Shown one piece after another: positions 1 to 64,000 of a stretch of 64,000 nucleotides of DNA; within the stretch, counting starts at the first letter, position 1; each line of letters starts with the position of its first letter. The stretch is from Clostridiales bacterium (GTDB lineage: Bacteria > Bacillota > Clostridia > Lachnospirales > Lachnospiraceae): contig JAAYNM010000083.1 of the NCBI GenBank assembly GCA_012520815.1, positions 31,508-95,507 of the forward strand, read 5' to 3'. Under the pieces are notes generated by a model, which ran no database searches, was not told the DNA's origin, and saw only the letters and a list, made by a program, of their open reading frames with translations. The translations under genes were made by a program, and so were the position numbers.

Positions 1-699
1 GAAGGATATTCTTTTATAGATGCAGACTATTCACAAATAGAACTTAGAATATTGGCACATATGTCAGAAGACGAATCATTAATAGAAGCCTATAAGTCTG
101 CAAAAGATATTCATCTTATCACGGCGGCGAAGGTTTTTGGCGTACCAGAAGATGAAGTGACGAAAGAACTTAGAGGTAAGGCGAAAGCTGTAAACTTTGG
201 TATTGTATATGGTATAAGCTCTTTTGGACTAAGTCAGGATTTAAAGGTCTCAAGAAAAGAAGCCTCGGAATACATCGAGCAATATTTTGCAACATATCCA
301 GGTGTAAAAAGATACCTTGATAATTGTGTAGATTCGGCAAAGGAAAAAGGTTATGTAACAACATTATTTAACAGAATCAGACCTATTCCTGAACTGAAAT
401 CAAGTAATTTTATGCAAAGATCCTTTGGTGAAAGAATTGCTATGAATTCTCCAATACAAGGTACTGCTGCAGATATAATGAAAATTGCTATGATTAATGT
501 TGAAAGGGCAATACGAAAAAAAGAGCTTCACTCTAGAATTGTACTGCAGGTTCATGATGAACTTTTAGTTGAGACTTTTGCAGGTGAGGAAGATATTATA
601 AAAGAAATATTAGTGAACGAAATGTCAAGGGCTGCCGATCTAAAGGTAAATCTGGAGATTGGCGTAGAATGTGGTAAAAATTGGCTGGAAGCTCATTAA
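1..699 (+). CDS. polA: DNA polymerase I, C-terminal part (5' end outside window)
   Basis: This is the 3' end of the gene for DNA polymerase I, which fills gaps and removes primers in replication and repair. The ORF track starts at the ATG at 52, but the frame is open to base 1 and reads DADYSQIELRILAHMS, the polymerase motif A with its catalytic aspartate. Motif B follows (KAVNFGIVYGIS, O-helix), and motif C appears as LQVHDELLVE near the end. The gene is therefore a family A polymerase cut by the window edge, not a short protein. It ends with TAA just before coaE, 13 bases away, so the two are probably co-transcribed, an order common in Firmicutes. Identification is very secure; nothing can be said about the 3'-5' exonuclease domain, which lies outside. 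Confidence 0.97.
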   Translation, partial: EGYSFIDADYSQIELRILAHMSEDESLIEAYKSAKDIHLITAAKVFGVPEDEVTKELRGKAKAVNFGIVYGISSFGLSQDLKVSRKEASEYIEQYFATYPGVKRYLDNCVDSAKEKGYVTTLFNRIRPIPELKSSNFMQRSFGERIAMNSPIQGTAADIMKIAMINVERAIRKKELHSRIVLQVHDELLVETFAGEEDIIKEILVNEMSRAADLKVNLEIGVECGKNWLEAH

Positions 700-712
700 A
701 ACTGGAGGAAAT

Positions 713-1300
713 ATGAGTAAAATTATTGGAATCACTGGTGGTGTAGGATGTGGAAAATCCACGGTTTTATCAATATTAGAAGAAAAATATAATGCTTCAG
801 TTATACAAGCTGATATAGTAGGTCATTTGGTTATGAAATCCGGAAACGATGCATTCGAATCTATTGTAAAACTTTTTGGAAACAAAATACTAGATGAATT
901 AGGAGAAATCGACAGAAAGAAACTTGGTGAAATTGTATTTGTAAACGAAGAATTACTTCAAAAATTAAATGCTATTATTCATCCAGCAGTAAAGGAATAT
1001 ATAAAAAACTTTGTTGATGATCAAATCTCAAAAAAAACCGAAATAATTGTTGTGGAAGCTGCATTGCTTATAGAGGCAGGTTATCGAGATATTTGTAGCG
1101 AATATTGGTATATATTTGCATCTGAAAACATAAGGAAAAATCGTCTAAAGGCTAGCAGAGGATATAGTGATGAGAAAATTATTGAGATAATGAATAATCA
1201 GTTATCAGAAGAAGAATTTAAAGAGTATACAGATTTTACAATAGATAACAATAGTGATGTGTTACATTTAGAAGAACAAATTAAAAGATTGCTTATGTAA
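713..1300 (+). CDS. coaE: Dephospho-CoA kinase
   Basis: CoaE phosphorylates dephospho-CoA with ATP, the last step of coenzyme A synthesis in the cytoplasm. The protein (195 residues) begins MSKIIGITGGVGCGKST, a P-loop, followed by the QADIVGHLV segment typical of the family, and HPAVKEYI and EAALLIEAG in the lid and CoA-binding parts. The ORF track begins at a GTG at 671 inside polA; I chose the ATG at 713 because a GGAGG lies at 704-708 with normal spacing and because family members begin right at the P-loop strand. It lies directly downstream of polA, as in many Firmicutes. The length is usual for CoaE. Confidence 0.96.
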   Translation: MSKIIGITGGVGCGKSTVLSILEEKYNASVIQADIVGHLVMKSGNDAFESIVKLFGNKILDELGEIDRKKLGEIVFVNEELLQKLNAIIHPAVKEYIKNFVDDQISKKTEIIVVEAALLIEAGYRDICSEYWYIFASENIRKNRLKASRGYSDEKIIEIMNNQLSEEEFKEYTDFTIDNNSDVLHLEEQIKRLLM

Positions 1301-1363
1301 CTGGATTTTTAGCTAATTTTGATATAAAATAAATGTAGAATTTTAGCGGAAGGAAGAAATATT

Positions 1364-3493
1364 ATGCTTGATAATAAAAAGTACCCTGAGCATATGGTTT
1401 TTGGACTTGATATAGGAACGAGAAGCCTTGTGGGCTCGGTTGGGTATATGGAAAAAAATAAATTTAACGTAATAGCCCATTATGTTAAAGAACATGATAC
1501 ACGAGCAATGTTAGATGGTCAGATCCACGATATACAAAAAGTTGGTGAATCTATTGACTTTGTCAAGCGTGAATTAGAAAATCAAATAGGACGACCTTTA
1601 AAAGAAGTATGTATAGCAGCGGCTGGTAGAGTTCTTAAGACTGTAACCGTAAGCGTCGAGACTGAGAGAACTGATGAATCAGCCATAACTAGCGAAGATA
1701 TTTATTCATTAGATTTATTAGGTATAGAAAAGGCATATGATATTATCAGAGAACAGTATCCAGATATAGAATTCTACTGTGTTGGATATTCAGTTGTCAA
1801 ATATTATATGAATGGCTATGTGATTAACAATCTAGAGGGACATAAGGCGAAAAAAATCAGTGCAGATGTCTTGGCAACATTCTTGCCCCAGGAGGTTGTT
1901 GAAGGGTTATATTCAGCAGTTTCTATTGCTGATTTAAAGGTTGCAAATCTTACATTAGAGCCCATAGCTACTATAAATATTGCCATCCCAGAACAGTTCA
2001 GATTACTTAATATTGCCCTAGTAGATGTTGGTGCTGGTACAAGTGATATATGTATTACAAAGGATGGAAGTATTGTAGCCTATGGCATGATTCCTCATGC
2101 TGGTGATGAGATTACAGAGGTGATTTTACACAAGTGTTTAGTGGATTTTAAGACAGCCGAGAAGATAAAGCTAAGTTCAATGAAGAATAAGGGATGTTCC
2201 TTTAAGGATATTATGGGATTATCCCACAAGCTTACCCCTGCAGATATAAAGGAAATGTATAAAGATACAGTAGAGACTATGACGCAAGAAATTGCTGACA
2301 AGATTATTGAACTTAATGGTGGAAAAAGTGTCAATGCTGTTTTTATTGTAGGTGGTGGCGGCAAAGCCTTTGGATTTACAAGTAGTTTAGCAAAATTTCT
2401 GTCTCTCCCAGAAGAGCGTGTGGCACTTAGAGGTGCGGAGGTTCTAAGAGATGTAAACTTCATTGTAGAAGGAGTAAAGAAGGATCCATTACTTGTTACA
2501 CCTATTGGTATTTGTATTAATTTCTATAACCAAAAGAATAACTTTATATTTGTAAACATAAATGATACAAGAATCAAACTATATGATAATGATAGACTTA
2601 CAGTTGTAGATGCTGCTATGCAAATCGGATTTCCAAATGAAGATCTATTCCCAAAAAGAGGAAAGGAACTTACCTATACGCTTAATGAAAAAGTGAGAAT
2701 GGTTCGAGGTTCAGTGGGAGAGGCGGCAGTCATTACAATAAATGGCAAAGAGGCAAATATTAATTCCAAGATATCAAAAAATGATAGAATTAGTATTATC
2801 CCATCCACTGTAGGCAATCCAGCTATCTTAAAGATTATGCAGTTAACTGAATTTAAAGAATCCATTTTTTTTGAAGTTAATGGTGTAAATATTGAATGTC
2901 CTAGAGTTGCCAATGTCAATGGAGAATTTGTTGTTTCCTCATATGAAATCAAAGAAGGCGACGTTATAAGTATATTAGATTATTATACAGTTAATCAAAT
3001 CATGCAATTTATGGACATTGACAGTACTGGAAAAGATATATATGTTAATGGTCATTTATCAACATTTGATGAACCTGTATATGCTAACTTTAAAGTTGAA
3101 ATTAAAGATACTGATTATCTCAAAAAAGATGATGATTTTGATATGCTCGTCGGTGGAAATTACGACGATGATAAAGATGATGAATTTAATGATAATGTTT
3201 TAGATGGAAGTGTAGTCGAGACAGAATCTGATAACGGTGGTAAGAAAAAAACCGCAAAAAAAGCTACACTTGTAAACGAAGTAAGTAATATAACCATTTC
3301 AGTTACAATAAACCAAACTGTGGTTAATTTATCAGGAAAAGCCTCCTACACATTTGTAGATATTTTGGATGTTTATCCGTTTGATACAAAAGTTGTAGGC
3401 GGAGATATTTTAATAGTTCGCATCAATGGAGAAGATGCAGGCTTTGCCTCTAGTATAAAGCATGGTGATATTTTGGAGCTATTCTGGCAGTAA
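1364..3493 (+). CDS. FtsA-like actin-fold ATPase with beta-grasp-like C-terminal repeats
   Basis: The first 370 residues or so match the FtsA/PilM group of actin-like ATPases: phosphate-1 loop GLDIGTRS (about 14-21), an SHS2/1C-type insert, phosphate-2 loop DVGAGTSD (221-228) and adenosine motif IVGGGGKAFG (328-337). FtsA proteins tether FtsZ to the membrane and are usually about 420 residues. This one has 709. The extra 340 residues hold repeated units with the pattern NG-x(8-12)-I-x(2-3)-D-x-I-x-I (at about 459-479, 518-538 and 687-707), which look like beta-grasp folds, and an acidic linker (about 586-625). The usual C-terminal amphipathic membrane helix is absent; the protein ends DILELFWQ. 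It may act in division or envelope assembly, but its role is inferred only. A good GGAAGGA site precedes the ATG. Confidence 0.75.
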   Translation: MLDNKKYPEHMVFGLDIGTRSLVGSVGYMEKNKFNVIAHYVKEHDTRAMLDGQIHDIQKVGESIDFVKRELENQIGRPLKEVCIAAAGRVLKTVTVSVETERTDESAITSEDIYSLDLLGIEKAYDIIREQYPDIEFYCVGYSVVKYYMNGYVINNLEGHKAKKISADVLATFLPQEVVEGLYSAVSIADLKVANLTLEPIATINIAIPEQFRLLNIALVDVGAGTSDICITKDGSIVAYGMIPHAGDEITEVILHKCLVDFKTAEKIKLSSMKNKGCSFKDIMGLSHKLTPADIKEMYKDTVETMTQEIADKIIELNGGKSVNAVFIVGGGGKAFGFTSSLAKFLSLPEERVALRGAEVLRDVNFIVEGVKKDPLLVTPIGICINFYNQKNNFIFVNINDTRIKLYDNDRLTVVDAAMQIGFPNEDLFPKRGKELTYTLNEKVRMVRGSVGEAAVITINGKEANINSKISKNDRISIIPSTVGNPAILKIMQLTEFKESIFFEVNGVNIECPRVANVNGEFVVSSYEIKEGDVISILDYYTVNQIMQFMDIDSTGKDIYVNGHLSTFDEPVYANFKVEIKDTDYLKKDDDFDMLVGGNYDDDKDDEFNDNVLDGSVVETESDNGGKKKTAKKATLVNEVSNITISVTINQTVVNLSGKASYTFVDILDVYPFDTKVVGGDILIVRINGEDAGFASSIKHGDILELFWQ

Positions 3494-3584
3494 GCCCTTG
3501 GCTTTAATTATTTACCTTGTAGTTATATTTAACAATTATATGAATATACATATGTGTAGAGAAATCTTCACTAATATGTGAATA

Positions 3585-3622
3585 ATAAGTCAAGTAGGTT
3601 TCCTGCTTGACTTATATTTTTT
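3585..3622 (+). terminator. Intrinsic terminator after the FtsA-like gene
   Basis: ATAAGTCAAGTAGG and CCTGCTTGACTTAT form a 14-bp stem (one G-T pair) with a three-base TTT loop, followed by ATTTTTTG. It lies about 90 bases after the stop codon of the FtsA-like gene and ends the polA-coaE-FtsA-like transcript. Confidence 0.85.
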
Positions 3623-3860
3623 GTGAAAATGGAAGGGGTGTACTATTACTATGCACATTTATATAGATATGTTGTAGTTAATCCTTTTTATATACTCAAA
3701 AAGTATGAAAATAACATTTTAAGGTATGATTTTTAGGTTCTATATGGTATAATTTTGAAGGAGTTTATCTTAAAAAAGTAAAAGAAATAGAAAACTCTTA
3801 CCTATATGGTGAAGAGTAAATTAATAGTTCACAAGATGAACTTGAATATGGAGTGATGAA
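3623..3860 (+). promoter_or_regulatory. AT-rich gap with an extended -10 promoter candidate for the relQ operon
   Basis: The gap between the FtsA-like terminator and relQ holds no convincing gene. The best promoter candidate is TGGTATAAT at 3745-3753, a consensus -10 with the TG extension, but no good -35 lies 17 bases upstream. It would give a leader of about 100 bases before the relQ ATG at 3861. No riboswitch fold was recognised. Confidence 0.45.
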
Positions 3861-4676
3861 ATGGATATAAAGTTATGGAGAGAGATTTTACATCCTTATG
3901 AGATGGCAGTAGATGAACTCACCTTGAAGTTTAACAATATTATTAAAGAATATAGAACTCTTGGTGAATATTCACCAATCGAAATGGTTGATGGTAGAGT
4001 TAAAAAAATTTCAAGTATTTTAGAAAAGTGTCAAAAGAAAGGTATACTTCTTGAGGAGGTGTGCGAAAAAGTTGACGATATTGCAGGTATTAGAATTATT
4101 TGTCAATTTGTAGAAGATATATACAAAGTTGTAGAATTGATAAATTCACGTACAGATATTAGAGTGGTTGAAAGAAAAGACTATATAACTAATATGAAGG
4201 CTAGCGGATATAGAAGTTATCATATGGTTATTGAATATACAATTCAGACCATGAAAGGTCCCAATGTTGTTAAAGCAGAGATTCAAATTAGAACGTTAGC
4301 AATGAATTTCTGGGCAACAATTGAACATTCCCTACAGTACAAGTACCGTAGGAATATGCCACCTCATATTAGAGAGCGTTTGTCAGCGGCTTCAGCAGCT
4401 ATTATTAATTTAGATGCTGAGATGAGTCGAATTAGGGATGAGATTATGGATTCCCAAAATTCATTTAGAATTAAGGCTAATATTATTACAGAGATTCTTA
4501 ATCTTATTCAAAATCTCTATAAGGTTGCTAACAAGAGAGAAATCATTAAAATCCAAGATGAATTTTATCGTGTGTATAGTCATGATGATATTATTGAACT
4601 TGAGCATTTCCTTACTGAATTAGATGTACTAGCTGAAGGATACAGAGCGCAAGGTATAGAGGATCAACTAATATAA
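3861..4676 (+). CDS. relQ: Small alarmone synthetase, RelQ/YjbM-type GTP pyrophosphokinase
   Basis: Members of this family transfer pyrophosphate from ATP to GDP or GTP to make (p)ppGpp, the stringent-response signal, without the hydrolase, TGS or ACT domains of long RelA/SpoT enzymes. The 271-residue protein has only the synthetase domain: DDIAGIRIICQF, the GYRSYHMVIEY segment and the AEIQIRTLAMNFWATIEHSL motif. The C-terminal third is helical, as expected for the part that drives tetramer formation in RelQ. The ATG at 3861 follows GGAGTGA. Its stop overlaps the next start by one base (TAATG), so translation of the pseudouridine synthase downstream is probably coupled. It heads a long co-directional run that lasts to recU. 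Confidence 0.93.
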   Translation: MDIKLWREILHPYEMAVDELTLKFNNIIKEYRTLGEYSPIEMVDGRVKKISSILEKCQKKGILLEEVCEKVDDIAGIRIICQFVEDIYKVVELINSRTDIRVVERKDYITNMKASGYRSYHMVIEYTIQTMKGPNVVKAEIQIRTLAMNFWATIEHSLQYKYRRNMPPHIRERLSAASAAIINLDAEMSRIRDEIMDSQNSFRIKANIITEILNLIQNLYKVANKREIIKIQDEFYRVYSHDDIIELEHFLTELDVLAEGYRAQGIEDQLI

Positions 4677-5380
4677 TGAAAACTCGATTAGATAAATACT
4701 TAACTCATTGTGGAGTGGGTACTCGCAGTCAAGTAAAATTATTAATAAAAAACGGAAAAGTTACAGTCGATGGAGAAATCACAAAAAAATCAGAGACTAA
4801 AATAGATGAAAATAATATCGTAACTTGTAATGGAGAAATAATGCATTACAATGAATTTGAATATTTTATGTTAAATAAACCAAAAGGTGTGGTTTCAGCA
4901 ACAAAGGATAATGTTTCTACTACAGTAATTGAATTAATTAAAGATTGTACCCACAAGGATATATTTCCAGTAGGAAGGTTGGATAAGGATACAGAAGGTC
5001 TTTTGATTATCACAGATGACGGTGGTCTAGCCCACAATCTTTTAAGCCCTAAAAAACATGTGGATAAAAAGTATTTCTGTAGATTAGATTACGAACTTTC
5101 ACGGCAATCTGCTAAAAAATTAGAGTGTGGTGTTGAAATAGAGGATGGTGTGATTACAAAACCAGCCATTGTTGAATTTACGAGCATCCCTACAGAAGTT
5201 TTTATCACAATCCATGAAGGAAAATTCCATCAAGTAAAGCGGATGTTTAATGCAGTAGGACTTAATGTTACTTATTTAAAACGAATGTCTATGGGAAACC
5301 TTGTCTTAGATAAGGATCTTTTACCAGGAGAATATAGACCTCTTACTACAGAGGAACTTGAACTATTAAGAAAATCATAA
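4676..5380 (+). CDS. RsuA-family rRNA pseudouridine synthase
   Basis: This enzyme isomerises a uridine in rRNA to pseudouridine; the RsuA/RluB/RluE/RluF branch includes the 16S U516 enzyme. An S4 RNA-binding domain lies at the N-terminus (TRLDKYLTHCGVGTRSQVK, about residues 2-60), then the catalytic motif PVGRLDKDTEGLLI with its aspartate, and KFHQVKRMFNAVG near the C-terminus. The length of 234 is normal. The start ATG overlaps the relQ stop codon by one base. Which site it modifies cannot be told from the sequence; RsuA (16S U516) is the most likely by length and by LNKPKG near the start of the catalytic domain. Confidence 0.92.
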   Translation: MKTRLDKYLTHCGVGTRSQVKLLIKNGKVTVDGEITKKSETKIDENNIVTCNGEIMHYNEFEYFMLNKPKGVVSATKDNVSTTVIELIKDCTHKDIFPVGRLDKDTEGLLIITDDGGLAHNLLSPKKHVDKKYFCRLDYELSRQSAKKLECGVEIEDGVITKPAIVEFTSIPTEVFITIHEGKFHQVKRMFNAVGLNVTYLKRMSMGNLVLDKDLLPGEYRPLTTEELELLRKS

Positions 5381-5394
5381 ATTAGGAGATTATT

Positions 5395-6075
5395 ATGATA
5401 AATCAATTTGATGCCGTTATTTTTGATATGGATGGCACACTTATAGATTCAATGATGATGTGGAAAGGTATTGATGAAGACTATCTTGAAAGGTTTCATA
5501 TTTCAATGCCAAATCACCTTCAAAATGATATAGAAGGGATGAGCTTTACAGAAACGGCGATATATTTTAAAGAACGTTTTAACATATCAGATACAGTAGA
5601 CAAGATTAAAGCGGATTGGAATACTATGGCACTTGAATTTTATACTAAAAAGGTAGAATTAAAAGCGGGTGTTATGGAATTTTTGAATTATTTAAAATAT
5701 CTTGGAAAGCCTCTGGGTATTGCAACTAGCAATTCAAGACAGTTGACAACTGCTTGTTTAGAATATTTAAAAATATCTGATTTATTTGACGCCGTTGTTA
5801 CAGGATGTGATATTACAGCGGGCAAGCCACAGCCTGATATATATTTAGAAAATGCCAAATTACTACAGGTTGAACCTAAAAAGTGCTTTGTTTTTGAGGA
5901 TATTCCTCAAGGACTTATGGCAGCAATTAATGCCGGTATGACGACTTGTGCAGTGGATGATGAATACTCAAGTGACGTAAAAGACGAAAAAATTAAACTG
6001 GCTGATTATTACATAAGTGATTTCAACGAATTTATGCAAAAATACACCAGCATGAAGGGAAACTATTATGAATAA
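5395..6075 (+). CDS. HAD-superfamily phosphatase (beta-phosphoglucomutase-like)
   Basis: A cytoplasmic haloacid-dehalogenase-fold hydrolase of 226 residues. Motif I is [10 protein letters not shown] with the nucleophile and acid/base aspartates, motif II is the TSNS segment, and motifs III-IV appear in [13 protein letters not shown] and [17 protein letters not shown] helical cap between motifs I and II places it in subfamily I with phosphoglycolate phosphatase and beta-phosphoglucomutase relatives. The substrate is unknown; such proteins often remove phosphate from small metabolites. RBS TAGGAG precedes the ATG. Its last 8 bases overlap the start of ygiQ, suggesting coupled translation. Confidence 0.88.
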
Positions 6076-8086
6076 TGGCTTTTTACCCATATCAAGAGAA
6101 GATATGGAGGAGCGTGGCATAAGTCAATTAGACTTTGTATATGTAATTGGTGATGCTTATGTAGACCATCCATCGTTTGGTCACGCTATCATTAGTAGAA
6201 TTTTAGATGATAAAGGTTTTAGTGTAGGTATAATATCCCAGCCCGATTGGAAGGATAAGGATAGTATTTCTGTGCTAGGAGAACCAAGACTTGGCTTTTT
6301 GGTGATGGCAGGGAATATGGATTCTATGGTGAATCACTATTCTGTATCCAAGAAGAAAAGAAGTGCTGATGCTTTTACACCAGGTGGAATTATGGGAAAA
6401 AGACCTGATTATGCCACAGCAGTTTATTGTAACTTAATAAGACAAACTTATAAGAAAAAACCGATTATTATAGGTGGTATTGAGGCTTCACTTAGAAGAC
6501 TTGGACATTATGATTATTGGTCAAACAAAGTTAAGAGATCTCTTCTCCTTGATTCAGGTGCAAACATTTTATTGTATGGTATGGGCGAACGCTCTATTGT
6601 TGAGGTAGCAGAAGCATTGGATTCGGGTTTGGATATAAATGATATTACATTTGTTGATGGAAGCGTCTACAAGACAAAATCCCTTGAGAGTGTATATGAT
6701 TACCATGTATTACCAAAATTTGGTGATATAAAGGCTGATAAAAAGGAATACGCTAAGAGTTTTTATATCCAATACCAAAATACCGATCCATTTACATCAA
6801 AAAGGTTAGTTGAAGAATATCCTAACAGCGTATATGTTGTTCAAAACAACCCCCAAAAGCCTCTATCACAATCCGAGATGGATTATGTATATTCATTAAA
6901 CTATCAAAGAACCTACCATCCCTCTTATGAGGAATTAGGTGGGGTCCCTGCTATTACAGAAGTGAAATTTAGTTTGGTTAGTAATAGGGGATGTTTTGGT
7001 GGATGTAGTTTTTGTGCATTAACTTTTCATCAGGGACGAATTATTCAAACACGAAGTCATGAGTCTATTATTGAAGAGGCCAAAAAAATTGTATGGGACA
7101 AGGATTTCAAAGGATATATACATGATGTAGGAGGACCAACTGCAAACTTTAGACATACTTCTTGTGATAAGCAACTTAAGCATGGAGTGTGCAAAAATAA
7201 ACAGTGTTTATTCCCTAAGGGATGTAAAAATCTAAATTTAGACCATAAGGACTATTTAGAACTACTACGAAAGTTAAGAGAACTTCCAAATGTAAAAAAA
7301 GTATTTATTCGTAGTGGAATTCGATTTGATTACTTAGTTTATGATAATGATGATACATTTTTTAGAGAAATGGTTAAACATCATATAAGTGGACAACTTA
7401 AAGTTGCTCCTGAGCATATTTCAGATAACGTTTTATCTAAGATGGGTAAACCGGCAAACAGTGTATACGAAAAATTCATAAAGAAATACAAGAAACTAAA
7501 TGAGGAAATGGGATTAAATCAGTTCGTAGTTCCCTATCTTATGTCCTCGCATCCGGGTTCAACCATGAAGGATGCAGTTGCATTGGCGGAATATCTAAGG
7601 GATTTAGGATATATGCCAGAGCAGGTACAGGATTTTTATCCAACGCCGTCTACTATTTCTACATGTATGTATTACACAGGGCTGGATCCGCGAACTATGG
7701 AAGCTGTTTATGTTCCTATTAATCCTCATGAGAAAGCAATGCAAAGAGCATTAATTCAATATAGAAATCCAAAGAACTATGATTTGGTCCTGGAAGCATT
7801 AAAACTTGCTGGAAGGGATGATTTAATTGGTTTTGATAAAAAATGTCTCATAAGACCTCGTAAGATGTCTTACGAAAAAAATTACAAATCCTATAAAACT
7901 ACTACGAAAAAGGCTGCCACTCAAAAAGGTCCTGCAAAAAAATATACAGCAGGGAAGATTACATCTGAAAAAAACACAGTAGGAAAGGCTACCGCTGGAA
8001 AATATACAACTGGAAAAGCCACGGCCAAAAAACAAAAAACAGGTAAGAAATCCATTAGAAATGTCCATAAAAAGAAAGGAATATAA
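6068..8086 (+). CDS. ygiQ: YgiQ-family radical SAM protein with a lysine-rich tail
   Basis: The YgiQ (UPF0313) family has a B12-binding-like N-terminal domain and a radical SAM core; its reaction is unknown. The N-terminal part starts with [20 protein letters not shown], and the 4Fe-4S site is [11 protein letters not shown] (C-x3-C-x2-C). A further cysteine-rich stretch ([17 protein letters not shown]) and the [18 protein letters not shown] segment are typical. The last 60 or so residues after the conserved core are a low-complexity basic tail built of loose KxTAGKxT units. It overlaps the HAD gene upstream by 8 bases, with GGGAAACT before the start, and the next gene begins one base after its stop. 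Confidence 0.93.
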
Positions 8087-8087
8087 T

Positions 8088-8846
8088 ATGAAAAAAATCG
8101 CTTTAATTACGGGTGCATCATCTGGTTTTGGTAGTTTATTCGCTTCAAAACTCTCTGATACATTTGAATGTATTGATGAATATTGGTTAGTTGCAAGAAG
8201 GGAAGAGAAACTTAAGGAAGTAGCAAAAACAGTTAAAAAGACAGTTAAGATACTCCCTTATGATCTTACAGATGAAAGTACAATAAAAGAAATTGTGGAT
8301 GAATTATACCAATCTTATGTGCAAGTAAAAATGCTCATCAACTGTGCAGGTTTCGGAATATATGGTGATTTTTTAGCAAGTAATGTTAATGCTGTAAGCG
8401 GAATGATTGATTTAAACTGTAAGGCACTTACATTGCTTACAAAAGAGGTAATTCCTTTTATGTGTTACAATAGTAGAATCATTAATGTTGCGTCGTCTGC
8501 TGCGTTTTTACCTCAGAAGAATTTTGCTGTGTATGCGGCATCTAAATCATATGTACTTAGTTTCACAAGGGCACTTAACATCGAAGTTAAGGATTTGGAT
8601 ATTTATTGTACAGCAGTATGTCCAGGACCTGCTGATACCAATTTCTTTAATATTGCATTAGAAAACGAAACAGATATACCTTTCTACAAGGAATTGTTTA
8701 TGTCAGATGCCTCAAAAGTGGTTGATAAGGCTATAAAGGATTCAATTACAAAACGTCCAGTATCTGTATATTCAATACCTATGAAAACACTAAGAATTAT
8801 TGGAAAAGTGGTACCACACTCATTAACACTAAGGTTTATGGATTGA
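8088..8846 (+). CDS. Short-chain dehydrogenase/reductase (SDR)
   Basis: A classical SDR of 252 residues that oxidises or reduces an unknown substrate with NAD(P). The Rossmann glycine motif is TGASSGFG near the N-terminus, NCAG stands for the NNAG motif, and the active site includes the VASSAA serine and YAASK. The ORF track starts at 8061 within ygiQ; I chose the ATG at 8088 because AAAGAAAGGA precedes it and SDR proteins begin just before the first beta strand (MKKIALITG). The gene starts right after the ygiQ stop and belongs to the same run. The C-terminal part (PMKTLRIIGKVVPHSL) resembles DltE/YqjQ-type SDRs of Firmicutes. Confidence 0.9.
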   Translation: MKKIALITGASSGFGSLFASKLSDTFECIDEYWLVARREEKLKEVAKTVKKTVKILPYDLTDESTIKEIVDELYQSYVQVKMLINCAGFGIYGDFLASNVNAVSGMIDLNCKALTLLTKEVIPFMCYNSRIINVASSAAFLPQKNFAVYAASKSYVLSFTRALNIEVKDLDIYCTAVCPGPADTNFFNIALENETDIPFYKELFMSDASKVVDKAIKDSITKRPVSVYSIPMKTLRIIGKVVPHSLTLRFMD

Positions 8847-8874
8847 ATATAAAATATTTTAAAGGATGGACAAT

Positions 8875-9759
8875 ATGAACGAAGAGAAAAAAAACAGGGA
8901 AAAATTTAGTGATATGGCAGTTGTTTTAGCAATTAAGGAGCCAAAGAGTAAGGCCTTTTATGAATTATATATTGAAATGGTTCAATTTTTATATAATCTA
9001 GATGGTTTATATATCATTTTAAGTAAGGACTATCTTGATAAAACACGGGGACTTAGTATTCCGCTAGGGCTTACAAAAGAGAAGTTTCCAGCGATATATC
9101 TATTTACAGACTACGAATTGGCTGCACAATGGTGTAAGCATTATAATTACTATTTAGAAGATGGTACCCCACCTATTGGTTATTTGCCAAAGGATCAAAT
9201 GGAATTTTTAAATGTTTTTCAAATAGCCTTTCAGTTAGGAATTTATAGATGTATTATTAACGAAGGGGCAAGACTGTTATGCGTAAATATTGCAGATATG
9301 ATTAAAGTTAATAATATGGGAACACAAACAATGGCCATGCCTATTGAAGAAATAGAAGAAATGTTAAAACAGGGTAAGCAACCTAAGATAATGGTACGTT
9401 TTAATTGTGTTGAAATAGTTGATTTCAAATATATTGAAGAGGATATTCAGTATTTAAGAGATATAAGAGATAAGATTTTTGATGATTATTGTAAGGCACT
9501 AGAAGATATGAATTTGGAAATCTACTGTAAAGGAAATACTATTCGAAATGCTGGTGAAAAATTCATGACTATCTTTTTCGAAAAGAATGATGATATCGGG
9601 GAACTACTTAGTTCGGGTGCATATTCACGTATCGAAAAGACTTTCTTTGAATTGGCCTCAGCTATTGATACACGAAAATTATTCGATAACAGATATAGTT
9701 ACATAAGATTAGAGAGTAAAGAAAAGTATCCTAATATAGCCGAATATTTTGGAGAATAA
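8875..9759 (+). CDS. Uncharacterised cytoplasmic protein, possibly SseB-like N-terminus
   Basis: I do not recognise this 294-residue protein with certainty. It has no signal peptide or membrane segment. The N-terminal half (AVVLAIKEPKSKAF, FPAIYLFTDYELAAQW, LGIYRCIINEG) resembles the SseB N-terminal fold, in which a short acidic protein carries a FTDYELA-type segment; this is a weak match by eye. The C-terminal half is helical and acidic. The ORF track starts at 8866, but AAAGGA overlaps that codon and sits 8 bases before the ATG at 8875, so I use the latter. It is followed directly by a YdcF-like membrane protein, one base apart, and is likely co-translated with it. Confidence 0.6.
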   Translation: MNEEKKNREKFSDMAVVLAIKEPKSKAFYELYIEMVQFLYNLDGLYIILSKDYLDKTRGLSIPLGLTKEKFPAIYLFTDYELAAQWCKHYNYYLEDGTPPIGYLPKDQMEFLNVFQIAFQLGIYRCIINEGARLLCVNIADMIKVNNMGTQTMAMPIEEIEEMLKQGKQPKIMVRFNCVEIVDFKYIEEDIQYLRDIRDKIFDDYCKALEDMNLEIYCKGNTIRNAGEKFMTIFFEKNDDIGELLSSGAYSRIEKTFFELASAIDTRKLFDNRYSYIRLESKEKYPNIAEYFGE

Positions 9760-9760
9760 G

Positions 9761-10525
9761 ATGAAGAAAATAGTAAATGGAATACAATATATATTCCTCT
9801 TTATAGCAATTTTTTCTCTTTTATATTTTATTTTTTTATCTGTAAAACTGGATATTTTTACAGTTTTTAATTATTTTTGGTTAATCCTTACAGTTATATC
9901 TTTAAGTATATTTTTTGTATTTAAGTATGCATATGAATCATTGTTAAGTTTACCCAAATGGTTAAAATATGGAATAGAAATTATTGTTTTGATTGGATGT
10001 TTTATATTTATACTTATTGAGGCATTGATAATCCATGGTAACACTTATCCAAAAGATGTTGAAGCAGATTATGTGATTATTCTTGGTGCTAAAGTTAATG
10101 GCAGTAGACCCTCATTAATTTTACAATATCGGATCGAAGCGGCATTTGAATATTTATCTATCCACGATAATACAAAAGTCATTGTAAGTGGAGGTAAAGG
10201 TGCAGATGAAGATGTTTCAGAAGCATATGCTATGAAGACTGATCTTATCTCGATGGGAATAGACGAAAATAGAATATTAATGGAAGATAAATCAACAAAT
10301 ACAGTGGAAAATCTTGAATATACATTAAAATTGATTGATGCTAAAAGTAAAGTACTTATAACAACAAGCGATTTTCATTGTTTTAGAGCGGTAGCATTGG
10401 CTAAAAACCTCGGTTACGAAAATGTATATGGCAATCGAGCAAAATCAGTGTGGTATTTGATACCAACAAACTACGCAAGAGAATTCTTTGCTGTGGTGAA
10501 AGATTTTTTATTTAATAATTTGTAA
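9761..10525 (+). CDS. YdcF/SanA-family (DUF218) membrane protein
   Basis: The 254-residue protein has about four hydrophobic N-terminal segments (residues 8-100) followed by a DUF218 domain. That domain is seen in DYVIILGAKVNG, RIEAAFEYL, VIVSGGKGADED, STNTVENLEYTLKL and TTSDFHCFRAVALA. Members include E. coli SanA, ElyC and YdcF, which affect envelope integrity; their chemistry is not settled. The likely start is the ATG at 9761 after GGAGAATAAG, not the ATG at 9749 in the track, which lies inside the upstream gene. It follows the uncharacterised gene by one base. The DUF218 domain is predicted outside the membrane or at its inner face; the topology is not fixed by sequence alone. Confidence 0.85.
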   Translation: MKKIVNGIQYIFLFIAIFSLLYFIFLSVKLDIFTVFNYFWLILTVISLSIFFVFKYAYESLLSLPKWLKYGIEIIVLIGCFIFILIEALIIHGNTYPKDVEADYVIILGAKVNGSRPSLILQYRIEAAFEYLSIHDNTKVIVSGGKGADEDVSEAYAMKTDLISMGIDENRILMEDKSTNTVENLEYTLKLIDAKSKVLITTSDFHCFRAVALAKNLGYENVYGNRAKSVWYLIPTNYAREFFAVVKDFLFNNL

Positions 10526-10579
10526 GATATTAATTTCCCAAATTTAAAGAAATATAAAATACGAGAAAAAGGTGAATAT

Positions 10580-11152
10580 ATGATATACATTAAACATGAA
10601 AAAGGTGAATATGGCTATTTGGATGAACGCAAGAATAAATATATGATTTATTCTATTGTGAGTTTGGTTTCGGTATTTGTTTTCTTTTTCACAGGAATAA
10701 TAATTTATCACAGCAATAAGTCACTTTTTTCAGTAATTGCCGCTGTAGCAGCTCTTCCAGCTGCAAAGATGATTATTGGATATATTATCATCTTTCCGTA
10801 TCATTCAGGAAATAAAGAGATTTATGATACTTGTGTGGAACTTTCACAAGATAAAAATGCAATTTTATCCTGTGATCATGTAATTACTTCGGAAATTAAA
10901 ACAAGTTATATTACATTTGCGTTTATTTTAAATGGAAACGTGGTTTTGTACAGTAATCATAAGAAAATTGATACTTCATATGCCGAAAAATATATAAAAG
11001 AAATATTAAATCAAAAGTGTAATATTTCAAATATAACGATATACACAGATAGCCAGAAGTTTTTGAGTCGAATAAAAGCTTTAAATAAAAATGAAAAAAT
11101 GGAGTCGATGGATGAGCGTATAGCTAAACAGCTTTGTGCATATTCTGTTTAA
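10580..11152 (+). CDS. Uncharacterised two-helix membrane protein
   Basis: A 190-residue protein of no family that I recognise. It has a short charged N-terminus, two membrane segments (about 22-42, [19 protein letters not shown], and about 50-72, [19 protein letters not shown]) and a C-terminal cytoplasmic domain of about 110 residues with mixed strands and helices. The fold of the last part ([22 protein letters not shown]) suggests a small alpha/beta domain, perhaps nuclease-like, but no catalytic motif can be named. AAAAAGGTG precedes the ATG. It lies between a YdcF-like gene and a pseudouridine synthase, all co-directional with short gaps. Confidence 0.6.
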
Positions 11153-11156
11153 TAAA

Positions 11157-12110
11157 ATGAGAGAAGTAATTATCAAAAAAAATGAAAGTGGTCAACGTTT
11201 AGATAAGTTCTTGCTTAAGTATTTAGATAGGGCTAACAATAGCTTTGTTTATAAAATGCTTAGAAAGAAAAATATAGTGTTAAACGACAAGAAAGCCACT
11301 GGAAATGAAAAAATTGCAATTGGCGATAGTGTTAAAATGTATTTTGCAGATGAAACCTTTGAAAAATTCACAAGTATACCTGTAAAACAGAATATAAGGA
11401 CGGGATATTCCTTAGATGTTATTTATGAAGATGAAGATATTATCCTTATAAATAAGCCAGTAGGTGTACTTTCCCAAAAAGCTGATATCCATGATATTTC
11501 TATAAACGAAATACTTATAGAATATATGTTAAATAAAGGGTGTATTACACAGGAGGAACTGCAAACATTTAGGCCTTCTGTTACTAATAGATTAGATAGA
11601 AATACTAGCGGTCTTATATGCGCTGGAAAATCATTATGTGGATTACAAATTTTATCTTCTATATTTAAAGATAGAAGCATTTCAAAATATTATTTGGCCA
11701 TAGTTAACGGAAGGGTTCAATCTAGTCAAACTATTGATGGATATCTCTTAAAAGATGAAAAAACTAATAAGGTTACGATTTCAAATAATGGCGTCGGTGA
11801 TTTTATTCAAACATCGTATGAGCCTATAAAATATTTAGATGATCTAACTTTGCTTAGAGTTAAACTTATTACAGGAAAAACCCATCAAATACGCGCCCAT
11901 TTAGCTAGTATTGGACATCCTCTAGTCGGCGATAGAAAGTATGGTAATTCCTCACGCAATGAACTTTTAAAGAAAAAATATCATATTAATAATCAGATGT
12001 TACATTCCTATGAAATTATTTTTCCAGAAATGGGTGATGAATTCAAACATCTTTCAAATGCTTCATTTAAGGCAAGAATACCGGATGATTGGCCAATTAA
12101 AGATAATTAA
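11157..12110 (+). CDS. RluA/RluC/RluD-family 23S rRNA pseudouridine synthase
   Basis: A pseudouridine synthase of 317 residues with an N-terminal S4 RNA-binding domain ([13 protein letters not shown]) and the catalytic motif [13 protein letters not shown] with the nucleophilic aspartate. [23 protein letters not shown] is the family's C-terminal signature. It probably modifies 23S rRNA. The ORF track begins at 11136 inside the previous gene; the ATG at 11157 fits the usual start just before the S4 domain, although the ribosome binding site is weak and coupling to the stop five bases upstream is likely. Another paralogue lies at 37952-38869. Confidence 0.92.
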
Positions 12111-12163
12111 GAATGTAAAACCATTGATTATTACTTATTAAAAAGTGAGAAGAGGTAAATGAA

Positions 12164-12697
12164 ATGTCAACTTGGAATTCGAGAGGACTTAGAGGATCTA
12201 CCCTTGAAGATATGGTAAATTTATCCATTGATAAGTACAAGGAAAATGGAATAGCACTATTTCAAAAGATACCTACACCGATTAAACCAATTAAAATAGA
12301 TTCATCCACAAGACAGATAACGCTGGCATACTTTGATGCCAAAAGTACAGTTGATTACATAGGTGTTGTTCAGGGTATTCCTGTTTGTTTTGATGCTAAA
12401 GAATGTAATACTGATACATTTCCAATAGCAAATATACATGAGCACCAAGTTGAGTTTATGAAAGAATTTGAAATCCAACAAGGAATCTCATTTATTCTTC
12501 TATATTACACTCATAAAAACGAGATGTATTATGTACCTTTTCGTGATATACTTAGTTTTTATAATAGAAGTATTAGTGGTGGTCGAAAAAGTTTTAGATA
12601 CGATGAAATTGATAAGACATTTAAGGTGAACACCAAGGCGGGTGTACCTGTACACTTTCTTGAAACTATTAATTTAGATTTACAAATGAGATCCTGA
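12164..12697 (+). CDS. recU: RecU-type Holliday junction resolvase
   Basis: RecU cuts four-way DNA junctions in recombination and repair in Gram-positive bacteria. The 177-residue protein has RGSTLEDMVNLSIDKY, FQKIPTPIKPIK, the STVDYIGV segment with the first catalytic aspartate, FDAKEC in place of the usual FEAKET, and IHEHQVEFM, in the same order as Bacillus RecU. The E-to-D change in the E-x-K part of the active site is conservative and may still bind metal. The N-terminal stalk region is short compared with Bacillus RecU (about 200 residues). AGAAGAGGT precedes the ATG. Unlike in Bacillus, no penicillin-binding protein gene is next to it. Confidence 0.85.
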   Translation: MSTWNSRGLRGSTLEDMVNLSIDKYKENGIALFQKIPTPIKPIKIDSSTRQITLAYFDAKSTVDYIGVVQGIPVCFDAKECNTDTFPIANIHEHQVEFMKEFEIQQGISFILLYYTHKNEMYYVPFRDILSFYNRSISGGRKSFRYDEIDKTFKVNTKAGVPVHFLETINLDLQMRS

Positions 12698-12721
12698 TTT
12701 TGTATATAGAGCATATAACAA

Positions 12722-12821
12722 TCAATAAAATAGAGTGAATTAGGATTTTATTGACAATACTAATTTTATTTAGTATACTTTTATGGCTTAATAGATTGCT
12801 AATCTAGTAACACATTGCTAA
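12722..12821 (+). promoter_or_regulatory. Candidate operator repeats around the hisZ promoter
   Basis: Three repeat elements surround the promoter. TCAATAAAAT and ATTTTATTGA (12722-12731 and 12745-12754) form an inverted repeat overlapping the -35 box. TAGATT-GCT-AATCTA (12792-12806) is a palindrome just after the expected start of transcription. ATTGCTAA occurs twice in direct orientation (12795-12802 and 12814-12821), 19 bases apart. They could be repressor sites for histidine control; the regulator is not known from this window. Confidence 0.4.
12751..12779 (+). promoter_or_regulatory. Sigma-A promoter of the histidine operon
   Basis: TTGACA at 12751-12756, a 17-base spacer and TATACT at 12774-12779 make a near-perfect housekeeping promoter. 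Transcription should start near 12786, leaving a leader of about 58 bases before hisZ, which is too short for a T-box. Confidence 0.85.
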
Positions 12822-12843
12822 AGTAAAGTGAGGAAAATCAAAA

Positions 12844-14058
12844 ATGGAAAAGAAGTTACTACATACACCAGAGGGTGTAAGAGATATTTACAATAATGAA
12901 TGCGAAAATAAATTATATCTTCAGGGTGTAATCCATAGAACATTAAAATCTTATGGATATAGTGATATTCAAACACCAACATTTGAATTTTTTGATATTT
13001 TTAATAAAGAAAAAGGTAGTGTACCTTCAAAGGATTTATACAAATTCTTTGATAGGGAAGGAAATACATTGGTACTTAGACCTGATATGACACCTTCCAT
13101 AGCAAGAGCAGCCTCAAAATATTATATGGATGAACAAATGCCCCTAAGATTTTGTTATAATGGTAATACATTTATAAACAATGCTGAACATCAAGGCAAA
13201 TTAAAGGAAGTTACTCATATTGGTTCAGAACTTATAGGAGACAATACGTCAGATGCCGATGCAGAAATCATAGCTATTACTATTGATTCTCTTTTAAAAA
13301 GTGGATTAGTAGATTTTCAAATTGAAGTGGGGCATGCTGATTACTTTAAGGGTCTCGTAGAAGCTGCAAATCTCCAAGAAGACAAAATTGAAGAATTAAA
13401 AATCTTGTTATCTAACAAAAACTATTTTGGTGTTGAAGAACTTATTTCGGAGTGTGGTGTTCCCGAAAATGTTAGAAAGGTTTTCACAATGCTCCCAGAA
13501 CTTGTGGGTTCTGCAGATGTTATTAGAAGTGCAAAGAATCTTATTTCAAATGATAAGATTAACACTGCACTTGACCGTATGGAAAAGGTTTATAATTTGC
13601 TTACAATCTATGGATATGAGAAATATGTTTCATTTGATTTAGGCTTTATAAGTAATTATAGTTATTATACAGGTATTGTCTTTGGTGCATACACATATGG
13701 TACAGGTGATGCTATTGCCAATGGCGGTAGATATGATAATCTATTGTCACAATTCGGAAAAGATGCTCCAGCTATAGGTTTTTGTATTAATTTAGACAAT
13801 TTGCTTGTGGCAATGACTAGACAGAAAATTCAATTCCAAAAAACTACATATAAGCAAATAATTCTATACGAAAATTCCCTGTGCAAAGAAGCAATTGAAC
13901 TTGGTGGCAAGCTTAGAGCGTCAGATATTAATGTGGAATTAATACGTAGAAGTTCTAAATTTACTATTGAGGAATATGAAAATTTTGCTAAAAATAATTT
14001 TGCCTCAAGGATTTACTATATTAATGACAACGAAACTACACAAATTGAATTAAGATAG
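12844..14058 (+). CDS. hisZ: ATP phosphoribosyltransferase regulatory subunit
   Basis: HisZ is a catalytically silent relative of histidyl-tRNA synthetase that binds the short form of HisG and provides histidine feedback. The 404-residue protein begins [16 protein letters not shown] and has the synthetase-like motifs 2 and 3 ([37 protein letters not shown]) but ends without a full anticodon-binding domain. It is the first gene of the operon and lies 8 bases before hisG, which is of the short type that needs HisZ. GTGAGGAAA precedes the ATG. Distinction from true HisS rests on length, the modified catalytic motifs and the operon context. Confidence 0.93.
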
Positions 14059-14066
14059 GAGAAACT

Positions 14067-14702
14067 ATGAGATATTTAACATTTGCCCTAGCAAAGGGAA
14101 GATTGGCAAAACAAACTTTAGAAATATTTGAAAAATTTGGTATAACATGTGAAGAAATGAAGGATAAAAATACACGAAAACTTATTTTTGTTAATGAAGA
14201 ACTTAAACTTAAGTTTTTCCTGGCAAAAGCAGGAGATGTACCTACATATGTGGAATACGGTGCTGCAGACGTAGGTATCGTGGGTAAAGATACAATATTA
14301 GAAGAGGGTCGCAATATTCTTGAAGTTGTGGATTTAGGAATTGGAAAATGTAGAATGTGTGTTTGTGGGCCAGATGATGCAGCAGAGCTACTTAAACACC
14401 ACGAGATGATTAGAGTTGCTAGTAAATATCCAAACATTGCGAAAGATTATTTTTATAATAAAAAACATCAAACTGTTGAAATAATAAAATTAAATGGTTC
14501 TGTTGAACTTGCACCAATTGTTGGTTTATCAGAGGTTATTGTGGATATAGTAGAGACAGGTGCTACTCTTCGTGAAAATGGTCTTGATGTTCTTGAAGAA
14601 ATATGTCCATTATCAGCAAGAATGGTAGTAAACCAGGTTAGTATGAAGATGGAAAATGAACGTATTATGAAACTTATAAAAGAACTTAAAAATGTCTTAT
14701 AG
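14067..14702 (+). CDS. hisG: ATP phosphoribosyltransferase, short form
   Basis: HisG joins ATP and PRPP, the first committed step in histidine synthesis. At 211 residues it is the short form, lacking the C-terminal ACT-like regulatory domain; HisZ supplies that function. Family marks are [41 protein letters not shown] and the PRPP-binding segment [26 protein letters not shown] precedes the ATG, 8 bases after the hisZ stop. The next gene, hisD, begins 9 bases after its stop with TAGGAGG. Confidence 0.96.
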
Positions 14703-14711
14703 GAGGTAATC

Positions 14712-16004
14712 ATGAGGATAATAAAGTTAACTGAAGAGTCAAAGAAAAATATACTTAATGACCTATTGAAGAGAAGTCCTAATAACTATGACAGCTATGC
14801 TGATGTAGTTGCAAACATTGTAAATGATGTTCGCGCTAGAGGTGACGAGGCTGTATTTGAATATACAAGCAAGTTTGACGGTACTATTATTACATCGGAT
14901 AGCTTTTTAGTGACTAAAGAAGAAATTGATGAGGCATATTCATTAGTTGAACCTGAATTAGTTGAGATTATTAAAAAGGCTGCCCTGAATATAAGAGAAT
15001 ATCACGAAAAGCAAAGACAGTATAGTTGGTTTGATTCTAAACCAGATGGCTCACTACTTGGACAAAAAGTGACAGCTCTTAGCAGAGTAGGTATTTACGT
15101 ACCAGGTGGAAAAGCTGCATATCCATCATCAGTCTTAATGAATATTATTCCTGCAAAAGTTGCTGGTGTAGAAGAACTAATAATGACTACGCCTCCTTCA
15201 AAAGAGGGTAAAGTAAATCCAGGAACTCTTGTTGCTGCTCATATTGCAGGTATTGATAAAATATATAAGGCCGGCGGTGCTCAAGCAGTGGCAGCTATGG
15301 CTTTTGGAACAGATAGTATTGAGAAAGTTGATAAAATTGTGGGTCCTGGTAATATTTTTGTTGCTCTTGCTAAGAAGCAGGTATTTGGATTTGTAAGTAT
15401 AGACTCAATTGCTGGTCCTTCGGAGATTCTTGTACTTGCTGACGAGACGGCTACTCCAAGATTTATTGCGGCAGATCTCTTATCGCAAGCTGAACATGAT
15501 GAACTTGCATCAGCTATTTTAGTTACTACAAGTGAACAACTTGCCAAAGAAGTTGCAACAGAAGTAGATAAATTTGTGAATGAATTACCTAGAAGAGCTA
15601 TTATGGAGAAATCTCTAGAGAATTATGGATACATTTTAGTTGTTGATTCAATGGATGAGGCAATAGATGTTGCTAATGATATTGCATCAGAACATTTAGA
15701 AATAGTAACTAAAAATCCATTTGATACAATGACAAGAATCAAAAATGCAGGAGCAATATTCCTTGGTGAATATAGTTCAGAACCACTTGGAGATTATTTT
15801 GCAGGTCCAAACCACGTTTTACCAACAAATGGTACAGCAAAGTTTTTCTCTCCACTTAGTGTTGATGATTTTATCAAGAAATCAAGTATCATTTCATATT
15901 CAAGAGAAGCATTAGAGCCAATTCACAAGGAAATAATTAAATTTTCCGAATCTGAGCAACTTACAGCTCATGCAAACTCTATAAAAGTTAGATTTGAAAA
16001 ATAG
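14712..16004 (+). CDS. hisD: Histidinol dehydrogenase
   Basis: HisD oxidises L-histidinol in two NAD-dependent steps to L-histidine and binds a zinc ion. The 430-residue protein shows VGIYVPGGKAAYPSSVLMN, KVDKIVGPGNIFVALAKKQVFG, IAGPSEILVLADE and LLSQAEHDELASAILVT, all strongly conserved; the glutamine/histidine pair in SQAEHD is at the active site. It follows hisG closely, with AGGAGG before the ATG. Length and motifs are typical; nothing unusual. Confidence 0.97.
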   Translation: MRIIKLTEESKKNILNDLLKRSPNNYDSYADVVANIVNDVRARGDEAVFEYTSKFDGTIITSDSFLVTKEEIDEAYSLVEPELVEIIKKAALNIREYHEKQRQYSWFDSKPDGSLLGQKVTALSRVGIYVPGGKAAYPSSVLMNIIPAKVAGVEELIMTTPPSKEGKVNPGTLVAAHIAGIDKIYKAGGAQAVAAMAFGTDSIEKVDKIVGPGNIFVALAKKQVFGFVSIDSIAGPSEILVLADETATPRFIAADLLSQAEHDELASAILVTTSEQLAKEVATEVDKFVNELPRRAIMEKSLENYGYILVVDSMDEAIDVANDIASEHLEIVTKNPFDTMTRIKNAGAIFLGEYSSEPLGDYFAGPNHVLPTNGTAKFFSPLSVDDFIKKSSIISYSREALEPIHKEIIKFSESEQLTAHANSIKVRFEK

Positions 16005-16029
16005 TTCCATCATATAAGGAGAATTCAAT

Positions 16030-16617
16030 ATGGACAGAAAAGCACTTGTTAGTAGACAAACAAACGAAACCCAAATAGAAATAAAATTTAATATTGACGG
16101 CAGTGGTAAGGCTGATATTGATACTGGTATCGGATTTTTTGACCATATGTTGAATAGTTTTGCAAGACATGGACTTTTTGACCTTGAAATAAAGGCAAAA
16201 GGAGATTTATATGTTGATTGTCATCATTTGATTGAGGATACAGGTATTGTACTTGGAGAAGCTATTAAAAAGGCTATTGGTGACAAAAAGTCAATTAAAC
16301 GCTATGGCAGTTGCATACTTCCTATGGATGAAGCATTAGTTTTATGTGCACTTGATTTGTCATCAAGACCATATTACGTTTCAAACTTGAATTTTAAGGA
16401 TGAAACAGTTGGATATTTTAATACTTCTATGGTAAAAGAATTCTTTTATGCTGTTTCTTATAGTGCGGGCATGAACTTACATTTTAAAATGTTTTCTGGT
16501 GAGAATGATCATCATATAATTGAATGTGCATTTAAATCATTTGCCAAAGCATTAGATGCAACAACTATAGAGGATGAGCGTATTATAGATGTTTTATCAA
16601 CAAAAGGCGCCTTATAG
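16030..16617 (+). CDS. hisB: Imidazoleglycerol-phosphate dehydratase
   Basis: This single-domain HisB (195 residues) removes water from imidazole glycerol phosphate; the histidinol-phosphatase domain found fused in enterobacteria is absent, as in Firmicutes. Metal-binding histidine motifs [29 protein letters not shown] and [12 protein letters not shown] are all present. AAGGAGAATTC precedes the ATG. It lies 25 bases after hisD and 8 before hisI, in one operon. Confidence 0.97.
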
Positions 16618-16625
16618 GAGATAAA

Positions 16626-16997
16626 ATGGAGAATTTAAAAATTACAGATACTGATACAAAGATAGAAGTGACTTTTTCTGATTTTAAACTTGATGTAAAT
16701 GGATTAATTCCTGTAATCGTACAGGATGCGGAGAGTAATGAAGTTTTAATGATGGCATATATGGATGAAGAGGCATATAATACTACCTTATCTACGGGTA
16801 AAATGACCTATTTTAGTCGTAGTAGAAACGAGCAGTGGATAAAGGGTCTAACATCTGGGCACTTTCAATATCTACAATCCTTGGAAGTGGATTGTGACAA
16901 GGATACACTTCTTGCAAAGATAACGCAGGTAGGAGCAGCTTGTCATACAAATAATAGAAGTTGTTTTTATCGCAATATTTATAAAAACGAACAGTAG
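16626..16997 (+). CDS. hisI: Phosphoribosyl-AMP cyclohydrolase
   Basis: HisI opens the adenine ring of phosphoribosyl-AMP, the third step of histidine synthesis. The 123-residue protein carries [18 protein letters not shown], the metal-binding DCDKDTLL segment and [14 protein letters not shown]. The HisE pyrophosphohydrolase domain that is fused in many bacteria is absent, so hisE must lie elsewhere, as must hisA, hisC, hisF and hisH. TAGGAGATAAA precedes the ATG. It is the last recognised his gene of this operon. Confidence 0.96.
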
Positions 16998-17005
16998 GAA
17001 TAAAT

Positions 17006-17146
17006 ATGAGAAGAAATAGCAAGCAAGTTAAAAAGACAAAATTAATTTGTGGCACAATCATTACAGTATTATTCATTGTAATGATTGTGCTTGTTATGGT
17101 TTTTTTAAATCATAGTAGTATTGAAACTATCAAATCATTATATTAG
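17006..17146 (+). CDS. 46-residue single-pass membrane peptide (not in the ORF track)
   Basis: A short ORF begins 8 bases after the hisI stop, with AGTAGGAATAAAT before the ATG. It encodes a basic N-terminus (MRRNSKQVKKTK), a hydrophobic stretch of about 20 residues (residues 14-34) and a short polar tail (NHSSIETIKSLY). The charge pattern predicts the N-terminus inside and the tail outside. It is too short for the track. Its tight position between hisI and the O-antigen-ligase-like gene suggests that it is translated. No family is recognised. Confidence 0.55.
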   Translation: MRRNSKQVKKTKLICGTIITVLFIVMIVLVMVFLNHSSIETIKSLY

Positions 17147-17168
17147 GAATTATGCTTATAGGTGAGAG

Positions 17169-18698
17169 ATGAAAAATAAATCAAAATATAATCCAGTGGA
17201 AATATTATTGATACTAATGTTATTGTTATATCCATTGATTTTTACTAGATTATATTCTAATATTTCCAATACAAAGTATATAACATTTATGCTTTTTGCT
17301 ATAACTATATATTATGCATATATTATGAAATTGGCTTTTAAAAATATAGAAGTTAATAAATCCTTTAAGCCATCTATAAAAAAAGCATGGCTTAATTTTA
17401 GTTTAGTGGATTATGCAATGCTACTTTTTTTACTTGCAAATTTTGTCTCTGTACTTTTATCAGATTACAAAATAGAGACATTTACTGGAAGTTGTAGCAA
17501 AAATATGGGGTTGATTTATAATGTAGCATTAGTAATGATTTATTTTGCCATACGTGGTGGTTGCTCCATAAGCAAGGGTATATTTTACGCGTTAGGCTCA
17601 TCGTACATTATTATGATTCTATTCTCAACAGTACAATTTATGGGATTTGATTTATTTGGATTTATTGCCAAACTTACCTCCACAGATACAATTAACTACT
17701 TAAGTTTACTAGGTAACACTAATGTTTACTCATCATACTTATGTCTTGTTTCACCTGTATTTATGGTGGGCGCTGTATTATCAAAAAAACAGGGCAATAG
17801 AATTTTTTGCTATATACTGTCCACATTTGGGTTTATTGGACTTTTTACAGCTAATAGTGATAGTGGATATATTGGTTATTTTACAGCCTTTATATTGATT
17901 CTGTTTATAGCTACTAGGTATAAGGAAAGATTAATTAGATATTTATATTTATGTCTTCTATATCTTATATCAACATCGATATTTTTTATTATCCATTCTA
18001 CCTTCAAATCTCAGGCAAGACCATTGTCTGACATTACACGGATTATGTGTTATGGTTCGATAACTAAGATTCTAATATTAGTATTTGTTCTACTGATTTT
18101 TATTCTTCATAAGATAAATTTTAATGAAAATGCAATTAAAATCACAAGAAGAGTAATAAGAATTCTCTTAGGGGTGTTTATTGTTTCTGCGGTATTTATA
18201 GTAATATACCTAAACATAATAGATCACAATGCCTCCTTAGGTAAATTGGATGTTTACTTAAAGTTTTCTGATAGTTGGGGAACTGATAGGGGATATGTTT
18301 GGAAATGGAGTATCAATATTTTTAAAGATGGAAATCTACTTCAAAAAATATTTGGATACGGCCCAGGGACTTGTGGTATTGAACTCCTGCTTAACTATGG
18401 AGATATAATGAAATACGATTTAGGATATTATTTCACAAACTCACATAATGAATACTTGGAAATACTCATTAATATTGGTATACTAGGGCTCGCTTCCTAC
18501 ATTGTAGCAATTGTGTTAACTGTTGTGAAGAACTTTAAAAGAAAAAATAGCTTAAAACTATGTTTTTCTATAGCAATAATTGCATATTGTATGCAAAGCT
18601 TTTTCATCATTATGCAGCCAATAGTTAATCCTTTGGTGTTTATATTTCTAGGATTGGCCAATGCAAAATCAGCAAGTGATAAATATTTTGATATTTAA
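17169..18698 (+). CDS. O-antigen ligase/polymerase-like multi-pass membrane protein
   Basis: A 509-residue protein with about 11-12 membrane segments and few charged residues. Near the C-terminus, SHNEYLEILINIGILGLASYI is the signature of the Wzy/WaaL O-antigen ligase group, with GYGPGTCGIELL in the loop just before it. Members join or extend surface glycans on the outer face of the membrane; in Gram-positives they are tied to polysaccharide polymerisation or protein glycosylation. No glycosyltransferase genes are nearby, so the substrate is unknown. The ATG follows AGGTGAGAG, 22 bases after the small membrane peptide. Confidence 0.8.
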   Translation: MKNKSKYNPVEILLILMLLLYPLIFTRLYSNISNTKYITFMLFAITIYYAYIMKLAFKNIEVNKSFKPSIKKAWLNFSLVDYAMLLFLLANFVSVLLSDYKIETFTGSCSKNMGLIYNVALVMIYFAIRGGCSISKGIFYALGSSYIIMILFSTVQFMGFDLFGFIAKLTSTDTINYLSLLGNTNVYSSYLCLVSPVFMVGAVLSKKQGNRIFCYILSTFGFIGLFTANSDSGYIGYFTAFILILFIATRYKERLIRYLYLCLLYLISTSIFFIIHSTFKSQARPLSDITRIMCYGSITKILILVFVLLIFILHKINFNENAIKITRRVIRILLGVFIVSAVFIVIYLNIIDHNASLGKLDVYLKFSDSWGTDRGYVWKWSINIFKDGNLLQKIFGYGPGTCGIELLLNYGDIMKYDLGYYFTNSHNEYLEILINIGILGLASYIVAIVLTVVKNFKRKNSLKLCFSIAIIAYCMQSFFIIMQPIVNPLVFIFLGLANAKSASDKYFDI

Positions 18699-18743
18699 GT
18701 AGTATTGTAAAATACGTAAATATAGTTAACTAACCAGATACAG

Positions 18744-18772
18744 TTGACTTGAAAAAATAGTTAAATGCTAAT
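18744..18772 (+). promoter_or_regulatory. Promoter candidate before the TIGR03960 gene
   Basis: TTGACT at 18744-18749 and GCTAAT at 18767-18772 are separated by 17 bases. The -10 box is a moderate match, so this is a candidate only. It lies in the 111-base gap between the O-antigen-ligase-like gene and the radical SAM pair. Confidence 0.4.
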
Positions 18773-18809
18773 TTCAAAATTTGAATAATGTAGACTAAAG
18801 GAGATTACT

Positions 18810-20675
18810 GTGAGAAAACAAGCTTTACCAGATGAAATACTTTTAAGTGTAGACAAGCCTGCACGTTATATTGGTCAAGAAGTTAATATGACTGTTAAGA
18901 ATTTAGATGAAATTGACATACGTTTTTGTATGTGCTTTCCGGATGTGTATGAAATTGGAATGTCCCATTTAGGAATCCAAATTTTATATGACATGTTCAA
19001 TCAAATGCAGGGTGTTTATTGTGAACGAGTTTATTCTCCATGGGTTGATTTAGATAAGATTATGAGAGAAAAGAACATACCACTATTTGCACTTGAGACG
19101 CAGGATCCTATAAAAGATTTTAATTTTCTGGGTATAACCTTGCAGTATGAAATGTGCTATACTAATGTTTTACAAATTATCGATTTAAGCCAGATACCGA
19201 TTCTATCAGCAGATAGAGGCGAAGATGATCCATTTGTAGTTGGAGGTGGTCCATGTTCGTACAATCCTGAACCTATTGCAGACTTCTTTGATTTCTTCAC
19301 TTTGGGCGAAGGCGAAGAAATCTATAGTGAGGTTTTTGAGGTATATAGAAAATGCAGAGATGAGGGGCTTTCCAGAAGAGAAATCCTCAGAAAACTTTCA
19401 AGTATATCGGGTGTTTATGTTCCATCGTTATATGATGTTTCCTATAACAATGACGGAACTATTGATGCTTTTATACCCAAATATGAAGATGTTCCACAAA
19501 CCATTAAAAAACGAATTATTATGGATTTAAGTAATACTTATTACCCTCAAAAGCCTTTAGTTCCATATATAAAAGCAACTCAAGATAGAGTTGTACTTGA
19601 GATTCAGCGAGGTTGTATTAGAGGATGTAGATTCTGTCAAGCTGGAATGATTTATAGACCAGTTAGAGAAAGGGATGTGAATTATCTCAAGGACATGGCT
19701 GTAAAAATGATAGAAAATACAGGGCATGAAGAAATTTCCCTTAGTTCTCTTAGTTCTTCAGATTACTCAAAGTTACAAGAACTATTAACATTTTTAATAG
19801 ATGAATTAAAGGAGAAAGGTGTAAATATTTCTCTACCATCCCTTAGAGTAGATTCATTTTCTTTAGATGTAATGAATAAAGTACAAGATATTAAGAAATC
19901 TTCTCTTACCTTTGCACCTGAGGCTGGTTCTCAACGTCTTAGAAATGTTATAAACAAAGGGCTTACAGAGGAAGACATCATTAACGGTTGTTCACTAGCC
20001 TTCAAGGGTGGATGGAATAAGGTTAAATTATATTTTATGCTAGGTCTCCCAACTGAAACCGAAGAGGATATGAAAGGAATTCCTGAACTTGCCGAAAAAA
20101 TTGCTGAAGAATATTACCGCATTCCTAAGGAAGAAAGAATTGGCAAAGTAGCCATAACAGTTAGTACATCATTTTTTATTCCGAAGCCATTTACACCATT
20201 TCAGTGGTCACCTATGTGTACTGCAGAAGAATTTTTAAATAGAGCTTATATAGTCAATTCACATATGAAAGAAATGCTTAACAAAAAGAGTATGAAATAC
20301 AACTGGCATGAGGCAGATGTTTCCTTAATCGAAGGTTTCTTAGCACGAGGCGATAGAAAAGTTTCAAAAGCTATTTTAAATGCATATAAAAGCGGATGTA
20401 TTTACGATGCTTGGGGAGAATTTTTCGATAATCAAAAATGGATACAAGCTATAAGCGACGCTGAAATAGATGTGGATTTTTATACCACTAGAGTAAGAGA
20501 TTTAGATGAGATTTTCCCATGGGATTTCATTGATATTGGAGTAACCAAAAACTTCTTAAAACGCGAATGGGAAAATGCTAAAAATGAAAAAGTTACACCA
20601 AACTGTAAAGTACAATGTCTTGGTTGTGGTGCAGCTACTTTCGAAGGAGGAATCTGCTTTGAAAATAAGAATTAA
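18810..20675 (+). CDS. TIGR03960-family B12-binding-like radical SAM protein
   Basis: A 621-residue radical SAM enzyme with a B12-binding-like N-terminal domain (FCMCFPDVYEIGMSHLGIQILYD) and the 4Fe-4S motif GCIRGCRFCQAGMIYRP. APEAGSQRLRNVINKGL and YFMLGLPTETEEDM are further radical SAM parts. A cysteine cluster closes the protein (CKVQCLGCGAATFEGGIC). The family is nearly always followed by a TIGR03936 protein, as here; in some genomes the two are fused. The reaction is not known; the neighbouring RNase E/G and ribosomal protein genes suggest RNA modification, which is an inference. The start is a GTG at 18810, with AAGGAGATTACT upstream. Confidence 0.9.
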   Translation: MRKQALPDEILLSVDKPARYIGQEVNMTVKNLDEIDIRFCMCFPDVYEIGMSHLGIQILYDMFNQMQGVYCERVYSPWVDLDKIMREKNIPLFALETQDPIKDFNFLGITLQYEMCYTNVLQIIDLSQIPILSADRGEDDPFVVGGGPCSYNPEPIADFFDFFTLGEGEEIYSEVFEVYRKCRDEGLSRREILRKLSSISGVYVPSLYDVSYNNDGTIDAFIPKYEDVPQTIKKRIIMDLSNTYYPQKPLVPYIKATQDRVVLEIQRGCIRGCRFCQAGMIYRPVRERDVNYLKDMAVKMIENTGHEEISLSSLSSSDYSKLQELLTFLIDELKEKGVNISLPSLRVDSFSLDVMNKVQDIKKSSLTFAPEAGSQRLRNVINKGLTEEDIINGCSLAFKGGWNKVKLYFMLGLPTETEEDMKGIPELAEKIAEEYYRIPKEERIGKVAITVSTSFFIPKPFTPFQWSPMCTAEEFLNRAYIVNSHMKEMLNKKSMKYNWHEADVSLIEGFLARGDRKVSKAILNAYKSGCIYDAWGEFFDNQKWIQAISDAEIDVDFYTTRVRDLDEIFPWDFIDIGVTKNFLKREWENAKNEKVTPNCKVQCLGCGAATFEGGICFENKN

Positions 20676-21360
20676 ATTTGCAAAAAGAGGATCATTAAAA
20701 TTTATTGGTCACTTAGATGTAATGAGATATTTCCAAAAAGTAATTAAAAGAGCAAAGATAGATATAGCGTACTCAGAAGGGTTTAGTCCACATCAGAAAA
20801 TGTCCTTTGCAGCTCCACTTGGCGTAGGCCTAAATAGTGAGGGTGAATATGTTGATATAGAAGTAAACTCAACAACCTCATCTAAGGAGGCTGTAGAACG
20901 CTTAAATCAGGTAAGTGTAGAGGATATTCCTATTTTGAGTTATAGACTTTTACCTGATAATGCTACAAAAGCAATGACTTTAGTTTGTGCAGCTGATTAT
21001 AGGTTGGATATCAGAGCTGGATATGAACCTATATTTGACCTAAAAACCGCATTTACACGTTTTATGGAACAAGAAAGCATTGTTATAGTTAAAGAGACGA
21101 AAAAGAGCCAAAGAGAGGTTGATTTAAAGCCTTTAATTCTAAAGTATGAAGCGTTTGATTCATATGTTTGCTTGCAGCTGGTAACTGGAAGTGTTGAGAA
21201 CTTAAAACCAGAACTAGTAATGGATGCATTGTATAACTTTATGAATACAGAACTTGCTCCATTTACATTTCAGATTACGCGTTTAGAAGTATATGGGAAA
21301 AAGAGTGAGGAGGAAGACATTTTAATCCCTCTAGAAAGTTTTGGTGAAGAAATTGAGTAA
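20659..21360 (+). CDS. TIGR03936-family (DUF2344) radical-SAM-linked protein
   Basis: This 233-residue protein is the usual partner of the TIGR03960 radical SAM enzyme. It starts KIRIKFAKRGSLKFIGHLDVMRYFQ and goes on with AYSEGFSPHQKMSFAAPLGVG, both hallmarks of DUF2344. The ORF track starts at an ATG far upstream (20575) in the wrong region; I chose the TTG at 20659 because GGAGG lies at 20646-20650 and the family begins here. It overlaps the upstream gene by 17 bases, which implies coupled translation of the pair. Confidence 0.88.
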   Translation: MKIRIKFAKRGSLKFIGHLDVMRYFQKVIKRAKIDIAYSEGFSPHQKMSFAAPLGVGLNSEGEYVDIEVNSTTSSKEAVERLNQVSVEDIPILSYRLLPDNATKAMTLVCAADYRLDIRAGYEPIFDLKTAFTRFMEQESIVIVKETKKSQREVDLKPLILKYEAFDSYVCLQLVTGSVENLKPELVMDALYNFMNTELAPFTFQITRLEVYGKKSEEEDILIPLESFGEEIE

Positions 21361-22537
21361 TAAAGCAGTTTTTACTTGTTATGAAAGTGATATGACAAAA
21401 CAGGTTGAGGCACTGGCTATTTTTAAAGATGATAAATGTGTTGAAATATCGTTAAATTATAATGATAGCGAAAGTGACTTAAATAACATTTATGTTGCTC
21501 ACGTAAATGATGTTGTAAAAAATATTGATGGAGCTTTCCTTGAGTATGAAAGAGGTAAAATAGGATATCTATCTACAAAAGAATCGAAAAACCCAATATT
21601 TATCAATAACAAAAATACAACTAAAATATGTGAAGGGGATAATGTTTTGGTTCAACTTATTAAAGAACCAATTAAAACTAAAAATGGGGTATTAACCACA
21701 AATATCAACTTAACAGGAAAATATGTTGTACTTGTATATGGTAGAAGTGGTGTTTGTATTTCTTCTAAAATTAAAGATAATGATTTTAGAGAGTGTGTAA
21801 AGAAAGCTATATTACCACTATGTGAGGATTGTATTAGTTTTATTGTTAGAACGGATGCAAGAAATGTTGATGTTTCAAATATCGTTGCCGAGGCTACTTC
21901 TCTAAAACAAGAATTTAGAGTTTTACATAGCGTTGCAATGCACCGACCTGGAAAAACTCTTATTAAAAAGGCACTAAATGTCAATCTTTCTCTATTGCGA
22001 GATATATGTGATGATACATTTGAAATCATCTCTGACAATGATGAACTGTTAAGTAGGTGTAAGGAACATTTAAGAGACATAGTACCCGTAAATCAATTCA
22101 GACTATATGATGATAAGTTGTTACCACTATATAAATTATATAGTTTTGATAGCATTTTAAAAAATATATCCGATAGAAAAGTTTGGTTAAAATCTGGAGG
22201 TTACTTGGTAATTGATTATACCGAGGCTATGACTGTTATTGATGTAAACACTGGAAAATACGATAAAGGTAAGGCATCTGATGCGACTTTTTATAAAATC
22301 AATTTAGAAGCGGCGGCTGAAATCCTAAAGCAAATACGTTTGCGAAATATCTCTGGAATTATAATGTGTGATTTTATTAATATGTCTACTGAAAAGATGT
22401 GTGAAGACCTCGTTGATTACCTAAAAAAAAATGCTATTAATGATAGGTTAAAGGTAACAGTTCTTGGCATGACACGTTTAAAATTAGTAGAAATAACACG
22501 AAAGAAAGTACGAGATAGGGTAGTTGCAAGAAGGTAG
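21344..22537 (+). CDS. rng: Short RNase E/G-family protein
   Basis: The RNase E/G family cuts single-stranded RNA and matures rRNA. This protein has the S1-like RNA-binding part (YVAHVNDVVKNIDGAFLEYERGKIGYL) and both catalytic aspartate regions, MTVIDVNTGKYDKG and IIMCDFINM. It ends at about 397 residues with KLVEITRKKVRDRVVARR, so the C-terminal zinc-link (CPxCxG) of RNase G, which builds the dimer, is missing. Some Clostridia are known for such short forms. The true start is uncertain: TTG 21341, GTG 21344 or TTG 21353; GTG has AGAAAG at fair distance. All overlap the gene upstream, consistent with coupled translation. Confidence 0.85.
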   Translation: MKKLSNKAVFTCYESDMTKQVEALAIFKDDKCVEISLNYNDSESDLNNIYVAHVNDVVKNIDGAFLEYERGKIGYLSTKESKNPIFINNKNTTKICEGDNVLVQLIKEPIKTKNGVLTTNINLTGKYVVLVYGRSGVCISSKIKDNDFRECVKKAILPLCEDCISFIVRTDARNVDVSNIVAEATSLKQEFRVLHSVAMHRPGKTLIKKALNVNLSLLRDICDDTFEIISDNDELLSRCKEHLRDIVPVNQFRLYDDKLLPLYKLYSFDSILKNISDRKVWLKSGGYLVIDYTEAMTVIDVNTGKYDKGKASDATFYKINLEAAAEILKQIRLRNISGIIMCDFINMSTEKMCEDLVDYLKKNAINDRLKVTVLGMTRLKLVEITRKKVRDRVVARR

Positions 22538-22642
22538 TCCAACAAGAAATCTAGAAAAGTTCTATAATTATTAAAATTCATTTGTAAAAAAATAGGTATA
22601 AAAATAAATTTCAAGAAGAAAACGTATCTAGAAAAGTTAAAC

Positions 22643-22687
22643 ATAGGAACAGCCAGTGAGAACTTGCATCTCACTGGCTGTTCCTAT
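22643..22687. terminator. 18-bp perfect hairpin between convergent rng and mcp
   Basis: ATAGGAACAGCCAGTGAG is perfectly complementary to the right arm at 22670-22687, with a 9-base loop AACTTGCAT. The stem is 18 bp, longer than a usual intrinsic terminator. A T-rich tail follows on the minus strand (TTTAACTTTTCT) but not on the plus strand, so it works best as a terminator for the chemoreceptor gene and may block convergent transcription. Confidence 0.65.
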
Positions 22688-22769
22688 AAAATTTAGATTA
22701 GTTAATTTTGTAAGTTGCTTGTTACTAGTTAAGTAACATATATTTATCAACTGCATGATTACTTTTGTA

Positions 22770-24998
22770 TTATTTTAATTTAAAGATATCAACAATATCA
22801 TTAAGATTTTTAGCATATTCAACACTTTCATCAACCATTTGATTTGTTTGGATAGTAAGTTCTACAATGTTTGAAGTTTTTTCTGCAATATCTGATACAC
22901 CAGTAGAAGATTGAACAATAGTTGTACTAATTCCTGAAATAGCATCAGCAATAAGTTCTGTACTACGGTCTAATTCAACAATTGAGTCATAAATATCCTT
23001 CATTAATTTTTCAAAAACATCTGCATCTGAATTGTATTCTTCTGAGACTGATATAAAACTGTCATAATCTTTTAGAACCTTCTCCTCAAGGAAGTTTAAT
23101 GTTGTCTCAAGACACTTTGCCATATTGTTAACAGCATCATTTACTTCTTTAACAATACCACCAATGTTTTCAACAGTAGTAGCGGATTGATTTGCTAAGT
23201 GACCAATTTGTTCAGCAACAACTGCAAATCCTCTTCCTGCTTCACCGGCTCTGGCTGCCTCAATAGAAGCATTAAGTGAGAGTAAACTTGTTTGGTCTGA
23301 AATATCAAGAATTGTCTTTGTTAAAGAGTTAATCTTATCAACATCCTTTGATTTTTCAATAGCAGCATAAGTTTCCTTCCTAACATCAGCAAACATCTTC
23401 TGACCATTTAAACTAGCATCTTGTGTATTGACTTTAAGTTTTGATGCCTTTTCCATGATTTCAAATGCAATATTTTGGCCATCTTTTGTCTTATTAGAAA
23501 TATTATCAATTGTTGAAAGAATATTATTTATATTAGAATCAATTCTCTCAGCAGTAGTAGCTGTTTCCTGCATTCCAGTGGCTAACTCCTCTGTAGTAGC
23601 TGAATTATCTGTTGAATGCTCATTAACAAGATTAGAAAGCTCATTAAGAGAATGAGCATTGTCACTAATATTCTCAGATGCGGTATTAATATTAGAAATT
23701 ACATTTTTAATCTCGCCTTGCATATTTCTTAATGCACGACTCATATCACCAGTTTCATCTTTTCGTTTACAAAGTTTCTCAAGACCTTCATCTGATCTAA
23801 AATCAAGCTCAGCAATTTTATGGATAACTCCTGTAAGTTTCTTAATCGGTTTTGTAACAGTAAGTGAAACTAAAAATCCAAGTACTGCTAAAACTACAAG
23901 AATAACACCAGAATCAATGAGTGTGGCTTTTCTAACATCATAATATGTTTGATACAACTCATCCTTATTTGCTGAAACAATCAATAACCAACCATTATCA
24001 CAAGGATAATATCCTGCATATTTGTCAATCTCGTCTAATTGATATTCGGTAACACCAGACTCCATAAGTGGATTCTTTTTATGTTCCTCAACTAAATCTA
24101 AAATTACTTGTGAATCAACCTGAGTACCTATTTTCTGATATTCACGATGGTATGTGTATTTACCATCAGCATCAATTAAACACACATAACTAGATTCAAC
24201 ACCATCAAGACCTTCCTCTTTGTAAAGGGAAGTAAGATTACTAGTGGTAAGATTATTTTTTGTTAGTAATATGGTATCTTCAAGTAATGTATTATATGCC
24301 TTAACAACTGTAGACATATTAGATTCTACAAGTTCATCAATACTTGAACTAAAACCTGACATTGTAACAATAAATGTAACTATCAAGGATAATAATACTC
24401 CTCCACAAACAGATAAAGACATCTTTGTATTAATAGAAGAAAGGACACTAACTTTGGAATTTTTATCCTTTGTTCCTTTAGATTTTGTTTTATCGCCTTT
24501 AGTTCCTTTGTTCTTTTTTGTTTTGCTTTTCTTTGTTTTTTTTACTTTTTTATTCTGGAGTTTAGAGTCTTTTATAGTTGAATCAATATCTGATTCTGGA
24601 TCATTATCGTCTGATAAATCAGCTAAAATATTCTCTAGCTCATCATATGTCTGGGAGTCAAGGGTAATATTTGAATACATATCTGAAGGGATATCATCAA
24701 CGGGTGCAGATACTAACATATCATCTTCTATATAATTATCTACTAAGGATTCGTCAATTATATCTTCATCCAAATTGCCTGAACCGAAATAAATATCCAA
24801 ATCCTCAGGATTTCCTGAAACGATAGAGGAATCACCTAATTCAGAATCTTTGTCAAGGCCATTTAAAATATCTTGATAGGTCTCTTCATTATTATTCAAT
24901 GAATCGGTTAAATTATCCTCCAAGTTCTTGGTTTGGTCTAAATCTTTAATATTAGAAATAGTAGGAGTGTTGTCTATTTTTTTCTTTTTTTTGATCAT
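22770..24998 (-). CDS. Methyl-accepting chemotaxis protein with long acidic cytoplasmic N-terminus
   Basis: A chemoreceptor that senses a ligand and controls CheA. Counting from the chosen ATG at 24998 (GGAAAGGTG upstream; the ORF track start is 36 residues too early), residues 1-145 are acidic and disordered, 148-182 are almost all lysine, threonine and glycine, then a membrane helix (195-216), an outside sensor domain (217-361, Cache-like by length), a second helix (362-382), HAMP, and a signalling coiled coil with the tip [19 protein letters not shown] typical receptor has only a few residues before TM1; the extra 190 are unusual. It lies between rng and rplU on the opposite strand and has its own promoter. 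Confidence 0.92.
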
Positions 24999-25077
24999 AC
25001 GTACATACACCTTTCCGCTCATAATTATAGTCAAAATTATATAATATAGTTTATCACGAGCTGATTTTATTATGATA

Positions 25078-25106
25078 ATTGTACCAAGTTTTTGTGAAAA
25101 TATCAA
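25078..25106 (-). promoter_or_regulatory. Sigma-A promoter of the chemoreceptor gene
   Basis: On the minus strand TTGATA (25101-25106) and TACAAT (25078-25083) lie 17 bases apart, about 80 bases before the ATG at 24998. No sigma-D-like TAAA-GCCGATAT pattern was seen, so expression is probably vegetative rather than flagellar-class. Confidence 0.7.
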
Positions 25107-25149
25107 GAATATAACACCCTAAAAGTACAAAAAATATTAGAAAAATTGA

Positions 25150-25178
25150 TTGACTTTGGCAACTGTATATGATAATAT
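25150..25178 (+). promoter_or_regulatory. Promoter candidate of the rplU operon
   Basis: TTGACT at 25150-25155 with TAATAT 17 bases later; several overlapping AT-rich -10 choices exist (TATGAT, GATAAT, TATACT), so the exact -10 is uncertain. It precedes the L21 leader. Confidence 0.6.
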
Positions 25179-25182
25179 ACTT

Positions 25183-25262
25183 TAGTGTGCCGCTCAATGA
25201 GGTTATAAGAACTGCTAAGCAGTCACCGTATTTGGCGAGTAATGTTCAATTTTTATTGGATA
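25183..25262 (+). promoter_or_regulatory. Ribosomal protein L21 leader
   Basis: The stretch between promoter and rplU has the position and length of the L21 leader known from Firmicutes. ACTGCTAAGCAGT forms a small hairpin (ACTGC/GCAGT, near 25210-25222) and GTGCCGCTCAATGAGG and TATTTGGCGAG flank it. It probably lets free L21 control its own operon. I recognise it by context and general shape, not by a covariance search. Confidence 0.55.
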
Positions 25263-25278
25263 AATAGGAGGTGTGCTT

Positions 25279-25587
25279 ATGTACGCAATTATTGCAACAG
25301 GTGGAAAACAGTACAAAGTTTCTGAAGGCGATATCATCAATGTTGAAAAGCTTGGTGTTGAAGCTGGTGAAAAAGTTACTTTTGATCAGGTTCTTCTTGT
25401 TAGTGGAGATGACGTTAAGGTTGGAGCTCCAACAGTTAACGGTGCTTCAGTAGAAGCAGATGTTATCAATAATATAAAAGGTAAGAAAGTTATCGTTTAT
25501 AAGTATAAGAGAAAAACTGGCTACCATAAGAAACACGGTCATAGACAACAGCTTACAGCTGTTAAGATCACAAAGATTAACGCATAG
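25279..25587 (+). CDS. rplU: 50S ribosomal protein L21
   Basis: L21 binds 23S rRNA in the large subunit. The 102-residue protein starts [18 protein letters not shown] and ends with the conserved [20 protein letters not shown]. The track start at 25273 adds two residues; AGGAGGTG at 25266-25273 fits the ATG at 25279. Next come prp and rpmA, the standard rplU-prp-rpmA order of Firmicutes. Confidence 0.98.
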
Positions 25588-25589
25588 TT

Positions 25590-25919
25590 ATGATTGATGT
25601 GACAATTTTTACTGATTCAAACAAGCAATACGTTGGATTTAAAATTATCGGACATGCAGGATATGCTGACTCAGGAAGCGATATCGTATGTGCCGCAGTA
25701 TCAACCTTATCGGTTAATACAGTTAATTCTATTGAAAAGTTTACTGATGATACTATTGAAGCAAGTACTGACGATTCAGTCGGTTCACTAGAGATGAAGT
25801 TTACAAGTAATGTTAGTAAAGAATCAAAACTACTGATAGATTCAATGTTGTTAGGAATTAATGATATTATGAATAGTTTCAGTAAGACATATATAAAGAT
25901 ATCCTACAAGGAGGTGTAA
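25590..25919 (+). CDS. prp: Ribosomal-processing cysteine protease Prp
   Basis: Prp cleaves the N-terminal extension of ribosomal protein L27, a step needed in bacteria whose L27 has such an extension. The 109-residue protein has GHAGYADSGSDIVCAAVS with the catalytic histidine (H22) and cysteine (C34) at the same positions as in Staphylococcus Prp. It starts 2 bases after the rplU stop and ends just before rpmA. The L27 encoded next carries a matching extension, so the pair makes a full processing system. Confidence 0.95.
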   Translation: MIDVTIFTDSNKQYVGFKIIGHAGYADSGSDIVCAAVSTLSVNTVNSIEKFTDDTIEASTDDSVGSLEMKFTSNVSKESKLLIDSMLLGINDIMNSFSKTYIKISYKEV

Positions 25920-25922
25920 GTT

Positions 25923-26207
25923 ATGTTGAAGATGAACCTTCAGTTATTCGCTCATAAAAAAGGTGTTGGTTCTACTAAGAATGGTAGAGACTCTGAATCT
26001 AAGAGATTAGGTGCTAAGAGAGCTGACGGACAGTTTGTAAAGGCTGGTAACATTCTTTATAGACAGCGTGGAACAAAAATCCACCCAGGTACTAATGTAG
26101 GTATTGGTGGTGACGATACATTATTTGCTAAGGCAGATGGCGTTGTAAGATTCGAAAGAAAGGGCAGAGATAAAAAAGTTGTTTCTGTTTACCCAGTAGC
26201 TGAATAG
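25923..26207 (+). CDS. rpmA: 50S ribosomal protein L27 with cleavable N-terminus
   Basis: L27 reaches the peptidyl-transferase centre through its N-terminus. Here the protein begins [23 protein letters not shown]. The leading residues up to LQLF are the extension that Prp removes, exposing AHKKG. The remaining 85 residues are typical ([30 protein letters not shown]). AGGAGGTGTAAGTT precedes the ATG. A strong terminator follows. Confidence 0.98.
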
Positions 26208-26219
26208 TTATGTGATTTT

Positions 26220-26251
26220 AAGGCTTCAATCATATGGTTGAAGCCTTTTTA
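26220..26251 (+). terminator. Intrinsic terminator after rpmA
   Basis: AAGGCTTCAA and TTGAAGCCTT form a 10-bp stem around TCATATGG, followed by a T run. It separates the ribosomal protein genes from obg. The ATG in its loop (26234) is used by the ORF track as the obg start, which is false. Confidence 0.88.
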
Positions 26252-26269
26252 AAAGTTTTGGAGGATATC

Positions 26270-27559
26270 ATGTTTGCAGATAGTGCAAAAATTTTTATAA
26301 AGTCAGGAAAAGGTGGCGATGGCCATGTTAGTTTCCGTAGGGAGATTTTTGTTCCAGATGGTGGACCCGATGGTGGCGATGGTGGCGATGGTGGCGACAT
26401 TATATTTGAAGTAGAATTAGGACTTAATACTTTAACAGATTTTAGACACGTAAGAAAGTACGTTGCCCAGCACGGTGAAGATGGTGGAAGGCGTAATCAA
26501 CATGGAAAAAATGGTGAAGACCTTATTATAAAAGTTCCACAGGGAACGCTTATTAAAGATGCAGAAAGTGGTAAAATAATTGCAGATATGTCTGGAGAAA
26601 ATACTAGACAGGTTGTTTTACGCGGCGGTCATGGTGGAAAGGGTAATCAGCATTATGCAACTGCAACTATGCAGGCACCAAAATATGCGAAACCTGGAAC
26701 CCCAAGCAAGGAATTGTACGTTATTCTTGAACTTAAGGTAATTGCAGATGTTGGGCTTGTCGGTTTCCCTAATGTAGGAAAATCAACATTACTTTCTAGA
26801 GTTACAAATGCTCGTCCGAAGATTGCAAACTACCATTTCACAACACTTAACCCTAATCTTGGCGTTGTTGACTTAGATGAAGGAAAAGGTTTTGTTATCG
26901 CTGATATACCTGGGCTTATTGAGGGTGCAAGCGAAGGCATTGGTTTAGGTCATAAATTTTTAAAACATATAGAACGTACAAAAGTTGTTATTCATATGGT
27001 GGATGCTGCTTCTACAGAAGGAAGAGATCCTATATGTGATATTAATACAATTAATGAAGAACTTAGAGCCTATAATCCAGAATTACTTGAAAGACCTCAG
27101 GTAATAGCTGCTAATAAGATAGATGTTTTATACGATGATGATACTTATATACAGCTTATAAAGGATGAATTTGAACCAAAGGGCATTAAGGTATTCCCTA
27201 TATCTGCTGTAAGTGGTAAAGGCGTAAAAGAGCTGTTATATCACGTTTTAGGCATTTTGGAGACTATGGATTCTAAGCCAGTTATATTTGAAAGTGAATT
27301 TGATCCAAACGAATACAATGACAATGCGGATGACCCATTCTCAGTTTATAAAGATGAAGAAGTTGAAGGTTTATTCTATATTGATGGACCTCGAATTGAA
27401 AAGATGTTAGGCTATACCAATTTAGAATCTGAAAAGGGATTTATGTTCTTCCAGAATTTCATGAAAAATAATGGTATTTTAGATGAACTAGAAGCATTGG
27501 GTATTGTCGATGGAGATACAGTTAAAATATACGGACATGAATTTGATTATTACAAATAA
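26270..27559 (+). CDS. obg: Obg-family GTPase
   Basis: ObgE/CgtA is a GTPase of late 50S assembly that also senses the guanine nucleotide pool. The 429-residue protein has the glycine-rich Obg fold (SGKGGDGHVSFRREIFVP, repeated GGDGG), the G domain with G1 GFPNVGKST, G2 FTTLNPNLG, G3 DIPGLIEG and G4 NKID, and a C-terminal OCT domain as in Gram-positive Obg. I chose the ATG at 26270 with GGAGG at 26260-26264; the track start lies within the rpmA terminator. It continues with yhbY, nadD, yqeK and rsfS, a known order. Confidence 0.97.
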   Translation: MFADSAKIFIKSGKGGDGHVSFRREIFVPDGGPDGGDGGDGGDIIFEVELGLNTLTDFRHVRKYVAQHGEDGGRRNQHGKNGEDLIIKVPQGTLIKDAESGKIIADMSGENTRQVVLRGGHGGKGNQHYATATMQAPKYAKPGTPSKELYVILELKVIADVGLVGFPNVGKSTLLSRVTNARPKIANYHFTTLNPNLGVVDLDEGKGFVIADIPGLIEGASEGIGLGHKFLKHIERTKVVIHMVDAASTEGRDPICDINTINEELRAYNPELLERPQVIAANKIDVLYDDDTYIQLIKDEFEPKGIKVFPISAVSGKGVKELLYHVLGILETMDSKPVIFESEFDPNEYNDNADDPFSVYKDEEVEGLFYIDGPRIEKMLGYTNLESEKGFMFFQNFMKNNGILDELEALGIVDGDTVKIYGHEFDYYK

Positions 27560-27576
27560 TCAGCTAGGAGAAGTTA

Positions 27577-27864
27577 ATGACAAGTAAACAAAGAGCATAT
27601 TTAAAAGGTCTTGCAATGAATATGGATACCATTTTCCATATTGGAAAATCAAGTTTAACACCAGAAGTAACGAGCGCTGTGTCTGAAGCGTTAACAGCAA
27701 GAGAACTTATTAAACTAAATGTATTAAAAAATTGTGCTGATGACCCAAAGGTAATAGGTGAAATTATTGCTGAGCGTACCAATTCTCAACTCGTTCAGGT
27801 TATTGGACGAAAAATTGTTTTATATAAGCCAGCTAAGGAAAATCAAAAAATAGTTTTAATTTAG
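27577..27864 (+). CDS. yhbY: YhbY-family RNA-binding protein (CRM domain)
   Basis: YhbY is a 95-residue CRM-domain protein linked to 50S precursor assembly. MTSKQRAYLKGLAMNMDTIFHIGKSSLTPE and VIGRKIVLYK are standard. The GxxG-like loop is present in altered form (GKSS). CTAGGAG precedes the ATG. It lies between obg and nadD, as in Bacillus. Confidence 0.94.
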   Translation: MTSKQRAYLKGLAMNMDTIFHIGKSSLTPEVTSAVSEALTARELIKLNVLKNCADDPKVIGEIIAERTNSQLVQVIGRKIVLYKPAKENQKIVLI

Positions 27865-27874
27865 AAAGGTTAAG

Positions 27875-28486
27875 ATGAGTAATATTGGTATTTTAGGTGG
27901 TACTTTTGATCCAATTCATAATGGACATCTTATGTTAGCAAAGGAAACTCATTTGCAGTTTGATTTAGATGAAATACTTGTAATGGTTTCAAAAACACCA
28001 CCACATAAAAACAAAGATGATGTTACGAATGAAATGCATAGGGTAAATATGGTTAAACTTGCTATTGAACCATATTCATACTTGAAATATTCAGACTTTG
28101 AGTTAAAAAGAGAGGGCAATATTTACACTGCTGATACTCTAACTATGCTTAAAGAACAACATCCAAGCGATCATTATTTTTTTATTATAGGTGGTGACTC
28201 GCTGATAAATCTGGATAAGTGGTATCATCCTGAAGTGATTTTGGAAAAATGTACTTTAATTGCTGCTTTGAGAGAGGGTGTCTCTAACAATGAATTTAAT
28301 GAAAAGACACTGTCCCTAAATGAAAAATATCTATCATATGATCCGGACATTAGAACTCTATATACAAATCCAATTGATGTTTCATCAACGGATATACGAA
28401 CTAATATAAGAAAAAATATCGATTTGGCACAATTTTTACCTGATAAGGTCTATAAGTATATAATAGACAACAAACTATATAACTAA
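27875..28486 (+). CDS. nadD: Nicotinate-nucleotide adenylyltransferase
   Basis: NadD transfers AMP from ATP to nicotinic acid mononucleotide in NAD synthesis. The 203-residue protein begins with GILGGTFDPIHNGHLMLAKE, whose HNGH is the nucleotidyltransferase HxGH motif, and ends with SSTDIRTNI, the ISSTxIR motif of the family. AGAAAGGTTAAG precedes the ATG. It is followed by yqeK, as in Bacillus. Confidence 0.96.
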   Translation: MSNIGILGGTFDPIHNGHLMLAKETHLQFDLDEILVMVSKTPPHKNKDDVTNEMHRVNMVKLAIEPYSYLKYSDFELKREGNIYTADTLTMLKEQHPSDHYFFIIGGDSLINLDKWYHPEVILEKCTLIAALREGVSNNEFNEKTLSLNEKYLSYDPDIRTLYTNPIDVSSTDIRTNIRKNIDLAQFLPDKVYKYIIDNKLYN

Positions 28487-28508
28487 TGAATCGTTATTGA
28501 GGTTTATT

Positions 28509-29105
28509 ATGAATTTAAGTAAAGATTACTACAGAAAACTTAGAAGAGAATTACAGGAACAACTATCTAAATCCAGATATGAACATACACTAGGTGTAGA
28601 ATTTACCGCAGCATCGTTGGCTATGTGCTATGAATATGACATCGATAAGGCAAGGATTGCGGGTTTATTGCACGACTGTGCAAAATGCATTGATGATGAC
28701 AAAAAGCTTGATGAATGCATAACAAATGGAATTTATGTTACACCAGTTGAAATGAGAACTGGGTATTTATTACATTCTAAATTAGGTGCCTTCTATGCGA
28801 AAAAAATATATAACATTGATGACAAAGAAATTCTAGATGCTATTTTATATCATACCACAGGTAGACCGGGTATGACATTACTTGAAAAAATTATCTTTGT
28901 AGCAGATTATATTGAACCTAGTAGGGACAAAGCACCAAATTTAACCAATTTAAGAAAATTGGCCTTTATAAATATCAATTTATGCGTTGAACTGATATTG
29001 CATGATACAATTGAATATTTAAAAGATACTGGTGAAGAGATAGATGAAACATCACTATTAACATACGAATATTATAAAGAAAAGGAGAATAACAAACATG
29101 AATAA
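28509..29105 (+). CDS. yqeK: YqeK HD-domain Ap4A hydrolase
   Basis: YqeK proteins are symmetrical diadenosine tetraphosphatases of the HD family. The 198-residue protein has YEHTLGVEF (first histidine), ARIAGLLHDCAK (HD pair), and AILYHTTGRPGM, with ADYIEPSR near the C-terminus. The ATG at 28509 has TGAGG at good distance; the TTG at 28497 used by the track is within the ribosome binding region. Its last 8 bases overlap rsfS. Confidence 0.93.
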   Translation: MNLSKDYYRKLRRELQEQLSKSRYEHTLGVEFTAASLAMCYEYDIDKARIAGLLHDCAKCIDDDKKLDECITNGIYVTPVEMRTGYLLHSKLGAFYAKKIYNIDDKEILDAILYHTTGRPGMTLLEKIIFVADYIEPSRDKAPNLTNLRKLAFININLCVELILHDTIEYLKDTGEEIDETSLLTYEYYKEKENNKHE

Positions 29106-29430
29106 AATTGTAGAAACTGCATATAAGGCCCTAGATAATAAGAAGGGTATAAATATAAAGGTGATTGATATTAGCAAAGTTTCAGTAATTGCTGATTATT
29201 TTATAATTGCAAGTGGTTCTAATACAAAACATGTAAAGGCATTAGCTGATAATGTTGAAGATGAGCTAGGAAAGCTAGGATACCATGCGAAGCAAGTAGA
29301 AGGTTACAATACTGCAAATTGGATTCTTTTAGATTATAACGATGCTATTATTCACATTTTCAATGAAAGCGATAGATTATTCTATGATTTAGAGAGAATT
29401 TGGAGAGATGGTCAACTTATTGAAATGTAA
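29098..29430 (+). CDS. rsfS: Ribosomal silencing factor RsfS
   Basis: RsfS binds L14 and keeps ribosomal subunits apart when nutrients are low. The 110-residue protein shows DISKVSVIADYFIIASGSN, VKALADNVEDEL and NWILLDYNDAIIHIFNE, all typical. It overlaps yqeK by 8 bases, with AAAGGAGAATAAC before the ATG. It is the last gene of the obg-rsfS run. Confidence 0.96.
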   Translation: MNKIVETAYKALDNKKGINIKVIDISKVSVIADYFIIASGSNTKHVKALADNVEDELGKLGYHAKQVEGYNTANWILLDYNDAIIHIFNESDRLFYDLERIWRDGQLIEM

Positions 29431-29516
29431 TTTTCACATAGTTTTCATTTTGATACCATCTTTTATACAAATAAATAATATATTATATTAACCATAAGGA
29501 ACTAATCATTCTTTAT

Positions 29517-29552
29517 CATTTGAATTATATTCAAATGTTGTTTATTTTTCTC
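29517..29552 (+). terminator. Terminator candidate after rsfS
   Basis: CATTTGAAT-TAT-ATTCAAATG is a perfect 9-bp hairpin followed by TTGTTTATTTTTC. The stem is AT-rich, so strength is moderate. Confidence 0.5.
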
Positions 29553-29564
29553 ATACTCCCCATT

Positions 29565-29598
29565 AAAAAAAGCGTTGTAGTGGTTGCAACGCTTTTTT
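29565..29598. terminator. Bidirectional terminator between rsfS and lexA
   Basis: Seven A residues, GCGTTG, a 9-base loop, CAACGC and six T residues. It works in both directions and separates the convergent rsfS and lexA genes. Confidence 0.88.
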
Positions 29599-29620
29599 GC
29601 ATATTAAAAGAATAAAAACT

Positions 29621-30238
29621 CTATGCCATCTGTCTAAAGAGACCTATGACCTTTCCCATTATCTGTACATCCGCGACAATAATCGGATCCATAGAATCAT
29701 TTTCAGGTTGTAGTCTAAAATGTCCATTTTCTTTGTAGAATGTCTTAACTGTAGCTGAATCTTCAACTAATGCAACTACCATATCACCATTTCGTGCTGT
29801 ATTTTGCTGTTGAACTAAAATCCAATCCCCATCAAAAATCCCTGCATTTATCATACTCTCACCCTTAACAGTAAGCATAAAGGTTTGTGCATTAGGCATC
29901 ATCTCCACGGGTATAGGGAAATAACTTTCAATATTTTCAGTTGCAAGAATAGGCTCCCCTGCAGCAATACGACCAACCATTGGCACATTAACAACTTCAC
30001 GCCTCGTAAGGTTAAATGAATCATCAACAATTTCAATTGTTCTAGGCTTTGTTGGATCTCTACGTATATATTCATTCTTCTCTAATGTCTCTAAATGAGC
30101 ATGAACAGAAGAAGTACTCCTAAGTTTAACAGCCTCACATATTTCTCGAACCGAAGGTGGATATCCCTTCGATAAAATCTCCTGTTTAATATAGTTCAAA
30201 ATTTCTTGTTGTTTCTCTGTAATCTTACCTTTTGACAT
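29621..30238 (-). CDS. lexA: LexA, SOS repressor
   Basis: LexA represses DNA-damage genes and cleaves itself when RecA filaments form. The 205-residue protein has the winged-helix DNA-binding domain (EILNYIKQEILSKGYPPSVREICEA, then STSSVHAHLETLEKNEYI), the Ala-Gly cleavage site in GRIAAGEP, and the serine-lysine dyad in VKGESMINAGIF and SATVKTFY. AGGAGGACATTAT precedes the ATG. It is divergent from a yneA-like gene, as in Bacillus. Confidence 0.97.
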   Translation of the reverse strand: MSKGKITEKQQEILNYIKQEILSKGYPPSVREICEAVKLRSTSSVHAHLETLEKNEYIRRDPTKPRTIEIVDDSFNLTRREVVNVPMVGRIAAGEPILATENIESYFPIPVEMMPNAQTFMLTVKGESMINAGIFDGDWILVQQQNTARNGDMVVALVEDSATVKTFYKENGHFRLQPENDSMDPIIVADVQIMGKVIGLFRQMA

Positions 30239-30428
30239 ATAATGTCCTCCTATTTTAAATATCTTGCTTAACTCATTCTGGATACTCTTCTAAAGATATT
30301 CCTATAAATATATAATAAATGCCTTAATACACTTCAATTATCTAAAATCAAAAATATAAAGCCACTAAATAAGAAATCCTAACAATTAAAGTCATAAAAT
30401 AACAATGACCAATTTAAGAACTAAAAAG

Positions 30429-30457
30429 AGTATATCATAAAGAAATAAATCTTGCAA
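30429..30457 (-). promoter_or_regulatory. Promoter of lexA
   Basis: On the minus strand TTGCAA (30452-30457) and TATACT (30429-30434) are 17 bases apart. SOS box 1 (30455-30468) overlaps the -35 box, which fits autoregulation. The leader is about 185 bases; I see nothing else in it. Confidence 0.75.
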
Positions 30458-30468
30458 ACAGTTGTTCG
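30455..30468. promoter_or_regulatory. LexA box 1
   Basis: CAAACAGTTGTTCG matches the Gram-positive SOS box CGAACATATGTTCG in 11 of 14 positions and overlaps the -35 of lexA. Confidence 0.7.
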
Positions 30469-30487
30469 ATTTTTTTATAGAAAAGTA

Positions 30488-30516
30488 TTGACAAACATTT
30501 GTTCGAAAAGTATAAT
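30488..30516 (+). promoter_or_regulatory. Consensus promoter of the yneA-like gene
   Basis: TTGACA (30488-30493), 17 bases, TATAAT (30511-30516): a perfect sigma-A promoter. The LexA box at 30492-30505 lies on its spacer. Confidence 0.9.
30492..30505. promoter_or_regulatory. LexA box 2
   Basis: CAAACATTTGTTCG differs from CGAACATATGTTCG at two positions. It covers the end of the -35 and the spacer of the yneA-like promoter. Confidence 0.8.
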
Positions 30517-30526
30517 ATCCATAACA

Positions 30527-30540
30527 AGTACATATGTTCG
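30527..30540. promoter_or_regulatory. LexA box 3
   Basis: AGTACATATGTTCG differs from CGAACATATGTTCG only in its first three positions and lies just after the expected start of transcription of the yneA-like gene. Confidence 0.7.
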
Positions 30541-30559
30541 ATATACAGGAGGAAATATT

Positions 30560-30922
30560 ATGAATTCAGAAGTTGTTAGTACATTACATTTAAAAACAAA
30601 TGATACTTTTAGACATAAGTTTGCATATAGTAGCGGCATTGCTCATGCTAGATTTTTCTTAATTTTATTGCTAACATTTATAACATTAACTGTTACTATG
30701 ATCACTATTAATGTTCAAGGACAAACAGAGCCAGCTACAAAACTCTATACCACTATATCAGTAGAAGAGGGGGATACCTTATGGGATATTGCCAAAGGAC
30801 ATTACAGTAATGAATATCCAGATTTTAACGCATATATAGATGAAGTAAAGCAGATTAATGGAATGAAAGATGATAACATAAAAAAAGGAAGCTATCTAGT
30901 AATCCCATACTATGTAGATTAA
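30560..30922 (+). CDS. yneA: YneA-like SOS cell-division inhibitor with LysM domain
   Basis: YneA delays septum formation during the SOS response and acts at the outer face of the membrane. The 120-residue protein has an N-terminal cytoplasmic segment of about 35 residues, one membrane helix (ARFFLILLLTFITLTVT, about 35-55), and an external LysM domain (TISVEEGDTLWDIAKGHYSN to IKKGSYLVIPYYV). The ATG at 30560 has AGGAGG at 30547-30552; the track start at 30452 lies upstream of the promoter. Three LexA boxes and the divergent lexA gene give strong support. Sequence similarity to Bacillus YneA outside LysM is weak by eye. Confidence 0.85.
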   Translation: MNSEVVSTLHLKTNDTFRHKFAYSSGIAHARFFLILLLTFITLTVTMITINVQGQTEPATKLYTTISVEEGDTLWDIAKGHYSNEYPDFNAYIDEVKQINGMKDDNIKKGSYLVIPYYVD

Positions 30923-31062
30923 TGATAGCTTCCATATGTTCATATTATATTATTTATAGTTTTGTTCCTATTTTGTTTACATAATACTTTATAGTTTTTA
31001 TACACCTTAGTACATACAGTCTAAAAATATCATGTATATGTTACTTGAAGTATTGTTTTTAA

Positions 31063-31135
31063 CTATTCGATGAAATCGTCATCGTCATCAAAATCATCCC
31101 GATCATCATCACCATCGTAAGGATTTAAATAACCA
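31063..31135 (-). pseudogene. Out-of-frame acidic tail after the lipoprotein gene
   Basis: Directly after the lipoprotein stop, another frame on the minus strand reads DGYLNPYDGDDDRDDFDDD and ends in FIE-stop at 31063. TCTAATCTAA at 31136-31145 is a 5-bp tandem repeat; removing one copy joins the lipoprotein end (ATSLD) in frame with this tail. I read it as a C-terminal segment lost by duplication, or an assembly error. Confidence 0.5.
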
Positions 31136-31136
31136 T

Positions 31137-31982
31137 CTAATCTAAAGATGTAGCATTTAATGCTTCGTCCGGAATAGTAATCTTTTTACTTTCTGAAGAC
31201 ATAGTAAGTTTAAATCCGATAGTTGCTTCATTTATTTTTAATGACTGACCCATTAATGGTATCTCAAAGTCCTTAACACTCATTTCGAATGCAGTGAACG
31301 CAAAATCATTATCAACTGTAATAGAAAGCTTAAGGTTCAAGCCCTTAATCACTTCTTTATATTCAGCAATTTCATCTTCGTCAACACCTTCTGACTTCAT
31401 ATAATCAAAGATTTTATCAATATCCATAGTTCCAGTGAATGTATATCCATCATCATCTGATTTAACCTTAGTATCTTTTAAGAATTTTAATGCTTCATCA
31501 GCATCAAAATCTGTATTTCCATCTGCAGGCGTTTCCATTATAAGGTTACTAATCTGATTAATATAATCACTAACATCAACAGACTTTTTTGCCCATGGAC
31601 CATTATCCATTGATAAGTAAACAGTGCCTTCCGTGTCTTCAATTGTAAGATATCCATCTATACTTGATTGTTGAAGGAATTTTTCCATCAAAGAACCAGA
31701 AATGTTCATGTGCACTGATCCGCTGTCAATATCAAAATCACCTTTGATTTTTGCATCACCAGAGATTGAACTATCTTCATTGGCACCTTCAACATCTATC
31801 TTTGCCGACATTTCATATTCAGCTGATTTAACATCTTTTTGTGCAGAATTTTGGATTTCTTCAAAGAATTCCTTAGGAGTTAAATCCTTTGCAGAATCTT
31901 TCTTATCACTCTCAGAGCCACAGCCTACTAATAAAGCTGCTGAAATCAAACCTGTTGCTAATAAATACTTAAATTTTCTCAT
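31137..31982 (-). CDS. Secreted lipoprotein, DUF6612/LolA-like
   Basis: A 281-residue protein with a type II signal peptide (MRKFKYLLATGLISAALLVGC) with lipobox LVGC, so it is anchored to the outside of the membrane after Lgt and LspA processing. The mature part is an array of alternating polar and hydrophobic strands (SAEYEMSAKIDVEG, GSVHMNISGS, TEGTVYLSMDNGPWAKK), which resembles LolA/LppX-type beta-sheet lipoproteins of Clostridia; function unknown. The start at 31982 has GGAGGAAAA; the ORF track start is 8 residues too early. Downstream bases appear to encode a lost acidic tail. Confidence 0.75.
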   Translation of the reverse strand: MRKFKYLLATGLISAALLVGCGSESDKKDSAKDLTPKEFFEEIQNSAQKDVKSAEYEMSAKIDVEGANEDSSISGDAKIKGDFDIDSGSVHMNISGSLMEKFLQQSSIDGYLTIEDTEGTVYLSMDNGPWAKKSVDVSDYINQISNLIMETPADGNTDFDADEALKFLKDTKVKSDDDGYTFTGTMDIDKIFDYMKSEGVDEDEIAEYKEVIKGLNLKLSITVDNDFAFTAFEMSVKDFEIPLMGQSLKINEATIGFKLTMSSESKKITIPDEALNATSLD

Positions 31983-32028
31983 TTTTCCTCCATAATCTAA
32001 AAACATATTTGTAATATGAACGAATAGA

Positions 32029-32057
32029 ATAATATCACACTTTGTGAATATTTACAA
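32029..32057 (-). promoter_or_regulatory. Promoter of the lipoprotein gene
   Basis: On the minus strand TTGTAA (32052-32057) and TATTAT (32029-32034) lie 17 bases apart, about 47 bases before the lipoprotein ATG. Confidence 0.6.
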
Positions 32058-32119
32058 TATTTCTGTGAATTTTTGTACTAAATGCCCATAAAATTGTATT
32101 AAATATAATTATTACAATT

Positions 32120-33175
32120 TTAATCGTTTTGGCGCAATTTCACCTTATCACGGGCTTCTTTGCGCCTACGTTCATCAATAGCCGCGTAATGACGCCTGGT
32201 AGTATTAACATCCTTATGTCCTAATACATCAGCCACTAAATATATATCATTAGATTCCTCATATAAACGTGTTCCATAGGTACTTCTAAGTTTGTGGGGG
32301 GTGATATGTTTAACAGTAGAAGAGAGTCGTGAGTATTTTTGCACTAATATTTCCACACTCCTAACTGTGATTCTTCTATTTCGCATGGAAAGAAATAGGG
32401 CGTTTTCGTGTCCATCAATGGGATGCATATCTTTTCTCTGGTTCATATATTCCCTAAGTGCCATCTCAACTTCATTGCCTATATATAATATAGACTCCTT
32501 ACCGCCTTTTCGTCTAATAAGTATTTCACAACTTTCAAAATTCACATCATTTATATCAATTCCGACACATTCCGAAACTCGCATACCCGTTCCCAGAAGA
32601 AGGGTCAAAATAGCAACATCTCGTATTTTAGTCTTTTTATGGCTTTCTAGTTGCTTTTTTGTCATATTTGTGCCTGCCTCTGTAACATCCAAAAGGGAAG
32701 CTATCTCTTCAGGTTCGAGTCTTATTATAGCTTTTTCACGAATTCTTGGCATGTTAACCATGACTGAGGGATTGTTCTTTATCATTTCCTTTTTATAGAA
32801 GAAACTATAAAGAGATCTAACGGAAGACATCTTTTTCTTTATGCCATTTTCTTTATTTGAGTACTCTACACCATTCTTAGTATAATACTTTAGATATATC
32901 ATGAATTCTTCAATATCCATAGGCGTTTGTTCATCTAAAATATCTAGTGTAAAATTACGCATCCCAATTTTAGAGTATTTTGGATTGGTAGTTTCCAAAT
33001 ATTCAAAAAACAATCGTATATCATAAGCGTAACTTAATCTCGTACGTGGAAGTGTATTATTTTCTATTCCAATAAAATAGGTTCTGCAAAATTTAGGCAG
33101 CCCCTTTTCTATTTCAGAGATTTTTAAACGTATTTCCTTTTCAATGACATCATTGTACTTATCATTTGTTGCCAA
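32120..33175 (-). CDS. Xer-like tyrosine recombinase
   Basis: A site-specific recombinase of the phage-integrase family, about 351 residues. All catalytic residues are visible: arginine in GTGMRVSECVG, lysine in IRRKGGKES, HKLRSTYGT, and LGHKDVNTTRRHYA with the nucleophilic tyrosine. The N-terminal SAM-like core-binding domain precedes (LSYAYDIRLFFEYLE). The track starts at 33235, well inside the upstream gene; the TTG at 33175 with AGGAGCTGAGGAAA upstream gives a start that fits the fold. It overlaps ttcA by 14 bases. There are no phage genes or att repeats, so I favour a chromosomal Xer-type role over an integrase, but this is not proven. Confidence 0.85.
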   Translation of the reverse strand: MATNDKYNDVIEKEIRLKISEIEKGLPKFCRTYFIGIENNTLPRTRLSYAYDIRLFFEYLETTNPKYSKIGMRNFTLDILDEQTPMDIEEFMIYLKYYTKNGVEYSNKENGIKKKMSSVRSLYSFFYKKEMIKNNPSVMVNMPRIREKAIIRLEPEEIASLLDVTEAGTNMTKKQLESHKKTKIRDVAILTLLLGTGMRVSECVGIDINDVNFESCEILIRRKGGKESILYIGNEVEMALREYMNQRKDMHPIDGHENALFLSMRNRRITVRSVEILVQKYSRLSSTVKHITPHKLRSTYGTRLYEESNDIYLVADVLGHKDVNTTRRHYAAIDERRRKEARDKVKLRQND

Positions 33176-33935
33176 TTTCCTCAGCTCCTTTTTTAGCGCG
33201 ACGATGATTAGTCTCATTTCTCTTTGGCCATCCATTTATATTACCATCCGTAATGGCATGGAATAGACGTTCCTTTACACCATGATTTTCTGCATTTAGT
33301 TGCTTAACAAGTGTTTTAACATATTCTCGCTTTGTATGTCCGTCTACTGGGCAAGGATTTTTAGCAACTGGTAGATTATACTTGTGCATAAATCCTACAA
33401 CATCACCTTCATTAATATACATCATTGGCCTAATTACTGTAAGACCCGTTCTATCGAGAAATGTATATGGTGAGAAGGAGTGGAAGCGACCTTCGTATAT
33501 AAGTGACAGGAACATTGTTTCAATAATATCATCTTTATGATGAGCATAGGCAATTTTATTGCAATTTAACTCAATGGCCTTCTCATTCAAAGCACCTTTT
33601 CGCATTTTTGCGCATAGAGAGCATGGGTTGGTTTCCATACGATCATCGAATATTATCTTTCCAATTTCAGTTCCTATAATATGATATTCAACTTTTAGCT
33701 CTTGACACAATTTTTCTATTTCATCAAATTGTTGTATACCAAGTCCCAAATCCACAGTAAGGGCAACTAAATCAAATTCTTTAGGGTAGAAACGCTTTAA
33801 CCCAACTAGTGCATACAGTAGTGTTAGACTATCTTTTCCACCTGATATTCCTATAGCAATTTTATCACCATTTTCTATCATATTGTAATCATCAATAGCT
33901 CGTCTTGTAAAACTATATAATTGTTGTAATTTCAT
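33162..33935 (-). CDS. TtcA-like tRNA 2-thiocytidine synthetase family protein
   Basis: An ATP-pyrophosphatase of the TtcA/TilS group that activates a tRNA base for thiolation. The 257-residue protein has the P-loop GISGGKDSLTLLYAL, the CSLC pair and the PCPVDG cysteine, which in TtcA bind a 4Fe-4S cluster, and AYAHHKDDIIETMFLSL. The most likely product is 2-thiocytidine at position 32, but related enzymes act on other bases. It has its own good promoter and its end overlaps the recombinase gene. The C-terminus is lysine-rich. Confidence 0.85.
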   Translation of the reverse strand: MKLQQLYSFTRRAIDDYNMIENGDKIAIGISGGKDSLTLLYALVGLKRFYPKEFDLVALTVDLGLGIQQFDEIEKLCQELKVEYHIIGTEIGKIIFDDRMETNPCSLCAKMRKGALNEKAIELNCNKIAYAHHKDDIIETMFLSLIYEGRFHSFSPYTFLDRTGLTVIRPMMYINEGDVVGFMHKYNLPVAKNPCPVDGHTKREYVKTLVKQLNAENHGVKERLFHAITDGNINGWPKRNETNHRRAKKGAEEIGNK

Positions 33936-34043
33936 ATGTTTTTATACCTCGATTTATATTTGTCTCATTATAATAGTCAATCTGCATTAACTTCATTTTA
34001 ATATAGAAATGCAATGAAGAGGAAAGTTACCCAATCTTTATAC

Positions 34044-34072
34044 ATTATACAGTGATTTATTGTAGGGGTCAA
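34044..34072 (-). promoter_or_regulatory. Promoter of the ttcA-like gene
   Basis: On the minus strand TTGACC (34067-34072), 17 bases, TATAAT (34044-34049); leader of about 100 bases. The rest of the gap 33936-34276 is AT-rich and has only the divergent promoter for the gene at 34277. Confidence 0.82.
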
Positions 34073-34216
34073 TCAAATGAGATAGTTTATTGAGTTCATA
34101 TATAGTGATTTGTAAGATGCAAAAACATTTATAAATATGTAAAAAATAGGAAGAATAAGAGCAAATACAAGAGTATATAGTTAAAAAATTTAATCTCAAT
34201 GATAACATATCATTTC

Positions 34217-34245
34217 TTGACTATCTTGGTAAATGTTGCTATACT
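34217..34245 (+). promoter_or_regulatory. Promoter of the 4-helix membrane protein gene
   Basis: TTGACT (34217-34222), 17 bases, TATACT (34240-34245), followed by AAAGGAGGTACATAAG before the ATG at 34277. Confidence 0.82.
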
Positions 34246-34276
34246 TTTAATGATATTATAAAAGGAGGTACATAAG

Positions 34277-34714
34277 ATGTACAAGACAAAATTAGGTTTA
34301 TCTAATTGTATGGTAGCTGGCATTATTTTCTTATTAGCTTTAGTTACAAATTTCATGTCAGCATCAATTATTTTTGCATGGCCCCTAGTATTATTAGTGG
34401 CTTACGTATTACTTAAAGAGGAAGATTTATGGTTGAAAGCATCAGCAGTGAAAGCAGTTTTGGTTGTATTATTATTTATGATGATTCCAATTTGTTTTAG
34501 CTTTGTAAACAATATTATTCAATTCATCAACTTCTTCTTAGGTATAGCAGAAGCAACACCTATCCGTGATGGTTGGGGAGTTATAGCATTCTTTGAAATG
34601 TTATTTGATATAGCTGAGAAAATTTTCCTTGGTCTTCTTGCAATTATGGCATTCAAAGGCAAAACAATCAAGCTTCCAATCGTTGACGGATTAATTAGAA
34701 AACATCTTTCATAA
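34277..34714 (+). CDS. Uncharacterised small membrane protein, about four helices
   Basis: A 145-residue protein with four hydrophobic segments (about 10-28, 30-47, 58-83 and 108-128), a short basic N-terminus and KLPIVDGLIRKHLS at the end. The VDGLIRKH tail and helix pattern recall DUF4870-type small membrane proteins of Firmicutes, but I cannot assign a function. It has a near-consensus promoter, a perfect AAAGGAGG ribosome binding site and a strong terminator, so it is a single, probably well expressed gene. No partner is next to it. Confidence 0.7.
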   Translation: MYKTKLGLSNCMVAGIIFLLALVTNFMSASIIFAWPLVLLVAYVLLKEEDLWLKASAVKAVLVVLLFMMIPICFSFVNNIIQFINFFLGIAEATPIRDGWGVIAFFEMLFDIAEKIFLGLLAIMAFKGKTIKLPIVDGLIRKHLS

Positions 34715-34753
34715 TTAACTAGAAAAAGTTTTTATTAAAATTAAAGAAGTTTT

Positions 34754-34790
34754 TAAAGGTATAGCATTTAGTATATGCTATACCTTTATT
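34754..34790 (+). terminator. Intrinsic terminator after the 4-helix gene
   Basis: AAAGGTATAGCAT and ATGCTATACCTTT make a 13-bp stem with a 7-base loop TTAGTAT, followed by ATTTG. Confidence 0.8.
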
Positions 34791-34895
34791 TGTATGATTA
34801 AGTTTTAGGTTAATGCTTAGATTTGATTTTATAACGATTATAATATATAGAATTAAATATAAGATTAAAATTTTTAATATCTATAATTGCAATTT

Positions 34896-35053
34896 ATAGA
34901 TGCATCTATGAGAATATGGAAGTAGAAGTCTATAGAAAGGTGGGACTAAAATCAAAATATCATATGCTATGACAGATGTATCATTTCGCAAAACGCAGGT
35001 TTTGCGAAATGATAGTGGGCTAAATTTAATGTATCACTATGCATCTTCCATAT
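34896..35053. repeat. Structured noncoding element with several inverted repeats
   Basis: The gap 34791-35116 has no gene but much symmetry. ATAGATGCATCTAT (34896-34909) is a 14-base palindrome. ATATGGAAG (34914-34922) pairs with CTTCCATAT (35045-35053). In the middle, TATCATTTCGCAAAAC (34979-34994) pairs perfectly with the arm at 34999-35014 around a 4-base loop. ATGTATCA occurs twice in direct order (34976 and 35029). No poly-T follows on either side. It could be a small RNA, a repeat element or the remains of one. Confidence 0.4.
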
Positions 35054-35116
35054 CAATATAATAAGATTTGCGTTTAGTTTTTGCAATTAAAAATAACAGT
35101 TGAATTAATCTATAAA

Positions 35117-35977
35117 TTATATATGACCTATCGTTTGTCCCATCTTAATTGCTGTTTCAAATCCATCTATAGTATTTGTTATTAAATCTTCGTCGATAAT
35201 AACTGAATCTTTTTCAAACATTAAACATATTGTAGAGCCACCAAATTCAAAGTAACCTTTTTCCTTACCCCTGGTGATAAGACATGCTTGATCATGATTA
35301 ACAATCTTACCTACAAAAAGTGCTCCAACCTCAATTTGCATAACTCTACCAAAGTTTTCTGTATATAAAACGCTACATTCTCTAGAGTTTTCTTTATAAA
35401 TCTTAAAATAATCATTTGCAATTGGATTAACTGTATGAAGAACCCCTTTAATGAATTTATTACGGGATTTTCTTCCGTTATCAATATAGCAATATCTATG
35501 ATAATTATCCACACAAAGTCTAATTATTACCATTGTTCCACCTTTATATATATCAGCAGCTTTTTTACTTTGTGTTAAAGTTTCCACATTATAGTGGGTA
35601 TTTTTAATAAGAAAATCTGAATTATCATCAATATTGTATACGGAGACACGTCCATCACAAGGACTAATTAGTTTTCGATAATCATTATCAATTGGTCTTG
35701 ACTCAGGTTTAATATTTCTTGTAAAAAAATCATTATATGAAGAATAATGCTCAGTCATATACTCAGTCATATTGATATTATTATTTTTAATAAATCCTTT
35801 AATCATGACGCATGATAGCTTACTATCTAGGATTTTCCCTCCTATTTTTGATACTATTGGCAATGTTAAGATCTTGAGAACTGCACGTCCTGACGCACTG
35901 CCATATAATTTCTTTAATAGCTTATCCTGTCCATTATCTATAGCAACAATAGCTCCACTTCTATCTTTACAATCCAT
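35117..35977 (-). CDS. psd: Phosphatidylserine decarboxylase
   Basis: Psd turns phosphatidylserine into phosphatidylethanolamine at the membrane. It is made as a proenzyme that cuts itself to form a pyruvoyl group. The autocleavage site is GGST in KGYFEFGGSTICLMF. Other parts include ISPCDGRVS and the histidine-containing CVDNYHRYCYIDNGR. The start is either GTG 35986 or ATG 35977; a hairpin lies between the AAAGG and these codons (see findings). Folding of the hairpin would put the ATG 10 bases from AAAGG. Length about 286 residues, the bacterial type with FFTRNIKPESRP. It is downstream of pssA, its pathway partner. Confidence 0.94.
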   Translation of the reverse strand: MDCKDRSGAIVAIDNGQDKLLKKLYGSASGRAVLKILTLPIVSKIGGKILDSKLSCVMIKGFIKNNNINMTEYMTEHYSSYNDFFTRNIKPESRPIDNDYRKLISPCDGRVSVYNIDDNSDFLIKNTHYNVETLTQSKKAADIYKGGTMVIIRLCVDNYHRYCYIDNGRKSRNKFIKGVLHTVNPIANDYFKIYKENSRECSVLYTENFGRVMQIEVGALFVGKIVNHDQACLITRGKEKGYFEFGGSTICLMFEKDSVIIDEDLITNTIDGFETAIKMGQTIGHI

Positions 35978-35987
35978 TCTCTTCACT

Positions 35988-36013
35988 ATACCAAAAATAT
36001 TTTGGTATCCTTT
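35988..36013 (-). promoter_or_regulatory. AAAGG site followed by a 9-bp hairpin before psd
   Basis: On the minus strand AAAGG (36009-36013) is followed without a gap by ATACCAAAA-TAT-TTTTGGTAT (35988-36008), then A and the GTG. The SD-like sequence is the only one near the gene. It may be a fold that shortens the spacing, or an operator. Confidence 0.45.
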
Positions 36014-36032
36014 CTATGTTTTATATCAAAAA

Positions 36033-36097
36033 TGCATTTTATCAATCCTTTAAAAATTAATTTATCGTAAACTAATTCCTAAATTTGATAAAATGCA
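36033..36097. repeat. 13-bp inverted repeat in the pssA-psd gap
   Basis: TGCATTTTATCAA (36033-36045) and TTGATAAAATGCA (36085-36097) are perfect inverted copies 39 bases apart, between pssA and psd. The arms could fold in the RNA and control read-through into psd, or bind a dimeric regulator twice. Confidence 0.5.
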
Positions 36098-36116
36098 ATA
36101 TATACGTTAATTCAAA

Positions 36117-36773
36117 TTATAATATCTTCAAACCTTGTAGTGCTAAAACTGTAAGCATTACCATTCCACATACAGACATCACAATAATTCCCTTTTTATG
36201 TGGCTTTGGAACTTTAATATCAAGTACAAAGAAAAATGCTACTAATAAGGTGAATATATTTAATACTATATAGAAAATATTACTACCAAATAATTCTCTA
36301 AATGTAAATAGTAATGGTAGAAAACCTGCTATAGATGTAACAGGGAGACCTTGATAGTATTTTCTTGATTCAGCAGTTTCTTTCTGACGAATCATTTCCA
36401 TTACGTTAAAATAACCCAATCTAATAACAGCACATAAAATCAAGAGTGCTGATGACACCATAGCAGCAAATCTAAATTTTGAACTATTTGAAATAAAGTT
36501 CAATGTAAATATGTAATTAAAAATACCTGGAAAAACACCAAAGCATATTAAGTCACATAAAGAATCAATTTGAATACCAAATATTTTAGCTTCATCACTT
36601 CTATTCTTGCAACTTCTTGCAACAATTCCGTCAAACATATCACATATGCCAGATATAACTAAGCAAAACATAGCCGCCAAAAAATGGTGATTAAAAGTTA
36701 AAAATATTCCGAATATTGATGTTAAAAGTCCACCGTACGTTAAAATTACTGTATAATTATAAAAACCTATCAT
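36117..36773 (-). CDS. pssA: CDP-diacylglycerol-serine O-phosphatidyltransferase
   Basis: PssA joins serine to CDP-diacylglycerol to make phosphatidylserine in the membrane. The CDP-alcohol phosphotransferase motif D-G-x2-A-R-x(n)-G-x3-D-x3-D is seen as DMFDGIVARS followed by FGIQIDSLCDLICFG. About six membrane helices span the 218 residues. Its start overlaps the upstream flippase-domain gene by 4 bases. With Psd it forms the full route to phosphatidylethanolamine. Confidence 0.93.
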   Translation of the reverse strand: MIGFYNYTVILTYGGLLTSIFGIFLTFNHHFLAAMFCLVISGICDMFDGIVARSCKNRSDEAKIFGIQIDSLCDLICFGVFPGIFNYIFTLNFISNSSKFRFAAMVSSALLILCAVIRLGYFNVMEMIRQKETAESRKYYQGLPVTSIAGFLPLLFTFRELFGSNIFYIVLNIFTLLVAFFFVLDIKVPKPHKKGIIVMSVCGMVMLTVLALQGLKIL

Positions 36774-37819
36774 TCTCGTGCTCCATTATTTCTCTCATAT
36801 TTTGTTCGTTTTTTTTGTGTCAACTGAGCAAATAAAGTAATTAATCCACCCAGAATAATAATCACATAGTAACTTAGGCCTCTACTTAGTAATAAGCCTG
36901 CTGTGATATATTTTGCAGTAAAAATTTCCTCGAAAAATATTACAAATATGCCTTCACTAGCACCTAATCCACCAGGCAAAGGCAGGTTATCAACAGCCAA
37001 TGAGATAATCAACTGTAATGTAATAATTTCCAATGCGCTATATCCTGTAAGTCCAAAAGCTTTATAAACTGCATATGTAACAGCGAATAATGCAAGTCTT
37101 TGAACTAACGTTATAAGAAAAACATTAAAGAATACAAGCTTATGTGTCATTAAATATGACGCGCTATCTTCATATTTTCCGATAGCTTTTAAAACCTTTT
37201 GTAACGTTTTCTTATAATTCTTAAGAATATGAATTCTTCCTAAAAAAAGAATAAATTTACCTACAGCTTTTTTTGCAAAGGATTGTTTAAATAAAACAAG
37301 CCATAAGAATCCAATAATAATAACATTGACAACAATACCAAAAATCATAATAAACTTAATGTTCATAATATGTGCCATGACAAAATCATATTCAAAAATG
37401 AACATAAAAGCTGCGAATACAAGCAAAACAGCCTTATAAGCAACAGTCACAACCATAAGAACTAAGGATGAAACAGCAACGCTTATTCCATCTGAATTCA
37501 TATAATATAACTGCGCCGGTTGCCCTCCAGTTGCACTAGGGGTAATTGCACTAACAAAAAATCCAATAAATGAATATTTTAAACAATGTAAAAAACCTAT
37601 GTTGCATGATAATGTATTCATCAGATAATGAATAACAACTGATTCAAATGATACATAAATCATTACAAATGTAAATCCAATAATCAACCATGAATTTTTA
37701 GCTTGTTCTATATATTTGAATATTTCAGTAACTTCTTGATCTTTAAATATAAAATATGCTGTACCGAGTATCAATGCAATAAGGAACAATCCGTTGATAA
37801 TGTATTTCCTTTTTTTCAT
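36770..37819 (-). CDS. Flippase-domain membrane protein (YbhN/LPG-synthase TM family)
   Basis: A 349-residue protein with about eight membrane helices of the family that includes the N-terminal flippase part of MprF and YbhN. TPSATGGQPAQLYYM and LPLPGGLGASEGIFVIFF are the family's two conserved motifs. It lacks the cytoplasmic aminoacyltransferase domain of MprF, so it may move a lipid across the membrane rather than modify it. The start at 37819 (second Met) has GAAAGG 9 bases upstream; the first Met overlaps that site. It overlaps pssA and is in its operon. Confidence 0.87.
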   Translation of the reverse strand: MKKRKYIINGLFLIALILGTAYFIFKDQEVTEIFKYIEQAKNSWLIIGFTFVMIYVSFESVVIHYLMNTLSCNIGFLHCLKYSFIGFFVSAITPSATGGQPAQLYYMNSDGISVAVSSLVLMVVTVAYKAVLLVFAAFMFIFEYDFVMAHIMNIKFIMIFGIVVNVIIIGFLWLVLFKQSFAKKAVGKFILFLGRIHILKNYKKTLQKVLKAIGKYEDSASYLMTHKLVFFNVFLITLVQRLALFAVTYAVYKAFGLTGYSALEIITLQLIISLAVDNLPLPGGLGASEGIFVIFFEEIFTAKYITAGLLLSRGLSYYVIIILGGLITLFAQLTQKKRTKYERNNGARE

Positions 37820-37861
37820 CGGACACATCCTTTCGATTCTATATGAACCATAACCTTACTT

Positions 37862-37890
37862 AGTATAAAGCCCAAAGCCATTATTGTCAA
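37862..37890 (-). promoter_or_regulatory. Promoter of the flippase-pssA-psd operon
   Basis: On the minus strand TTGACA (37885-37890), 17 bases, TATACT (37862-37867): a near-perfect sigma-A promoter 43 bases before the start at 37819. Confidence 0.88.
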
Positions 37891-37951
37891 TAAATTTAAC
37901 TATATTGAACTTTTTTAAGGCTATAACCTATGTTACCCAAAAGTTAAAAAT

Positions 37952-38869
37952 TTATTTATTTGATAAATTATCTATCAACTTTTTGAAGTAATCCGGTAGT
38001 GGAACACTAAACTCCACATATTCCTTTGTTCGAGGATGTATAAATCCTAATGTGCCTGCATGGAGAGTTTGACCCTGAAGATTATACGGACAAGTTTTTG
38101 GTCCATATACAAAATCACCTAATAAAGGATGATTAATACTCGCCATATGAACTCTTATCTGATGAGTTCTTCCAGTTTCTAACTGGCACTCCACATGTGC
38201 AAACTTCTTAAAATTTTCAAGTACTTTGTAGTGGGTAATGGCATCTTTTCCATTTTTATTTACAATAGCCATCTTTTTTCTGTCAATAGGGTGTCGGCCA
38301 ATCTTTCCTTCTATAGTTCCACCTTCTATGCTAAAGGAGTTATATACTATAGCCTGATATTTTCTAGTAATTGTATGTTCCTTAAACTGCTCAGCTATAA
38401 AATTGTGTGCAACATCATTCTTACAAGCAACAATTACACCGGTTGTATCCATATCAATTCTATGAACAATCCCAGGTTTTAATTCACCATTAATTCTAGA
38501 AAGATTACCCTTGCAATGGTATAACAGTGCATTTACCATAGTATCATCAAAATGTCCAGCTGAAGGATGAACCACCATTCCCTTAGGTTTGTTGATTACT
38601 ATAATATCCTCATCCTCAAAAACTACATCCAGTGGTATATCTTTCGGAGGGATATCTGGTTCTACAACATCTGGAACAACGACCTTAATAAAATCATTTT
38701 CCCTAAGTCGATAATTGGCTTTTACTTTTTCACCATTTACTGTAATAATACCATCATCTAATAATTTCTTTAATCTAGAACGACTAACATCTTCGTTTCT
38801 CTCTGCTAGAAATTTGTCAATTCTATTATTGACATACATATCTCCAACAATAAATTTTGTTGAATTCAT
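37952..38869 (-). CDS. RluD/YlyB-like 23S rRNA pseudouridine synthase
   Basis: A 305-residue RluA-family enzyme with an N-terminal S4 domain (NRIDKFLAERNEDVSRSRLKKLL) and the catalytic motif PGIVHRIDMDTTGVIV, where the aspartate attacks the uridine. TGRTHQIRVHMASINHPLLGD closes the core. It follows lspA with one shared base, the ylyA-lspA-ylyB order of Bacillus, so YlyB is the likely counterpart. It is the third pseudouridine synthase gene of the window. Confidence 0.93.
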   Translation of the reverse strand: MNSTKFIVGDMYVNNRIDKFLAERNEDVSRSRLKKLLDDGIITVNGEKVKANYRLRENDFIKVVVPDVVEPDIPPKDIPLDVVFEDEDIIVINKPKGMVVHPSAGHFDDTMVNALLYHCKGNLSRINGELKPGIVHRIDMDTTGVIVACKNDVAHNFIAEQFKEHTITRKYQAIVYNSFSIEGGTIEGKIGRHPIDRKKMAIVNKNGKDAITHYKVLENFKKFAHVECQLETGRTHQIRVHMASINHPLLGDFVYGPKTCPYNLQGQTLHAGTLGFIHPRTKEYVEFSVPLPDYFKKLIDNLSNK

Positions 38870-39525
38870 TATTTTTCTTCGTCCTCGCCTTCATTTTGTA
38901 TAGGTGATTTCCACTTTTTATATGACTTAAAAATCATATCTATATCATCATCATCTAAAAGAACCAGATAAAAAATAATAAACACCGCTAAAGAAACCGT
39001 TATAAAAATGTCTGCCACATTAAATACAGGGAAATTAATAAGCTTAAAATTAAAGAAATCAACAACATATCCCAATGTTATTCTATCAATTAGGTTACCC
39101 AATGCACCTGAAAACATAACAACAATAACAATTTGAAGGATATTTAATCTTTTAATCTTTTGGTCCATAGATTTAACTCTTCCATCTGAAGCAGAATTAA
39201 AAGTTAAATCATTTTCTTTTTTTCCTTGATAATATACAGATAAAAGTCCAATCTTTGTAAATAGATAAATTAAACCTATAGTAATTATAGTCGTAAAAAG
39301 AACAACTATATTTATTCTTCCTGAAAACATCCCCCAAGCAATACCTTCATTACTTACGAATGTCAATTCAAAAACATCTTTTATAATTGGTACGGATGCC
39401 CGTCCCTTTAGATTCTCTAGTACAAAATACTTAGTTATTTGATCAAAGCAAATTAACACAAACATTAGAATAAAACATGCTATGGTTCTAAATTTGACCT
39501 TTGATTTGTTTACGAAATTATACAT
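38869..39525 (-). CDS. lspA: Lipoprotein signal peptidase (signal peptidase II)
   Basis: LspA cuts signal peptides off lipidated prolipoproteins. Four membrane helices and the family motifs are present: VLICFDQITKYFV, FVSNEGIAWGMFSG, GALGNLIDRI and FPVFNVADIFI with the two catalytic aspartates. At 218 residues it is 50-60 longer than usual. The extra length comes from a charged insert between helices 2 and 3 (QGKKENDLTFNSASDGRVKS) and an acidic/basic C-terminal tail. Its stop shares a base with the start of the RluD-like gene. Confidence 0.95.
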   Translation of the reverse strand: MYNFVNKSKVKFRTIACFILMFVLICFDQITKYFVLENLKGRASVPIIKDVFELTFVSNEGIAWGMFSGRINIVVLFTTIITIGLIYLFTKIGLLSVYYQGKKENDLTFNSASDGRVKSMDQKIKRLNILQIVIVVMFSGALGNLIDRITLGYVVDFFNFKLINFPVFNVADIFITVSLAVFIIFYLVLLDDDDIDMIFKSYKKWKSPIQNEGEDEEK

Positions 39526-39566
39526 ACATTCACCTTTAAACTTTATTTTAAATGTAAACAGGGATA

Positions 39567-40661
39567 TTACTTATCCATCTTTACTATTTGTAAAGCCTCT
39601 TTCATTATATCTACAGTTACTACCTTAGTTGTAGTTGCCTCACCTATTTTAGAAAGAACAACAAATTTAACTACACCATCTGACATTTTTTTATCACTGA
39701 ATGTTGCATTGATAACTTCATCAACATTAAAATCAACTTCAGTTACTGGAAGTTCATAGAGCTTGTGAAGCCTTATGATGTCATTGTATTCATTCTCTGA
39801 AATATTTCCAAGCTTCTTTGAAATGTATGCGGCAGCCACTGTACCTAAAGAAACACATTCACCATGAAGTAATTTGAAATCCATTATCTTTTCAATGGCA
39901 TGTCCTAATGTATGTCCGAAATTAAGAAGAGCTCGCTCACCAGATTCCTTAAAATCATTTTCAACAACTAAACGTTTGATATTGCAACTAGTAACAATAA
40001 TATGGGCTAAGGATTTGGAATCATATTCCATAATGGATGATGAGTGTTTCTGTAACCATTCATAAAAAATTCTATCTTTAATTAATGCAGCCTTTGTAAT
40101 CTCTCCAATACCAGAAACAAATTGCCTTTTTGTAAGGGTCTTAAGTGTTGAATAATTGGTATAAACCAACATAGGTTGATAAAATGCTCCCACTATATTT
40201 TTATAAGACTCAAAATCAACACCTGTTTTTCCACCAACACTACTATCAACCTGGGAAAGGAGTGATGTAGGTATTTGAATAAAACTTATGCCTCTAAGAT
40301 AAGTAGCAGCTGTAAAGCCTGTCAAATCACCCACAACACCACCACCTAAAGCTATAAGCATATCCTTGCGTTCAAAATGATTAATAATAAGGAATTCATA
40401 TAGCTTTTGAACTGTATTTAGATTCTTATTGGATTCACCTGCTGGGAATGTGTAAATCAAAGTCTCTTTGGCTACCTTTGAAACAATGGATAAAATTTCA
40501 TTGCCATAAATCGGGCCTACTGTGGACTCTGTGACAATACAAACTTTTTTATCAGATATGTTAAGTTTCGTAAGTTCGTCAGCCAACCCATCAAAGCTAT
40601 CATCAATAACAATATCGTATATTGGTTCATTATCATAATGAACTGTTAAATTATCTTTCAT
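39567..40661 (-). CDS. aroB: 3-dehydroquinate synthase
   Basis: AroB turns DAHP into 3-dehydroquinate, the second step of the shikimate pathway, with NAD and a metal ion. The 364-residue protein has GGGVVGDLTGFTAATYLRGI, PTSLLSQVDSSVGGKTGVD and LNFGHTLGHAIEK with the metal-binding histidines. GTGAGGAAATATA precedes the ATG. No other shikimate genes lie nearby. Confidence 0.97.
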   Translation of the reverse strand: MKDNLTVHYDNEPIYDIVIDDSFDGLADELTKLNISDKKVCIVTESTVGPIYGNEILSIVSKVAKETLIYTFPAGESNKNLNTVQKLYEFLIINHFERKDMLIALGGGVVGDLTGFTAATYLRGISFIQIPTSLLSQVDSSVGGKTGVDFESYKNIVGAFYQPMLVYTNYSTLKTLTKRQFVSGIGEITKAALIKDRIFYEWLQKHSSSIMEYDSKSLAHIIVTSCNIKRLVVENDFKESGERALLNFGHTLGHAIEKIMDFKLLHGECVSLGTVAAAYISKKLGNISENEYNDIIRLHKLYELPVTEVDFNVDEVINATFSDKKMSDGVVKFVVLSKIGEATTTKVVTVDIMKEALQIVKMDK

Positions 40662-40680
40662 TATATTTCCTCACAATATT

Positions 40681-40718
40681 AAAAATTTCCTCCAGTCATT
40701 GACTGGAGGTAAATTTTA
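40681..40718 (-). terminator. Intrinsic terminator after sepF
   Basis: On the minus strand CCTCCAGTC-AAT-GACTGGAGG makes a 9-bp GC-rich stem with a 3-base loop followed by AAATTTTT. It overlaps the end of the gap before aroB. Confidence 0.82.
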
Positions 40719-41258
40719 TTCGTTTCCTTTAAATGTTGCTACATCAAATCCACCACTTAATAAATCTTGAAAATCACCTGAAATATCAACTGATTTTGGT
40801 GTAATGATAAATATGTAACTAGATACCTTTTGAAGATTGCCATCTATTGAATAACAAGAACCAGATGTAAAATCTATGATTCTTTGTGCTAAATCCACAT
40901 GTAATCCTTCTAAATTCAATACAACAGCACGTCCACTTAATAGTGTATCGGTAATTTCTCTTGCGTCATCCATATTTGCTGGTTTAATAACACAAACTTC
41001 CATAGATCCTCCTTTTTGGTTTCTCATTGGAACAATCTTGGCTGCTCCTCTTCCACCAAACCTTGGCTGCTTTGGTTGTTCTGCCTCAAAATCTCTTCTC
41101 TTTGCTTCTTCAAATCTTGAAATCTTACGTGCCGGTGCAGCTGCTATTTCATCTTCATCATCGTATTCATATTCATCATCATATTCATCGTAATCATCTT
41201 CATATTCATCATCATTCAACTTTAGTATGTTCAGGAATTTATCTCCAAATTTACTCAT
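40716..41258 (-). CDS. sepF: SepF, cell division protein
   Basis: SepF bundles FtsZ filaments and links them to the membrane. The 180-residue protein starts with a short amphipathic helix (MSKFGDKFLNILKL), has a long acidic, tyrosine-rich linker (about residues 15-40), and the C-terminal SepF core (VCVIKPANMDDAREITDTLLSGRAVVLNLEGL, RIIDFTSGSCYSI, SSYIFIITPK). The gene is next to yggS, as in Bacillus ylmE-ylmF. The acidic linker is more marked than usual. Confidence 0.96.
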   Translation of the reverse strand: MSKFGDKFLNILKLNDDEYEDDYDEYDDEYEYDDEDEIAAAPARKISRFEEAKRRDFEAEQPKQPRFGGRGAAKIVPMRNQKGGSMEVCVIKPANMDDAREITDTLLSGRAVVLNLEGLHVDLAQRIIDFTSGSCYSIDGNLQKVSSYIFIITPKSVDISGDFQDLLSGGFDVATFKGNE

Positions 41259-41270
41259 CTTTAAAATCTC

Positions 41271-41963
41271 CTATCTATTATAATTTCTTTCACCAAAAAT
41301 GCTCGTTCCAACTCTAACCATTGTGGAACCTTCTTCAATAGCCACGTTAAAATCACGACTCATGCCCATTGATAAAACATTCATACTAACATTATCAATG
41401 TTTTTCTTATCTATGTCAACAGATAATTGCTTTAATTTTTTAAATATGCCTCTATTTTTTTCCGGGTCATCCACGAAGGGAGCTACTGTCATTAACCCAT
41501 TGATTTTAATATGAGGCAATTTTGCAATATCTGTAACAAACTGCATTACTTCCAAAGTATCTAAACCAAACTTTGATTCTTCCCTTGCAACATTTACTTC
41601 TACTAAAATATTTGCAACAATATTCTTTTTTGCCGCCTCTTTTTCTATTTGATTAGCAAGTTTAACCGAGTCAACTGAATGGATAAGGTGGACTTTATCT
41701 ATAATATACTTAACTTTATTAGTTTGAAGATGTCCTATAAGATGCCACCTAATATCATTTGGTAGCACTTCGTATTTTTCACACATCTCTTGCACCTTGT
41801 TTTCACCAAAGTCCCGAACACCTGCATTATAGAGTTCCTCAATGCTTGATGCTGGTTTGGTTTTGCTAACTGCAATAAGTGTTACGTCTCCTTGATTTCT
41901 TTTTGATATTGCTTCACTATTTTCAACAAGCTTTTTAACTTCATTATAATTTTGAGTAACCAT
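41271..41963 (-). CDS. yggS: YggS/PLPBP-family pyridoxal phosphate-binding protein
   Basis: This PLP-binding protein keeps vitamin B6 and amino acid pools in balance and has no enzymatic activity that is known. The 230-residue protein has LIAVSKTKP with the PLP lysine, DFGENKVQEMCEKYE, WHLIGHLQTNKVKYI and LSMGMSRDFNVAIEEGSTMVRVGTSIFG. It lies just before sepF, the usual order in Gram-positives. Confidence 0.96.
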   Translation of the reverse strand: MVTQNYNEVKKLVENSEAISKRNQGDVTLIAVSKTKPASSIEELYNAGVRDFGENKVQEMCEKYEVLPNDIRWHLIGHLQTNKVKYIIDKVHLIHSVDSVKLANQIEKEAAKKNIVANILVEVNVAREESKFGLDTLEVMQFVTDIAKLPHIKINGLMTVAPFVDDPEKNRGIFKKLKQLSVDIDKKNIDNVSMNVLSMGMSRDFNVAIEEGSTMVRVGTSIFGERNYNR

Positions 41964-41975
41964 TGTTGCCTCCTA

Positions 41976-43442
41976 TTATTGATATACCACTTGGTATTCA
42001 CTTACTTTACTACTATCTAAAACAATATGATCATATACTAGTAATCCATAAGTTGTACCACTTTCGACTATGTAATATTCACTGGTTTCACCTATAATAT
42101 CAATCTCTCTAAATACACAGTAACCATTGTTAATATTATATACACCAATTAGAGTAGCTACGCTACTAATCGTGAAGGTATCCGTGGAATCAGGCTTTAA
42201 TATAATATCACCGGCTTTAAATATATCCTTAGAAACGTAATAATCTGTTTCTGTTTTATTATAAATTTCTGGTGAAACAAATTTTGTTGATTTATTTCCT
42301 TTATCATCATAAACTTCAACTAAAAAACCTGTATCCGTAGAATTTCCACCATTTGTAGCATAATCAATAGGTATTGTAAAAAATTCCTTTTGGGTTATTG
42401 ATGTTTTTGGAATCTTCAATCCTTGGATTTCATCCTCTATAATTTGGATATCTGTAAATCGCTTAGAAACATATCTAATCATATATTGATTAAGACTAAC
42501 AACGCCGTATTTCTTTCCATCTATATCCTTAATTTTAAAATCACCAACTGCGATGATTCCATCTTCCATAAACTTAATCTTCATTCTATCATCAGACGCG
42601 TATTTTTCTACATCCTGATCACTTATTTCAAAAATAACATTCCAGTCTTCGCTATTAACAACTTTATAAATAGATGTTCCATTTTCAATTAAGTCATTGG
42701 ATTTATGATAGGTTTTTGAGTAATTTGATTTATCAAAATCAGATGCCAAAAGACTATCAACTGTTTTACCTTCATAACCATCAATTGAATACGAGACGAT
42801 GCCTGATATATCTGCCTGAATAATTCTAAAAACAGAAGAGGCTATATTATCACCGAGAACTTCATCTATATTTGAAATAGCATTTAAATTCATATATTCA
42901 AGCACAGAGGCTTCTATATCAAATTTAAAATCATAAACATCTGAAAATTTAACATTTGAATACGAAGATGAATATGTATTGATTTTTCCTTTAAGTTCAT
43001 TTAATTCTTCTTTGGAAAGTGAATTCTCAGAATTTTCAGCCTTTGCTAACAACTCAGAGACTACACCACTTTCATCAATGGTATATACAGTCTCACCAAC
43101 AGCTGTTTTCTCGCCTTCACGAACAAAAAGATTTAAATACCCAGAACTACCTGCAGTATATGTTTTTTCATCTCTAAGTAATAGCGCTGAGTATGTTTTG
43201 TTTGATGATTCAGCATTCTTTCCATAAACAACTTCATACATAGAAATCTTATCTCTTGAAATGTACATAATGACATAAGATACTAAGTATACAAAAATCA
43301 ATAAAAAGATAACAATGCCTACATTAATGTTTCTTTTCTTCTTATATTTAACGACTCTTCGACGATTCTGAGGACGATTACCTTGTGGGCGCGCCTTTCT
43401 ATTCGCTCTTGTGTCATTTGTGATACGATTATTATTGGACAC
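41976..43442 (-). CDS. HlyD-like membrane-anchored protein of the sepF region
   Basis: A 488-residue protein with a basic N-terminus (KARPQGNRPQNRRRVVKYKKK), one membrane helix (about 37-58) and a large outside part. The first outside segment (LLRDEKTYTAGSSGYLNLFVREGEKTAVGE) is a biotinyl-lipoyl-like hairpin half of HlyD/membrane fusion proteins; the rest resembles the adaptor domains found in proteins next to sepF/yggS in Clostridia. No transporter is nearby, so export is not supported by context; a division or envelope role is possible. The start is a GTG with GGGAGGAATCAA upstream. Confidence 0.7.
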   Translation of the reverse strand: MSNNNRITNDTRANRKARPQGNRPQNRRRVVKYKKKRNINVGIVIFLLIFVYLVSYVIMYISRDKISMYEVVYGKNAESSNKTYSALLLRDEKTYTAGSSGYLNLFVREGEKTAVGETVYTIDESGVVSELLAKAENSENSLSKEELNELKGKINTYSSSYSNVKFSDVYDFKFDIEASVLEYMNLNAISNIDEVLGDNIASSVFRIIQADISGIVSYSIDGYEGKTVDSLLASDFDKSNYSKTYHKSNDLIENGTSIYKVVNSEDWNVIFEISDQDVEKYASDDRMKIKFMEDGIIAVGDFKIKDIDGKKYGVVSLNQYMIRYVSKRFTDIQIIEDEIQGLKIPKTSITQKEFFTIPIDYATNGGNSTDTGFLVEVYDDKGNKSTKFVSPEIYNKTETDYYVSKDIFKAGDIILKPDSTDTFTISSVATLIGVYNINNGYCVFREIDIIGETSEYYIVESGTTYGLLVYDHIVLDSSKVSEYQVVYQ

Positions 43443-43484
43443 TTGATTCCTCCCAATGCTACATTTTGTATTATCAACCTAGAT

Positions 43485-43513
43485 ATTATACAACATTTAT
43501 GCTTATTAGTCCA
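43485..43513 (-). promoter_or_regulatory. Promoter candidate of the HlyD-like-yggS-sepF operon
   Basis: On the minus strand TGGACT (43508-43513), 17 bases, TATAAT (43485-43490), 43 bases before the GTG start. Confidence 0.6.
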
Positions 43514-43535
43514 TAAATAAGGAAATTTTTCTAAA

Positions 43536-44540
43536 CTACTTCAACATCATAAAGGCCCCGAGATTCCCTCGTTTTCCCATATTCCCTCGGTGTGAAAAGA
43601 GAAGCTCTTTATTGTGGCAGGTACACAAGTCAGGTATACTTATGTTATTTGGCAAAACTCCTGCACTTAACATATTTATATAATTGGCTGCGTACAAATT
43701 TAGCATAAATTTATTATCAGGTTTTTGATATAAAATATTGTTTATATCCTGGCTGTCAATGTTCTCTCTATACCATGGAACATCAGACAAATCATTATTT
43801 TTAATATTCAAATACTGTCCATATACTCTTATAAATTCACTTGCAACATCGCTACTTACTTCATAACAATTTACACAAATTGATGGACCAATTGCAGTTA
43901 TTAATTCCTTCGGGTTGGTATTATATTCTGATGTCATCGCATCAACAACGGCCCTTGCTATATTATTAACAGTACCTTTCCACCCTGAATGTGATAGACC
44001 AATTGCCTCGTGGATTGGATCATAAAAATACAAAGGAACGCAGTCTGCATAAAATGTGGATAATGTTATATTTCTTATATTTGTAATAAGTCCGTCAACA
44101 TTATCATAGTCCATTGGTTTTACTAAACCTTTGCCAATATCATCTTTTAAAACCTTACGAACATTTGTGGTATGTGTTTGTTTACTCAAAACAAAATTAT
44201 TAAGGCTCGCCGCCTCTCCAAATATTTCAAAATTCTTCCTCACATTTTCAATAGAATCCCCCAAATGAGTACAAAAATTCATAGACTTGAATTGTCCTTG
44301 GCTTATGCCCCCGATTCTCGTGGAAAATACTGCTTTAACCCTTTGAAAATTATTAAATGCATCTATATTAATATAAGGTACTTTGTTTAGTATAGTTGTA
44401 GTTGTGTTCTTATTAAATCTAACTAATTTGTTAATTTCATTGTTTTCATGTTCGATATCATTATAGTTGAATTCTTTATTCATTTTTATGTTAATTTCTC
44501 TCTGCATGTTTACGTTGACATTTTCATTGATATTATTCAT
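43536..44540 (-). CDS. pgeF: Peptidoglycan editing factor PgeF (YfiH, laccase-domain)
   Basis: PgeF/YfiH proteins are copper- or zinc-binding enzymes first called polyphenol oxidases; some hydrolyse mis-built peptidoglycan precursors and others act as purine-nucleoside phosphorylases. The core has the metal ligands in SKQTHTTNV, FYADCVPLYFYDP and IGLSHSGWKGTVNNI. About 50 residues rich in Asn and charged groups precede the core, which is unusual. The ATG at 44540 has GGAGG six bases upstream and overlaps the stop of the upstream gene (TGATG); the track's first Met is a GTG just before it. Confidence 0.88.
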   Translation of the reverse strand: MNNINENVNVNMQREINIKMNKEFNYNDIEHENNEINKLVRFNKNTTTTILNKVPYINIDAFNNFQRVKAVFSTRIGGISQGQFKSMNFCTHLGDSIENVRKNFEIFGEAASLNNFVLSKQTHTTNVRKVLKDDIGKGLVKPMDYDNVDGLITNIRNITLSTFYADCVPLYFYDPIHEAIGLSHSGWKGTVNNIARAVVDAMTSEYNTNPKELITAIGPSICVNCYEVSSDVASEFIRVYGQYLNIKNNDLSDVPWYRENIDSQDINNILYQKPDNKFMLNLYAANYINMLSAGVLPNNISIPDLCTCHNKELLFSHRGNMGKRGNLGAFMMLK

Positions 44541-44890
44541 CACATACCTCCAAAAGCATTAATTAATAACTCTATATCTTTATCATCTATAGTTACTACA
44601 TCAAATCGCATTGGTGACCATAGGCTAAGTCCATGGACATTTAAGTAATACTTAGCTACTTTTATTATAGTTTTTTGCTTACTTGGCGTAACTGCCTCAG
44701 CAGAATAACCGCTAATTTTATTCTTTCTATATTTAACTTCAATAAAGCAAATGTATTCATCTGCCTTACCTATAATATCTATTTCACCTTGATGACAACG
44801 AAAATTCTTTTCAATTATGGTATAACCTTTACCTTCAAGGAATTCACACGCCAATTTTTCATAGTTTGATCCAATTCGTCTTTTGTTCAT
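44540..44890 (-). CDS. yraN: YraN/UPF0102 family nuclease-like protein
   Basis: A 116-residue protein of the UPF0102 family, whose fold is that of restriction endonucleases. The active-site pattern is GEIDIIGKADEYICFIEVKYRK, with aspartate, glutamate and lysine in the D-x(n)-E-x-K order. Start of the protein, RIGSNYEKLACEFLEGKGYTI, is typical. The biological role is not known. It overlaps pgeF by one base (TGATG). The order rnhB ... yraN is common in bacteria. Confidence 0.9.
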   Translation of the reverse strand: MNKRRIGSNYEKLACEFLEGKGYTIIEKNFRCHQGEIDIIGKADEYICFIEVKYRKNKISGYSAEAVTPSKQKTIIKVAKYYLNVHGLSLWSPMRFDVVTIDDKDIELLINAFGGM

Positions 44891-44909
44891 TCAAATTTCC
44901 TTATTTAAT

Positions 44910-45215
44910 TTATCTTGTATCCATTACCTTAGACTTGATTTTATCCATTTTATCAACAAAAACCAATACTTCTGCCACAACACCATAAAGTTCTGGTGGA
45001 ATCATATCTCCAAGTTCCAATTTTGATAATGTCTTTGCCAATTTACTATCTTCATATAATGGAATATCGTTTTCATTTGCACCTTCAATGATTTTATCAG
45101 CCAAGATTCCCCTACCAGAGGCAATAACTGTAGGTGCCTCCTCTCCAGGATTATAAGAAAGAGCAACCGCAACTTTTGGATCATTATTTTTCTTTTTATA
45201 TAAATTACTTTCCAT
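44910..45215 (-). CDS. FlhX-like protein (soluble FlhB C-terminal homologue)
   Basis: A 101-residue protein that matches the cytoplasmic C-terminal domain of FlhB, the flagellar export switch: DPKVAVALSYNPGEEAPTVIASGRGILADKIIEGA and IPPELYGVVAEVLVFV. The cleavable NPTH loop of FlhB is here NPGE, so self-cleavage is not expected. In Bacillus the counterpart YlqH/FlhX sits next to a FliK-like gene and rnhB, as here. It may stand in for the FlhB tail in export. Confidence 0.87.
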   Translation of the reverse strand: MESNLYKKKNNDPKVAVALSYNPGEEAPTVIASGRGILADKIIEGANENDIPLYEDSKLAKTLSKLELGDMIPPELYGVVAEVLVFVDKMDKIKSKVMDTR

Positions 45216-45230
45216 ATACCATCATACCTC

Positions 45231-46985
45231 CTAGGCACGCACATCAAATGAATATCTTTTAATCGACATCTTTGGTCTATCTATTTCTAGCACCTTCTCA
45301 AATGGAGTTTTAGATGAAGATTTTTCCTCCATAAGTTCTACATCAAGCGTACAATTATATCCTAAGTTGTCCAGTCTGATTTTAAGTTCAGGTAAATGCT
45401 CTTCAATAATTACTTGTGACTCTATGTCCGCTATGGAAAATTTTGTACTTAAACTTCCGTTCTCTAAACGAATATTTACATCAGTTGCACCGAGATAATC
45501 CATGTCTAAATGCATGAAAGCTGTCAAAACATCTTTATCTAGCATTCGTCCATGGCTTTTATTAAATACGTATAATTCACCATTTTTTTCGCCATTTGAC
45601 AGTTTTAGCGGAAGTTGAACATATGAAGCCATTTGATTCATATCGTTCATAAAATTAAGGTTATTCTTGAGGTTTGATAAATTGTTTTGCAATTTTTCGC
45701 TGTTATTGCTATTATTGCTTAAATACTCTATCAAACGATTTGTCTTTTCTTCTATTTTGTTATATAGGAGTTTTACCTTATTTGCAGCTTCCTCGCCCTT
45801 CATAAGTTCCTCAGGTTTTAGAACAAACTCCTTTGATAGAGAAGCTTTAAAAAAATCTTTAAAAATCTTTGATTTTGTAAACATCTCTAATTCATCTTTT
45901 GGAAGTTCCTTAATAAAATTACTAATTACTTCTTTGTTAATCACAGAGAATTCTTTAAGTTTATTGATTAATCTAGTAGCCACATCTAACGTGTTTTCAT
46001 TAGTATCTATCGGCATTGCTTCTCCAGCTAGATATGCATTTATGCTTTTTATAAGACTTTTTGCTTCTTCCTTTAATGCTATTTCACTATCTATATTTTC
46101 CTCGAATAAAACACCCTTGGCTTGGTCAGTTATATCACTATCATCTAAAGTATTTATAAAACCATCATCTATTGCTACATTTATAAATGATTTATAGAAT
46201 GGATTCTCAACCTTCGTATCCTTAAATTCACCGATTAGATTTAAGATTGTATCCTTCATTTGATTTATATTAGTAGTCATATCACTTGGATTTGACCCAG
46301 AATCGCCTATGGTACTCTCGCTACTTGAAATGGATTGACCTATGAAATCACTTACTTCGTAAGCTATATTACTAAGTTCTCTTAGAATACTGCTTTCGTC
46401 GTTAACATAATTTTCAAACTGTACGATATTTTCATTTGAAACAGGTAACTCATGATTAATCAAAGAAACCACAGTGCTAGGATTAGCTTGTGGATAGCTA
46501 TTTATATTTTTAAACATCTCTAGAACTGCATTTTTATCAATAGGCATTTCATTTCTCATCATTTCCTTAATCATCTGCATATTCCCCTCCGTTACAGGAA
46601 TCCCGGCACTTTCAAGGGCCATAATTAATGGACTTGAAAATCTATTACTTACATTTAAGGACCTAATAAATACTTGTGTGCCATTATTTTCCTTTATTTG
46701 GAAATTGATATGATCACCAATGTTCATAGACGACGCATCTTGAGTCCTTGCTTGGAGCGTAGAATTATCCTCTAATAAAATCTTTATATAGCTATTACGT
46801 ACATCAATAATATCTCCACTCAAAACTGTCCCCTTTACCATATTTGCAATTTGCGCAGAAGTAGCTACCCTAGTCACTGGAACATTTCCTGCAACAGAAG
46901 TTGCATTTCCTGTGCCACCACTAGAGCTCCTAGAAATATTTGAACTAACTGAACTTGTAGTTGTGCTTAAACGTTTTACATCCAT
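45231..46985 (-). CDS. FliK-like/YlqG flagellar hook-length control-type protein
   Basis: A 584-residue protein, low in cysteine and mostly helical with polar low-complexity parts. The C-terminal 150 residues (LPLKLSNGEKNGELYVF, LDMDYLGATDVNIRLENG, FSIADIESQVIIEEHLPELKIRL) match the FliK C-terminal domain. The N-terminal part is Ser/Asn/Thr-rich. With the FlhX gene it is the ylqG-ylqH pair of Bacillus. It is not the main fliK in a flagellar operon but may belong to the flagellar system. The ATG has GGAGGTTATTTA upstream. Confidence 0.75.
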   Translation of the reverse strand: MDVKRLSTTTSSVSSNISRSSSGGTGNATSVAGNVPVTRVATSAQIANMVKGTVLSGDIIDVRNSYIKILLEDNSTLQARTQDASSMNIGDHINFQIKENNGTQVFIRSLNVSNRFSSPLIMALESAGIPVTEGNMQMIKEMMRNEMPIDKNAVLEMFKNINSYPQANPSTVVSLINHELPVSNENIVQFENYVNDESSILRELSNIAYEVSDFIGQSISSSESTIGDSGSNPSDMTTNINQMKDTILNLIGEFKDTKVENPFYKSFINVAIDDGFINTLDDSDITDQAKGVLFEENIDSEIALKEEAKSLIKSINAYLAGEAMPIDTNENTLDVATRLINKLKEFSVINKEVISNFIKELPKDELEMFTKSKIFKDFFKASLSKEFVLKPEELMKGEEAANKVKLLYNKIEEKTNRLIEYLSNNSNNSEKLQNNLSNLKNNLNFMNDMNQMASYVQLPLKLSNGEKNGELYVFNKSHGRMLDKDVLTAFMHLDMDYLGATDVNIRLENGSLSTKFSIADIESQVIIEEHLPELKIRLDNLGYNCTLDVELMEEKSSSKTPFEKVLEIDRPKMSIKRYSFDVRA

Positions 46986-47003
46986 TAAATAACCTCCATA
47001 AAA

Positions 47004-47762
47004 TTATAGGAAATTCTTTATAAAACTTCTTCTATGTATAGGACAAGGTCCATATTCTCTAATTGCCTCAATATGTTTACTACTACCATATCCTTTATTA
47101 GCTGCAAAATCATATTGCGGATATAATTTATCATATTCAACCATCATCCTATCTCTAGTAACTTTGGCCACTATACTTGCACAAGCTATAGTAATACTCT
47201 TCGTATCACCCTTAATAATTGGAACCTGTGGGATTGTAATACCTGGAATTGTAACTGCATCATTTAACATTATATCGGGTTTTAAACTTAAATTATTAAT
47301 AGATTGTCTCATAGCTTTAAATGTTGCCTGTAAAATATTTATATCATCAATAGTATTAGGACTTTCGATACCAATTCCTACAGCTATAGCTCTATCCATT
47401 ATAATCTCATATAATTCTTCACGTCTTTTCTCAGATAGTTGCTTTGAATCATTGACATATAGAATCCTCTCGCCCTTTGGTAAAACAACAGCACAAGTAA
47501 CCACTGGACCTGCTAACGGACCTCTGCCTACCTCATCTATTCCACCAATAAAGTCTAAACCACTATATTTTTCTTCATATTCTCGCATATTTTCAATACG
47601 TTGCTTTTCTACTTCTAACTTGCCTAGTATCTTATTATATTTATCAACTAATTTTATTACGCCTTTACGTTCATCAGTTCTAAATTCATCCAACACCTTA
47701 TCCAAAGTTGAAATGTCACACTGTTCTAATATCGTTTTAATATCGCCAATTTTACGTTCCAT
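47004..47762 (-). CDS. rnhB: Ribonuclease HII
   Basis: RNase HII removes ribonucleotides from DNA. The catalytic carboxylates are visible: GGIDEVGRGPLAGP (D and E), LNDAVTIPG and VAKVTRDRMM. A helical N-terminal extension of about 75 residues is usual in Gram-positive RNase HII. The start at 47762 has GTGGAGAAAAT upstream; the track start lies in lepB. It is next to lepB and the ylqG-like gene, as in Bacillus. Confidence 0.96.
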   Translation of the reverse strand: MERKIGDIKTILEQCDISTLDKVLDEFRTDERKGVIKLVDKYNKILGKLEVEKQRIENMREYEEKYSGLDFIGGIDEVGRGPLAGPVVTCAVVLPKGERILYVNDSKQLSEKRREELYEIIMDRAIAVGIGIESPNTIDDINILQATFKAMRQSINNLSLKPDIMLNDAVTIPGITIPQVPIIKGDTKSITIACASIVAKVTRDRMMVEYDKLYPQYDFAANKGYGSSKHIEAIREYGPCPIHRRSFIKNFL

Positions 47763-47775
47763 ATTTTCTCCACTT

Positions 47776-48339
47776 CTATTGATATTCAAGAGAGCCTATA
47801 CCATTAAAAGGCCACATTCTAAAGACAGCTCTACCAATAATTGTATCAGCCTTAACAGGCCCAACATCCTCTGATCTAGAATCCTCACTAACATTCCTGT
47901 TATCTCCCATTACAAAATACTCGTCAATACTTAGAGTAATTGGAGATAAATTTTCATATTTACTTTCAAAATCTTTATCATAAAAACCATAGTATTCTTC
48001 AAGTGGAGAATCATCAATATAAATCACATTATTCTTTATTTCTACGGTCTCACCAGGAAGTCCAACTATACGCTTAACCATATTTAAACTATGGTCATAC
48101 TTATAAGGGAATACAACAATATCAAATCTCTCTATTTCATTGAAATCGTATACTATTTTATTTACAATAATTAAATCGTTATCGCTAAGTGCTGGAGACA
48201 TTGACGATCCCACAACCATAATTGGAGAATAAAAAAAACGATTAAATGCCATAATTATTAAAGTAATTACAATCACATAAATGAATGCTAATAAAATATT
48301 CGGATGTTTATGACGAAAGTTTTTAATGAATTTAAACAT
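47776..48339 (-). CDS. lepB: Signal peptidase I (first copy)
   Basis: Signal peptidase I cuts signal peptides of exported proteins at the outer face of the membrane. The 187-residue protein has a basic N-terminus, one membrane helix (NILLAFIYVIVITLIIMAF), the catalytic serine in VVGSSMSPAL and lysine in NMVKRIVGLPGE, and the box VMGDNRNVSEDSRS. It lies between rbgA and rnhB; a second copy is on the other side of rbgA. Confidence 0.95.
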   Translation of the reverse strand: MFKFIKNFRHKHPNILLAFIYVIVITLIIMAFNRFFYSPIMVVGSSMSPALSDNDLIIVNKIVYDFNEIERFDIVVFPYKYDHSLNMVKRIVGLPGETVEIKNNVIYIDDSPLEEYYGFYDKDFESKYENLSPITLSIDEYFVMGDNRNVSEDSRSEDVGPVKADTIIGRAVFRMWPFNGIGSLEYQ

Positions 48340-48356
48340 ATATTACCTCAAAAAAA

Positions 48357-49199
48357 TTATTCTGGTTTTTCCAAAGTGATTCTTCCAAGTTTACCACTTC
48401 TAAAATCATCTAATAATATAGCAGCAGCTTTTTCAATATCTAATTCATTTCCTTTTAGAAGACATCCTCTTTTTCTTGCAATATTTTCGAGAACTTCCAT
48501 ATTTTTAAGTTTTTCATCAACTTCATATCTATTTTTAAGCACTTCACAGTATGAGTTTCTAAGAATATTTATAAGTTTGAATGATAATTCCACAATATTT
48601 AAAATATTGTCATTTATTGAGCCACATAATGCAAGATGTATACCTACTCTCTCATCTTCAAACTTTGGCCACAAAATACCTGGAGTATCTAATAACTCTA
48701 ATGTTTTACTTAATTTAATCCACTGTTTACCCTTTGTAACACCTGGTTTATTACCTGTTTTTGTGCATGCCTTACCTGCATAAGCATTGATAAACGTAGA
48801 CTTTCCTACATTGGGAATTCCCACTACCATAGCTCTAACTGGTCTATTAAGGATACCTCTTTTTCTATCTCTTTCTATTTTTTCCTTGCAGGCTTCAGCA
48901 ATAATACCATTTACCTGTTTTACACCTACACCATTTTTAGAATTCATTTCTAAAACATAAAAACCTTTATCCTTAAACCATTTTGTCCATAACTTATTTG
49001 TTCTATCATCTGACAAATCCGCTTTATTAAGTAATACAAGTCGTGATTTATTAGCCGCCAACTTATCTATATCTGGATTACGACTAGAAAGTGGAAGTCG
49101 TGCATCCACAAGTTCAATAACAAGATCAATTAATTTAATATCTTCCTTCATCTGTCTTACAGCCTTGGTCATATGACCCGGGTACCATTGAATATTCAT
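48357..49199 (-). CDS. rbgA: Ribosome biogenesis GTPase RbgA/YlqF
   Basis: RbgA is a circularly permuted GTPase of late 50S assembly, working with L6 among others. The 280-residue protein has NKAD (G4) before the P-loop GIPNVGKSTFIN (G1) and then LLDTPGILWPKF (G3), the permuted order. MNIQWYPGHMTKAVRQMKED is the family's start. AAGGAGATTTT precedes the ATG. It is enclosed by two lepB genes. Confidence 0.96.
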   Translation of the reverse strand: MNIQWYPGHMTKAVRQMKEDIKLIDLVIELVDARLPLSSRNPDIDKLAANKSRLVLLNKADLSDDRTNKLWTKWFKDKGFYVLEMNSKNGVGVKQVNGIIAEACKEKIERDRKRGILNRPVRAMVVGIPNVGKSTFINAYAGKACTKTGNKPGVTKGKQWIKLSKTLELLDTPGILWPKFEDERVGIHLALCGSINDNILNIVELSFKLINILRNSYCEVLKNRYEVDEKLKNMEVLENIARKRGCLLKGNELDIEKAAAILLDDFRSGKLGRITLEKPE

Positions 49200-49214
49200 A
49201 AAATCTCCTTCTGC

Positions 49215-49760
49215 TTAATCGATAAAACCTAATCTGTCAAATGGTGCTGACACAAACCATGCTTTACCAAGTATATCTTCATATTTTACGTTCCCAACAT
49301 ATGAAAAACGTGAATCTTCACTAACATTTCTGTTATCACCCATAACGAAATATTCGTTAGGACCTACTTCTGATTCAGTTGTAGCATTACCACTTTCGTA
49401 ATTGCCATCAAAATATGGGTCTTCTATTGCCACACCATTTATATAAATGGTGCTATTTTCAATTTTAACTCTCTCACCTGGGAGAGCGATAATCCTCTTA
49501 ACAACAACATTGTCATCATTTTTAAAAACAATAACATCAAATCGTTTTGGTGTACCTATTTCATAGGATAACTTATTTACTAAAATACGTTCACTATTGT
49601 TCAATTCATCTGCCATAGAATTGCCAACAACATCTGCTTGATAGCAGAAAAAATGTATCACAAAAATAGCTAACACAATAACAACAATGATATCTGCTAA
49701 CCACTTTAAATATTTATCTATAAATTTATTTTCGTCGGGGATTGGATTAAAATAGCCCAT
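49215..49760 (-). CDS. lepB: Signal peptidase I (second copy)
   Basis: A second type I signal peptidase of 181 residues with a membrane helix near residues 22-42 (ADIIVVIVLAIFVIHFFCY), serine in VVGNSMADEL, lysine in VVVKRIIALPGE and VMGDNRNVSEDSRF. It shares the core motifs with the first copy but the flanks differ, so it is a distant paralogue, not a recent duplicate. The ATG at 49760 has GGAGG; the track start is 8 residues too early. Confidence 0.95.
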   Translation of the reverse strand: MGYFNPIPDENKFIDKYLKWLADIIVVIVLAIFVIHFFCYQADVVGNSMADELNNSERILVNKLSYEIGTPKRFDVIVFKNDDNVVVKRIIALPGERVKIENSTIYINGVAIEDPYFDGNYESGNATTESEVGPNEYFVMGDNRNVSEDSRFSYVGNVKYEDILGKAWFVSAPFDRLGFID

Positions 49761-49825
49761 ATAAACCTCCAAATAAAACTTCACTGGCAGTTAAGTTAAA
49801 CTTTACTAGAATAGCTTATTTAATA

Positions 49826-49856
49826 CAAAAAGGACAAATACATGGGTACTTGTCCT
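49826..49856 (-). terminator. Terminator after rplS
   Basis: On the minus strand AGGACAAGTAC and GTATTTGTCCT form a stem-loop followed by TTTTTG, just after the rplS stop codon. Confidence 0.82.
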
Positions 49857-49868
49857 AATTCGCATAAA

Positions 49869-50216
49869 TTATTTAACTAATTCTTTAACCTTAGCTGCTT
49901 TACCAACTCTACCTCTTAAGTAATTAAGCCTAGCTCTTCTAACCTTACCAGCTCTAATCACTTCGATTTTTTCAATTGTTGGTGAATGTAATGGCCAAGT
50001 CTTCTCAACACCAATACCATTTGAATTCTTTCTTACTGTAAAAGTTTCTCTTGAACTTCCGCCCTGTCTCTTAAGAACAGTGCCTTCGAAGATCTGCACT
50101 CTTTCACGATTGCCGTCTTTAATTTTAGCATATACTTTAACTGTATCGCCAACATTGAATTCTGAAACTGTCTCTTTTAACTGAGTTGCTTCGATATTCT
50201 TAATAATTTCGTTCAT
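49869..50216 (-). CDS. rplS: 50S ribosomal protein L19
   Basis: L19 lies at the subunit interface of the ribosome. The 115-residue protein has [28 protein letters not shown] and [35 protein letters not shown] precedes the ATG. It follows trmD but has its own promoter and leader. Confidence 0.98.
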
Positions 50217-50240
50217 CTTGTGAACCTCCTTAATATATCC

Positions 50241-50295
50241 GATGTTCTATAATACTCTAACAGAAAACTATTCCCATACATACCAGAGGAACATC
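50241..50295 (-). promoter_or_regulatory. L19 leader candidate
   Basis: The untranslated region before rplS has GATGTTC (50289-50295 on the minus strand) pairing with GAACATC (50241-50247), enclosing about 40 bases. Location and shape fit the L19 leader of Firmicutes, thought to mediate feedback by L19. Not checked against a covariance model. Confidence 0.55.
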
Positions 50296-50315
50296 TAATT
50301 CATTACAACTACAAT

Positions 50316-50344
50316 AATATAACATAATAGAAAAGATTAGGCAA
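50316..50344 (-). promoter_or_regulatory. Promoter of rplS
   Basis: On the minus strand TTGCCT (50339-50344, inside the end of trmD), 17 bases, TATATT (50316-50321). Confidence 0.65.
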
Positions 50345-51065
50345 GAGTTTTTAGATATTTTTTGTCTGCCTTTGTCAATTCTACCTGCTCAAATAAATCA
50401 GGTCGTAACTTACTCGTCCTTACTAGCGACTGCTCTCTACGCCATTTTTCAATATTTGCATGGTGTCCGCTTAACAGGACATCTGGTACTTTCTTTTCCA
50501 TAAATACAACTGGTCTAGTATATTGGGGATATTCTAATAAATTATCAGTAAAACTTTCTGTCTGTGCTGAAATATCATTGTTTAAAACCCCTTTAATATT
50601 TCGAGAAATAGAGTCTATCATAACCATAGCAGGTAACTCACCACCAGTTAAAACGTAATCTCCTATAGAAATGGATTCGGTTACTATCATCTCTATAACT
50701 CTTTCGTCGATACCTTCATAGTGTCCGCATAGGAAAATAATATCTTCTTCCAATGCCATTTCTCTACTAATATCTTGGGTAAAAGTTTCCCCAACGGGAG
50801 ACATAAACACAACTCTGGGTTTTTCTAAATTATGCTTTTTAATAATGTCCTGATAACAATTATATACAGGTTCTGCCTGCATAACCATTCCCGCACCACC
50901 ACCATATGGATAATCATCTATATGATTGTGTTTGTTATTAGAATAATCTCTAATATTGTAACAATAGAGGTTAATCAATCCATTTTCTATTGCCCTACCA
51001 GTAATACTTGTTTTTAATCCATTTTCTATCATCTCCGGAAAAAGTGTCATAACATAAAAGTTCAT
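50337..51065 (-). CDS. trmD: tRNA (guanine-37-N1) methyltransferase
   Basis: TrmD methylates G37 next to the anticodon to prevent frameshifting. The 242-residue protein has MTLFPEMIENGLKTSI, DDYPYGGGAGMVMQAEP, the knotted SAM site FLCGHYEGIDERVIE, and SIGDYVLTGGELPAMVMID. The ATG at 51065 overlaps the rimM stop (TGATG). Order rimM-trmD-rplS is conserved. Confidence 0.97.
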   Translation of the reverse strand: MNFYVMTLFPEMIENGLKTSITGRAIENGLINLYCYNIRDYSNNKHNHIDDYPYGGGAGMVMQAEPVYNCYQDIIKKHNLEKPRVVFMSPVGETFTQDISREMALEEDIIFLCGHYEGIDERVIEMIVTESISIGDYVLTGGELPAMVMIDSISRNIKGVLNNDISAQTESFTDNLLEYPQYTRPVVFMEKKVPDVLLSGHHANIEKWRREQSLVRTSKLRPDLFEQVELTKADKKYLKTLA

Positions 51066-51577
51066 CAATCCATCAGCCCTTCCAAAATATGTACTTTAAC
51101 AAATCCTTCATCAGGGTTTATATCCAAAATACATTCATCAATAACAGGTAATAAAATTTCCTTGCCAGAGTCAGTTAGTTTGATAACATATACATCATTG
51201 GCACCAGTCTGCATAACATCATAAAGAATACCTATTTCTTTATTTTCCTCATCTATAACTTTAAGGTCAATAAGATCTGTTATGAAAAACTCGCCTTCCT
51301 CTAGAGGAACTGCATTTTCCCTTGTTACATACAAATCTTTACCCTTGTATTTTTCAACTTCATTTATATCATTAACACCTTTGAATTTAAGAATAACTAA
51401 ATTCTTAAAGTACTTACATCCTGTACATACAAGTTCCTCATATCCTTTGCCTGTATCAACATATACCTGTTTTAAATATTCAAATCTTGATACATCATCA
51501 GTAGTTGGGAAAACCTTTACTTCTCCCTTGAGCCCATGAGTATTGGCAATGACACCAACTCTTAAATAGTCGTCCAT
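51065..51577 (-). CDS. rimM: 16S rRNA processing protein RimM
   Basis: RimM helps the 30S subunit mature and binds S19. The 170-residue protein has YLRVGVIANTHGLKGEVKVFP, the PRC-barrel part (FFITDLIDLKVIDEENKEIG) and LLPVIDECILDINPDEGFVKVHILEGL. The ATG at 51577 has AGGTGA upstream; the track start is 6 residues too early. Coupled to trmD by overlap. Confidence 0.95.
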   Translation of the reverse strand: MDDYLRVGVIANTHGLKGEVKVFPTTDDVSRFEYLKQVYVDTGKGYEELVCTGCKYFKNLVILKFKGVNDINEVEKYKGKDLYVTRENAVPLEEGEFFITDLIDLKVIDEENKEIGILYDVMQTGANDVYVIKLTDSGKEILLPVIDECILDINPDEGFVKVHILEGLMD

Positions 51578-51664
51578 ATTTTCACCTGTTTTCATTTTTG
51601 AAATTTAGCTTTCTTATTAGATTTTCTGCATAAAAAAGCTAAATTGTGTTTTCATATTTCTTTA

Positions 51665-51697
51665 AAACAAAAGGGCGATTAAAAACCGCCCTTTAAA
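51665..51697 (-). terminator. Terminator or attenuator between khpA and rimM
   Basis: On the minus strand AAAGGGCG and CGCCCTTT form an 8-bp GC-rich stem followed by TGTTTTAAA. It may lower transcription of rimM-trmD relative to rpsP-khpA. Confidence 0.75.
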
Positions 51698-51707
51698 GTC
51701 CTAGTCA

Positions 51708-51938
51708 CTACTGTAAGATATCTACAATAACTTTCTTATCTTCTTTTGAAGCAGTAGCCTTTACAACTGAACGAATAGATTTTGCAATTCTGCCCTGCTT
51801 GCCGATTACTTTACCCATATCGTCAGCAGCAACTTTTAATTCAATAATAATTGCCTTTTCTTCTTCTCTCTCAGTAACTACTACTTCATCAGGTAAATCA
51901 ACTAGTGCTTTTGCAATTACTTCAACTAATTCTTTCAT
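51708..51938 (-). CDS. khpA: KH-domain RNA-binding protein KhpA (YlqC)
   Basis: KhpA is a 76-residue RNA-binding KH protein that acts with KhpB in Gram-positives. It has VAADDMGKVIGKQGRIAKSIRSVV with the GxxG loop (GKQG). The ATG at 51938 has GAGGTG upstream; the track start is 8 residues earlier. Its place between rpsP and rimM is conserved. Confidence 0.95.
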   Translation of the reverse strand: MKELVEVIAKALVDLPDEVVVTEREEEKAIIIELKVAADDMGKVIGKQGRIAKSIRSVVKATASKEDKKVIVDILQ

Positions 51939-51988
51939 AAATGCACCTCTGTGTATAAACATTCATACATTCTGCTAATCTGCCTAAT

Positions 51989-52234
51989 TTATTTCTCGAT
52001 ACCAGCCTGCTTTAATAATTTTGCAACTATTTCTGTAGGTTGTGCACCAGTAGCTAACCACTTCTTAGCAAGTTCTTCATTTACTACTACTGAACTTGGT
52101 TCTACGTTTGGATTGTATGTTCCAATTTCTTCGATAAATCTACCATCTCTAGGAGCTCTTGAATCTGCAACTATAATTCTATAATAAGGTGCTTTCTTCT
52201 GTCCCATTCTTCTTAATCTTAACTTTACTGCCAT
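51989..52234 (-). CDS. rpsP: 30S ribosomal protein S16
   Basis: S16 stabilises the 5' domain of 16S rRNA. The 81-residue protein has [42 protein letters not shown] in order (quoted here as the standard start of S16 in three parts: [37 protein letters not shown]). TAGGAGGCATATATC precedes the ATG. It lies between ffh and khpA. Confidence 0.98.
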
Positions 52235-52278
52235 GATATATGCCTCCTAATATCTTGTATAAAATAGTGTAATTTATG

Positions 52279-53625
52279 TTAAAAAGGTAGTTTGAATCTA
52301 CCCATTTTACCACCGCGCCTACCACCCATCATTCCTGGGAGTTGTTTCATCATCTTTCTTGCTTGTTCAAAATTCTTAACCAATCTGTTGACTTCAGCAA
52401 TATCCACACCTGCACCCCTTGCAATCCTATTCTTTCTTGAAGGGTTTAAAAGTGATGGAGTACTTCTTTCTTTCGGTGTCATAGAATAAATAATTGCCTC
52501 TATTCGTGACAGTGATTTTTCATCCGGAAGTGCAGCTCCTTTTAGCTGATTGCCCATACCAGGCATCATTGCTAGAATATCCGCAAGTCCACCCATTTTT
52601 TTAATCTGTGACATATATTCCAGATAATCATCAAATCCAAGCTCTGCCTTCTTTAGCTTTCTTTCCATCTCCTTGGCTTTTTCTTCATCTACTGCTGACT
52701 GAGCCTTCTCAATAAGAGTAAGAACATCACCCATGCCTAGTATTCTTGAAGCCATACGATCTGGATAAAACTGCTCTAGATCTGATAGTTTTTCACCCAT
52801 ACCTATGTATAGGATAGGCTTTCCAGTAACTGCTCTTATAGATAATGCAGCACCACCTCTGGTATCACCATCTAACTTAGTAAGAATAACACCATCAATA
52901 CCAATCTTTTCTTCAAATGAAGATGCAACATTAACTGCGTCCTGACCTGTCATAGCATCAACAACAAGTATTGTTTGAGTAATATTGACATTCTCCTTAA
53001 TCTCAACTAGTTCATTCATCATATCTTCATCAACATGAAGTCGACCCGCTGTATCAAGGATAACTACATTCATACCATTTTTCGTAGCATGCTCAACTGC
53101 AGCTTTAGCAATATTTACAGGCTTATGGTCAGTACCCATAGCAAACACTGGTACTTCCTGCTTTTGACCATTAATTTTTAACTGTTCAATAGCCGCTGGA
53201 CGGTATACATCACAAGCTACTAATAATGGTTTTTTTCCTTTTGCCTTAAGTTTTCCTGCAATCTTCGCTATAGTAGTAGTTTTACCGGCACCCTGGAGAC
53301 CCATCGTCATAATAATAGTTATCTCGTTGCCAGGCTTGATAGTTAGTTCAGTAGTTTCTGAACCCATGAGTTTTACCATTTCCTCATTTACTATCTTTAT
53401 TACCATCTGTCCCGGAGTGAGGGAAGTCATTACTTCCTCGCCAACTGCTCTTTCTGAAACAGCGTTGATAAACTGTTTTACAACCTTGAAACTTACATCA
53501 GCTTCAAGGAGAGCTATTTTAACTTCTTTAAGTGCTGCTTTAACATCACTTTCAGTTAATTTGCCTTTTCCTTTGAGGTTTTTAAAAATATTTTGTAATT
53601 TATCTGATAAGCTTTCAAATGCCAT
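52279..53625 (-). CDS. ffh: Signal recognition particle protein Ffh
   Basis: Ffh binds signal sequences and the SRP RNA and brings ribosomes to FtsY. The 448-residue protein has the N domain, the GTPase with GLQGAGKTTTIAK, DVYRPAAIEQL, DTAGRLHVDE and TKLDGDTRGGAALS, and the methionine-rich M domain (MPGMGNQLKG, RIARGAGVDIAEVNRLVKNF). It ends GGRRGGKMGRFKLPF. AGGAGGTTTTTTA precedes the ATG, 11 bases after ylxM. Confidence 0.98.
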   Translation of the reverse strand: MAFESLSDKLQNIFKNLKGKGKLTESDVKAALKEVKIALLEADVSFKVVKQFINAVSERAVGEEVMTSLTPGQMVIKIVNEEMVKLMGSETTELTIKPGNEITIIMTMGLQGAGKTTTIAKIAGKLKAKGKKPLLVACDVYRPAAIEQLKINGQKQEVPVFAMGTDHKPVNIAKAAVEHATKNGMNVVILDTAGRLHVDEDMMNELVEIKENVNITQTILVVDAMTGQDAVNVASSFEEKIGIDGVILTKLDGDTRGGAALSIRAVTGKPILYIGMGEKLSDLEQFYPDRMASRILGMGDVLTLIEKAQSAVDEEKAKEMERKLKKAELGFDDYLEYMSQIKKMGGLADILAMMPGMGNQLKGAALPDEKSLSRIEAIIYSMTPKERSTPSLLNPSRKNRIARGAGVDIAEVNRLVKNFEQARKMMKQLPGMMGGRRGGKMGRFKLPF

Positions 53626-53636
53626 TAAAAAACCTC

Positions 53637-53996
53637 CTAAATTTCATCCAGTATCTGGTTGGAAATATCATTGATTTGGTCTACTAGCTCTTTTTCCTGA
53701 ATACTGGCTATTGATAATTTATCAAATTCACCTGTAAGAGTATGAATCTTTGTTACCCAAGATTTAATCTTTAGAAACTTTTCTATAAGCTTTAAGGTAT
53801 CTTCGTAATTCTCCAAAGTTGCATCACAACGTCTAATCAGATCGTGAACACCTTGTCTTGAAATACCACGTAATGCAGCAATCTCACTTATCCCGATATC
53901 ATTCAGAACAAAATCTTCATATATACTTTTCTGATGATTTGTAAGTAGCTCACCATAAAAATCATAAAGTAGAGACTGTCTAACAATTTTTTCCAT
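53637..53996 (-). CDS. ylxM: YlxM/UPF0122 HTH protein
   Basis: YlxM is a 119-residue helix-turn-helix protein that accompanies ffh in Gram-positives and modulates the SRP cycle. It has LLYDFYGELLTNHQKSIYEDFVLNDIGISEIAALRGISRQGVHDLI in parts (SISEIAA-type HTH with ISRQGVHDLIRR). TAGGAGATTTTATATT precedes the ATG. It heads the ffh operon, after its own promoter. Confidence 0.95.
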   Translation of the reverse strand: MEKIVRQSLLYDFYGELLTNHQKSIYEDFVLNDIGISEIAALRGISRQGVHDLIRRCDATLENYEDTLKLIEKFLKIKSWVTKIHTLTGEFDKLSIASIQEKELVDQINDISNQILDEI

Positions 53997-54017
53997 AATA
54001 TAAAATCTCCTAATTTG

Positions 54018-54051
54018 ACACCTTACATATAATATAATACCTTTAAGGTGT
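54018..54051. promoter_or_regulatory. Inverted repeat around the ylxM promoter -10
   Basis: ACACCTTA (54018-54025) and TAAGGTGT (54044-54051) are inverted copies that flank the -10 box, a place where a bound dimer would block transcription. A second inverted repeat, TTGTCAAG/CTTGACAA (54051-54058, 54067-54074), lies over the -35. Confidence 0.4.
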
Positions 54052-54057
54052 TGTCAA
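54029..54057 (-). promoter_or_regulatory. Promoter of the ylxM-ffh-rpsP operon
   Basis: On the minus strand TTGACA (54052-54057), 17 bases, TATTAT (54029-54034). Confidence 0.82.
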
Positions 54058-54138
54058 GTATTTTTTCTTGACAAGTATAATATTACTATAAACGTTCATA
54101 AAACTTTCTATATAAATAATCTATCTATGTATTTTACT

Positions 54139-54186
54139 GCAAAAATACCAAGCACATCCCCGATATTTCTAGATTATGCTTGGTAT
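54139..54186 (-). terminator. Terminator after ilvA
   Basis: On the minus strand ATACCAAGCA and TGCTTGGTA form a 9-10 bp stem with a loop of about 22 bases, followed by TTTTTGC. Confidence 0.78.
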
Positions 54187-54196
54187 AATTTTATCA

Positions 54197-55417
54197 TTAC
54201 AAATTGGTTCTAACTACCTTTGGCTTATAGCCTTCTTCTTGAAGTTTTTCAACAATTTGATCTTTATGCTCATTTCCAAAAGTCTCTAACGTAATTCTAA
54301 GCTCAACTTCTGCGTTTCTATTTATACTAACAAACTGGTTATGCTCAAGTTTAACAACATTGCCATTAACCTGTGAAATAACTGATGCAACTCTAACAAG
54401 TTCGCCTGGCTTATCTGGAAGTAAAACAGAAACTGTAAATATTCTGCCTCTTTGAATTAATCCATGTTGTAATGTAGATGACATAGTAATAATATCCATA
54501 TTACCACCACTTAAAATCGAAACTACTTTTTTATCCTTGCAATCAAGGTGTTTAAGTGCTGCAACTGTAAGTAAACCAGAACCTTCACATACCATTTTAT
54601 GATTTTCTACCACATCAAGAAATACATCAATAAGTTCAGAATCTTCTACTGAAATAATATCATCAATATTTTTTTGGATGTATGGGAAAATGATAGAACC
54701 AGGAGTCTTAACCGCTGTACCATCTGCTATAGTCACTGCACTTGGTAGTGTAACAACTTTTCCCTCATCAAGAGATGCTCTCATACAAGCCGCTCCTGCC
54801 GGCTCAACTCCAATAACTTTTATATTTGGATTGATGAATTTTGCTAGGGTACTAACACCTGTAGCAAGACCGCCTCCTCCAACTGGAACAAGAATATAAT
54901 CAACTGTTGGTAATTCTTTAATTATCTCCATAGCTACTGTTCCCTGACCCGTAGCTACCTCTAAATCATCAAAAGGATGAATAAATGTGTATCCAAATTC
55001 ATCAGCTAATCTTAGTGCTTCTGCACATGCCTCATCATAAACATTTCCGTGAAGAATAACTTCAGCACCGTAACTTCTAGTTCTATTAACTTTTATAAAA
55101 GGAGTTCCTGTAGGCATAACGATTTTAGCATCAACACCATAAATTCTTGCTGCATTAGCAACACCCTGCGCATGATTTCCAGCAGATGCAGTGATTAGAC
55201 CTTTAGCTCTTTCCTCATCAGTCATCTGACTAATCTTATAGTAAGCACCTCTTACCTTATATGCTCCTGTAAATTGCATGTTTTCAGGTTTAAAATATAC
55301 TTTATTTCCACACTGTTTGCTAAAACAATCACTGTAAACAAGATTTGTAGGAAGTGTAACCTTCTTAACTATTTCTGCAGCTTCTTCAAATTTTTCTAAT
55401 GTCAATTCTGTCATCAT
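54197..55417 (-). CDS. ilvA: Threonine ammonia-lyase with C-terminal ACT domain
   Basis: This PLP enzyme turns threonine into 2-oxobutyrate and ammonia, feeding isoleucine synthesis or threonine breakdown. The PLP lysine is in FTGAYKVRGAYY; SAGNHAQGVA and VPVGGGGLATGVS bind PLP. The last 75 or so residues form a single ACT domain (FTVSVLLPDKPGELVRVASVI), the type often called TdcB-like/TIGR01127. It is inserted between ftsY and ylxM as its own unit with promoter and terminator. Confidence 0.95.
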   Translation of the reverse strand: MMTELTLEKFEEAAEIVKKVTLPTNLVYSDCFSKQCGNKVYFKPENMQFTGAYKVRGAYYKISQMTDEERAKGLITASAGNHAQGVANAARIYGVDAKIVMPTGTPFIKVNRTRSYGAEVILHGNVYDEACAEALRLADEFGYTFIHPFDDLEVATGQGTVAMEIIKELPTVDYILVPVGGGGLATGVSTLAKFINPNIKVIGVEPAGAACMRASLDEGKVVTLPSAVTIADGTAVKTPGSIIFPYIQKNIDDIISVEDSELIDVFLDVVENHKMVCEGSGLLTVAALKHLDCKDKKVVSILSGGNMDIITMSSTLQHGLIQRGRIFTVSVLLPDKPGELVRVASVISQVNGNVVKLEHNQFVSINRNAEVELRITLETFGNEHKDQIVEKLQEEGYKPKVVRTNL

Positions 55418-55458
55418 GACTAAAGTGCCTTCTTTCTATAAATATCGTAATAACTTTA

Positions 55459-55487
55459 AATATCCCACTATTTCCATCAAAAGTCAA
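55459..55487 (-). promoter_or_regulatory. Promoter candidate of ilvA
   Basis: On the minus strand TTGACT (55482-55487), 17 bases, GATATT (55459-55464); about 40 bases before the ATG. No attenuator or T-box was seen. Confidence 0.5.
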
Positions 55488-55507
55488 TAAAAATCGTGAA
55501 TTAGGTC

Positions 55508-56455
55508 CTACTGTATGTCGAATAATGCGTTTACAAATTGCTCTGAATCAAATTTCTGTAAATCATCAATATGCTCACCAACACCTATATATTTTACCGG
55601 TATACCAAGTTCAGACTGGATAGCAATAGCAATTCCTCCCTTTGCAGTTCCATCTAATTTGGTTAATATTACTCCTGTAATATTAGAAACTTCCATAAAT
55701 GTTCTTGCCTGAGCCAAAGCATTTTGACCAGTTGTACCGTCAAGAACTATAAGATTTTCTCTAAAGGCGTCTGGATATTCTTTTTCAAGGATTCTATCAA
55801 TTTTTTTAAGCTCTTCCATAAGATTTTTCTTATTATGGAGACGACCCGCGGTATCGCAAAGTAAAACATCTGTATTTCTGGATTTAGCAGCCTGCACAGC
55901 ATCATAAATAACTGCTGCTGGGTCCGCACCCTCTTTTTGAGCTATAATATCCACACCTGCTCTATTAGACCACTCTGTTAATTGCTCAATTGCTGCCGCC
56001 CTAAATGTATCCGCCGCTGCAAGGAGAACTTTTTTTCCTGAACCCTTAAGCTGTCCTGCCATTTTACCAACAGATGTCGTTTTTCCAACGCCATTAACAC
56101 CTATAACAAGAACAACAGATTTTTGTTTTTCGAAATCGTAAGCATTTTCACCTAAATCCATTTGCTCCTTTATGCTGTCAATAAGTAATTGTTTACATTC
56201 TATAGGATCTTTTATTTTATTTTCCTTAACTTTGTGTTTTAAGTCCACAATAATTTTATCAGTGGTCGCTACACCGATGTCACCCATGATAAGAATTTCT
56301 TCAAGTTCCTCGTAAAAATCATCATCAATACTTGAAAATCCACTAAATACATTTTCAAAACCACTGACAATATTATCTCTTGTCTTACTTAGACCCTGAA
56401 CTAATCTCTTAAAAAAACCGGTTTTTTCTTTCTTTTCTTCAATTTCTTTGCTCAT
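55508..56455 (-). CDS. ftsY: SRP receptor FtsY
   Basis: FtsY is the membrane-associated receptor for Ffh. The 315-residue protein has a short, lysine-rich N-terminus (no long acidic A domain), then GVNGVGKTTSVGKMAG, ADTFRAAAIEQL, DTAGRLHNKKNL and TKLDGTAKGGIAI. AGGAGGTAGT precedes the ATG, one base after the smc stop; transcribed with smc. Confidence 0.97.
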   Translation of the reverse strand: MSKEIEEKKEKTGFFKRLVQGLSKTRDNIVSGFENVFSGFSSIDDDFYEELEEILIMGDIGVATTDKIIVDLKHKVKENKIKDPIECKQLLIDSIKEQMDLGENAYDFEKQKSVVLVIGVNGVGKTTSVGKMAGQLKGSGKKVLLAAADTFRAAAIEQLTEWSNRAGVDIIAQKEGADPAAVIYDAVQAAKSRNTDVLLCDTAGRLHNKKNLMEELKKIDRILEKEYPDAFRENLIVLDGTTGQNALAQARTFMEVSNITGVILTKLDGTAKGGIAIAIQSELGIPVKYIGVGEHIDDLQKFDSEQFVNALFDIQ

Positions 56456-56456
56456 A

Positions 56457-59400
56457 CTACCTCCTAATTATCTTTTTTGATTCAGACTTTTCTAATTCAT
56501 CAGCTATAAGATTAACAGAAACAAGTGTTGATACACCCTTTTCTTGCATTGTAATACCATATAATCTATCCGCAGCATTCATCGTGCCTCTTCTATGTGT
56601 AATAACAATAAACTGAGTATGATCTGTCAATTTATGTAAGTAATCCGCATATCTGCCAACATTTGAGTCATCTAATGCTGCTTCAATTTCATCGAGCAAA
56701 CAGAATGGAGATGGTTTTAAATTCTGAATTGCAAATAGGAGTGCTATTGCTGTAAGTGCCTTTTCACCACCTGAGAGCTGCATCATATTTTGGAGTTTCT
56801 TTCCCGGTGGTTGTGAAATAATCGAAATACTTGCATCTAGCACATCTTCCTCTTCATTCAATTCAATAGTTCCTTTTCCACCACCAAACAGTTCCTTAAA
56901 TACTTTATCAAATTCAACTCTAATCTCATTGAATTTCTCAGAAAACTGTTTTTTCATTCCAATATCTAATTCCTCAATAATTTTCATAAGAGTTGCTTCA
57001 GCTGTAACTAAATCATCATGCTGAGTTTTAAGGAATGTATATCTTTCTGAAATTTCCTTGTATTCATCAATTGCATTAACATTAACATTTCCGAGATTTT
57101 TAATCTCATTTTTTAATGATACAATATTACGTTTCATTTCTGAGAGATTATTGAGTTCATCATTAGCAAGTTCCATAGCCATACTATAAGTAATCTCATA
57201 TTCATCCCACATATAATTTATGTGTTTCTCATTAGATTCCTCGAGTTTCTCTTTTTGAGCCTCTAATCTAAATATTTCTTTATCAAGATTGCTGATAACA
57301 TTTGAAATTTCTTCTCTCTTAGTAAAGAATTCTTTATGATCTCTTGTCTGCTCATCACGATTATCAATGAGTTTTGAAATTTCATCATTCAATCTTCCTA
57401 TAGTCTCATCAGCACTTAAGATAGTTTTCTTTAATTCATTGATGTTATTTTCCTTTTCTAAAACATCATCTTTTGACTCAAGTGCGAAGTTCTTTAATGA
57501 CTGAAGTTCTTCTTGCAATTTTAAAATTTCACCATCAATACGGCTAATATTCTCATTAATAAATGTATTCTTTTGATTTAAATTAGAAAGATTAATCTTC
57601 AACTCTTCGTTATTTTTGATCTCATTTGCCTCTAATTCTCGTGTCTCATCTAACTCTTTATTTAATTCACGGATATGAGTTTCAATTATTTCATTTTTTT
57701 CTTCCCAATGAGAAAGTTCTGCTGTGAGTGTATCATGATTGTTTTTGATATCATCAATCTGATCTGTAATCTCGCTATTTTCTCTTGTAAATCCAACAAA
57801 GTCATTATCAATTTCTTTAATCTTTTCTAACGCCTTATTGTAATTCATCTTCGCAGTATTTTGAATAATATATTGTTCACTAAGAACTTGCTTAATCTTT
57901 TCGATTTCATCCTTAATTCCAAAGGACTCTTTTTCATATGATGTTAAGGCTTTTATTATATCTGAACTCTTAGTTTTAATATCATTTAAAAGTTTTTCTA
58001 AATCTTCAATTTCTCTTCTTCTACCTAAAAGATTGCTGCTGTTCTTAAATGCACCACCAGACATTGAGCCTCCAGCATTTATAAGTTCACCTTCAAGAGT
58101 AACAATACGAAGTGTATAGTTGTTTTTACGGGCAAGAGATAGTGCATTATCAATAGTATCTACAACAACTATCCTACCCAATAAATATTTGGCAATATTC
58201 TCGTACTCTCTTTTGATTTGAACCAAATCGCAAGCAAGACCAATAACTCCAGTTTCACCAAGGGCCCGTTCGTTAGAAAATCCAGTTTTATTGGCAATAC
58301 TTCCTAGCGGAAGAAATGTAGCTCTACCAAACTTTCCTCTCTTTAAGTATTCAATAACTTCTTTTGCTGTAGTTTCAGTATCTGTAACTACATTTTGAAT
58401 ATTCCCTCCAAGAGCTGTTTCAATAGCGACTTCGTATTTCTTATCCACCTTGATAATATCAGCTACAACGCCAACTATACCTTTTTTTGATGCTTTAAGT
58501 TCCATGATTTTCTTGATACTATTGCCATAGCCTTCATATCTCTCCGTCATGTTCTTTAATGCTTCTAAATTTGAATTCGTCTGATGGAACTTACGCTGCA
58601 TTTCATCCCTTTGGGATACAAGTTTTGAAGTTTCACCACTGATTTCCTTACTTCTAAGATTTAATTTATCTAATTCTTCATTATTGGCAATGATTTCGCC
58701 ATTAATTTCTTCCAAATCATTTTTTAATTCTTCCATGACATTTTGCTGTTCGTTTTTGTCACTTTGGAATTTTACAAGTTTTTGGTTTAATTCTGTCTTC
58801 CTAATGTTAATCTGTTCAAGCATTGTATCATAACGCTGAATTTTAGATAATACATTGGATTTCTCATTTAAAAGATTTATGATTTCAGATTTTTCTTCTT
58901 CAATCATATTAGAAATTTCAATAATCTTATTTGTTATTGCAGATACCTTATCATCTGCCTCTTGCTTTATATCTTTAGCATTGCCTAGAAGGTTGTTTAT
59001 CTCATTTTTCTGATTTAAAAACTCGATTTTTTCATCTTCTTTTGCCTTTATATTATCATTTATGTTTGTTATTCTATTATTCAAATTCTCATCATTAATT
59101 CTTGCAGAATTAATTTGCTCATTTAATACATTTATATTACCATCTAATTTTTCTCGTAAAACATTTGCTTCACTTAATTCATTTTTCTTCGACTCAATTT
59201 CATTGTTTAAATCTTCAATAAATGTATCTAGCTTTTCATACTGAGATTTAATCTCAGCCAAAGCCGCATTATTTTCACCTAACTGACCTTGAGCAATAGT
59301 TAAGTTATTGTCCACTTCATTTAGATTCTTCTTTATATTATTGATTTCCAATAAGAAAACATTAATATCAAATGTCTTTAATTCATCCTTAAGTTTTAGG

Positions 59401-60044
59401 TATTTTCTTGCAGTTTCGGATTGTCGTTCTAGGGGCTTTATCTGTCTTTCTAACTCTGATAAAATATCAATTACTCTTGTCAAATTTGCCTTTTCATTCT
59501 CAAGTTTTTTGACCGCCTCATTTTTACGACGTTTAAACTTAACAATACCGGCAGCTTCATCAAAAAGCTCCCTTCTTTCCTCTGGTTTTCCACTGAGGAT
59601 TTTATCAATTTGACCCTGACCTATAATAGAGTAACCTTCCTTACCAATACCAGTATCATAAAACATCTCATTTACGTCTTTCAAACGACAAATAGACCCG
59701 TTAATCATATATTCGCTTTCACCGGATCTATAAAGTCTTCTTGATACTGTTACTTCATCATAATCAATATCTAATGCGTGGTCTCTATTATCAAGGGTGA
59801 TTGCTACATATGCAAAACCAAGAGGTTTTCTACTCTCCGTGCCTGCAAAAATAACATCCTCCATTTTTCCACCACGTAACTGCTTAATTCTCTGTTCTCC
59901 CAACACCCATCTAACGGCATCAGCTACATTACTCTTACCACTACCGTTCGGACCAACAATGGCTGTAATACCATTGTGAAATTCAAAATTTATCTTATTG
60001 GCAAAGGATTTGAATCCTTGTACCTCTATGCTCTTTAAATACAT
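56457..60044 (-). CDS. smc: Chromosome segregation SMC protein
   Basis: SMC forms ring complexes with ScpA and ScpB to organise the chromosome. The 1195-residue protein has the Walker A head (IVGPNGSGKSNVADAVRWVL), two long coiled coils, a hinge in the middle (about 510-670, KGIVGVVADIIKVDKKYEVAIE), the ABC signature LSGGEKALTAIALLFA and Walker B FCLLDEIEAALDD. Length is typical. It follows rnc with 19 bases between, the usual order. Confidence 0.98.
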   Translation of the reverse strand: MYLKSIEVQGFKSFANKINFEFHNGITAIVGPNGSGKSNVADAVRWVLGEQRIKQLRGGKMEDVIFAGTESRKPLGFAYVAITLDNRDHALDIDYDEVTVSRRLYRSGESEYMINGSICRLKDVNEMFYDTGIGKEGYSIIGQGQIDKILSGKPEERRELFDEAAGIVKFKRRKNEAVKKLENEKANLTRVIDILSELERQIKPLERQSETARKYLKLKDELKTFDINVFLLEINNIKKNLNEVDNNLTIAQGQLGENNAALAEIKSQYEKLDTFIEDLNNEIESKKNELSEANVLREKLDGNINVLNEQINSARINDENLNNRITNINDNIKAKEDEKIEFLNQKNEINNLLGNAKDIKQEADDKVSAITNKIIEISNMIEEEKSEIINLLNEKSNVLSKIQRYDTMLEQINIRKTELNQKLVKFQSDKNEQQNVMEELKNDLEEINGEIIANNEELDKLNLRSKEISGETSKLVSQRDEMQRKFHQTNSNLEALKNMTERYEGYGNSIKKIMELKASKKGIVGVVADIIKVDKKYEVAIETALGGNIQNVVTDTETTAKEVIEYLKRGKFGRATFLPLGSIANKTGFSNERALGETGVIGLACDLVQIKREYENIAKYLLGRIVVVDTIDNALSLARKNNYTLRIVTLEGELINAGGSMSGGAFKNSSNLLGRRREIEDLEKLLNDIKTKSSDIIKALTSYEKESFGIKDEIEKIKQVLSEQYIIQNTAKMNYNKALEKIKEIDNDFVGFTRENSEITDQIDDIKNNHDTLTAELSHWEEKNEIIETHIRELNKELDETRELEANEIKNNEELKINLSNLNQKNTFINENISRIDGEILKLQEELQSLKNFALESKDDVLEKENNINELKKTILSADETIGRLNDEISKLIDNRDEQTRDHKEFFTKREEISNVISNLDKEIFRLEAQKEKLEESNEKHINYMWDEYEITYSMAMELANDELNNLSEMKRNIVSLKNEIKNLGNVNVNAIDEYKEISERYTFLKTQHDDLVTAEATLMKIIEELDIGMKKQFSEKFNEIRVEFDKVFKELFGGGKGTIELNEEEDVLDASISIISQPPGKKLQNMMQLSGGEKALTAIALLFAIQNLKPSPFCLLDEIEAALDDSNVGRYADYLHKLTDHTQFIVITHRRGTMNAADRLYGITMQEKGVSTLVSVNLIADELEKSESKKIIRR

Positions 60045-60063
60045 TTGTTTACGGCCTTTCTGT

Positions 60064-60759
60064 TTATTTGGTCCCTCTTAATAAAAGAATCGCCTCGTAA
60101 GCAGCCTGTTGTTCCGCTTTTCGCTTCGTTCTGCCCTCGCCTCTTCCAATTGACTTTTCACCTAAGCGAGCCTCAACCTCAAAGACTTTATTATGATCCG
60201 GACCTGATTCCCTGATTAAATCATATTCAACTCTCTCTTTGTAATCTTTTTGAACAATTTCCTGCAAAATGGTTTTGCTATCATAAAAGAGCTGCTTGTT
60301 TTCAATGTCATTAAGTATAAATTTAACAACAAATTCTTTTGCAATAGCAAAACCACCATCAAGATAAATTGCACCAATGACAGCCTCTAAAGCGTCAGAT
60401 GTTATAGAATCTCTATATCTACCACCAGTGATATCCTCACCATGACCTAAAAGTAAAAAATCTCCAAGATTAAAACTCTTAGCACACAGTGCCAAGGTAG
60501 GTTCACAAACAATACTAGCTCTAAGTCTTGTAAGCTCCCCCTCCGGTTTTTCATTATATTCGGTAAATAAGAACTCGCTAGACGCAAGCTCAAGAACTGC
60601 ATCACCTAGAAACTCTAATCTTTCATTGTTTTGCAGTTTACTGTGTTTATTATCATTTGAATATGAACTATGAGTTAATGCCAATCTAAGTAATGACTTG
60701 TCTTTAAAGCAATAACCAATAATTCCTTCTAGTTCATTAATTTTATCATCGCCGCCCAC
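60064..60759 (-). CDS. rnc: Ribonuclease III
   Basis: RNase III cuts double-stranded RNA and matures rRNA. The 231-residue protein has NNERLEFLGDAVLELASSEF with the metal-binding carboxylates, SDALEAVIGAIYLDGG, and a C-terminal dsRNA-binding domain (TKRKAEQQAAYEAIL). The start is GTG at 60759 with GAGG upstream. It begins 2 bases after plsX; the acpP gene common between plsX and rnc in related bacteria is absent. Confidence 0.97.
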   Translation of the reverse strand: MGGDDKINELEGIIGYCFKDKSLLRLALTHSSYSNDNKHSKLQNNERLEFLGDAVLELASSEFLFTEYNEKPEGELTRLRASIVCEPTLALCAKSFNLGDFLLLGHGEDITGGRYRDSITSDALEAVIGAIYLDGGFAIAKEFVVKFILNDIENKQLFYDSKTILQEIVQKDYKERVEYDLIRESGPDHNKVFEVEARLGEKSIGRGEGRTKRKAEQQAAYEAILLLRGTK

Positions 60760-60761
60760 AA

Positions 60762-61787
60762 TTATACCTCTTTTACAATCTGTTCTTTGGTAATATGCTC
60801 TTTGATTTTTTCATTGATATTCTGTTCTTTAAACTTTATAGCATTTAAGATTGAATTTTTAACGTCTGCACTCTTAGAATTACCGTGGGTTTTAACTACA
60901 AGACCTTTAAGTCCCAAAAGTGGTGCTCCACCGTACTTATCTGCCTGAAAGCTCTTTAAAGTTTTCTTTAATGCTGGTTGTATAAGTATAGCTCCTATCT
61001 TACTCTTAAAGCTTGACATAAGTCCACCCTTTATCTTACCAATAAGAGTTGATGCAAGTCCTTCATATAATTTTAGTATTACATTTCCAACAAAAGCATC
61101 ACAAACAATAATATCTACATCACCATTTGGAATCTCTCTTGCTTCAATATTACCTATGAAGTTAATATCAGGACATCCCTTTAATAACTGATAGGTTTCC
61201 TTTGTAAGAGCATTTCCTTTTTCCTCTTCCGCACCTATGTTTACTAAGGCTACTTTTGGATTTTCGATACCTACTATGCTCTCCATATAAATAGTACCTA
61301 TTTTAGCAAACTGAACTAGGTATGAAGGTTTTGCATCTACATTGGCACCACAGTCTATTAAAAGTGAAACTCCCTTTGCTGTAGGGATAAGTGGTGCAAG
61401 AGGTGGCCTTTCAATTCCTTTAATTCTACCAACTAGAGTCTGTCCGCCTACAAGAATGGCTCCTGAACTTCCTGCAGAAACAAAAGCATCCGTAGTTCCT
61501 TCTTTAATACTCTTTAACCCAACTACAAGAGAAGAATCCTTTTTTTTTCTTATGGCTTCTACTGGATGCTCTCCAGTACCAATAATTTCTGTAGTATGTA
61601 CAATTTCTATTTGTTCTTTAATATATTCATATTTTGCTAATTCATTTTCAATAGCATCTTTATCTCCGAAAAGGCGTACTAAAAGATTACCACACTCAAG
61701 TACAGCTTCTACAGATCCTTTAACTAATTCTTTTGGTGCATTATCTCCACCCATAGCATCAACTGCCACAATAATTTTATCGTTCAT
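60762..61787 (-). CDS. plsX: Phosphate acyltransferase PlsX
   Basis: PlsX turns acyl-ACP into acyl-phosphate for the first step of phospholipid synthesis with PlsY. The 341-residue protein has IIVAVDAMGGDNAPKELVKG, STGAILVGG-like SSGAILVGGQ and DIIVCDAFVGNVILKLYEG. The ATG at 61787 has GGAGG five bases upstream; the track's first Met contains that site. It precedes rnc and follows rpmF. Confidence 0.96.
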   Translation of the reverse strand: MNDKIIVAVDAMGGDNAPKELVKGSVEAVLECGNLLVRLFGDKDAIENELAKYEYIKEQIEIVHTTEIIGTGEHPVEAIRKKKDSSLVVGLKSIKEGTTDAFVSAGSSGAILVGGQTLVGRIKGIERPPLAPLIPTAKGVSLLIDCGANVDAKPSYLVQFAKIGTIYMESIVGIENPKVALVNIGAEEEKGNALTKETYQLLKGCPDINFIGNIEAREIPNGDVDIIVCDAFVGNVILKLYEGLASTLIGKIKGGLMSSFKSKIGAILIQPALKKTLKSFQADKYGGAPLLGLKGLVVKTHGNSKSADVKNSILNAIKFKEQNINEKIKEHITKEQIVKEV

Positions 61788-61840
61788 CTTAGCCTCCATA
61801 AAAAGACGTTTTATAACTTATATATCATACAGTAAAAAGC

Positions 61841-61877
61841 AAAAAAAAACAAGGCTTGTTCTCTCGAACAAGCCTTA
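61841..61877 (-). terminator. Terminator after rpmF
   Basis: On the minus strand AAGGCTTGTTC and GAACAAGCCTT form an 11-bp stem with a 4-base loop, followed by GTTTTTTTTTGC. Some transcription presumably continues or restarts for plsX. Confidence 0.88.
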
Positions 61878-61887
61878 CATTTCTCAA

Positions 61888-62067
61888 TTAGTCTTGAGCT
61901 ATGATTTCTTTTTTGTTGTAACTTCCACAAGCTTTGCATACTCTATGAGGCATCATTAATGCGCCACACTTGCTACATTTTACAAGATTAGTTGCTCCCA
62001 TCTTCCAGTTAGCTCTTCTCTTGTCTCTTCTTGCTTTAGATGATTTATTCTTTGGACAAATAGACAT
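61888..62067 (-). CDS. rpmF: 50S ribosomal protein L32 (not in the ORF track)
   Basis: The minus-strand ORF of 59 residues reads MSICPKNKSSKARRDKRRAN and then CSKCGALMMPHRVCKACG, the L32 zinc ribbon with four cysteines. L32 is on the 50S surface. TAAGGAGGTGTAAACC precedes the ATG, and it begins 3 bases after yceD. The first residues differ from the common MAVPKRKTS but the ARRDKRRAN core is exact. It was missed by the track because it is just under 60 residues. Confidence 0.96.
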   Translation of the reverse strand: MSICPKNKSSKARRDKRRANWKMGATNLVKCSKCGALMMPHRVCKACGSYNKKEIIAQD

Positions 62068-62070
62068 GGT

Positions 62071-62592
62071 TTACACCTCCTTAAAGCTATTGAAGATCTC
62101 TAGGGCTTTTGCCATCCTAGGATCTAATTCTGTGGTATCACAACCACAACTTCCATGGTTGAGATTCGTGCCACATCTATTACAAATTCCTTTGCAATCA
62201 TTACTGCAAAGAACCTTCATAGGTAAATTCACTAAAATCTCACCGTAAGCAAATCTCTCAGAATCAAATACTGTACCATCCATAAAAACGAATTCATCAA
62301 TATCATCAACTTCTGGTTCATCGCTTAAGTCTACTTCCTTTGAAGCTTTTAACTTAATATTAGTTTTAACGTCCTCCAGACATCTTCCACATGGAATATT
62401 CAGTGTAACATCAATATCGGCTTGGATAAGTATATGCTTATCGCTTACATGCCTGAAAACATAAGAAATTGGGTTCTTTTCTACAATGCTATAACATGTA
62501 ACACCGGTATCAAATTTGTCCATCTCTAGATTAGTCTGCTGACATAATTCTTTACCCTCTTGGGAAAGAAGCGACCATAAATCAATTAACAT
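62071..62592 (-). CDS. yceD: YceD/DUF177 protein
   Basis: A 173-residue protein of the DUF177 family, always next to rpmF in many bacteria and linked to 23S rRNA or large-subunit assembly. The C-terminal cysteine cluster LCSNDCKGICNRCGTNLNHGSC is typical of Gram-positive members. The ATG at 62592 (second choice in the track) has AGAGGT upstream and lies after a consensus promoter, while the track start lies within the promoter region. Confidence 0.92.
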   Translation of the reverse strand: MLIDLWSLLSQEGKELCQQTNLEMDKFDTGVTCYSIVEKNPISYVFRHVSDKHILIQADIDVTLNIPCGRCLEDVKTNIKLKASKEVDLSDEPEVDDIDEFVFMDGTVFDSERFAYGEILVNLPMKVLCSNDCKGICNRCGTNLNHGSCGCDTTELDPRMAKALEIFNSFKEV

Positions 62593-62622
62593 AGCAACCT
62601 CTTTTCTAATCGCACCTTGACA

Positions 62623-62651
62623 ATTATACATACTTAGATTTTATTTGTCAA
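62623..62651 (-). promoter_or_regulatory. Consensus promoter of the yceD-rpmF-plsX operon
   Basis: On the minus strand TTGACA (62646-62651), 17 bases, TATAAT (62623-62628): a perfect sigma-A promoter. Confidence 0.92.
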
Positions 62652-62663
62652 CAATTATTTTGC

Positions 62664-63854
62664 TTAAATAAGTGCGAGTGTTTCCTGGGCAATCTTTAAT
62701 TCTTCGTTAGTTGGAATTACCATTACTTTTACTTTTGAAGAGTCTGTGGAAATCATGGTTTCTTCTCCTTTTTTACTATTTAAGTCTTTATCAACTTCAA
62801 TACCAAGGTAACCCAAGTAATTACAAACATTTTGTCTCACAGAACTGTTGTTTTCACCTACACCAGCTGTAAACACAATAGCATCTACACCATTCATAGC
62901 AGCTGTATATGCACCGATGTACTTAGCAATTCTATATTCATAAGCCTCTAATGCTATCGCCGCCTTATGATTTCCTTCATTTGCAGCATTAATTAAATCC
63001 CTAAAGTCACTAGAAATACCACTAATTCCAAGAACACCAGATTTTTTATTCAAAATACTAATCATCTCATCAATCGTCTTTCCTTCTTTATGAGCAATAA
63101 ATTGAACGACTGCAGGATCAATATCACCACTTCTTGTACCCATAATAAGTCCTTCAAGTGGAGTAAGACCCATACTAGTATCCACACATTGTCCATTGAT
63201 AACTGCTGATACTGAACCTCCATTTCCAACATGACATACTATAACTTTAGAATTATTGGGATCTAAGTTAGCAAATTTAACTGCCTCTTTAGATACATAC
63301 GCATGACTTGTTCCATGGAAACCATATCGTCTCACACCATACTTTTCGTAGTATTCATACGGTATCGCATACATATATGCCTTTTCTGGCATAGTCTGAT
63401 GAAATGCTGTATCAAATACTGCAACGTTAGGAATGCCTGGCATTGCATGTTCACACGCCTCAATACCAATAAGATTTGCTGGGTTATGAATTGGTCCTAA
63501 ATCAAAGAATTCTTTAATAACAGCTTTTACATCTTCGTTAACTATAATTGAATCACTATATTTTTGTCCGCCGTGAAGTACTCTGTGTCCTACAGCAGAA
63601 ATTTCGTTGATATTGGTAATTACGCCATGTTCTGGATCTGCAAGCATCTCAAGAACCATCATTACTGCAACTTTATGGTCTGGCATATCTTTATTAACTT
63701 CCACACTATCTTTTTCTACAGGGGTATGCTTAAGTTTTGATCCTTCTATACCAATTCTTTCGCAAATTCCCTTTGCCATTACTGTATGATTGTCCATATT
63801 AAATAACTGATATTTAAGTGATGAACTACCGCAATTAATAACTAAAATCTTCAT
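62664..63854 (-). CDS. ackA: Acetate kinase
   Basis: AckA makes ATP and acetate from acetyl phosphate, the main energy step of many fermenters. The 396-residue protein has LVINCGSSSLKYQLF, VGHRVLHGGQKYS, RRYGFHGTSHAYVS and FTAGVGENNSSVRQN. AGGAGATTAGAC precedes the ATG. It follows pta on the same strand, 21 bases away. Confidence 0.98.
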   Translation of the reverse strand: MKILVINCGSSSLKYQLFNMDNHTVMAKGICERIGIEGSKLKHTPVEKDSVEVNKDMPDHKVAVMMVLEMLADPEHGVITNINEISAVGHRVLHGGQKYSDSIIVNEDVKAVIKEFFDLGPIHNPANLIGIEACEHAMPGIPNVAVFDTAFHQTMPEKAYMYAIPYEYYEKYGVRRYGFHGTSHAYVSKEAVKFANLDPNNSKVIVCHVGNGGSVSAVINGQCVDTSMGLTPLEGLIMGTRSGDIDPAVVQFIAHKEGKTIDEMISILNKKSGVLGISGISSDFRDLINAANEGNHKAAIALEAYEYRIAKYIGAYTAAMNGVDAIVFTAGVGENNSSVRQNVCNYLGYLGIEVDKDLNSKKGEETMISTDSSKVKVMVIPTNEELKIAQETLALI

Positions 63855-63875
63855 GTCTAATCTCCTTATTATGTA

Positions 63876-64000
<125 letters not shown>

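Follow-up and report, generated by a model that had tools for sequence, protein, structure and literature searches.

A long FtsA-type ATPase with ubiquitin-like modules accompanies the flagellum in Clostridia

Because databases name a group of long clostridial proteins FtsA or PilM, surveys of division genes in Clostridia may mistake them for the FtsZ anchor; a quoted literature passage on difficile gives ftsA as absent there. One such protein is encoded by a complete gene in the 64,000-nucleotide stretch analysed here (the window), from a contig of a gut-type Lachnospiraceae bacterium, in a 709-aa reading frame that is open exactly at positions 1364–3493 of the forward strand. Does it serve cell division, as its name implies, or something else? 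The first-pass annotation had proposed a division or envelope scaffold. This role was not supported: the distribution of the family and some of its gene neighbourhoods point to flagella and chemotaxis.

The AlphaFold2 model of the full-length protein (mean pLDDT 86.4, pTM 0.62; 75-sequence alignment) predicts an actin-like ATPase followed by two beta-grasp units, a disordered linker and a last beta-grasp unit. The aligned sequences came from a scan of related loci and are nearly all from Lachnospiraceae. The ATPase spans residues 11–385 (1394–2518, +), somewhat beyond the boundary at residue 370 that had been set by eye. Module A (residues ~393–480; 2540–2803, +; pLDDT mostly >85) and module B (residues ~500–582; 2861–3109, +) precede the linker (residues 583–640; 3110–3283, +; pLDDT <50), which is acidic, as first described, then lysine-rich, and varies in length among 25 diverse relatives. 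Module C (residues 643–709; 3290–3490, +; pLDDT mostly >90) closes the chain. In the model the chain terminates in a beta-strand, and an amphipathic C-terminal helix, as seen in seven canonical FtsAs, was absent in 7/7 family members compared (C-terminal hydrophobic moment 0.35–0.56, versus 0.52–0.78 in the canonical proteins), which agrees with the initial reading of the sequence.

We compared the ATPase domain with FtsA and with PilM (TIGR01175, PF11104; structures 2ych, 5eou), an actin-like ATPase of the same superfamily. The three nucleotide motifs noticed at first pass are invariant in the 25 relatives (DIGTR at 16–20, D-x-GAGTSDI at 221–229 and GGG at 330–332). Pfam FtsA matches residues 218–331 with 37.5 bits (cut-off 31.8). 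With the TIGR01174 ftsA equivalog model, residues 12–316 score 86.8 bits, about half of its cut-off of 175.85; TIGR01175 gives 42.4 bits against a cut-off of 133. The best Foldseek structures are FtsA (E ~1e-27, target-normalised TM 0.80–0.85 over ~400 columns; 0.82–0.85 for 7q6i, 7q6f and 7q6d) and PilM comes second, at 5e-23 and weaker, bearing out the early preference for FtsA over PilM. Solved FtsA sequences are the sole strong matches in the PDB sequence search, residues 11–285 are 24% identical to E. coli FtsA, and a viral structure library returned as top matches the Hsp70/actin superfamily alone. The protein thus resembles FtsA (TIGR01174; 7q6d, 1e4f, 4a2a) in an actin-like fold of ~390 residues, in its nucleotide motifs and in ~15–24% identity, but it carries a 325-residue beta-grasp tail in place of an amphipathic C-terminal helix. 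An MreB-like catalytic glutamate, E199, was dropped as a distinguishing mark because 17/22 canonical FtsAs share it.

A PilM-like role in assembling type IV pili would account for the second-ranked structural match, for PilM_2 Pfam matches (one over cut-off in a relative) and for the PilM annotation of an Anoxybacillus member. We nevertheless judge it very improbable, as FtsA fits better than PilM, no pilus genes were seen among the neighbours inspected, and 5/20 carrier genomes lack any PilC/GspF-type protein (PF00482), which leaves a link to type IV pili unsupported.

The tail was first read by eye as beta-grasp or SLBB repeats. This call was right in fold class, because the predicted tail matches ubiquitin- and ThiS-like proteins. 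When predicted alone (pLDDT 87.1), its Foldseek matches are linear tetra-ubiquitin (E 8e-8), bacterial multi-ubiquitin proteins, ISG15 and, weakly, ThiS, and weak Pfam TGS and ThiS matches fall at residues 515–538, in module B. SLBB proteins share the beta-grasp fold class, but none is among the 50 best structural matches of the tail; as modelled, the tail modules are closer to ubiquitin and ThiS than to SLBB. TM-scores to multi-ubiquitin structures are low because module orientations differ, and the relative orientation of the modules in the model is uncertain, given the low pTM and TM. Among the 25 relatives, N460 and D533 are invariant and the remaining NG/GD positions are mostly conserved; the module C motif VNG..V.L.GK..Y.FVDIFDYIDFDL is kept across the order. 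The tandem beta-grasp modules resemble ubiquitin/ThiS-like proteins, including bacterial multi-ubiquitin (9cd2, 9d5a), but are fused behind an FtsA-type ATPase, and the C-terminus is a strand of the IEIYW/ILELFWQ type, without the GG conjugation tail of ubiquitin-like modifiers.

To place the protein among FtsA homologues, we used an order sample of 196 genomes and a class (Clostridia) sample of 393, together ~560 Clostridia genomes. One long orthologue is present in each of 86/196 order genomes, and canonical FtsA over the TIGR01174 cut-off in 0/196. The class sample has the long protein in 95 genomes, canonical FtsA over cut-off in 85 and both in 31. A profile of the long family separates long proteins (>600 bits) from canonical FtsAs (<80 bits), with no intermediates. 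In a tree of the ATPase domain, 44 long proteins form one clade (SH-aLRT 99) and canonical FtsAs, with that of E. coli, stand apart (99), although the tree was built quickly, its branches are long and MreB roots it poorly. On sequence comparison, the coexistence counts, the profile separation and the clades make the long protein an ancient paralogue, separate from canonical FtsA and kept alone in this order, in line with the earlier suggestion of a different class. The family also extends to Bacilli: a plasmid search found a 719-aa member (WP_066327715.1; L235:14992–17151 in NZ_CP015439.1), annotated PilM, on a 258-kb plasmid of Anoxybacillus amylolyticus, in a chromosome-like aroA/ccpA–ytxJ–ytxH–murC region. 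The same search returned a family member in an Acetoanaerobium megarecord that has fliG too.

Could the long protein simply be a lineage-specific FtsA that tethers the FtsZ ring to the membrane in place of the canonical one? It has the FtsA fold, and the window's genome, like the rest of the order sample, has no canonical FtsA. The proposed search of this genome for a second, canonical ftsA found none, the other TIGR01174 matches there being two MreB-type proteins and DnaK. The first-pass annotation had held that such an absence, joined to a hidden membrane helix, would make this the long FtsA of the species. The absence was observed and the helix was not. Moreover, 31 other genomes carry canonical FtsA alongside a member of the same clade, so that the protein is more than a long species version of FtsA. 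E. coli FtsA R300 and E303, which lie in the FtsZ-binding subdomain (FtsA:FtsZ structure 4a2a), are kept in 22/22 canonical proteins of the class but are not conserved in the 44 long proteins. SepF is the usual alternative FtsZ tether. It is found in 191/196 order genomes, including this one, in which the SepF encoded in the window (40719–41258, −) is likely the FtsZ membrane anchor, and the four own-family genomes without either FtsA type, which also lack fliG, carry SepF and manage without the long protein. A tether role is, in our estimate, improbable.

The link between the long protein and the flagellum, by contrast, is strong. In the class sample, fliG is present in 95/95 long-protein genomes versus 154/393 overall (Fisher 2e-50), a co-occurrence that does not separate the flagellum from chemotaxis or motility-linked c-di-GMP. 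It persists when genera (52/52, 6e-27) or families (21/21, 2e-10) are counted, although counts at any of these levels fall short of a full phylogenetic test. In the order sample, 85/86 long-protein genomes have fliG; the lone exception (G024), with no detected fliG, is a 93% complete assembly. Within the protein's own family, 31 genomes have both genes, four have neither (G089, G096, G143, G178) and none is discordant (p 2e-5), a pattern that speaks against simple shared ancestry. The genome of the window contains fliG, and the window itself also carries an MCP gene. Flagella do not need the long protein, which is missing from 59 of the 154 class-sample genomes with fliG. Near-exclusive occurrence in flagellated genomes suggests that the long protein is probably a motility protein under a cell-division name. 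Published gene lists touch on the same association: genes listed as unique to Pseudobutyrivibrio include FtsA together with flagellum biosynthesis and GGDEF (PMC6912079), and an FtsA group, which may include canonical FtsA, is depleted in gut strains (26.1 vs 82.6%) among many flagellar genes (PMC4945068, Table 4).

That depletion table also holds purine and other genes, and could be taken to mean that the association is indirect, the long protein and fliG both being retained by bacteria that are free-living or whose genomes have undergone less reduction. We give this explanation little credence. The class sample contains no exception and the own family matches perfectly, whereas the control, canonical FtsA, has a far weaker link (fliG in 53/85 genomes); in family f13, moreover, the gene has flagellar neighbours.

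These neighbours occur in two arrangements. In one (L036), the order is cheA–cheW–cheR–cheB–gene–(FlgM-like)–flgN–flgK, in which the FlgM match is sub-threshold and the gene after flgK, without a Pfam match, resembles flgL by eye. In the other (L039), it is gene–MCP(−)–(flgB-like)–flgC–fliE–fliF, with flgB called by eye and fliG next on the same contig. Elsewhere, a GAF-GGDEF diguanylate cyclase gene lies directly downstream on the same strand in 23/108 loci (gap −38 to +66 nt, often overlapping), in families f16, f18, f20, f25, f42 and f65 and in Lachnospiraceae; examples with TM segments, judged by eye, are found at +1 in L044, L047, L196 and L215. CheW is a neighbour in f25. In f42 (L196 at −3, L200, L202, L224), the third gene upstream encodes a GAF-HD-domain protein and is followed by a glycogen synthase-like gene and nth. 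In the window, as in most Lachnospiraceae, the gene sits in a polA–coaE housekeeping locus and not in a flagellar one; the upstream coaE (671–1300, +; PF01121, synteny) serves as context only, and operon logic was set aside here, the polA–coaE neighbours being uninformative on function.

Such neighbourhoods also fit a protein that works in motility-linked c-di-GMP or chemotaxis signalling and organises cyclases or receptor arrays, not the flagellum itself. The downstream cyclase in at least six families, the upstream HD-domain GAF gene in f42, CheW in f25 and the che genes in f13 all speak for it, but neither most Lachnospiraceae loci nor f13 have an adjacent cyclase. We consider this fairly unlikely, and yet the most serious of the competing accounts; a division tether, a pilus protein and an indirect correlation are less likely readings.

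We favour, with moderate confidence, a flagella-associated FtsA paralogue, an actin-like scaffold that binds partners with its ubiquitin-like arms and acts through membrane partners on flagella or arrays. Its FtsA-type ATPase, lacking the FtsZ-binding residues and the membrane helix of FtsA, would probably be capable of binding ATP and of assembling into short filaments or oligomers. The three ubiquitin-like beta-grasp modules would serve as partner-binding arms, and the site would probably be the inner membrane, reached through those partners. In many lineages the partner may be the TM-GAF-GGDEF diguanylate cyclase of the adjacent gene, and in others chemotaxis or flagellar proteins. The scaffold would help to assemble, place or count flagella or chemosensory arrays; candidate steps are assembly, placement, number, chemosensory array organisation and c-di-GMP coupling. 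More broadly, it is in our view an even call whether a dedicated ubiquitin-armed actin-like ATPase, derived from FtsA or sister to it, serves to build, place or regulate the flagella of many Clostridia and of at least one member of the Bacilli, which would make it a hitherto undescribed class of flagellar factor; we found no paper describing an FtsA-like flagellar protein in the open-access literature. If the protein does serve flagella, motility has recruited an actin of the FtsA type, and a single gene becomes a testable candidate for how flagella are built, placed and counted. Because the genomic association is near-perfect, the prediction is cheap to test.

Three minor observations accompany this analysis. 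Four loci of family f24 (L216–L219), from genomes of ~1 Mb, encode tail-less FtsA-like proteins of 374–399 aa, which form a separate, long-branched clade next to divergent canonical FtsAs. Two records titled Alistipes and Muribaculum (L059, L108) hold clearly Lachnospiraceae-type copies and are probably mislabelled bins. In the window, a FliK-like protein (45234–46985, −; PF02120) is encoded among housekeeping genes, away from fliG, beside an FlhB C-terminal-like protein (44913–45215, −; PF01312).
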